From: Alphaproteobacteria bacterium
GTDB lineage: Bacteria > Pseudomonadota > Alphaproteobacteria > SMXQ01
Reading direction: 5' to 3'
DNA: 33,472 nt
Assembly: GCA_009380075.1 (NCBI GenBank)
Contig: WHSO01000036.1
Span: forward strand, 1 to 33,472
Shown in pieces: positions 1 to 33,472 of the stretch. Below the pieces are notes generated by a model. It saw only the letters and a program-made list of their open reading frames with translations, was not told where the DNA came from and searched no databases. How positions within the stretch are numbered: the stretch's first letter is position 1; the number at the start of each line of letters is the position of its first letter. The position numbers were made by a program, and so were the translations under genes.

Positions 1-522
1 CTGGTCAACGTCGCTGCCGGGCCCTCGCCCTCGGCCAGGGTGGCCGACAAGCCGATCGAGGACTGGACGCGCGAGATCGCGGTCAACCTCACCGGCTATT
101 TCCTCATGTGCAAGTTCGCCATACCGGCGATGGCGGAGGCGGGCGGCGGCTCGATCGTCAACATCGCCTCCCAGCTCGGCCATATCGGCGTGCCCGGACG
201 CGCCGCCTATTGCGCCTCCAAGGGCGGCATCCTGCAGCTCACCCGTGTCGTCGCCATCGACCACGCCGCCGACAACATCCGCTGCAATTCGATCTCGCCC
301 GGCGCCATCGACACGCCGCGCTCGCTGTGGCGCTACGGCAGCCGCGAGGAGGCGCAGAAAATCCGTGGGCGCTACTACCTGCGTGGCACGCCCGGCACGG
401 TGGACGAGATCGCTTACGGCGCGGTCTATCTCGCGTCGGACGAATCGAGCTTCACCACCGGCGCCGACCTCGTGATCGACGGCGGCTACCTCGCGTTCAA
501 GGGAACGGTGGACGATCTCTAG
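1..522 (+). CDS. SDR-family NAD(P)-dependent oxidoreductase, 5'-truncated
   Basis: This is the C-terminal two thirds of a short-chain dehydrogenase/reductase. The frame is open from the first base and begins LVNVAAGPS, which corresponds to the LVNNAG segment after the Rossmann core, so the TGxxxGxG cofactor motif lies outside the window. The catalytic serine sits in NIASQLG. The YxxxK pair is in AYCASKGG, with the Tyr codon at 208-210 and the Lys codon at 220-222. The typical NSISPGAIDTP loop and the C-terminal IDGGY segment follow. SDRs of this classical type oxidise or reduce alcohol/carbonyl groups with NAD(P)(H); the substrate cannot be read from the sequence. A GTG at 40 is internal to the fold and is not a credible start. 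It is the only plus-strand gene on the left flank and ends before a gene-poor gap. Confidence 0.9.
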   Translation: MVNVAAGPSPSARVADKPIEDWTREIAVNLTGYFLMCKFAIPAMAEAGGGSIVNIASQLGHIGVPGRAAYCASKGGILQLTRVVAIDHAADNIRCNSISPGAIDTPRSLWRYGSREEAQKIRGRYYLRGTPGTVDEIAYGAVYLASDESSFTTGADLVIDGGYLAFKGTVDDL

Positions 523-554
523 GCCGTGACCTTCGCCTTGCTCTGATGGATAAC

Positions 555-633
555 CGTCATGCCCATCCCCCGACTTGGTCGGGGGATCATCCGGGGCATC
601 CATTGGATTCCCCGCATGCGCGGGGAATGACGA
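555..633. repeat. Palindromic dispersed repeat, copy 1
   Basis: A roughly 80-bp element bounded by CGTCAT (555-560) and ATGACG (628-633). It contains two perfect 9-bp hairpins: 565-573 pairs with 579-587 around a 5-nt loop, and ATTCCCCGC pairs with GCGGGGAAT around a 4-nt loop. It lies just after the stop of the truncated SDR. It shares boundaries and two-hairpin architecture with the elements near 4700, 6100 and 23500, although its stem sequences differ. It could help terminate or stabilise the upstream transcript. No coding role is visible. Confidence 0.75.
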
Positions 634-676
634 TATAGGGGGCGGCAGCTTTTTTGCCCGGGGCGGAAGATTTTGT

Positions 677-705
677 TTGTTCTCTTTTTGTTCTCATGCT
701 ATGGT
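677..705 (+). promoter_or_regulatory. LexA-type SOS box overlapping a candidate promoter
   Basis: GTTC at 679-682 and GTTC at 690-693 are separated by exactly 7 nt. This is the direct-repeat LexA operator known from alphaproteobacteria (GTTC-N7-GTTC). It lies inside an AT-rich patch unlike the surrounding DNA. A candidate sigma-70 promoter overlaps it: -35 TTGTTC (677-682), 17-nt spacer, -10 TATGGT (700-705), so LexA would block RNA polymerase. Both flanking genes end toward this gap, so the box serves neither; it would drive a rightward transcript starting near 712. The spacing match is seen directly; LexA control is inferred. Confidence 0.55.
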
Positions 706-881
706 GCCGGGGTCGTATTCGATCGCCGATCACCCGGATGCTGGCCAGGCCGGGTAGCGGCCAAGGGTCCGACCCGGTAGCCTCCTGTCGGGGTTGCCGG
801 CATCGGAAAGTGCGCGGGCGCTTCCCAGCCAGAGGGCTGCGACGCTTTTCCCCCTCCTTCCGGTACCATCTCGCGTCGCAG
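703..881 (+). other. Foldable segment downstream of the SOS box, possible structured leader or sRNA
   Basis: No convincing gene is seen here, but pairing potential is high. 703-710 can pair with 797-804 (8 bp with one G-U). Inside that span ACCCGG (732-737), CCGGGT (750-755) and ACCCGG (772-777) give two mutually exclusive 6-bp stems. Further on, CTGCGACGC (837-845) is perfectly complementary to GCGTCGCAG (873-881). GC-rich DNA gives chance stems, so this is only a candidate. I do not recognise 6S RNA, tmRNA, SRP RNA, RNase P RNA or a cobalamin riboswitch in it. Confidence 0.3.
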
Positions 882-905
882 TGCGGCGGGAGGAAGGCCT
901 GAAAG

Positions 906-998
906 ATGCTGGCGGGATTAAATGCTGCAAAACGGGCGAACGTCCCCCACAGCTCCCCCGGCCGGCCCCTTGCCTCCCAGGGATTCCAGACGCCGTAA
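906..998 (+). CDS. Possible small protein of 30 residues
   Basis: An ATG preceded by an unusually good Shine-Dalgarno tract (GGGAGGAAGG, 888-897) at 8-nt spacing opens a 30-codon frame ending in TAA. The peptide begins MLAGLNAAKR and ends GFQTP. It is hydrophilic, with no membrane segment and no domain I recognise. It lies about 200 nt downstream of the SOS-box promoter and is followed by a hairpin at 1023-1044, so promoter, leader, frame and possible terminator line up. Start, ribosome site and stop are seen; translation and any SOS role are inference. A chance frame is a real alternative at this length. Confidence 0.3.
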   Translation: MLAGLNAAKRANVPHSSPGRPLASQGFQTP

Positions 999-1022
999 GT
1001 GACGTTTCAGCGTCGACGCCCG

Positions 1023-1044
1023 CGCACACCTCCCGAGGTGTGCG
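1023..1044. terminator. Strong hairpin, possible terminator
   Basis: CGCACACCT (1023-1031) and AGGTGTGCG (1036-1044) form a perfect 9-bp stem with a 4-nt loop. It starts 25 nt after the stop of the 30-codon frame. There is no run of T after it on either strand, so it would be an imperfect intrinsic terminator or an RNA-stabilising end. Confidence 0.3.
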
Positions 1045-1126
1045 AAGGTTTCCCCATGCCGGTCCGGCGGACGGACTCCGGAGACCCGCTCTCGCAACCC
1101 CGCATCCGGAGCGGTTTGTCTCGCAT

Positions 1127-1255
1127 GGATTCCCCGCCTGCGCGGCCGGAGCCCGCTTCGCCGGAGCTTGAGTGAGGCGAGCCGCTTCGGCGCGGCGAAG
1201 GCCCGCCTGTGCTGGGAATGATGATCAGGGAGGCGGCAATTTGCCGGGGCATGAC
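1127..1255. repeat. Degraded dispersed repeat carrying a GC-rich insertion
   Basis: GGATTCCCCGCCTGCGC on the left and GGGAATGATG on the right match the arms of the hairpin seen at 607-633. They are separated here by about 70 bp containing CCGGAGCC- and CGCTTCGGCG-like blocks. CCGCCTGCGC (from 1134) and CCGCCTGTGC (from 1203) form a near-direct repeat flanking that insert. A GGGGCATGACG end typical of the family follows near 1245-1255. I read it as an old element interrupted by a second, smaller repeat. The rest of the 1045-1306 gap holds nothing I can name. Confidence 0.4.
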
Positions 1256-1306
1256 GGTATTGGGGCCGTCCACACAAGACGTTTCAGCGTGACGGCAACA
1301 CGTGCG

Positions 1307-2038
1307 CTACGCCGTGACCTTGGTCTTACCGGCCAGCGTGCGGGCGAGGAACTCGAAGCTGCGCTCGCAGGACAGGTCGGTCGCGTCCTTCTGCGCCTTG
1401 GGCACGTCGGCGTCGGGCGCGATCTGGGCGAAGGAGTGGCCCATGCCCTCGTACCAGTGAAGCTCGCAGGTCTTGCCGCGTTGCTCGAGCGCCTTGAGGA
1501 AGGCCTCGATCTCGATCCTGGGGGTCGAGTGGTCGTCGGTGCCGACGTGGTACTGCAGCGGGCAATCGATCCCGTCGAGCTCGCGGTCGTCGGGGAACAG
1601 GCTGTGGTGATAGACGACGCCGGACTGGAAGGCGTCCGAGCGGCCCAGCGCCAGCAGCACCAGCCCGCCGCCCAAACAGAAGCCCATGATCCCGACGCTG
1701 CCCTTCGGCCCGACCCAGGGCAGGCTGCGCAGGAAGGCCGCCGCGCCGACGATGCGGTCGACCGCGGTATCGACGTCGAGCGCGTTCTTGGCCCGCAGCC
1801 GCTCGGCGTGGCTGTCCAGCGCCTCGCCCATGTAGTCGGGCGACAGCGCGACGAAGCCGGCGCGGGCGTAGCGCCGGGTGATCTCGCGCTGGACCCAGGT
1901 CATGCCGCCCATGCCCGACAGCAGCACGACGCCGGGCAGTCCGGTGCCGCGCGCCGGGCGGGCGAGGAATCCGTCGGTATAGACCCCGTTGGTGTCGTAG
2001 CCCGAGTGCATGGACAGGATCGTTGGGTCGTCGGACAT
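1307..2038 (-). CDS. Dienelactone hydrolase family protein
   Basis: An alpha/beta hydrolase of 243 residues, the usual length for dienelactone hydrolases. The family opens lactone or ester bonds in ring-cleavage products (carboxymethylenebutenolidase in the chlorocatechol/3-oxoadipate route), though many members act on other esters. The triad is visible: nucleophile Cys121 in GIMGFCLGGG, Asp169 in VGTDDHSTP and His201 in GMGHSF. The MSDDPTILSM start was chosen because the frame is open far upstream but only this ATG yields a family-length protein; a weak ACGGAG lies about 13 nt before it. It follows the cupin gene at 56 bp and is probably co-transcribed. No signal peptide is seen, so it is cytoplasmic. 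Its substrate is unknown. Confidence 0.88.
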   Translation of the reverse strand: MSDDPTILSMHSGYDTNGVYTDGFLARPARGTGLPGVVLLSGMGGMTWVQREITRRYARAGFVALSPDYMGEALDSHAERLRAKNALDVDTAVDRIVGAAAFLRSLPWVGPKGSVGIMGFCLGGGLVLLALGRSDAFQSGVVYHHSLFPDDRELDGIDCPLQYHVGTDDHSTPRIEIEAFLKALEQRGKTCELHWYEGMGHSFAQIAPDADVPKAQKDATDLSCERSFEFLARTLAGKTKVTA

Positions 2039-2094
2039 GGCGGCGCCGGTGCTCCGTTTCGTTTCGTTGGTGGTGTCGCCCGCGGTGCCGCGGA

Positions 2095-2640
2095 TCACTC
2101 GTAGACGCGATCGTCGTAGAACTCGGTGACGACGGTGTTGTTCTGGTGGTCGTTGCCGTAGATGCGGTTGCCCTTCAGGTCGGAGCGTTGCCACGGGCTG
2201 TCGGCGGCATCGACGACGCAGCCGATGCGCATGACCACCAGCGGCTCGTCGCCTTCGGTGCGGAAGCGGTAGTAGCAGCCGCGCGGCAGCATGATCCCTT
2301 CGTTGCGCCCGAGCACGACGGACTCGTCGTCGGGGCCGTAAAAGCGCGCGTTGCCCTGCATCACGATGAACGAATGGTCCTCGTTGGTGTGGTTGTGAAT
2401 GGTGTTCTCGCCGCCTTCGGCATAGGTCTTGAGCGCGATCCACATGCGATCGGTGGACGCCAGCAGCGCCTCGGCCCGGCCTTTCTTCGGCAGTTTGGAG
2501 CGCATGCGGAACAGTTGCGGCTTGGTTGCCCAGTCGGAGGGACGGTGCTTTTGGATCTCGCGATCCAGCGCGCTCGACTGCGAGCCGATCGTTTCGCCGG
2601 TATCGCCGCTCGTTTCGGGTACGTAGATCTTCGTCGCCAT
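2095..2640 (-). CDS. Cupin-domain protein
   Basis: A 181-residue single-domain cupin. The first cupin motif is clear: IHNHTNEDHSF gives His82, His84 and Glu87, followed by MQGNARFYG. The second motif reads LPRGCYYRF, with Tyr where metal-binding cupins usually have His, so the metal site is incomplete or altered. Such proteins can be dioxygenases, isomerases or binding proteins, and no reaction can be assigned. The start is supported by GAGGAGG (complement of 2649-2655) at good spacing before the ATG. It is the first gene of a two-gene minus-strand unit with the dienelactone hydrolase. Its 148-bp upstream gap is shared with a divergent gamma-glutamyltransferase-like gene, suggesting joint regulation. 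Confidence 0.85.
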   Translation of the reverse strand: MATKIYVPETSGDTGETIGSQSSALDREIQKHRPSDWATKPQLFRMRSKLPKKGRAEALLASTDRMWIALKTYAEGGENTIHNHTNEDHSFIVMQGNARFYGPDDESVVLGRNEGIMLPRGCYYRFRTEGDEPLVVMRIGCVVDAADSPWQRSDLKGNRIYGNDHQNNTVVTEFYDDRVYE

Positions 2641-2716
2641 GTCGGTTTCCTCCTCGTTGGATGCCGCGACCTGGGCATCCGTGTCGCATGCCCCGGACCG
2701 GCCGGTCCCTCCGGCG

Positions 2717-2746
2717 TTGTGGGGCGGTTGGAAAGCACTATAGAAT
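2717..2746 (+). promoter_or_regulatory. Candidate sigma-70 promoter of the gamma-glutamyltransferase-like gene
   Basis: TTGTGG (2717-2722), an 18-bp spacer and TAGAAT (2741-2746, five of six consensus bases) lie in the only AT-rich stretch of the intergenic gap, about 43 bp before the ATG at 2789. A GGAAGGA ribosome site (2774-2780) follows. This is by inspection only; no start site has been mapped. Confidence 0.4.
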
Positions 2747-2788
2747 TGCCGCGCGCCCCTGCCAACGCTGCCCGGAAGGACCGAAAAC

Positions 2789-4651
2789 ATGGCCGAAACG
2801 CCCTCTCTCGGCGGCTTTCCGACGACCCGGCCGGAGTTGATGGGGACCTTCGGCATGGTCTGCTCGTCCCACTGGCTTGCCTCCCAGGCCGGCATGGGGA
2901 TGCTGGAGAACGGCGGCAACGCCTTCGACGCGGTCTGCGCCGCCGGCTTCGTCCTCCAGGTGGTGCAGCCGCACATGTGCGGGCCGCTCGGCGAGGTGCC
3001 GATCCTGTTCTCGCGCGAGGGCGGGCCGGTGACCGCGCTCGCCGGCCAGGGCCCGGCCCCCGCCGCGGCGACGGTGGAGGCCTTCCGCGCCGAGGAGTTC
3101 GATTCCATCCCCGGCACCGGCCTGATGGCGGCGACGGTGCCGGCGGCCTTCGATACCTGGATGACGCTGCTTGCCGATCACGGCACCCTGCCGCTCGCGG
3201 AAGTAATGGCGCCGGCGCTGGGCTACGCCGCCGACGGCTATCCGGTGCCGCCGATGGTGGCCGGCGCCATCGACGGCATGCACGACGTCTTCGTCACCGA
3301 ATGGCGGACCTCGGCCGAGGCCTATCTGGTGGGCGGGAAGGCGCCGCGGCCGCGCAGCCTCTATCGCCTGCCGCTGCTGGCGGCGACCTACGCCCGCGTC
3401 ATCGAGGAGGCGGAGTCCGGCGGCGGCTCGCGCGAGGCGGTGATCACCCGCGCGCGCGCCATCTGGCGCGAGGGCTTCGTCGCCGAGGCCATCGACCGCT
3501 TCTGCCGCGAGGCGCGCATCCTCGATTCGTCGGGCGCGCGCCACGGCGGGTTGCTCACCGGCGGCGACATGGCGAAATTCGCTGCGCCCTACGAGACGCC
3601 GCTGACCTACGACTACCACGGCCATACGCTGGCCAAATGCGGGCCGTGGAGCCAGGCGCCGGTCGCCCTGCAACAGCTCGCGCTGCTCAAGGGCTTCGAT
3701 CTCTCCGCCATGGACCCCCTCGGCCCCGATTTCATCCACACGGTCATCGAATGCGCCAAGCTCGCTTTCGCCGACCGCGAGAAATTCTACGGCGATCCCG
3801 CCTTCGCCCGCGTGCCCATGGACGTGCTTCTGTCCGACGCCTACAACGACGCCCGCCGACGCCTCGTCGGGCCCGAGGCGTCGTTCGAGCTGCTCCCGGG
3901 CGACGTGCCCGGCTTCGGCGCGAGCCGCATCCTCACCGGCGACGGCACCGGCGGCGTGTCGGGGGCGATCGCCGCATCGGGCGGGACGCCCGCCTCCAAA
4001 AATGCCGCGCGGAGCGCGGCCGGCATGGGCGAGCCCGGCCGCGTCCTCGACGCGCTCGACAAGGGCGTGCGCTCGGACACCGTGCATATCGACGTGGTGG
4101 ACCGCTTCGGCAACATCGTCGCGGCGACGCCGTCGGGCGCCTGGCTGCAGAGCTCCCCGGCCGTGCCCGGCCTCGGCTTCCCTCTCGGCACGCGGGCGCA
4201 GATGTTCTGGCTCGACGAGACGCATCCGTCCGGCCTCGCGCCCGGCAAGCGCCCGCGCACGACGCTGTCGCCGTCCTTTGCGCTGCGCGACGGCAGGCCC
4301 TACATGGCCTTCGGCACGCCGGGCGGCGACATGCAGGACCAGTGGCCGCTCTTCTGCTTCCTGCGCCACGTCCATTTCGGCCTCAACCTGCAGGAGGCGA
4401 TCGACCTGCCGCTGTTCGAGACCCTGCATTTCCCCAACTCGTTCTGGCCGCGCGACGCCTGTCCCGGCCATCTCGGCCTCGAAGGCGGCACCCCGCCCGC
4501 GACGGTGAAGGAACTGCGCCGCCGCGGCCACGCCGTCGAGGAGAGCCCGCGCTGGACCATGGGCCGGGTGCTGATGGCGTCGAGCCGGGACGGCATCCTG
4601 CGCGCCGGCGCCACCTCGCGCTTCATGCAGTCCTATGCGGTCGGGCGGTAG
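2789..4651 (+). CDS. Gamma-glutamyltransferase family protein, apparently cytoplasmic
   Basis: A 620-residue N-terminal-nucleophile hydrolase of the gamma-glutamyltranspeptidase family. These precursors self-cleave before a Thr, which then attacks gamma-glutamyl or related amide bonds. The Thr is present: Thr431 in SDTVHIDVVDRFGN aligns with the E. coli nucleophile region TTHYSVVDKDG. The N-terminal part has ENGGNAFDA and GTGLMAATVPAAFD. The C-terminal part has KRPRTTLSPSF and FGTPGGDMQDQ. Two differences stand out. There is no signal peptide, whereas the classical bacterial enzyme is periplasmic. The serine pair of KRPLSSMSP is Thr491-Thr492. A GGAAGGA site supports the start. It is divergent from the cupin/hydrolase pair, so it may act on an intracellular gamma-glutamyl or acyl-amide intermediate. 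The family call is firm; the substrate is open. Confidence 0.9.
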   Translation: MAETPSLGGFPTTRPELMGTFGMVCSSHWLASQAGMGMLENGGNAFDAVCAAGFVLQVVQPHMCGPLGEVPILFSREGGPVTALAGQGPAPAAATVEAFRAEEFDSIPGTGLMAATVPAAFDTWMTLLADHGTLPLAEVMAPALGYAADGYPVPPMVAGAIDGMHDVFVTEWRTSAEAYLVGGKAPRPRSLYRLPLLAATYARVIEEAESGGGSREAVITRARAIWREGFVAEAIDRFCREARILDSSGARHGGLLTGGDMAKFAAPYETPLTYDYHGHTLAKCGPWSQAPVALQQLALLKGFDLSAMDPLGPDFIHTVIECAKLAFADREKFYGDPAFARVPMDVLLSDAYNDARRRLVGPEASFELLPGDVPGFGASRILTGDGTGGVSGAIAASGGTPASKNAARSAAGMGEPGRVLDALDKGVRSDTVHIDVVDRFGNIVAATPSGAWLQSSPAVPGLGFPLGTRAQMFWLDETHPSGLAPGKRPRTTLSPSFALRDGRPYMAFGTPGGDMQDQWPLFCFLRHVHFGLNLQEAIDLPLFETLHFPNSFWPRDACPGHLGLEGGTPPATVKELRRRGHAVEESPRWTMGRVLMASSRDGILRAGATSRFMQSYAVGR

Positions 4652-4688
4652 GGGGGCGAGTCCGGCACGCTGAATCGTTTTACAGACT

Positions 4689-4748
4689 CGTCATCGCCCG
4701 GTTTATCCGGGCGATCCATGGATGCCCCGGACAAGCCGGGGCATGACG
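4689..4748. repeat. Palindromic dispersed repeat, copy 2 (compact form)
   Basis: The tidiest copy: 60 bp from CGTCAT to ATGACG. Hairpin one pairs ATCGCCCGG (4693-4701) with CCGGGCGAT (4707-4715). Hairpin two pairs ATGCCCCGG (4722-4730) with CCGGGGCAT (4736-4744). Each has a 5-nt loop and they are joined by CCATGG. It lies between two convergent gene ends, where it could act as a bidirectional transcript end. Confidence 0.85.
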
Positions 4749-4785
4749 ACTTATTTTTTATGACGTGATTGCGAACTCCCGCCGT

Positions 4786-5892
4786 TCAGCCTTCCTTCTT
4801 CTTTTTCTTCTTTTTCTTGCCACCGGCGCGCTGCTGGGCGGCGGCCTTCTTGGCGTCGATGGCGCCCAGCACCTTGAGGCGCAGGTCCTCGTTCACGTCG
4901 ACGAGCTCGGCGACGAGCTTCTGCAGGTCCTCGCCGGTCATCGGATCGATGTCGGCGCGCTGCTTCTTCGCTTCCGCCATGAACTTGGCGTCCTTCAGCG
5001 TCGCCTCGAACGCGACGCGCAGCGCCTTGACCCGGTCGGCGGGCACGCCCTGGGCGACGGCGATGGGCCGGCCGACGACGACCGCCTTGGACACGTAGGT
5101 GAGGATCGCCGTTTCCTCCGGCGTCTTGCCGAGGTCCTTGAGCAGCGCCACGTCGGGCAGCGCCGGATCCTTCTCCAGCCCGACCTGGATCAGCGGGCGG
5201 ATCAGCTTCTTCGCGACCAGTTGCGGCGTGGCCGAAACCCAGCTCGCCCACGGGTTGGTGCCGCGCCCTTCGAGCTCGCCCTTTTCCATGGCGAAGTTGA
5301 TCTCGGTGCCGGATTCGTAGCCGTAGATGATCTTGAGCCTGGTGCCGAGCACGTTGTTGTAGACGGCGGGCAACTGGATCGAGGCGGACCCCGCGCCGGT
5401 GCCGCCGATGACCACGGTCTGCTTCTTCAGGTCCTCGACACTCTTCGCCTTGGACGTGTGCCAGACGACGAAAACCTGGTTCGACTTCGACATGTTGCCG
5501 ATCCAGTTGAACGCCTTCATGTCGGCCTGCAGCTTGTTGGTGAGCTTGAGGCCCTGGATCATCGGCAGCGCCTGGCTGACGATGGTCAAAATCGAACCAT
5601 CGCGCGGCGCCACCTTGGCGACGTAGTTTGCCGACTTGAGGCCGCCGCCGCCCGGCATGTTGACGTTGACCGCGCTCGGGTTGCCGGGGATGTGCCGGGG
5701 CATGTGCCGCATCAGCAGGCGGGCGTAGAGGTCGTAGCCCCCGCCCGCGGCCGTGCGGATGATCATCTTGACCTGCTTGCCCTTGTAGAAATCGGCGACC
5801 GGGTCGGCCGCGGCGGGCGAGGGCAGGAAAACCGGGACCAGCGCGAGCGCCAGCGCCGGCGCGACAAGAAGTGAACGGGAACCCGTCTTCAT
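4786..5892 (-). CDS. Tripartite tricarboxylate transporter (Bug/TctC) family substrate-binding protein with polylysine tail
   Basis: A 368-residue periplasmic receptor of the Bug/TctC type, which captures carboxylates or aromatic acids for TctAB permeases. A signal peptide is visible: basic MKTGSR start, hydrophobic core from residue 8, and PSPAAA|DP giving cleavage near residue 29. The mature start DFYKGKQVKMIIRTAAGGGYD and the later NMPGGGGLKSANY and GGTGAGSAS segments match the family. There is no TctA or TctB gene nearby, so the receptor is orphan in this window. The oddity is the last dozen residues: eight consecutive lysines (mixed AAG/AAA codons) then EG, absent from ordinary members. 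A GGGAG lies 8-12 nt before the ATG. The upstream gap holds a repeat; the ligand is unknown. Confidence 0.88.
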   Translation of the reverse strand: MKTGSRSLLVAPALALALVPVFLPSPAAADPVADFYKGKQVKMIIRTAAGGGYDLYARLLMRHMPRHIPGNPSAVNVNMPGGGGLKSANYVAKVAPRDGSILTIVSQALPMIQGLKLTNKLQADMKAFNWIGNMSKSNQVFVVWHTSKAKSVEDLKKQTVVIGGTGAGSASIQLPAVYNNVLGTRLKIIYGYESGTEINFAMEKGELEGRGTNPWASWVSATPQLVAKKLIRPLIQVGLEKDPALPDVALLKDLGKTPEETAILTYVSKAVVVGRPIAVAQGVPADRVKALRVAFEATLKDAKFMAEAKKQRADIDPMTGEDLQKLVAELVDVNEDLRLKVLGAIDAKKAAAQQRAGGKKKKKKKKEG

Positions 5893-6066
5893 CGTTTCGT
5901 CTCCCAGAAGGCGCGGATCATGCGCCGTTGCGGTTGCGGCTGCGCCGCCGGGATGGCGCCGCGCCCGTCTTGTTGTGGGGCGATACTATCGTTCCGGCGC
6001 GGGCAGGGGAAGCGCCGCGGGCCACAGGTGAACGGCGGTTTCCCGAAGCGGGGCCAATTTACGTTT

Positions 6067-6165
6067 CGTCATCGCCCGGTTTATCCGGGCGATCCATGGA
6101 TGCCCCGGACGTGAAGCTTGTCCTTGGGCCGCGCTCCGCGCAGTCCCGAGGGCCGGGGGATGACG
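6067..6165. repeat. Palindromic dispersed repeat, copy 3 (expanded second hairpin)
   Basis: The first hairpin and CCATGG spacer are identical to the 4689-4748 copy. The second stem, ATGCCCCGG...CCGGGGGAT, is opened by about 44 extra bases in its loop (GTGAAGCTTGTCCTTGGGCC onward). The same loop insert recurs almost unchanged near 23553-23600, so it is an inherited subtype and not random decay. The remainder of the 296-bp gap (5893-6066) must contain the receptor-gene promoter, but I see no clear -35/-10 pair. Confidence 0.8.
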
Positions 6166-6188
6166 TTTCAGCGCCTGGACAACACGCA

Positions 6189-7394
6189 CTACGTATCCAG
6201 CGTCTCCTTGGCGAACAGGGTCTCGGGCTCGTAGGGCGAGTCGATCAGGCCCTGGTCGTGGGAATACATGATGAAGCGCTCGAGGTTCTTGCGGTTGCGC
6301 TTGAACCCGTTTTCCCACGGATCGCGGACGAAGAGGTTGCGCTCCTCCTCGAAGTAGTGACGTCCCCAGGCGAGGCGCGCCCAGTTGGGATCCTCGTAGT
6401 AGGTCTCGGCAATGTCCTTGGCGCTGTTGAACATGTCGTAGACCGCCTTCGCCACCCAGGGATTCTTGTCCACCACTTCCTGGCGGATGGCGATGACGTG
6501 CATGATCGGGAAGTCGCCGACCTTCTCGAAGTAGTCGAGTTCCTCGGCCTTGCTGTCGGCGAACAGACGGCGCGCCGCCGTCTTGCCCGATACCACCGAG
6601 TGCGGCGGGTGGGGCAGGAAGAAGGCGTCGATCTCCTTGTTTTCGAGGGCGCGGCCGAGGTCCTGCCGGTCGCCGATATAGTCGAGCTTGACCCCCGGCT
6701 TGGTCTTGAACTTCACCTTTTCCTCGGTGGTCAGGATCCAGTGGATCGTCTCCCACGGCACGTCGTAATGGAACTTCATGTCGCCCTTGGCCAGCAGCGA
6801 CAGCGTCGTCTGGAACGACGACAGCGCCACCTTCTTGCCGACCAGGTCCTTCGGGTGCCAGTAGTTCGATTGGGGGTGCACCCACATCTGGCTCTGGCTG
6901 AACAGGCGGCGCGGGAAGACCGGGATTCCGGCGATGGGCATGCCGCGCCCCTTGGCCATGAGGAAGGTGGACATGGAAAACTCGGCGACGTCGAAATCGC
7001 CCTTGAGCATCCGCCCGTGGCGGTCGGTGCCATCGCGCAGCGTCACGCTCTGGCCGACCTGCATGACTTTGAGCTCGATCCCGTCGGGAACCTTCACCGT
7101 GTTGTCGAAGAACGGAAAATGGCGGTCGTACCGTTCGATCCCGATGGTGAGCCCGAGTTTGCCGGAGGCCGACGTCGTCTTCGTCCTGCCGACAGCCGCG
7201 GCATTTTTCCTTTTGCTGGCGGTGGAGACCTTCTTCCTCTTGCTCGCCGCGGAGGCTTTCTTCCTGGCCACGGAGGTTTTCTTCCTCTTGCGCGCCGCGG
7301 GGGCTTTCTTCCTTTTGCTGGCGGCGGAGGCCTTTTTCTTCTTGCTGGCGGCGGAGGCCTTTTTCTTGGTGCGTGTCTTGACGTTGCGGGCCAT
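6189..7394 (-). CDS. 4,5-dihydroxyphthalate decarboxylase-like / PBP2-fold protein with Lys/Ala-repeat N-terminus
   Basis: Residues from about 80 to 401 form a periplasmic-binding-protein-like domain of the dihydroxyphthalate-decarboxylase/NMT1 type. It opens LGLTIGIERYDRHFPFF and continues with DFDVAEFSMSTF, GIPVFPRRLFSQSQMWVH and DLVGKKVAL. Relatives are decarboxylases of 4,5-dihydroxyphthalate or solute receptors, so the reaction is not settled. Residues 1-79 are unlike that family: tandem nonapeptides of the KKKASAASK type, with 23 Lys and 9 Arg and no acidic residue, resembling histone-H1 or Hc1 tails. There is no signal peptide. A perfect AGGGAGG at 7404-7410 lies 9 nt before the ATG, so the tail is probably translated. 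The neighbouring receptor gene downstream also carries a lysine tail. Confidence 0.8.
   Translation of the reverse strand: MARNVKTRTKKKASAASKKKKASAASKRKKAPAARKRKKTSVARKKASAASKRKKVSTASKRKNAAAVGRTKTTSASGKLGLTIGIERYDRHFPFFDNTVKVPDGIELKVMQVGQSVTLRDGTDRHGRMLKGDFDVAEFSMSTFLMAKGRGMPIAGIPVFPRRLFSQSQMWVHPQSNYWHPKDLVGKKVALSSFQTTLSLLAKGDMKFHYDVPWETIHWILTTEEKVKFKTKPGVKLDYIGDRQDLGRALENKEIDAFFLPHPPHSVVSGKTAARRLFADSKAEELDYFEKVGDFPIMHVIAIRQEVVDKNPWVAKAVYDMFNSAKDIAETYYEDPNWARLAWGRHYFEEERNLFVRDPWENGFKRNRKNLERFIMYSHDQGLIDSPYEPETLFAKETLDT
7158..7367 (-). repeat. 27-bp coding minisatellite (nonapeptide repeats)
   Basis: Eight imperfect units encode residues 10-79 of the Lys/Ala-tailed protein. The first two units both read KKKASAASK. 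Later units vary (RKKAPAARK, RKKTSVARK, a shortened KASAASK, RKKVSTASK) and the last two are diverged. Identity falls from the N-terminal end inward. The 27-bp period keeps frame, so copy number could change without breaking the gene. Confidence 0.85.
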
Positions 7395-7403
7395 GGCTCG
7401 GTG

Positions 7404-7410
7404 CCTCCCT
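7404..7410 (-). promoter_or_regulatory. Ribosome binding site fixing the start of the Lys/Ala-tailed protein
   Basis: Read on the minus strand this is AGGGAGG, 9 nt before the ATG at 7394. It decides between a start that includes the basic repeat tail and a hypothetical internal start near residue 80, which lacks any comparable site. Confidence 0.7.
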
Positions 7411-7603
7411 TACGGCGATTTGAACCCCGCTTGAGCGCGGGCGGCCTAGGATAGCGCCATCGAACAGCGAGGAACAGGTCCCTGCGGGCGCGCTGCCCGC
7501 GATTGACCCCGTCCGCCCGCTGCGCTTGAATGGCGCGCTTTCAAGAAAGACCCGCCCGCGACGACGCGAGGCCGAGACGGGATTCCCGAGGGAGAAACAG
7601 CGT

Positions 7604-8350
7604 ATGAAACTGAAGGACAAGGTCGCCATTGTCACCGGCGCCGGACGCAACATCGGCGAGGCGGTGTCCCATACCTTCGCGCGCGAAGGCGCGGCGGTCG
7701 CCGTGGTCGACCTCGACAAGTCCCGCGCCGAGACCGTCGCCGCCGACATCAAGAAGGAAGGCGGCAAGGCCGCCGCCTTCGTCGTCAACGTCGCCGACGA
7801 AGCCCAGGTCCAGAAGCTCATGAAGGACGTCGTCGCCGCCTTCGGGCGCATCGACGTCCTCGTCAACAACGTCGCCATTTCCGACAACAGGCACATCCTC
7901 GAAATCACCAAGGACGAATGGGACAAGGTGATCGCCGTGACGCTGACCGCGCCGTTCCTGATGGGCAAATATGCCGCCCAGCAGATGGTCGCCCAGGGCG
8001 GGGGCGGGAACATCCTCAATGTCGCCTCGACCTCGGGCTGGCGCGGGCGGCACCGGGCGCTCGCCTATACCTCGGCCAAGGGCGGCGTCATCAACCTGAC
8101 CCGCTCGATGGCGGTGCAGCTCGCGCCCCACAGGATCCGGGTCAATTCGATATCGCCCAACAAGATCGGCTCTCCCGTCGGCAAGGCGGATTTCGATCCC
8201 ACCCGTCCGGTGGTCAACCTCGCCGGGCGTACCGGCGTGCCCGAGGACATGGCCAAGGCGGTCCTGTTCATGGTGTCCGACGATTCCGACTTCGTCTGGG
8301 GCGAGAACCTGTTCCTCGACGGCGGCACCATGGCCATGGAAGTCACCTGA
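7604..8350 (+). CDS. SDR-family NAD(P)-dependent oxidoreductase
   Basis: A complete 248-residue short-chain dehydrogenase/reductase. The cofactor loop TGAGRNIG is at residues 11-18 and VVDLDKS follows, with an Asp after beta-2 favouring NAD(H). NNVA replaces the common NNAG. The catalytic Ser142 (NVASTSG), Tyr155 and Lys159 (AYTSAKGG) are present, and the C-terminus has the usual LDGG. The frame is open upstream, but the ATG at 7604 was chosen because GAGGGAG (7588-7594) precedes it and the TGAG motif then falls where expected. It is divergent from the Lys/Ala-tailed PBP2-like gene across 209 bp. It is probably part of the same degradative neighbourhood; the substrate is unknown. Confidence 0.92.
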   Translation: MKLKDKVAIVTGAGRNIGEAVSHTFAREGAAVAVVDLDKSRAETVAADIKKEGGKAAAFVVNVADEAQVQKLMKDVVAAFGRIDVLVNNVAISDNRHILEITKDEWDKVIAVTLTAPFLMGKYAAQQMVAQGGGGNILNVASTSGWRGRHRALAYTSAKGGVINLTRSMAVQLAPHRIRVNSISPNKIGSPVGKADFDPTRPVVNLAGRTGVPEDMAKAVLFMVSDDSDFVWGENLFLDGGTMAMEVT

Positions 8351-8445
8351 TACCGACCGTCGGTCGCCGCCCCAGACGGGCTGTTTTCCTTGCCCTTTGG
8401 CCCTGTCCTCCCTATTGAGGGCGTGAAAGGACCACCTCCGCCCGC

Positions 8446-9420
8446 ATGCGCATCTTTCATCTCAGCGACGACCTGCCCGCCGACGCCCGCGGCGCGGTGC
8501 TCGCCATCGGCAATTTCGACGGCGTCCATATCGGCCATCGGCGCGTCATCGCCGAAACCCGCGATATCGCCCGCGGTCTCGGCGTACCCTCGGCGGTCCT
8601 GACCTTCGAGCCCCATCCCCGGCGCCTGTTCACGCCCGAGGCGCCGCCGTTCCGCCTGTCGTCGCTGGACGTCAAGGCGCGGGTGCTCGACGGGCTGGGC
8701 GTCGATCTCCTCTTCGTCGCCGCCTTCGACCGCGCCTTCGCGGCGATTCCGGCGGTCGCCTTCATCGACGACATGCTTCTCGCGCGGCTGGGCGTGCGCC
8801 ACGTCGTCGTCGGCGACGACTTCCGCTTCGGCCACCGCCGCCAGGGCGACATCGGGCTGCTCCGGGCCCGCGCGCAGGCCGCCGGATTCGGCCTCAGCCC
8901 GGCGCCCACGGTGCTGGACGCGGCCGGGGCGGCGGTCTCGTCCAACACCATCCGTGCCGCGCTGGCAACGGGGGATACCACGGCGGCAGAAGGGCTCCTC
9001 GGCCGGCCATGGGAAGTGGACGGTACCGTGGTGCACGGTGATGCGCGTGGGCGTGCCCTCGGCTTCCCTACCGCCAACCTCGACATCGACGACTACCTCC
9101 ACCCGGCGCGGGGCATCTACGCGGTGCGGGTGGGGATCGCGGGCGCGGCGGGCACGCGCTGGCACGACGGCGCGGCGTCGTTCGGGCTCCGGCCCCAGTT
9201 CGACGGCACCGAGGCGCGGCTCGAGGTCCATCTCCTCGATTTCGACGGCGATCTTTACGGCGCGACCTTGCGGGTGGTGTTCCACGCGTACCTGCGGGGC
9301 GAGGAGCGCTTCGCCGATGTCGATGCCTTGGTCGCCCAGATCCGCCGGGACGTGGAGGAGGCCCGCCGGGTGCTGGCGGCCGTGCCTTCACCCGGGGACC
9401 GGCCCGCGGGCCGGGGTTGA
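8446..9420 (+). CDS. ribF: Bifunctional riboflavin kinase / FAD synthetase
   Basis: A protein of 324 residues, close to the usual 310-330. It phosphorylates riboflavin to FMN and adenylylates FMN to FAD in the cytoplasm. The N-terminal nucleotidyltransferase domain shows AIGNFDGVHIGHRRVI (residues 20-35) and FEPHPRRLF. The second half is the riboflavin kinase: GTVVHGDARGRALGFPTANL, with the GxPTAN loop, then GIYAVRV and the acidic LEVHLLDFDGDLYG strand. The start gives MRIFHLSDD, typical of alphaproteobacterial homologues, with AAAGG about 15 nt upstream. It heads a same-strand run to ileS (93 bp away) and lspA, an order common in proteobacteria. No FMN riboswitch is visible in the 95-bp gap before it. 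Confidence 0.96.
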   Translation: MRIFHLSDDLPADARGAVLAIGNFDGVHIGHRRVIAETRDIARGLGVPSAVLTFEPHPRRLFTPEAPPFRLSSLDVKARVLDGLGVDLLFVAAFDRAFAAIPAVAFIDDMLLARLGVRHVVVGDDFRFGHRRQGDIGLLRARAQAAGFGLSPAPTVLDAAGAAVSSNTIRAALATGDTTAAEGLLGRPWEVDGTVVHGDARGRALGFPTANLDIDDYLHPARGIYAVRVGIAGAAGTRWHDGAASFGLRPQFDGTEARLEVHLLDFDGDLYGATLRVVFHAYLRGEERFADVDALVAQIRRDVEEARRVLAAVPSPGDRPAGRG

Positions 9421-9513
9421 CCGGCAATGGTTGACTTGGGGCGCCGCTTCGGCTTTCCATGCGCCGTCCCGTCATCCCAACCCCCGTGGTGACCGCCCTT
9501 TGGCCCGCCGATC

Positions 9514-12350
9514 ATGAGCGCCGACTACAAATCCTCCGTCTTCCTGCCGAAGGCCAACTTCCCGATGAAGGCGGGCCTGCCGGAACGCGAGCCCGAATGG
9601 CTGGCGCGGTGGGAGAGGATCGGCCTGTGGCGGCGCCTGCGGGAGCAGTCGAAGGGGCGGGAGAAATTCATCCTCCACGACGGCCCGCCCTACGCCAACG
9701 GCAACATCCACATCGGCCACGCCCTCAACAAGATCCTCAAGGACGTGATCAACCGCACCCGGCAGATGCAGGCCTATGACGCCAACTACGTGCCGGGCTG
9801 GGACTGCCACGGCCTGCCCATCGAATGGAAGATCGAGGAACGCTACCGCGAGGCGGGCAAGGACAAGGACCAGGTGCCGGTCATCGACTTCCGCGCCGAA
9901 TGCCGCGCCTTCGCCACCGAATGGATCGACGTGCAGCGCGAGGAGTTCAAGCGCCTCGGCGTCCTCGGCGACTGGGACAACCCCTACACGACGATGACCT
10001 TCGACGCCGAGGCGGCGATCATCGCCGAGCTCGGCAAGTTCGTGGTCAACGGCGGGCTGTTCCGCGGCTTCAAGCCGGTGATGTGGTCGGTGGTCGAGAA
10101 GACCTCCCTGGCCGAGGCCGAGGTCGAATACGATGACCATACGTCGAACACGGTCTGGGTGCGCTTCCCGGTCGTTGCCTCGCCGCGCAAGGAGCTGCAG
10201 GGCGCTTCGGTCGTCATCTGGACGACGACGCCGTGGACGTTGCCGGCCAACCGCGCTGTCGCCTTCGGCGCCGACATCGATTACGTCGTGCTTAGGGTCG
10301 GCGCGGCGGGCGAAGGTTCGCTCGCGCGCAAGGGTGAAAGCCTTGTCTGTGCCGAGGCGCTCGTCGCCGAGCTTGTGGAGACGGCCGCCATCACCGCGCA
10401 CGAGATCACGGCCCGGCTCAAGGGCCGCGAACTGGACAGCACGGTGCTTGCCCATCCCCTGCGCGGCTGGGAACCGGCCGGTCGCGGCTACGATTTCGAC
10501 GTGCCGCTGGTGGAAGGCCACCATGTCACCACCGACACCGGTACCGGCTTCGTCCATATCGCGCCCAGTCACGGTGCCGACGACTTCGAGATCGGCCAGA
10601 AGTTCGGCCTCGACACGCCGGAAACCGTGGGGCCCGACGGCCTCTACACCGGCCGGGTCCCCGGATTCGTGGGGCTGCACGTGTTCAAGGCGGACAAGCC
10701 GGTGTGGGAGGCGATCGTGTCGCGCGGCAACCTGCTGGCGCGCGGGACGCTGGTACATTCCTATCCCCATTCCTGGCGGTCGAAAGCACCGCTGATCTTC
10801 CGGGCGACGCCCCAGTGGTTCATCTCCATGGACACCAACGAGCTCCGCCGCAAGGCGCTCGCCGCCATCGATGCGACCCGCTTCGTGCCGGCCCAGAGCC
10901 GCAACCGCATCCGTTCCATGGTCGAGGACCGGCCCGACTGGTGCGTTTCGCGCCAGCGCGCCTGGGGCGTGCCGATCACCGTCTTCGTCTCGAAGCAGTC
11001 GGGCGAACCCCTGCGCGACCCCAGGGTCATGGCCCGCATCGTCGAGGCGGCGAAGGTAGGCGGTGCCGATGTCTGGTTTACCGCCGATGCGTCGCGCTTC
11101 CTCACGCCCGAATACGATCCGGCGCATTACGAGAAGGTGACGGACATCCTCGACGTCTGGTTCGATTCAGGCTCGACCCATGCCTTCGTGCTGGAAACGC
11201 GGCCGGACTTGGGCTCGCCCGCCGACCTCTACCTCGAAGGCTCGGACCAGCACCGCGGCTGGTTCCAATCGTCGCTGCTCGAATCCTGCGGCACCCGCGG
11301 CCGCGCGCCCTACGGCGCCGTGCTGACTCACGGCTTCATCAACGACGAGCAGGGCCGCAAGATGTCGAAGTCCCTCGGCAACGTCACCGCGCCGCAGGAG
11401 GTTTGCGACAGGTACGGCGCCGAATCCTGCGCCTGTGGGTGGTGGGCTCGGACTACACCGAGGACCTGCGCGTCGGGCCCGAGATCATCCGCCACCAGGT
11501 CGATACCTACCGTCGCCTGCGCAACACGCTCCGCTACCTGATCGGGGCTCTCGACGGTTTCACCGAGGCCGAGCGCGTCGGCATCGACGCCATGCCCGAG
11601 CTGGAGCGCTGGGTGCTCAACCGTCTCCATGACCTTGACCGCCTGCTGCAACAGGCGGCCGACGGCTACGACTTCCAGCGGTTCTACTCGGCTTTGCACA
11701 ATTTCTGCGCCGTCGATCTCTCGGCCTTCTACTTCGACATCCGCAAGGACGTGCTCTACTGCGACGCGCCGTCGAGCGCGCGCCGCCGCGCCGCGCGGAC
11801 GGTGATGGACAACCTGTTTATGTGCCTGACGGCGTGGCTCGCGCCCGCCATCTGCTTCACCGCGGAAGAGGCCTGGCTCGCCCGCTTCCCGTCGGACGAC
11901 GACAGCGTGCACCTGCGCACCTTCCCCGAGGTTCCCGCCGACTGGCGCGACGAGACGCTCAACGCGCGCTGGCAGGTGCTGCGCGACGTGCGCCGCGTGG
12001 TCACTGGCGCGCTCGAGATCGAGCGGGCGGAGAAGCGCATCGGCTCGTCGCTGCAGGCGCGCCCGGTGGTGCACCTGCCGCAGGACATGCTGGCCGTGTT
12101 CGCGGCGGCGAAGGAGGGCGGCCTCGAGGCGGCGGAACTGTTCATCACCTCAGGCGCGACGCTGACCACGGCGCCGGCGCCCGCCGGTGCCTTCAGGCTC
12201 GCCGACGTGCCGGGCGTCGCCGTGGTTCCCGGGCGCGCGGCGGGGGAGAAGTGCGGACGCTGCTGGCGCGTGCTTGAAGAGGTCGGCCGGGGCGAGCCCA
12301 GGGACCTGTGCCTGCGTTGCGCCGACGTGATCTCGGCGGCGGGGGCCTGA
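9514..12350 (+). CDS. ileS: Isoleucine--tRNA ligase, interrupted by a one-base frameshift
   Basis: A class I aminoacyl-tRNA synthetase charging tRNA-Ile. About 945 residues when the frame is repaired, the normal length. Seen in order: PPYANGNIHIGHALNK with HIGH at residues 66-69; the editing domain with WTTTPWTLPAN and GTGFVHIAPSHGADDF; KMSKS at 616-620; then the anticodon-binding region. A C-terminal zinc site follows, CGRCW plus CLRC. After CDRYGAE at 11422-11424 the reading shifts: frame one runs to a stop at 11541, and the correct continuation (ILRLWVVGSDYTEDLRVGPE) is in another frame. Inserting one base between 11423 and 11424, giving GAC ATC, restores the conserved sequence. A single-copy essential gene would not tolerate this, so sequence error is the likeliest cause. 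Confidence 0.93.
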
Positions 12351-12352
12351 TC

Positions 12353-12847
12353 GTGGCGGTGCTGGGCGACCTGGCGATGCTGCCGGGCCGGCGCGGGCCG
12401 CTGGCGCTGGCGGCGCTGGTCCTGGCGGCGGACCAGATATCCAAGTGGTGGATCATCAACCAGGTCATGGCGACGCCCCGGGTGATCGAGGTCACGCCGT
12501 TCTTCAACATCGTCATGGTCTGGAACCGGGGAGTCACCTTCGGCATGCTCGGCATGGGCGGGGAAGCCATGCGCTGGCTGCTGGCGGCGGCGTCGCTGGC
12601 GATCGTCGCGGTCCTGCTGGTCTGGCTGGGGCGGACCGGCCGCAGGCTGTCGGGACTGGCCATCGGGGCGGTCATCGGTGGGGCGCTGGGCAATGTCGCG
12701 GACCGGGTGTTCTTGGGAAAAGTGGCGGATTTCCTCGATTTTCACCTGATGGGTTGGCACTGGCCCGCGTTCAACCTGGCGGATTCCGCCATCGTTTGCG
12801 GAGTTGCCCTGATTGTGTTCGATTCCTTCAGGGATGAATCGAACTAA
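12353..12847 (+). CDS. lspA: Lipoprotein signal peptidase (signal peptidase II)
   Basis: An inner-membrane aspartyl protease that removes signal peptides from prolipoproteins after diacylglyceryl transfer. With the GTG start it has 164 residues, the normal size. Hydrophobic segments include ALAALVLAADQISKWW, LLAAASLAIVAVLLVW and the region from GLAIGAVIGGALG. The two catalytic aspartates are Asp117 in GNVADRVF and Asp144 in FNLADSAI. The WNRGVTFGML stretch matches the conserved WNxGxxFG. The start is uncertain: GTG at 12353 lies 2 nt after the ileS stop, an ATG at 12377 would still leave a complete protein, and an upstream ATG would overlap ileS. Coupling with ileS is the usual arrangement. 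Confidence 0.94.
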   Translation: MAVLGDLAMLPGRRGPLALAALVLAADQISKWWIINQVMATPRVIEVTPFFNIVMVWNRGVTFGMLGMGGEAMRWLLAAASLAIVAVLLVWLGRTGRRLSGLAIGAVIGGALGNVADRVFLGKVADFLDFHLMGWHWPAFNLADSAIVCGVALIVFDSFRDESN

Positions 12848-12876
12848 TTGCACTATTTATTTAGGGTAACTAGATT
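12848..12876 (+). promoter_or_regulatory. Candidate promoter in an AT-rich island before the BamF-like gene
   Basis: TTGCAC (12848-12853), a 17-bp spacer and TAGATT (12871-12876) lie in a 45-bp AT-rich stretch that stands out in this GC-rich DNA, about 44 bp before the ATG at 12920. It suggests the lipoprotein and the peptidases behind it can be transcribed apart from ileS-lspA. The match is modest and unmapped. Confidence 0.35.
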
Positions 12877-12919
12877 ATTAAACTACCGCGCGGCCCGGAT
12901 GGGATCGCTGGGACAGGAT

Positions 12920-13507
12920 ATGAATCGTTACATCATTACAGGAATACGCCTTTCCGCCGTGCTTGCCGTGGTGCTTGCACTCGGCGCCTGCACGTCGGTG
13001 CGCGAAACCCTCGGCCTCGAGCAGAATCCGCCCGACGAGTTCCAGGTGACCGTGCGCGCGCCGCTCTCCATGCCCGATGATTTCGGGCTGAGGGCGCCGC
13101 GGCCCGGTGCCACGCCCGTGCAGGAAGAATCCCTGCGCGACCGTACCCGCCAGATCGTCCTCGACACGTCCGGTGCGAAAAAGGCCCGGCCGGCGAAGGA
13201 ACTGGACATCAAGGGTGTGCCCCCGGCCGAGGCCGCGCTCCTGCGCAAGCTCGGCGCGGACGAAGTCGATCCCAGCATCCGTCAGGTGGTGGAGCGGGAA
13301 ACGACGGCGCTGGAAATAGAGGGCAAGAGCTTCGTCGAAGGCCTGATGTTCTGGAAGAAGAAAGAAGCGCCCGCCAAGGTGGTCGATCCGGTGGCGGAAC
13401 GCCGGCGCATCCAGGGAAATGTGGCGCTCGGCAAGGACGCGACCGTCGGCCTCACGCCGGAGATCGAGCGCAAGAAATCGGGCGGCCTGCTACGGGGGCT
13501 GTTCTAG
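12920..13507 (+). CDS. DUF3035 family lipoprotein (BamF-like)
   Basis: A 195-residue predicted outer-membrane lipoprotein. The signal peptide MNRYIITGIRLSAVLAVVL leads to a lipobox ALGAC, with the acylated Cys at residue 24. The mature part has the DUF3035 pattern: PPDEFQVTVRAPLSMPDDF near the start, then a central ADEVDPSIRQVVERET segment. Members of this alphaproteobacterial family have been linked with the Bam outer-membrane assembly complex and named BamF; that link comes from the family, not from this sequence. The ATG at 12920 was preferred to an earlier in-frame ATG because only it puts the basic residues and hydrophobic core where a signal peptide needs them. Directly downstream of lspA, whose product would process it. 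Confidence 0.85.
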   Translation: MNRYIITGIRLSAVLAVVLALGACTSVRETLGLEQNPPDEFQVTVRAPLSMPDDFGLRAPRPGATPVQEESLRDRTRQIVLDTSGAKKARPAKELDIKGVPPAEAALLRKLGADEVDPSIRQVVERETTALEIEGKSFVEGLMFWKKKEAPAKVVDPVAERRRIQGNVALGKDATVGLTPEIERKKSGGLLRGLF

Positions 13508-13623
13508 CCGCGCCCGGCCCGGGCTGCGCGCCGCCCCCGCGCCGTCAAATTGCCACAGTAGGCGCGTAACCCATTCCCGGCGCCGCGGATCGGCGTTGAC
13601 CCCGAAGCGGGAGACATCGCGAC

Positions 13624-15087
13624 ATGGTGTTGCCATCGGTGATTTTTGGAGGCGTCCGCCGCGCGCCTCTGCGGACCAGGCTCGCGCGGATCCTGGCCGG
13701 CGTCGTCCTTGGCGGGACACTCGCCGCCACGGCCGTGCCGGCCGGCGCGGCCGTGTTCTCACCCAGGACCTTCACGCTGGCCAACGGCCTCCAGGTCGTA
13801 GTGCTGGAGAATCATCGCCTTCCGGTGGTGCGCCACATGGTCTTCTACCGGGTCGGGGCCGCCGACGATCCTCCGGGCAAGTCAGGCCTTGCGCATTACC
13901 TCGAACACCTGATGTTCAAGGGCACCAGCACCATTGCGCCCAGCGAATTTTCCAAGATCGTCGCGCGCAACGGCGGGCGGGAGAACGCCTTCACCTCGGC
14001 CGACACCACGGCCTATTACCAGACCGTGGCCAAGGACCGGCTCGAGCTGATGATGCGCATCGAATCCGATCGCATGGCCAACCTCGTTATCCTTCCCAAG
14101 GAGGCGGTGCCCGAACTGCAGGTGGTGATCGAGGAACGCCGCTCGCGGGTGGACAACCGTCCCGCCGCTCAACTCGACGAGCACGTCGCCGCGGCGCTGT
14201 ACATGAATCACCCGTACAAGACGCCGATTATCGGCTGGCAGCACGAGGTCGAGAAGCTGTCGGTCGACGACGCGGTCGCCTTCTACAAGCATCATTACGC
14301 GCCCAACAACGCGATCCTCATCGTCGCCGGGGACGTTACGATCGATGAAATCCGCCCCCTGGCCGAAAAGTACTACGGCAGGATTCCCGCCAATCCCGCG
14401 ATCAAGCCGCGGGACCGGCTGCAGGAGCCGCCCCAGCGGGCCGCCCGTCGGGTGTCCATGCGCTCCGACCGGGTGCGCGAGCCGCGCATCTCGCGCGATT
14501 ACCTGGCGCCCTCCCATACCACCGGCGAAACCCGCCATGGCTACGCCCTCGAAGTGCTGAGTACGATCATCGGCGGCGGCACGACGTCGCGCCTCTATCG
14601 CCACCTGGTGATCGAAAAGGCGCTCGCGCACGGCGCCGGGGCCTATTACGACGGCGACCTCTTCGGTCCCGCCACCTTCGGCTTCAGCGTGCGCCCGCGC
14701 ACCGGCGTCGGCCTTGAGGCGATCGAGGCGGCGCTCGACGACGAAATCCGGACCCTCCTCGCCAACGGCGTCAGCGCCGACGAGCTCGCTGCCGCCAAGA
14801 AGCGCCTGCTCGCCAGCGCCGTCTTCGCCCGCGACAGCCTGCGCCGGGGCGCCATCTCCATCGGCGTCGCGCTGACCACCGGGCGCACCATCGCCGACGT
14901 CGAGGAATGGCCCGACCGCATCGAGGCGGTGACGCGCGATCAGGTGCTCGCCGCCGCCCGTCACGTGCTGAAGCCGGAACGCTCGGTCACGGCGCTCCTG
15001 TTGCCGGAGAAGGCGGCAGCGCCGCCCGACGACGCGCCGCGCGAGCGGCCCCGCACCAGCCGCACCCCGTCGGAGAGCACGCGATGA
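13624..15087 (+). CDS. M16 family zinc metallopeptidase, catalytic subunit
   Basis: A 487-residue M16B peptidase (pitrilysin/processing-peptidase type). A signal peptide is present: basic RTRLAR, hydrophobic LAGVVLGGTLAATAV and PAGAA, so it acts in the periplasm or at the outer membrane. The inverted zinc motif HYLEH gives His91, Glu94 and His95. The distal Glu lies about 76 residues on, in VVIEERRSR (Glu170/171). ENAFTSADTTAYY matches the conserved segment after the zinc motif. A GGGAG lies upstream of the ATG. It is followed by a second M16 gene overlapping by four bases (ATGA). Such pairs usually form heterodimers in which only one subunit has the metal site. The target peptides are unknown. 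Confidence 0.93.
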   Translation: MVLPSVIFGGVRRAPLRTRLARILAGVVLGGTLAATAVPAGAAVFSPRTFTLANGLQVVVLENHRLPVVRHMVFYRVGAADDPPGKSGLAHYLEHLMFKGTSTIAPSEFSKIVARNGGRENAFTSADTTAYYQTVAKDRLELMMRIESDRMANLVILPKEAVPELQVVIEERRSRVDNRPAAQLDEHVAAALYMNHPYKTPIIGWQHEVEKLSVDDAVAFYKHHYAPNNAILIVAGDVTIDEIRPLAEKYYGRIPANPAIKPRDRLQEPPQRAARRVSMRSDRVREPRISRDYLAPSHTTGETRHGYALEVLSTIIGGGTTSRLYRHLVIEKALAHGAGAYYDGDLFGPATFGFSVRPRTGVGLEAIEAALDDEIRTLLANGVSADELAAAKKRLLASAVFARDSLRRGAISIGVALTTGRTIADVEEWPDRIEAVTRDQVLAAARHVLKPERSVTALLLPEKAAAPPDDAPRERPRTSRTPSESTR

Positions 15088-16457
15088 CCGCATGGACCCG
15101 CCGTTTCCTGGGCCGTACGGGCATTGCCGCGGCGTCCGTGCGGATGGCCCTGGTCGCCGGCCTGGTCGCCGCGGCGCTGTCCGTTGCCGCACCCGCCCGC
15201 GCCATCGAGATCAAGCCGGTGACCAGCCCGAAGGGCATCACTGCCTGGCTCATCACCGACAGGTCGGTGCCTCTGGTTTCGCTGCAGTTCGCCTTCCGCG
15301 GCGGTTCGGCGCTCGACCCCAAGGGCAAGGAGGGGCTCGCCGAGATGGCCTCCGGGCTGCTCGACGAAGGCGCCGGGCCCTATGCCTCGGCCCGGTTCCA
15401 GAAGGAGCTCGAGGAAAACTCGATCACGCTCCGGTTCAACGCGTCCCTCGATTCCTTCGGCGGCAGCCTGCGCGCGCTGAACGAGAACCGGGACCAGGCC
15501 GTCGACCTGCTGCGGCTGGCGCTCACCCAGCCGCGCTTCGATCCCGAACCGCTGGCCCGCGTCAAGGGGCAGATGCTCGCCCAGGTCGAGCGCGAGGCCG
15601 AACGCGCCCGCAACGTCGCCGACCAGGTCTGGCACCGGACCGCCTTCGGCGACCACCCCTACGCGCGGGACGTCGACGGCACCCGACGGACCATCCCGAC
15701 CATCACCGCCGACGATCTCCGCGGCTTCGTGAAGCGCCGCTTCGGCCGCGACAACCTGGTCATCGGCGTCGTCGGCGACATCTCCGAGGGCGAGCTGGTG
15801 AAACTCCTCGACCGGGCTTTCGGCGACCTCCCGGAAAAGGCCGCGCCCTGGACCCTTCCGCAGGCGCGCGTCGCGGGTGCGGGCAAGGTGGTGGTGGTCA
15901 ACCGCCAGATCCCGCAAACCGTCGTCCAGTTCGGCCAGGCCGGCATCGGCATCACCGATCCCGATTTCTACGCCGCCACGGTGATGAACTACATCATGGG
16001 CGGCGGCGGGCTGACCTCGCGGCTGGCGGACGAGGTCCGCGAAAAGCGCGGCCTCGCCTATTCGATCTACACCCAACTCGTGACCTACGACCACGGCGGC
16101 GTGCTGATGGGATGGGTCGCGACCCGCAACACCCGTATCAAGGAGACCCTCGACCTGGTGCGCGCCGAATGGACGCGCATGGGGCGGGAACCCGTGTTTC
16201 GGGAAGAACTCGACGACGCCAGGGCCTACCTGACCGGCTCCTATTTCACCCGGCTCAATTCCACGGCGCGGATCGCCGGCCTTCTCGTCGGTATCCAGCT
16301 CGACAATCTCGGCATCGACTACCTGACCCGGCGCAACAAGCTGATCGAGGCGGTTACCGCCGCCGACATCCAGCGCGTCGCCCGGCGCCTGCTGAAGCCC
16401 GAGGCACTGACCGTGGTGCTGGTGGGCAAGCCCGAGGGCATCACCGCGACGCCATAA
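15084..16457 (+). CDS. M16 family peptidase-like protein, non-catalytic partner
   Basis: A 457-residue M16 homologue translated from an ATGA overlap with the preceding gene. It has a signal peptide: MALVAGLVAAALSVAAPARA with cleavage after ARA. The position of the zinc motif reads GLAEMASGLLDEG, so HxxEH is lost and it cannot bind zinc in the usual way. It keeps the second-domain hallmark GGGGLTSRLADEVREKRGLAYS, the R/Y substrate-clamp region of the family. This matches the alpha/beta pattern of mitochondrial processing peptidase and of bacterial M16B pairs, in which the inactive subunit forms half the chamber. The longer reading frame upstream of 15084 lies within the first gene and lacks a signal sequence, so this start is preferred. 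Confidence 0.93.
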   Translation: MTAWTRRFLGRTGIAAASVRMALVAGLVAAALSVAAPARAIEIKPVTSPKGITAWLITDRSVPLVSLQFAFRGGSALDPKGKEGLAEMASGLLDEGAGPYASARFQKELEENSITLRFNASLDSFGGSLRALNENRDQAVDLLRLALTQPRFDPEPLARVKGQMLAQVEREAERARNVADQVWHRTAFGDHPYARDVDGTRRTIPTITADDLRGFVKRRFGRDNLVIGVVGDISEGELVKLLDRAFGDLPEKAAPWTLPQARVAGAGKVVVVNRQIPQTVVQFGQAGIGITDPDFYAATVMNYIMGGGGLTSRLADEVREKRGLAYSIYTQLVTYDHGGVLMGWVATRNTRIKETLDLVRAEWTRMGREPVFREELDDARAYLTGSYFTRLNSTARIAGLLVGIQLDNLGIDYLTRRNKLIEAVTAADIQRVARRLLKPEALTVVLVGKPEGITATP

Positions 16458-16527
16458 CCGGCGCCCTTACGGGCGATCTGCCGACGGCGATGCATTACAT
16501 CCGTACATCCGTAAACCGTCGGGCGTT

Positions 16528-17259
16528 TCACCGTTTTTTGCCGAACGGCAGGAGCATAGGAACCCGTGCCCTGTAGTCGGCGTAGGAATTTCCCAGCGCC
16601 GCCAGCAAATCGCGCTCCTCGAGCTGCAGGGCGATCAGGATGTAGGCGGTTGTGACGGCCGCAAACAGCAGGTGTCCCACGGTCATTGTGGGGATCGCCC
16701 AGAACGCGATGATGAAGCCCACCATGATCGGGTGGCGCACGAACCTGTAGAAGCCGGGCTGCTTGAAATCGGGCGGCGGCGGCTCCTTGCCCTTCAGGTT
16801 CTCATAGACCTGGGTCAATCCAAACAGATGGAAATGGCCGATCATGAACGTCGACAACAGGACGATCAGCCAGCCCAGCGCAAACAGCCCCCAGAGCACC
16901 CAGACGCCGACCGCGTTTTCCACCGACCACACGATGGTATTGATCGGCTGCCACTGCCAGTACAGAAGCACCAGGACGACATTGGTGCTCAGCACGAAGG
17001 TGCTGCGTTCCACCGACTTCGGAATGAATTGCGTCCACCACCGCTTGAATGCCGGCCGTGCCATGACGCTGTGCTGCACGGCGAAAAGCGCCATGAGGGC
17101 GATGTTGATTGCGATGGCCGTGCCGGTGCCTGCCGAGGACGGGCCGTCCACCGACTTGGGCACCAGAAGATTGCCGATGAAACCGATCGCGTAAAGGAAT
17201 GTGCCGAGAAAAAACGCGTAAGCGACCGCGCCGTAAACCAGCGTCAGGATACGTCCCAT
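16528..17259 (-). CDS. Isoprenylcysteine-methyltransferase-like membrane protein, probable MddA-type methanethiol S-methyltransferase
   Basis: A 243-residue polytopic membrane protein with about five or six hydrophobic segments; the first is LVYGAVAYAFFLGTFLYAIG. The C-terminal block GFYRFVRHPIMVGFII...LQLEERDLLAALG is the SAM-binding signature of the ICMT/PEMT/NnrU-like fold (RHP plus a later Glu pair). HFHLFGLTQVYENLKG and the AVQHSVMARPAFK segment resemble MddA, which methylates methanethiol to dimethylsulfide. That specificity is inferred from remembered motifs; another thiol or isoprenoid acceptor is possible. GGGGGAGG (complement of 17265-17274) precedes the ATG at short spacing. It converges on the M16 pair with 70 bp between stops and is divergent from pgi, so it stands alone. 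Confidence 0.7.
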   Translation of the reverse strand: MGRILTLVYGAVAYAFFLGTFLYAIGFIGNLLVPKSVDGPSSAGTGTAIAINIALMALFAVQHSVMARPAFKRWWTQFIPKSVERSTFVLSTNVVLVLLYWQWQPINTIVWSVENAVGVWVLWGLFALGWLIVLLSTFMIGHFHLFGLTQVYENLKGKEPPPPDFKQPGFYRFVRHPIMVGFIIAFWAIPTMTVGHLLFAAVTTAYILIALQLEERDLLAALGNSYADYRARVPMLLPFGKKR

Positions 17260-17449
17260 GACAACCTCCCCCTCGTTGTCATACGCGTTTGTGCTGATAC
17301 CGGATCATATCCCGCACGGGCCGGGTGGCAAGCGATTGCTTGCGCGCCGCTTTTTGTGAACCGTGCCCGGGCGATGGCCCGGAGACGCGTGGGGTGGTAA
17401 GTTGGACCCCTACCCGTTCCATGTTCCACGTCCTCGCCGGGGTCCATCC

Positions 17450-18748
17450 GTGCCGTATACCCAGTCCATCGAAAACTGCCTCGCCGCGCGCATCGGCGCC
17501 GGCGGCGTCTCCGACACCGAATTTGCCGAGGCGCTCGCGCCGCTCGAGTCCTCGCTCACGCGTCTCCGCCGCGCCCGCGACGACGGCAGCCTGCCGCACC
17601 TCGTCATCCCCGCACGTACCGACGATCTCGCCGCCGTCGGCAGCGTCGCGGTCAAGCTGCGGACCTGTTCCGACGTGGTGGTGCTCGGCACCGGCGGCTC
17701 CAGCCTCGGCGGGCTGACCCTGGCGGCGGTGGCGCGCGATCCCGCCGCGTCGCGCCTGCACTTCCTCGACAACGTCGATCCCGACGGCTTCGACGGCGCC
17801 CTCTCGGCACTCAACCCGGCGCGCACCGCGGCGCTGATCGTGTCCAAGTCCGGCACCACGGCGGAGACCCTGGCCCAGGCCCTGGTGCTGCTGCCGTGGC
17901 TGGAGAAAGGCGGTGCGCCCAGGGACCGCGCCTTCGTCATTTCCGATCCGGCCCGGCCCGGTGCGGCGCCGACGCCGCTCGCCCGTCTCGCCGCCCATTA
18001 CCACCTCGCCGTCCACGATCACGAGCCCGGCATCGGCGGGCGCTTCGCCGCGCTGACCAACGTTGGGCTGATCCCCGCCGCCGTGGCCGGCCTCGATCCG
18101 GCGATGGTGCGCAAGGGCGCCGGCGCCGCGCTGGCTATGAGCCTCGACGTGAGCGTCGCCGCCGATTCGCCGGCCGCCGCCGGCGCCGCGCTCGCCTTCG
18201 CGCTCAACCGCCACAAGGGCGTCGGCCAGAGCGTGCTGATGCCCTACATCGACCGCTTCGGTCCCTTGGGCCTGTGGTACCGCCAGCTCTGGGCCGAAAG
18301 CCTCGGCAAGGCGGGGCAGGGGACGACACCGGTGGCAGCCCGCGGCACCGTGGACCAGCACAGCCAGTTGCAGCTCTGGCTCGACGGGCCCGCCGACAAG
18401 ATGTTCACCCTGATCCTCGGCGACGCGGCGGGCACCGGCGCGCGCCTCGATACCGCGCCGGCGGGGCGCGCGGGCCTCGAATACCTCGACGGGCGCACCA
18501 TGGGTGACCTGCTCGCGGCCGAGCAGGAAGCGACCGCCGACACGCTGGTCCGCGCCGGGCGGCCGACCCGCGTGATCCGCGTGGCGCAGGCCGACGGCGA
18601 ATCCGTGGGTGCCCTGATGATGCATTTCATGCTGGAGACCATCCTCGCCGCCGACCTCTTCGGGGTCGATCCCTTCGACCAGCCCGCGGTCGAGGACGGC
18701 AAGCGGCTGGCGCGTGAGCGCCTGGCCGCGATAAAGCCGCAGGGATGA
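17450..18748 (+). CDS. pgi: Glucose-6-phosphate isomerase
   Basis: A 432-residue cytoplasmic enzyme interconverting glucose 6-phosphate and fructose 6-phosphate. Sugar-isomerase motifs appear in order: [14 protein letters not shown] (phosphate loop), [31 protein letters not shown], then the [32 protein letters not shown] block with the catalytic Glu and His. The final conserved segment is [12 protein letters not shown], with the active-site Lys. It is shorter than the 550-residue E. coli type and fits the compact form found in many alphaproteobacteria. The GTG at 17450 gives [10 protein letters not shown]; an ATG 87 bp upstream would add a Pro/Arg-rich stretch with no family match. It is followed at 13 bp by mutL, a pairing probably driven by shared transcription and not by shared function. 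Confidence 0.9.
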
Positions 18749-18761
18749 CGGAGACGCCGCC

Positions 18762-20582
18762 GTGACTATCCGCGTCCTTCCCGAGGGCCTGGTCAACCGC
18801 ATCGCCGCCGGCGAGGTGGTCGAACGCCCGGCCGCCGCGGTCAAGGAGCTGGTGGAAAACGCACTCGACGCCGGTGCCACCCGCATCGACGTCACCCTGC
18901 GCGACGGCGGCAAGAGTTTCATCGCCGTCACCGACGACGGCGGCGGCATGGGCCGTGACGACCTCGCGCTGGCCATCACCCGGCACGCGACCTCCAAGCT
19001 CGGCGACGACGACCTGACCCGCATCGCGACGCTGGGCTTCCGCGGCGAGGCGCTGCCCTCCATCGGCGCCGTGGCGCGGCTCGCCATCACCTCGCGCCCG
19101 TCGCAGGCCGGGCGAAGCGGCGAGGCCCATGCCATCGAGGTCGAGGGCGGCCGCGTCACAGGCCCGCGCCCGGCGGCGTTGGCGCGCGGCACGCGGGTCG
19201 AGGTGCGCGACCTGTTCTTCGCCACCCCGGCGCGGCTCAAGTTCCTCAAGGCCGACCGTACCGAGCTCGCCCACGTGCTCGACGCCGTGACCCGCCTCGC
19301 TATGGCGCATCCGGACGTGGCGTTCTCGGTATCCGACGACACCGATGAAAAGCTCGCGGTCGCCGCCGCAGGGCCGGACCTGTTCGCGGCGCGCCGCCGG
19401 CGCCTTGGCGATATCATGGGGCGCGACTTCACCGACAACGCGCTGGACATCGAGGCGGCGCGCGACGGTCTCCGCCTCACCGGCCTCGCCGGGCTGCCCA
19501 CCGCGTCGCGGCGCACCGCCGACCGCCAATATCTTTTCGTCAACGGCCGCCCGGTGCGCGACCGGCTGCTCCAGGGGGCGGTGCGCGGCGCCTACCAGGA
19601 CGTGCTGGCGCGCGACCGTAACGCCGCGGTGGCGCTGTTCCTCGACGCCGATCCCGCGCTGGTCGACGTCAACGTCCATCCGGCCAAGACCGAGGTGCGC
19701 TTCCAGGACGCCGGCCTCGTCCGCGGGCTGATCGTCGGTGCCCTCCGCCACGCGCTCGCCGGCGCTGGCGTGCGCGCTGCGACGACGGTCAGCGCGGCGG
19801 CGCTCGGCGCCTTCCGTCCCGGCAGCAGCAGCGGAACCGGCGCGCCGGGGACGGCCTGGCGCCCGCGCGGGCTGCACGAAGAGACCGCCGCCTTCCAGGC
19901 GCCGCTGCCCGGGCAGGAACGGCGTGACGATGCCGGGCCGGGCTTCGCCGGGTTTGCCCCCGCCGCGCCCGCGGCGGAAGCGGGGGCGCCGCCGGTGCAG
20001 GACTTCCCGCTCGGCGCCGCGCGGGCGCAATTGTTCGACACCTACATCGTCGCCGAGACGGCGGATGGCATGGTTATTGTCGACCAGCACGCCGCCCACG
20101 AGCGCCTGGTCTACGAGCGCATCAAGGCGGCGCTGGCCGGGAAGGGCGTTGCGCGCCAGATCCTGCTGATCCCCGAGGTGGTGGAGATGGAACCGCGGGC
20201 TGCCGAACGGCTGCTCGCCCGCGCCGACGAGCTGGCGGCGCTGGGCCTCCTGATCGAGCCCTTCGGCACCGGCGCCGTCGTCCTGCGCGAGAGCCCGGCG
20301 CTGCTGGGCGAGGTGGCGGCGGCGCGGCTGCTCAACGACCTCGCCGACGAATTCACCGAGCTCGACCACGGCCACGCGCTGACCGAACGGCTGGAGACCA
20401 TCTGCGCCACCATGGCCTGCCATTCCTCGGTCCGCGCCGGCCGCCGGCTGAATGCGCAGGAGATGAACGCGCTCCTGCGCGAGATGGAGGCCACCCCCAA
20501 CGCCGCCCAGTGCGGCCATGGGCGGCCGACCTTCGTCGCACTCGGCCGCGCCGACATCGAACGCCTGTTCGGGCGGCGGTAA
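18762..20582 (+). CDS. mutL: DNA mismatch repair protein MutL (endonuclease type)
   Basis: A 606-residue mismatch-repair matchmaker linking MutS to strand removal. The GHKL ATPase domain is at the N-terminus: [20 protein letters not shown], then [23 protein letters not shown] and [11 protein letters not shown] Pro/Ala-rich linker spans roughly residues 350-420. The C-terminal dimerisation domain has [12 protein letters not shown] starting at Asp441, an exact DQHA(x)2E(x)4E metal motif. This marks the nicking MutL found in bacteria lacking Mut[23 protein letters not shown] and CGHGRP complete the endonuclease site. The GTG start lies 13 bp after pgi, with CGGAG upstream. It ends 5 bp from the convergent rsmD stop. 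Confidence 0.97.
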
Positions 20583-20587
20583 GCCGG

Positions 20588-21166
20588 TCAGGCGGCGGCC
20601 GTTCCCTCGAACCGCATGAGGACGAAGCGCGCGGCGCCGAACGTGCGTTCCTCGATCGCCGCGAACCCCGCGGGCGGGGCGAAATCCTCCTTGGTGCCGA
20701 CCTCGATGATCACCAGCGCGCCGGGCGCGATCCAGCCCTTGGCCGCCAGCGCCATCAGCGCCTTGGCACCGAGCTTGAGCCCGTAGGGCGGGTCGAGGAA
20801 GACGAGATCGTGGGCGGCTTCGGCCGTGCGCGGGCGCACCGCGTCCATGCGCAGCACGTGCGCCGCCTCGCGCTCGCCGAGCGCCTTTGCGTTGGTGCGG
20901 GCCGCCTCCAGCGCGTCCTCGTTGAGGTCGAGCAGCGTCGCCGACGCCGCGCCCCGCGACAGCGCCTCGAAGGTGAAGGCGCCGGTGCCGGCAAAGGCCT
21001 CGAGCACCCTGGCGCCGTCGAGGACCGAGCCGCCGTCCGTACCGAAGCCGCCGTGGGCGAGGATGTTGAACAGCCCCTCGCGAGCGCGCGCCGCGGTGGG
21101 GCGGGTGCTGCGGCCGCGCGGCGCCTTGAGGACGCGTCCCCTATGACGGCCCGCGACGATTCGCAT
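20588..21166 (-). CDS. rsmD: 16S rRNA (guanine(966)-N(2))-methyltransferase
   Basis: A 192-residue SAM-dependent methyltransferase modifying G966 of 16S rRNA during 30S assembly. MRIVAGRHRGRVLKAP is the typical RsmD start, followed by RPTAARAREGLFNIL. The SAM-binding loop is VLEAFAGTGAFTFEALSRGA and the catalytic motif is DPPYG, with Asp125. A longer frame begins inside rluB, but its extra residues are low-complexity Arg/Gly and have no match. The chosen start overlaps the end of rluB by 26 bp, so the two are translationally linked. They form a minus-strand RNA-modification unit. Confidence 0.94.
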   Translation of the reverse strand: MRIVAGRHRGRVLKAPRGRSTRPTAARAREGLFNILAHGGFGTDGGSVLDGARVLEAFAGTGAFTFEALSRGAASATLLDLNEDALEAARTNAKALGEREAAHVLRMDAVRPRTAEAAHDLVFLDPPYGLKLGAKALMALAAKGWIAPGALVIIEVGTKEDFAPPAGFAAIEERTFGAARFVLMRFEGTAAA

Positions 21167-22055
21167 GGCTGCCTCGCGCGCTCTTGCCGCCGGGCGGCCG
21201 TCCGCCGGATGGGCGGCCCTTTCCGTGCCCGTGCCGCGGCGGGCGCGGCCTCGCCCGTGCCGTGCCGGTGGGCGGCGGCTCCTTCCCTTCATCGCCCATC
21301 AGGTGGCCGCATTGTTCGAGCAGAACCTTGCGCGGCACTTCCTCGATGTCGCCGGGTGCCAGGCTGCCGAGCTGGAACGGCCCGAAGGCAACGCGGATGA
21401 GGCGGCTCACCGTCAGGCCGAGATGGGCGAGGATCTTGCGCACCTCGCGGTTCTTGCCCTCGCGGATGCCGATGTCGAGCCAGGCGTTGGCGCCGGTGCG
21501 GCTGTCGAGCTTCGCCTCGACCGGACCGTAGTCGATTCCCTCCAGCGTGATGCCGCGCGCGAGGCGCGCCAGCGCCGCCGCCTCCACCGGTCCATAGGCG
21601 CGCACCCGGTAGCGCCGCATCCATCCCGTTGCCGGCAGCTCCAGCGCATGGGCGAGCTCGCCGTCGTTGGTCAGCAGCAGCAGGCCCTCGGTGTTGAAGT
21701 CGAGCCGCCCGACCGTGATCAGCCGCGGCAGGCCCGGCGGCAGGTCATCGAAGATGGTGGGCCGGCCCTCGGGGTCGCGCGCCGTGGTGATGCGGCCCTT
21801 GACCTTGTGCAGGCGGAACAGCCGCGCGCGCTCCGGCGTCGACAGCGCTTCGCCGTCGACGGCGATGACGTCCGACGGCGTGACGTTGAGCGCCGGGCTG
21901 GTGATCGTCGTGCCGTTGACGGCGACGCGGCCCGCCGCGATCAGCTTCTCCGCGTCGCGGCGGGAACAGACGCCGGCCCGCGCGATGCGCTTGGCGACGC
22001 GTTCGCCCTCGGGCCGCGCCGGTGCCGGTGCGTCGGTGATGCCCATGTCTCCCAT
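21141..22055 (-). CDS. rluB: 23S rRNA pseudouridine synthase, RluB/RsuA family
   Basis: A protein of about 304 residues that isomerises a uridine in large-subunit rRNA. The S4 RNA-binding domain comes first: RVAKRIARAGVCSRRDAEKL, then GRVAVNG. The synthase domain has GRLDFNTEGLLLLTNDG with catalytic Asp119, then GIREGKNREVRKIL and VSRLIRVAFGPF, typical of the RsuA/RluB/E/F group. The last 45 residues are a disordered Arg/Gly/Pro/His tail (RPRPPRHGHGKGRPSGG), common in alphaproteobacterial RluB and probably RNA-contacting. The ATG at 22055 follows the upstream stop in a TGA-C-ATG junction; ATGs at 22046 and 22070 are alternatives. It is coupled upstream to a PuuD-like gene and downstream to rsmD. 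Confidence 0.92.
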   Translation of the reverse strand: MGDMGITDAPAPARPEGERVAKRIARAGVCSRRDAEKLIAAGRVAVNGTTITSPALNVTPSDVIAVDGEALSTPERARLFRLHKVKGRITTARDPEGRPTIFDDLPPGLPRLITVGRLDFNTEGLLLLTNDGELAHALELPATGWMRRYRVRAYGPVEAAALARLARGITLEGIDYGPVEAKLDSRTGANAWLDIGIREGKNREVRKILAHLGLTVSRLIRVAFGPFQLGSLAPGDIEEVPRKVLLEQCGHLMGDEGKEPPPTGTARARPRPPRHGHGKGRPSGGRPPGGKSARGSHANRRGPS

Positions 22056-22056
22056 G

Positions 22057-22797
22057 TCAGGCCGCCGCACTCCCGGCGCAGGCGGCGATGAAGGCCGCCA
22101 GCAGCTTGCGGTCGCCGGTGTCGATGAGGAATTCCGGGTGCCACTCGACCCCGATGCAGAACGGCCGGGACGGATCCTCGATACCCTCGATCACGCCGTC
22201 GGGCGCGCGGGCGTTGACGACGATGCCCGGGCCGACCTTCCTGACCGCCTGGTGGTGAGCCGAGTTGACCGCCATGCGCGCGGTGCCGACGATGGCCGCG
22301 AGCCGCGTGCCGGGCACGATCTCGACCTCGTGGCCGGCCTGGTCGCGCGGGTTGGGCTGCTCGTGCTGCAGGGCGCCGGGCACCGCGTCGGGGATGTGCT
22401 GGATCAGGGTGCCGCCGAGGACGACATTGAGCAGTTGTTCCCCGCCGCAGATGCCAAGCACCGGCTTGCCCGCCGCCAGCGCCGCGCGGGTGACGGTGAG
22501 CTCGAAATCGGTGCGCCCCGGCTTGAGGCTGACGGCTTCGTGGCGATCTGTATCGCCGAACAGGGCGGGGTCGACGTCGAAGGCGCCGCCGGTGACGATG
22601 AGCCCGTCGATGCGCGCCACCATCTCGGGCACGAGAGCGGTTTCGTGCGGCAGCGCCAGCGGCAGGCCGCCCGCCTCGGCGACCGAGGCGCAGTAGTTCT
22701 GGCGCAGGGCGTACCAGGGAAATTTGGAATACCCCCCCGGCGCCTCGAGGTCGAGGGTAAGGCCGACGACCGGCCGGGGGATGGGGGTCGCGTTCAT
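22057..22797 (-). CDS. Gamma-glutamyl-gamma-aminobutyrate hydrolase (PuuD-like) class I amidotransferase
   Basis: A 246-residue peptidase C26 / class I glutamine-amidotransferase-fold protein. The family hydrolyses gamma-glutamyl amides, for example gamma-Glu-GABA in putrescine breakdown. The nucleophile elbow GICGGEQLLNV gives Cys117, and VEWHPEF gives His220 and Glu222. GLIVTGGAFDVDPALFGD matches the family's oxyanion-side loop (often GGxDxxP). The MNATPIPRPVVGLTLD start is the only ATG giving a proper beta-1. It is the first gene of a minus-strand unit, one base upstream of rluB, with 63 bp to divergent tadA. Its place between tadA and rluB, which are often direct neighbours in alphaproteobacteria, suggests a later insertion into the unit. 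Confidence 0.88.
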   Translation of the reverse strand: MNATPIPRPVVGLTLDLEAPGGYSKFPWYALRQNYCASVAEAGGLPLALPHETALVPEMVARIDGLIVTGGAFDVDPALFGDTDRHEAVSLKPGRTDFELTVTRAALAAGKPVLGICGGEQLLNVVLGGTLIQHIPDAVPGALQHEQPNPRDQAGHEVEIVPGTRLAAIVGTARMAVNSAHHQAVRKVGPGIVVNARAPDGVIEGIEDPSRPFCIGVEWHPEFLIDTGDRKLLAAFIAACAGSAAA

Positions 22798-22860
22798 GGC
22801 GCGCAGAGTAGGGCCGTTGCCCCTTGCAACGCAATCGCTTCCCGGGCCACTCTCCGGCCC

Positions 22861-23349
22861 ATGACACGCCCCCGCGGGCGCGCCGGCGGGCGCGCCGGAA
22901 CCCGTCCCGACCCCATGGCCCTCGCTCTGGCGCTGGCGCGGCGCGCGGCGGTGCGCGGGGAGGTTCCGGTCGGCGCCGTCGTCGTCGACGGGCGTACGGG
23001 CGAGGTGCTGGTCCGGCGCCACAACCGCACCCGGCTGGACACCGATCCCACCGCGCATGCGGAGATTCTGGCGATCCGCGCGGCGGCGAAGAAGGCCGGC
23101 GCGGCGCGCCTCGCCCATTGCGATCTTTACGTGACGCTGGAGCCCTGCCCCATGTGCGCCCAGGCGATCAGCTTCGCCCGCCTGCGCCGGCTCTATTTCG
23201 GCGCCTCGGACCCCAAGGGTGGGGGCGTCGAGCACGGCCCGCGGATCTTTTCGCAGAAGACCTGCTTCCACGCGCCCGAGGTGATCGGCGGCCTGCGCGA
23301 ACGGGAGTGCGGGGAGCTGCTGAAGGAGTTCTTCCGGGAGAGGCGGTGA
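22861..23349 (+). CDS. tadA: tRNA-specific adenosine deaminase
   Basis: A 162-residue zinc deaminase converting wobble A34 to inosine in tRNA-Arg(ACG). The zinc and catalytic residues are His66 and Glu68 in AHAEILAIR, and Cys96 and Cys99 in PCPMCAQAI. EVPVGAVVVD and the RLYFGASDPKGGGVEHG segment are characteristic of TadA as opposed to cytidine or guanine deaminases. An Arg/Gly-rich N-terminus of about 15 residues precedes the domain; an internal ATG at PDPMALAL is a possible shorter start. It is divergent from the PuuD-like gene. The following 285-bp gap holds only a dispersed repeat. Confidence 0.93.
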   Translation: MTRPRGRAGGRAGTRPDPMALALALARRAAVRGEVPVGAVVVDGRTGEVLVRRHNRTRLDTDPTAHAEILAIRAAAKKAGAARLAHCDLYVTLEPCPMCAQAISFARLRRLYFGASDPKGGGVEHGPRIFSQKTCFHAPEVIGGLRERECGELLKEFFRERR

Positions 23350-23387
23350 AACTCGGACTTCCGAAGGATTGAATCGATTTGTTGATT

Positions 23388-23608
23388 CGTCATCGCCCGG
23401 TTTATCCGGGCGATCCACCTTCCTTCGCCCGCCGACCCGTCCTCCGCAGCAGCGGCGCTCTTGCCTTCGCGAAGCCGGAGCCTCGCTTCGGCGAAGCAAG
23501 GGCCGCTGCGGAGGGTGGAAGCGGGCTTTGCGAAGGCGGGTGGATGCCCCGGACGTGAAGCTTGTCCTTGGGCCGCGCTTCGCGCGGGCCCGAGGGCCGG
23601 GGCATGAC
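23388..23608. repeat. Palindromic dispersed repeat, copy 4, with nested insertion
   Basis: It begins with the same CGTCATCGCCCGG...CCGGGCGAT hairpin as the copies at 4689 and 6067, and ends with the expanded second hairpin of the 6067 copy. Between them, 128 bp (23416-23543) replace the 6-bp CCATGG joint. That insert is itself palindromic: CTCCGCAGC (23442-23450) pairs perfectly with GCTGCGGAG (23505-23513), enclosing a GAAGCCGGAGCC...CGCTTCGGCGAAGC core. It lies after tadA and before the convergent GST stop. Confidence 0.8.
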
Positions 23609-23634
23609 GGCCCGGGGGGTGGCGCGAATCAGCG

Positions 23635-24348
23635 CTAGTCCCCGTCCAGTTCCGGGTAGTGGCGGAAGATACCGTCCTCGTTGAACGGGATGCGGCGGTC
23701 CGATGCCAGGTAGGCCTTGATCCGCGGCCGCGCCGCGATGCGGTCGTGCAGTGCCGCGATGCGGGGGTGGTCCCGGTCGAGCCGCGCCATGGCGCGCGGA
23801 AACGCGTAGCGCAGTCCCTCCACCACCTGGAACAGCGACAGGTCGGCGTAGCTGCGCGTGCGCCCGCTGAGGTAATCGCCCTTCGCCCGGTTGCGCGCCA
23901 GCACGTCTTCGAAATAGCCGAGAAACTTCGGCAGCCGTTCGGCGCGGAAGTCGGCGGCGCGGCGCAGCGATTCGGGCTTCTGATTCTCGTAATAGAAATT
24001 GGCGCCGAGCGGATGATGCACGTCGTGGGCTTCCAGCACTAGGTCGGCGAGGGTCAGTTGCAGTTGATGCACCCACAGCCGGCCGGCTTCGCCTTTCGGC
24101 GCAAGTCCCTCGCGCGGGCCGAGGTAGAGCAGGATATTGGCGGTCTGGGCGACGACCAGCTTGCCCGATTTGAGGAACGGCGGTGCGAACGGAGGATGCG
24201 TTACTTTCCGGTCGTCGAGGAAACGGGTCAGCGCCGTCCTATCCTCGCGCCCGACATCGCGATAGCGCGCGCCCGCGTCCTCGAGGGCGAGGCGCACGAA
24301 CTCGCCCCGTCCCTGAATCCCCGGCCAGTAGTAGAGCTCATAGGTCAT
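23635..24348 (-). CDS. Glutathione S-transferase
   Basis: A 237-residue cytosolic GST joining glutathione to electrophiles or reducing peroxides. The N-terminal thioredoxin-fold domain begins YELYYWPGIQGRGEFVRLAL, like the alpha/mu/pi/sigma classes (Y...GRxE), with Tyr7 the probable glutathione-activating residue. VVAQTANILLYLG carries the glutathione-binding Q-T/S pair. The all-helical C-terminal domain follows, with the SYADLSLFQVVEGLRY N-capping segment. It lacks the Ser or Cys catalytic position of beta/omega types. A GGAGG lies upstream of the ATG. It is 69 bp downstream of purD on the same strand and may be co-transcribed with it. The substrate is unknown. Confidence 0.9.
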   Translation of the reverse strand: MTYELYYWPGIQGRGEFVRLALEDAGARYRDVGREDRTALTRFLDDRKVTHPPFAPPFLKSGKLVVAQTANILLYLGPREGLAPKGEAGRLWVHQLQLTLADLVLEAHDVHHPLGANFYYENQKPESLRRAADFRAERLPKFLGYFEDVLARNRAKGDYLSGRTRSYADLSLFQVVEGLRYAFPRAMARLDRDHPRIAALHDRIAARPRIKAYLASDRRIPFNEDGIFRHYPELDGD

Positions 24349-24417
24349 GGCGCGGCCTCCATGTGTTGCGACATGCTGCCGACAATATCGCTTGCCCGGG
24401 CAAACCCGACGCGTCCG

Positions 24418-25683
24418 TCACACCGCCCTGAACCCGATGTCCCTCCGGCAGAAGCCCCCCGGCCAGTCGATGCAGTCGACGGCCCGGTAGGCCTTCGCCT
24501 GCGCCTCGCGAATCGTCGGCGCCCGCGCGGTGACGTTGAGGACGCGCCCGCCGGCGGCGACCAGCCTGCCGTCCTGCATCGCCGTGCCGGCGTGGAAGAC
24601 GGTGACGCCGTCGATTCCTTCCGCCTTTTCGATGCCCCGGATCTCCGTCCCCGACGCGTAGGAGCCGGGATAGCCCCTCGCCGCCATGACGACGGTGAGC
24701 GCCGCGTCGTCGTGCCAGCGCAGGTCGAAGTGCCGGAGCCCGCCGTCCGCCGCGGCGATAAGCCCGGGCAGGAGGTCGGACTTGAGCCGCGCCATCAGCA
24801 CCTGGCATTCGGGGTCGCCGAAGCGCACGTTGTATTCGATCAGCTTCGGCCCCGAATCGGTGATCATCAGCCCGGCGTAGAGCACGCCGCTGTAGGGACA
24901 TCCCATGTCCTTCATTGCCCTGAGGGTCGGCTCGATGATCTCGTCCATGATCCGCCCGGCCACGGCCCCGGTCACGATAGGGGCGGGGGAATAGGCGCCC
25001 ATGCCGCCGGTGTTGGGGCCGGTGTCGCCGTCGCCCACGCGCTTGTGGTCCTGGGCCGAGGCCAGCGGCAGCGCGGTGTCGCCGTCCACCAGGGCGAAGA
25101 AGCTCGCCTCCTCGCCGTGCAGCCATTCCTCCATCACCACCTCGGCCCCGGCGGCGCCGAAACTCGCGCCTTCCAGCATGTCGCGCAGCGCAGCCTCGGC
25201 CTGGTCGTTGGTCTCGGCCATGATCACGCCCTTGCCGGCGGCGAGACCGTCGGCCTTGATCACGACGGGCGCGCCAGTGCGCGCGAGTTCGGCCCGCGCG
25301 GCGCCGAGGTCGGAAAAGCGCGCATAGGCCGCGGTCGGAATCCCGTACCGGGCGCAGATGTCCTTGGTGAAGCCCTTGGAGCCTTCGAGCCGCGCCGCGG
25401 CGGCGGTGGGCCCGAAGGCGAGGGTACCGTCCTCGTTCAGGGCATCGACCAGCCCGGCGCAGAGCGGCGCCTCGGGCCCGACGACGACGAGGTCGATGGC
25501 ATTGTCGCGGGCGAAGGCGCGGATGGCGGGGATGTCGTCGGCCCTTATGGGGACGCAATCGGCGTCTTGCGCGATGCCGGCGTTGCCCGGGGCGCAGTAG
25601 AGCGCATCGGTCAGCGACGAGGCCAGCAGCGCCCAGCACAGCGCATGTTCCCTCCCGCCCGAGCCGATCACCAGTATCCGCAT
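24418..25683 (-). CDS. purD: Phosphoribosylamine--glycine ligase
   Basis: A 421-residue ATP-grasp enzyme for the second step of purine synthesis, joining glycine to phosphoribosylamine with [22 protein letters not shown] is the classic start. [40 protein letters not shown] and [13 protein letters not shown] (metal-binding Glu/Asn) follow in family order. The ATG at 25683 is correct; the open frame upstream adds residues with no match. It is divergent from xseA across 83 bp, which must hold both promoters. The purD/xseA neighbourhood is conserved in many alphaproteobacteria. Confidence 0.97.
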
Positions 25684-25766
25684 GCCGATTCCCCCGAACT
25701 CCGGAACGTCCTTGGCCCGATTCGACGGGTCTTGTAACATCTTTACCCGACCTTCGAGAGGGATTC

Positions 25767-27218
25767 ATGGCCGAACTTCCGCTTTCGCCGCAAGGGCAGG
25801 CCGCCGGCGTCAACCTGCCCGTTTTGACGGTCACGGAAATCGCCTTCGCCATCAAGCGGACGATCGAGGGTGCCTTCGGCCGCGTGCGCGTGCGCGGCGA
25901 AATCTCGGGCCTGCGCCGCCCCGGCTCGGGCCATATCTACCTCGACCTCAAGGACGCCGACGCAGTGATCGCCAGCGTGTGCTGGCGTGGCACGGCCGGG
26001 CGCCTCTCGGTGCGGCCCGAGGACGGGATGGAGGTGATCGTCACCGGGCGGATCACCACCTACGGGCCGCAGTCGAAATACCAGCTCATCATCGAGGACA
26101 TGGAGCTCGCCGGCGAAGGCGCGCTGCTCAAGCTGATCGAGGAGCGGAAGAAAAAGCTCGCCGCCGAAGGCCTGTTCGACGCCGACCGCAAGCGCCCGCT
26201 GCCGTTCCTGCCGGACGTCATCGGCGTCGTCACCTCGCCCACGGGCGCGGTGATCCGCGACATCCTGCACCGGCTGGCCGACCGCTTTCCCCGCCACGTG
26301 CTGATCTGGCCGGCGCTGGTGCAGGGCAAGGGAGCGGCGGAGCAGGTGGCGGCGGGGATCGAGGGATTCAACCGCCTCGCTCCCGGCGGCGCGGTGCCGC
26401 GGCCCGATGTGATCATCGTCGCGCGCGGTGGCGGATCGCTCGAGGACCTCATGGCCTTCAACGAGGAAGTGGTGGTGCGGGCCGCCGCGGCGTCCCGCAT
26501 CCCGCTCATCTCCGCCGTCGGGCACGAAACCGACGTGACCCTGATCGACTTCGCCGCCGATGTCCGCGCGCCGACGCCGACGGCGGCGGCGGAAATGGCG
26601 GTGCCGGTGCGCATGGAGCTTCTCGCCTCGGTGCGCGAGGACGGCGCCCGCCTGACCGCGGCGATGACGCGCCGCGTGGTCGAGGCGCGCGACCGCATCG
26701 CCCAGCTCTGGCGCATCGCCGGCAATCCCCGGCGGCTGGTCGAGGATTCGGCCCAGCGCCTCGACGATCGGGCCGAACGCCTGACCCAGGCGATGGCGGG
26801 CCTCGTCGCCGAACGCGACGGACGCTACCGCACGGCGGCGGCGGGCCTGCGCCCGCGCGCGCTGGCGCTGACCATCGCCCACGGGCGCGAGCGGGTGCGC
26901 CTGGCGGCGCGCGGGCTCGTCCGCGAGGGCGCCCGCGCGCTGGACGACGGGGCGAAGAGGCTCGGCCAGCTCACCCAGTTGCTTGCCAGCTATTCCTACG
27001 AAAGCGTGCTGGCGCGCGGCTTCGCCGTGGTGCGCGATGGCGACGGACGGGCCATCATGGCGAAGGCGGCGACCCATCCCGGCCAGGCGGTGGACATCGC
27101 CTTCCATGATGGTGCGGTCCCCGCCGTGGTCGGCGGACGGACGACGTCGTCCGCGCCACGCCCGCGCGCACGGCGCAGAGGCGATGGGGACGGCGGGTCC
27201 CAGGGGAGCCTCCTGTGA
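25767..27218 (+). CDS. xseA: Exodeoxyribonuclease VII large subunit
   Basis: A 483-residue large subunit of the single-strand-specific exonuclease VII, which pairs with several small XseB subunits. The N-terminal OB-fold contains FGRVRVRGEISGLRRPGSGH and YLDLKDADAVI. The catalytic domain has GVVTSPTGAVIRDIL, ARGGGSLEDLMAFNEE and SAVGHETDVTLIDFAADVRAPTPTAAAE, all diagnostic. The C-terminal third is a long Arg-rich coiled-coil region, then YESVLARGFAVVRD. A GAGAGGGA site precedes the ATG. xseB is not in the window. The stop overlaps the GTG of the next gene by four bases (GTGA), coupling the two. Confidence 0.96.
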   Translation: MAELPLSPQGQAAGVNLPVLTVTEIAFAIKRTIEGAFGRVRVRGEISGLRRPGSGHIYLDLKDADAVIASVCWRGTAGRLSVRPEDGMEVIVTGRITTYGPQSKYQLIIEDMELAGEGALLKLIEERKKKLAAEGLFDADRKRPLPFLPDVIGVVTSPTGAVIRDILHRLADRFPRHVLIWPALVQGKGAAEQVAAGIEGFNRLAPGGAVPRPDVIIVARGGGSLEDLMAFNEEVVVRAAAASRIPLISAVGHETDVTLIDFAADVRAPTPTAAAEMAVPVRMELLASVREDGARLTAAMTRRVVEARDRIAQLWRIAGNPRRLVEDSAQRLDDRAERLTQAMAGLVAERDGRYRTAAAGLRPRALALTIAHGRERVRLAARGLVREGARALDDGAKRLGQLTQLLASYSYESVLARGFAVVRDGDGRAIMAKAATHPGQAVDIAFHDGAVPAVVGGRTTSSAPRPRARRRGDGDGGSQGSLL

Positions 27219-28060
27219 AGTGGACCAAGCGCGACTTCCTCATCCTCCTCGCCCTGGTGCTGGCGCTGGCGCTGCTCGGCCGGCCGAAGGAGGCTGCGCC
27301 ATCGGAGATGTTCGCCCTCGACGGGCAACTGGTGCAGGGCGGCCTCGTCACCGGGCGGGTCGCGCCGGGGGCGAAGGTGACGCTCGACGGCGCGCCGGTG
27401 CGCGTGCGTCCTGACGGGCGGTTCCTCATCGGCTTCGGCCGTGACGCCAAGCCCGTCGCGGAACTGGTGGTGGAAGGGACGGGCGGCGCCCGGATGGTGA
27501 AGGCCCTCGCGGTCAAGAAACGCCGGTACCGGATCCAGCGCATCGACGGCCTGCCGCCGAAGATGGTGACACCGCCGCCCGCGGTGCTTGTCCGCATCAA
27601 GGCCGAGAACGCGAAGATCAGGGCGGCGCGCCTCGTCGACAGCGACAGCCCGATGTTCGATACCGGCTTCATCTGGCCCGCCCGGGGGCGCATCTCCGGC
27701 GTCTACGGCAGCCAGCGCATCCTCAACGGCGAGCCGCGGCGGCCCCATTACGGCATCGATATCGCGGCGCCGGTCGGCACGCCCATCGTCGCCACCGCCG
27801 ACGGGATCGTCCGCATCGCCGAGCGCGATCTCTACTACACAGGCGGCACGGTGCTGATCGACCACGGCTACGGCCTCAACAGCGTCTATTCGCACCTGCA
27901 CAGCGTGGCCGTGAAGGCGGGCGACCGGGTGAAGCAGGGGGCCGTGATCGGCACGCTGGGTGGCACCGGACGGGCTACGGGCCCGCATCTCGACTGGCGG
28001 GTGAACCTGTTCCTGACCCGTCTCGATCCGGCGCTGCTGGTGCCGCCGATGGCGGAGTGA
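27215..28060 (+). CDS. M23 family (LytM-like) peptidase-domain protein
   Basis: A 281-residue envelope protein. Residues 8-21 (FLILLALVLALALL) form a signal peptide or membrane anchor. A beta-rich middle follows (VTGRVAPGAKVTLDG...RPDGRFLIGFG), then the M23 domain from about residue 155. PHYGIDIAAPVGTPI gives His178 and Asp182; YSHLHS gives His227. In place of the usual HLHFE/HLHWE motif stands GPHLDWRVN, so His258 is kept but the expected zinc ligand His is Asp260. It may bind metal differently or act as a regulator of other peptidoglycan hydrolases. The GTG start overlaps the xseA stop. The 3' end overlaps lpxK on the other strand by 86 bp. Confidence 0.88.
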   Translation: MKWTKRDFLILLALVLALALLGRPKEAAPSEMFALDGQLVQGGLVTGRVAPGAKVTLDGAPVRVRPDGRFLIGFGRDAKPVAELVVEGTGGARMVKALAVKKRRYRIQRIDGLPPKMVTPPPAVLVRIKAENAKIRAARLVDSDSPMFDTGFIWPARGRISGVYGSQRILNGEPRRPHYGIDIAAPVGTPIVATADGIVRIAERDLYYTGGTVLIDHGYGLNSVYSHLHSVAVKAGDRVKQGAVIGTLGGTGRATGPHLDWRVNLFLTRLDPALLVPPMAE

Positions 28061-29033
28061 CGCCGAGCACCCGGGCCACCGCCGCCGCGTCGGTGAACAC
28101 CGCCTCGATCTCCACGACCTCAATGTCGATCCGGTCCCGCGGCGCGAGCCGGATCGCATCCTTGGCAGTGGTGACCAGTTGCGCGTCCCCCGCCGCCAGC
28201 GCGTCTGCATGCAGCGCGGCGACGTCGCGCATCGTATAGGGGTAATGGTCGGCGAAGGCGCGGAAACCGGTCATCTCGACGCCGATATCCTTGAGGGTCG
28301 TGCGGAATTTCTCGGGGATGCCGATGCCGCAGAAGGCGAACACCTTGTGGTGGGACAGGCGCCGCGCGTCTTCCGTGGGCTCCAGCCGGGCGTCGAGCAC
28401 CGGAAGCGCCGGCCGCAGGCGTGCCGCCATCGCTCCAACGCCCCGGCGGTCGGGGGCGACGACAATCAGCGCGTCGGCGCGGGCGAGCCCGCCGGCCACG
28501 TCTTCGCGCAGGGGTCCCGCCGGAATGACGCGGCCGTTGCCGAAGCCGGTGCCGCCGTCGGCGACCAACAGCGCGATATCTTTGCGAAGGCGCGGGTCCT
28601 GGAAACCGTCATCGAGGACGACGCAATCGGCCCCCGCCTCGGCGGCGGCTTGCGCGCCCCGTACGCGGTCGTGCGCCAGCCAGGTCGGCGCGACGCGCGC
28701 GAGCAGCAGAGCCTCGTCCCCGACCTCGGCCGCGGCATGCCGTTCGGCGTCGATGCGGAGCGGTCCGGCGACGCGGCCGCCGTAGCCGCGGGTGAGGACA
28801 TGTGGTGTGCGTCCGGCTGCGGTGAGCAACTTTGCTACGGCGATGGCGACGGGGGTCTTGCCGCTGCCGCCGGCGGTCAGGTTGCCGACACAGATGACGG
28901 GGACGGGGGCCTTCACGGGTCGGGTCCAGGCGCGCTCGGCGCGTCCCGCCAGGGCGTAGAGGCAGCCTGCCGGGGCCAGTAGCCGCGGCCACGGCCCGGC
29001 GGCTTCCTCGCGCCAGAACTCAGGCGTTCTCAC
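27975..29033 (-). CDS. lpxK: Tetraacyldisaccharide 4'-kinase
   Basis: A 352-residue inner-membrane-associated kinase that phosphorylates the 4' position of the lipid A disaccharide precursor. The P-loop is VGNLTAGGSGKTPVA, an LpxK-specific form. Upstream, RTPEFWREE begins the protein; downstream come HVLTRGYGG, GDEALLLA, DDGFQDPRL and FCGIGIPEKF, all family landmarks. The GTG at 29033 is chosen because RTPEFW is the usual start of the family. It overlaps the end of waaA by 14 bp. The last 28 or so residues are Pro/Ala/Gly-rich and encoded antisense to the M23 gene, a likely run-on to the next stop. Confidence 0.94.
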   Translation of the reverse strand: MRTPEFWREEAAGPWPRLLAPAGCLYALAGRAERAWTRPVKAPVPVICVGNLTAGGSGKTPVAIAVAKLLTAAGRTPHVLTRGYGGRVAGPLRIDAERHAAAEVGDEALLLARVAPTWLAHDRVRGAQAAAEAGADCVVLDDGFQDPRLRKDIALLVADGGTGFGNGRVIPAGPLREDVAGGLARADALIVVAPDRRGVGAMAARLRPALPVLDARLEPTEDARRLSHHKVFAFCGIGIPEKFRTTLKDIGVEMTGFRAFADHYPYTMRDVAALHADALAAGDAQLVTTAKDAIRLAPRDRIDIEVVEIEAVFTDAAAVARVLGVTPPSAAPAAPDRDGSGTGSPASRDAGP

Positions 29034-30387
29034 GTCCGGAACCGCGGGTGGAGGCGGCGGTGCTGCGTCCGCCCCGCCCGTGCGCGGCGATCCCGGCCAG
29101 CGAAGGCTCGAGCTGGCCCAGCACCGCATCGAGGATACCGTCCTTGGCGGTGGCGATGCTTTGTGCGGTGTTGGAAACCTCGCGGCGCAGCGCCGCGTCG
29201 GTGAGCAGGCGTTCGAGCGCCTTGACCAGTTCCTCGGCGTCGGCAACCTCGTGGGCGGCACCCCTAGCCGCCATCTCCGCGACGATGGCGCGGAAGTTCT
29301 CCATGTGCGGGCCGTGCAGTACGGCGGCACCGAGGCGCGCCGGCTCGAGCAGGTTCTGGCCGCCGTGGGGGATCAGCGAGCCGCCGATGAAGGCGACGAG
29401 GCTGGCGCGGTAGAACAGGCCGAGCTCGCCCAGGGTATCGGCGATGTAGATGTCGGTGGCGGCGGTCACCGGGTCGTTGGCCTCGCGCCGGGCAACACGG
29501 AAGCCGAGGCCGCGCAGCTTCTGCGTGATCGACGGCCCGCGCTCCGGATGGCGCGGCACGATCACGGTCAGCAGCCCGGGGACTGCCGGTGCGACCCGAC
29601 GATGGGCATAAGCGCAGATTTCCTCCTCGCCCTCGTGGGTCGAGGACGCGACCCAGATCTGGCGGCCTGCGGCCATGTTCTGGAAGGCACGGAGCGCGCG
29701 CGCGTCGTGGGGCAGCGGCCCAGCGGCGAACTTGAGATTGCCGGGGCTGGTCACCGGATCGGCGCCGAGCGCGCGCAGGCGCTCGGCCTCGGCGTCGTTC
29801 TGGGCCATGACCAGGGAGAAGCCGCGCATGAGTCGCGCGCCGAAGCCGGGCATGCGCTGCCAGCGCGCGAACGACCGTGCCGACATGCGCGCATTCAGCA
29901 GGACCATGGGGATGCCGCGCGCTTGGGTTTCCAGCACAAGGTTGGGCCACAGTTCCGACTCCACCCACATGGCCGCGTCAGGGCGCCAGTGGTCGAGGAA
30001 CCGGTTGACCCAGGCCATGCGGTCCACCGGCACGAACTGGTGGATGGCGCGGTCGGGCAGGCGGTCGGCAAGCAGCCGCGCCGAGGTCACGGTGCCGGTG
30101 GTGACCAGGATGTGCAGCGCGGGATAGCGCTGCAGCAGCCGTTCGATCAGGCGCTGCACCGACAGCGCCTCGCCGATGGAGGCGGCGTGCACCCAGACGA
30201 GCGGCCCGGCCGGGCGGGGCAGGCCGGGATGGCCCCGGCGCTCGCCGATGCGAATGCGGTCCTCGCGGCCGCGGGCGCGCCGGCGCGCCAGCAGCAGGTT
30301 GATCAGCGGGCCGCCGAGCGTGGTGATCCCGGCGTAGAGGCTGCCACCGAGCCCGCGCCGCGCCCTCGTCCTGCCGCGCGCCGCCAT
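29020..30387 (-). CDS. waaA: 3-deoxy-D-manno-octulosonic acid (Kdo) transferase
   Basis: A 455-residue inner-membrane glycosyltransferase adding Kdo from CMP-Kdo to the lipid IVA acceptor. The short N-terminal anchor is LYAGITTLGGPLINLLLARR. VWVHAASIGEALSVQ holds the catalytic Glu. VTTGTVTSARLL, VESELWPNLVLE and LNARMSARSFARWQR match the N-terminal GT-B domain. VASSTHEGEEE, PRHPERG and FIGGSLIPHGGQNLLEPA match the CMP-Kdo-binding half. The ATG at 30387 follows the msbA stop in a TGA-C-ATG junction, so the start is well set. It is tightly linked to msbA and lpxK. Confidence 0.95.
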   Translation of the reverse strand: MAARGRTRARRGLGGSLYAGITTLGGPLINLLLARRRARGREDRIRIGERRGHPGLPRPAGPLVWVHAASIGEALSVQRLIERLLQRYPALHILVTTGTVTSARLLADRLPDRAIHQFVPVDRMAWVNRFLDHWRPDAAMWVESELWPNLVLETQARGIPMVLLNARMSARSFARWQRMPGFGARLMRGFSLVMAQNDAEAERLRALGADPVTSPGNLKFAAGPLPHDARALRAFQNMAAGRQIWVASSTHEGEEEICAYAHRRVAPAVPGLLTVIVPRHPERGPSITQKLRGLGFRVARREANDPVTAATDIYIADTLGELGLFYRASLVAFIGGSLIPHGGQNLLEPARLGAAVLHGPHMENFRAIVAEMAARGAAHEVADAEELVKALERLLTDAALRREVSNTAQSIATAKDGILDAVLGQLEPSLAGIAAHGRGGRSTAASTRGSGRENA

Positions 30388-30388
30388 G

Positions 30389-32215
<1,827 letters not shown>

Positions 32216-32267
32216 GCCTTTGGAATCCCGATAATTTGCGGGCCGTTCATGGGGCGGACCATAGCAC

Positions 32268-32286
32268 GGCGGCGAATCCCGCCGCC
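32268..32286. terminator. GC hairpin between pmbA and msbA
   Basis: GGCGGCG (32268-32274) and CGCCGCC (32280-32286) form a perfect 7-bp stem with a 5-nt loop, 30 nt past the pmbA stop on the minus strand and 53 nt before the msbA TTG. It lacks a following U-run, so it is more likely an attenuating or stabilising structure than a true terminator. Confidence 0.25.
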
Positions 32287-32315
32287 AGCCTTCCGCGCTT
32301 GCCCGCGAAGGCGGC

Positions 32316-33472
32316 CTATTTGCCGGCGACCGTCATCGCTTCGATGCGGAGCGCCGGGGCGTCCATGCCCGAGCGGAACACGAGGTCAGAGGCCGCGGTC
32401 AGGCCGCGGTACATGTCCTTGAGGTTGGAGGCGATGGTGATCTCACTCACCGGGTAGGCGACCTCACCGTTCTCGATCCAGAAGCCGGCGGCCCCCTGGG
32501 AATAGTCGCCGGTGACGCCGTTGACGCCCATGCCCATGAGCTCCGTCACCAGCAGGCCCTGGTGGATGTCGGCGATCAGCTCGGCGAAGGACTGCGGGCC
32601 CGGTTCCATGTAGAAATTGGTCGGCGACGGCGACGGCGGCGACGAGGTGCCGCGCGACGCGTGGCCGGTGGTGGCGAGGCCGAGCTGGCGGGCCGACGCG
32701 GAATCGAGCAGCCAGGTCGTCAGCACGCCCCCGTCGATGATCGCCCGGCGGCTGTTGGCGACGCCTTCGCCGTCGAACGGCTTGGAGCGCAGGCCGCGTC
32801 GGCGGTGCGGATCGTCGACGATGGTGACGGACGACGGGAACAGTGCCGTGCCCATGGCGCCCTTGAGGAAGCTGGTGCCGCGCGCGATGGACGGCCCCGC
32901 GATCGCCCCGGCAAGCGCGCGCAACAGCCGCCCGGCGAGGCGGTTCTCGAACACCACCGGCACCCTGGCGGTCGCCGCCTTGCGTGGATTGAGGCGGCGC
33001 ACGGCGCGTTCGCCGGCGTTGCGGCCGATCGCCGCGGCATCGGCGAGGCCGTCGGCATGGGTGGCGGCGGTGAAGTCGTAGTCGGTCTGCATGGCGGTGC
33101 CGGTGCCGGCGATGACCGAGGTCGAGGCGCCGTAGTGGGTCCCCGCGTAGGCGCCGCGAAACCCGCCCGAGGTGGCGAGCGCCACGTGGCTGCGCGACCA
33201 GCCGGCCTCGGCCCCTTCCGAATTGGTCACGCCCTTGACCGCGCGGGCCGCGTCCTCGGCTTTGGCGGCCTGATCCTGCAGCCATTCGGGGGTGGGCTCG
33301 CCCGCCGCGGCGATGTCGAGGTCGGGAATGGTCTTTGCCAGCGTCCCCTCGTCGGCGAGTCCGCACCACGGGTCCTCCGACGCAGCCCGGGCCATGGCGA
33401 CGGCCTGCTCGCACAGCCGCGCGAGGCCGTCCTCCGAGAGGTCGGTGGAGGAGGCCATGGCCTGGCGCTTGC
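32316..33472 (-). CDS. pmbA: TldD/PmbA family protein (TldE-type), N-terminus outside window
   Basis: The C-terminal 385 residues or so of a TldE/PmbA protein, usually about 445 long. The frame stays open to the window edge, where KRQAMASSTDLSEDGLARL matches the family's internal segment, so the ATG at 33458 is not the start. Seen features: TNSEGAEAGWSRSHVALATSGGF, RNAGERAVRRLNPRK, RGTSFLKGAMG, KPFDGEGVANSRRAIIDGGVL and NGVTGDYSQGAAGFWIENGE. TldE partners TldD in a heterodimeric protease that trims peptides such as microcin B17; the HExxxH zinc motif belongs to TldD, and none is seen here. It lies 100 bp upstream of msbA on the same strand. Confidence 0.93.
   Translation of the reverse strand, partial: KRQAMASSTDLSEDGLARLCEQAVAMARAASEDPWCGLADEGTLAKTIPDLDIAAAGEPTPEWLQDQAAKAEDAARAVKGVTNSEGAEAGWSRSHVALATSGGFRGAYAGTHYGASTSVIAGTGTAMQTDYDFTAATHADGLADAAAIGRNAGERAVRRLNPRKAATARVPVVFENRLAGRLLRALAGAIAGPSIARGTSFLKGAMGTALFPSSVTIVDDPHRRRGLRSKPFDGEGVANSRRAIIDGGVLTTWLLDSASARQLGLATTGHASRGTSSPPSPSPTNFYMEPGPQSFAELIADIHQGLLVTELMGMGVNGVTGDYSQGAAGFWIENGEVAYPVSEITIASNLKDMYRGLTAASDLVFRSGMDAPALRIEAMTVAGK

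Follow-up and report, generated by a model that had tools for sequence, protein, structure and literature searches.

The window analysed here, a stretch of 33,472 nucleotides, contains an open reading frame (ORF; 6189-7394, minus strand) that starts with ATG and encodes a protein of 401 aa, in which a lysine-rich N-terminal tail precedes a folded domain (Table 1). Downstream on that strand, after a gap of 296 bp, follows a gene for a TctC-like solute-binding protein with a K8 C-terminus, and a short-chain dehydrogenase (SDR) gene lies in divergent orientation. Reading of the antisense frame indicated that the SDR neighbour is apparently kept in some untailed relatives too, which suggests that the basic role is older than the tail. 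The genome holding the window gene is referred to as G000 and that of its sister species as G010; the genus is sampled by these two species only, each represented by a fragmented assembly. Loci L009 and L033 are the same G010 gene. G003 represents a second genus of the same family, and the family genomes compared make up the whole order as sampled.

Table 1. Positions of the features described in the text (window coordinates unless a locus is given).
Feature	Position	Strand	Basis
Poly-lysine tails at the C-terminus (K7-K11, immediately ahead of the stop) of exported solute-binding proteins	window 4786-5892 (-); G000 sites; L120-L145		
Downstream TctC-like solute-binding protein, signal-peptide-like N-terminus, C-terminal GGKKKKKKKKEG	4786-5892	-	ORF list, Pfam, sequence read
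Dihydroxyphthalate-decarboxylase-family domain, PBP2 fold, 322 aa + stop	6189-7157	-	phmmer, Foldseek, orthologues
Disordered N-terminal tail of 79 aa, rich in lysine and free of acidic residues, eight imperfect 9-aa blocks	7158-7394	-	sequence, TRF, AlphaFold2
Shine-Dalgarno-like GGGAGG upstream of ATG1	7404-7409	-	sequence read
Divergent short-chain dehydrogenase (SDR)	7604-8350	+	Pfam adh_short_C2 5.8e-56; kept in sister species (L033 2993-3811)
Tailed ring-hydroxylating dioxygenase beta subunits (two genera)	L164 410-1066 (-); L165 1003-1629 (-); L203		

The tail (codons 1-79) contains 23 lysine and 9 arginine residues and no aspartate or glutamate, so that the eight imperfect nonapeptides and the 32 basic and zero acidic residues listed in the initial annotation were confirmed and its description of the tail as H1-like was borne out for composition. 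The blocks read, in order, KKKASAASK, KKKASAASK, RKKAPAARK, RKKTSVARK, (K)KASAASK, RKKVSTASK, RKNAAAVGR and TKTTSASGK, of which about six are clear, one of these having only 7 residues, while the other two are degenerate. The underlying DNA forms a 27-bp tandem array at 7200-7365, with the top TRF score in the window (143). In its best 60-residue stretch, the tailed ORF holds 21 lysines, compared with 14 in the adjoining poly-lysine solute-binding protein and at most 8 in any other ORF of the window. AlphaFold2, run with a 25-row alignment, predicted residues 1-71 to be disordered (pLDDT ~35) and the remainder to be folded, with a weak loop at 116-123. By inspection, the tail lacks a hydrophobic stretch. 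A Pfam profile search of the window tail returned no match, and the tail of the sister species scored 19.6 bits against HC2, below the curated cut-off of 40, so that membership in the Histone H1-like nucleoprotein (HC2/Hc1) family was not obtained by profile.

The folded domain was compared with solved structures using phmmer, which gave one strong match (9jp7; E 5e-37) covering residues 3-321 of the 322-aa domain. This nearest solved relative is the 4,5-dihydroxyphthalate decarboxylase of Comamonas testosteroni KF-1. In Foldseek, the AlphaFold2 model matched 9jp7 at E 6e-27 with a TMt of 0.79-0.83 and 28% sequence identity in the structural alignment; the four 9jp7 chains ranked first by ~14 orders of magnitude, with the next best family at E ~3e-12, followed by the distant PBP2 relatives SsuA, TauA and Thi5. 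Homology over the full length and a shared fold thus place the domain in the 4,5-dihydroxyphthalate decarboxylase family, and both searches uphold the annotated joining of the tail to a dihydroxyphthalate-decarboxylase/PBP2-like domain. The two proteins align over the whole domain and have in common the PBP2-like fold and the motifs YDR and FPIMH, as well as a comparable (I)D-x-F-x-x-P-x-PP segment. They differ in that the aligned part of 9jp7 is free of the lysine-rich tail and that the window subfamily, itself predicted to be enzymatic, is a distinct, well-conserved group of the family. Orthologues show 57-82% overall identity, and 15 members of the family are present in G000. By inspection, the orthologues, whose starts lie a few residues ahead of the first strand, carry no export signal; the window protein is therefore most probably a PBP2 protein of the enzyme type, located in the cytosol and with predicted decarboxylase-family activity, not a periplasmic receptor.

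The GGGAGG motif sits 9 nt 5' of the ATG of the window gene. In-frame ATG, GTG or TTG codons near the start are limited to ATG1, GTG42, GTG100 and ATG111, with none between codons 42 and 100. In the orthologue alignment, the conserved domain extends from about residue 80, with the first invariant positions at 88-99, so that residues 80-111 already belong to it. Because no in-frame start is available between codons 42 and 100, the whole domain needs at least residues 42-79, which are lysine-rich as well. The distribution of start codons thus shows that translation is obligate for about half of the tail at least, and the initial annotation, which took the ribosome site directly upstream as a sign that the tail is made, holds at least for this part. 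It is very unlikely, and already nearly refuted, that translation truly begins with the domain, leaving the tail unmade, as might be supposed from the orthologues outside the genus, all of which start at the domain. A mis-called start was rejected given that the window gene has no ATG, GTG or TTG at this position; moreover, the sister gene also begins with a lysine-rich frame, and its final in-frame start ahead of the domain, a GTG, falls within the tail. The check named in the initial annotation had a mixed outcome: homologues outside the genus begin at about residue 80 with a start codon of their own, but since the sister species is tailed too, the tail represents a genus-level addition.

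The G010 orthologue, whose domain is 88% identical to that of the window protein, carries a differing tail of its own (MASKPARKTAKKSAAKKARKKAPARKTVKKKAPARKAARKKAAAKKAPARRAPAKKATGRGK; 62 aa, 28 K/R, no D/E). The tail sequences of the two species diverge strongly; the sister tail nevertheless keeps 45% K/R, no acidic residue occurs in the 141 tail codons combined, and both genes retain an intact reading frame and start. Elsewhere in the family, the best start of the orthologues lies just ahead of the first strand, and no lysine-rich frame precedes it. No tail was found at further alpha- and gammaproteobacterial loci with a readable N-terminus (L059, a partial match whose N-terminus cannot be judged, lies outside this comparison), in four close matches read at class level (9 of 385 genomes matched) or on seven other G000 family members whose upstream frames were read. 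In a maximum-likelihood tree of the domain, the two tailed proteins group together with a support of 100/99 and tail presence needs a single change, which indicates that the tail was most likely gained once and recently, on the branch leading to this genus. Four of the orthologue loci (L042, L045, L035 and L044) stem from public records that bear the name Klebsiella pneumoniae or Rhizobium sp. Q54; their orthologues group with other lineages, the L035 domain is identical to that of the family member G001, and the names of these records look unreliable.

Searches with both tails detected no free-standing H1-like gene as a tail source, the matches being limited to TopA, RsfS and a dioxygenase beta subunit. 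The G010 tails of the decarboxylase-family protein and the dioxygenase share ~78% DNA identity over 80 bp, with a score above those of all 200 codon-shuffles. The decarboxylase-family tails of G000 and G010 stand out less when compared with each other, as 7 of 200 shuffles score as high. These values hint that tails may have been exchanged between genes, with the evidence weakened by the similar composition of the repeats.

When the sister-species tail was used as a query on G000 and G010, four other sites were obtained. Two of them represent one gene in both genomes, encoding a ring-hydroxylating dioxygenase beta subunit (Pfam Ring_hydroxyl_B, 7e-12 and 1e-12) with an N-terminal H1-like tail of about 56-66 residues. 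This gene begins two bases after the stop of the alpha-subunit gene (identified by Rieske and Ring_hydroxyl_A in Pfam), and the cluster also includes another decarboxylase-family gene in both species. The same type of tail is found on the orthologue from the second genus, G003 (92 residues, 36 lysines, no acidic residue). The orthologues in G001, G004, G005 and G009 (three other genera of the family) are untailed, and relatives in other families of the class have no lysine-rich tail. Translation of the beta-subunit tail is less certain than that of the window gene's, because an ATG or TTG lies at or near the domain start and could give an untailed product. The remaining two sites both belong to G010 and fall in RsfS and at the C-terminus of TopA (the latter named by reading), which are ordinary places for lysine-rich tails, their partners being the ribosome and DNA. 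The RsfS (ribosomal silencing factor; L166 1498-2109, plus strand) has a long lysine-rich N-terminal extension that matches HC2 at 1.6e-7, below the curated cut-off.

The tail is thus ordinary in kind; its partner is unexpected, its gain recent, and a second tailed enzyme exists. We regard it with moderate confidence as a multivalent electrostatic tether of low specificity for cytosolic enzymes of aromatic catabolism, with tethering, target, multivalency, co-localisation and substrate all predicted. A conserved cytosolic 4,5-dihydroxyphthalate decarboxylase-family enzyme would have gained a disordered polycationic tail in the ancestor of the genus. The four chains of 9jp7 may point to a tetramer, in which case each particle would present several tails; these would attach to a polyanion of the cell (polyphosphate, RNA or DNA) or to the inner, acidic face of the membrane and thereby set the position of the enzyme. 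As the dioxygenase beta subunit in the same genomes is similarly tailed, the tails would bring the enzymes of aromatic-acid breakdown to one place, and their role may lie in tethering a pathway and not in forming chromatin. Both the K/R content and the lack of acidic residues retained by the sister tail despite its divergence count in favour, as do the obligate translation of part of the window tail, its gain on one branch, the tailed dioxygenase beta subunits, the similarity between the two G010 tails and the TopA and RsfS tails of the sister genome; the conservation of the enzyme without the tail counts against and implies that its chemistry is independent of it. As a precedent, the H1-like tails of AlgP and PhaF have been proposed to connect non-nucleoid domains both to DNA and to granules of polyphosphate or PHA (PMC9239181). 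Those Pseudomonas proteins likewise join a disordered tail rich in lysine and alanine to a partner from outside the nucleoid, but their tails are C-terminal, longer and of the KPAA type, and are attached to granule-binding or predicted helical domains instead of a catabolic enzyme. The HC2 family (PF07382) and the TopA and RsfS tails resemble the window tail in composition, and the G010 tails match HC2 weakly; the domain fused to the window tail, by contrast, is neither a nucleic-acid nor a ribosome protein. Tethering by such tails would be a simple, recently evolved way of placing a catabolic pathway in the cell and would carry the PhaF/AlgP principle over from storage granules to enzymes of metabolism. 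The tailed and untailed versions of one enzyme in close relatives provide a natural control.

The tethering proposed in the initial annotation is plausible, and its main rival is a near-neutral expansion, in which a K/A repeat grew by slippage or was copied from a tailed gene and is tolerated with no dedicated role. This origin, which we consider rather unlikely, would account for the 27-bp tandem array, the restriction of the tail on this enzyme to one genus, the differing tail sequences of the two species and the possible copying between genes in G010. It is harder to reconcile with the charge retained across the diverged tails, with the intact frame and start in both species and with the presence of a tail, in two genera, on another enzyme from this kind of pathway. 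In third place, the tail might bind anionic lipids of the cytoplasmic membrane and keep the enzyme near uptake systems, in parallel to the C-terminal poly-lysine of solute-binding proteins. The proximity of the exported TctC-like protein and the concentration of the genome's poly-lysine runs on solute-binding proteins speak for such a membrane tether, but the tail has no amphipathic or hydrophobic anchor, its A/S/P-rich, H1-like composition is that of nucleic-acid or polyphosphate binders, and the two types of tail differ (poly-K versus K/A repeats), which makes it improbable. The sensor or ligand-responsive chromatin-like protein suggested initially found no support. Such a protein, whose domain would sense a small molecule while the tail moves the protein on DNA, is suggested by the fusion of a PBP2 fold to an H1-like tail; it is extremely unlikely given that the closest relative is an enzyme, that the domain is conserved in untailed relatives, which make up most of the orthologues, and that no sequence-specific DNA-binding domain was detected by Pfam search.

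Poly-lysine runs were located throughout G000 with the pattern K4-(0 to 12 nt)-K3 (K7-type run), which gave 25 distinct sites, all within genes for solute-binding proteins: 23 encode TctC-like proteins and the other two extracellular proteins of Pfam SBP_bac families. The 17 sites that were read directly end no more than a few residues from the stop, and the others were placed by coordinates. Among relatives in the family, K7 runs near a stop occur in four of the five genera, and the genes read are solute-binding-like, including one for a phosphonate-binding-type protein; most other Alphaproteobacteria sampled have few or no K7 runs. A limited search of the full-text literature yielded no description of poly-lysine C-termini on solute-binding proteins, and nothing direct on these proteins or on lysine-tailed enzymes. 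The poly-lysine tails differ from the N-terminal H1-like tails in composition and compartment and would pose the same tethering question for the periplasm. It is a quite doubtful extension of the tether reading that lysine tails serve this lineage as a general addressing device, in which N-terminal H1-like tails would gather cytosolic enzymes of aromatic catabolism and C-terminal poly-lysine would keep many solute-binding proteins of the periplasm on an anionic surface, jointly forming an electrostatically organised assembly for uptake and breakdown on either side of the membrane. The 3.5 Mb genome (G000) encodes ~120 TctC-like solute-binding proteins, an expansion of the Bordetella 'Bug' kind.
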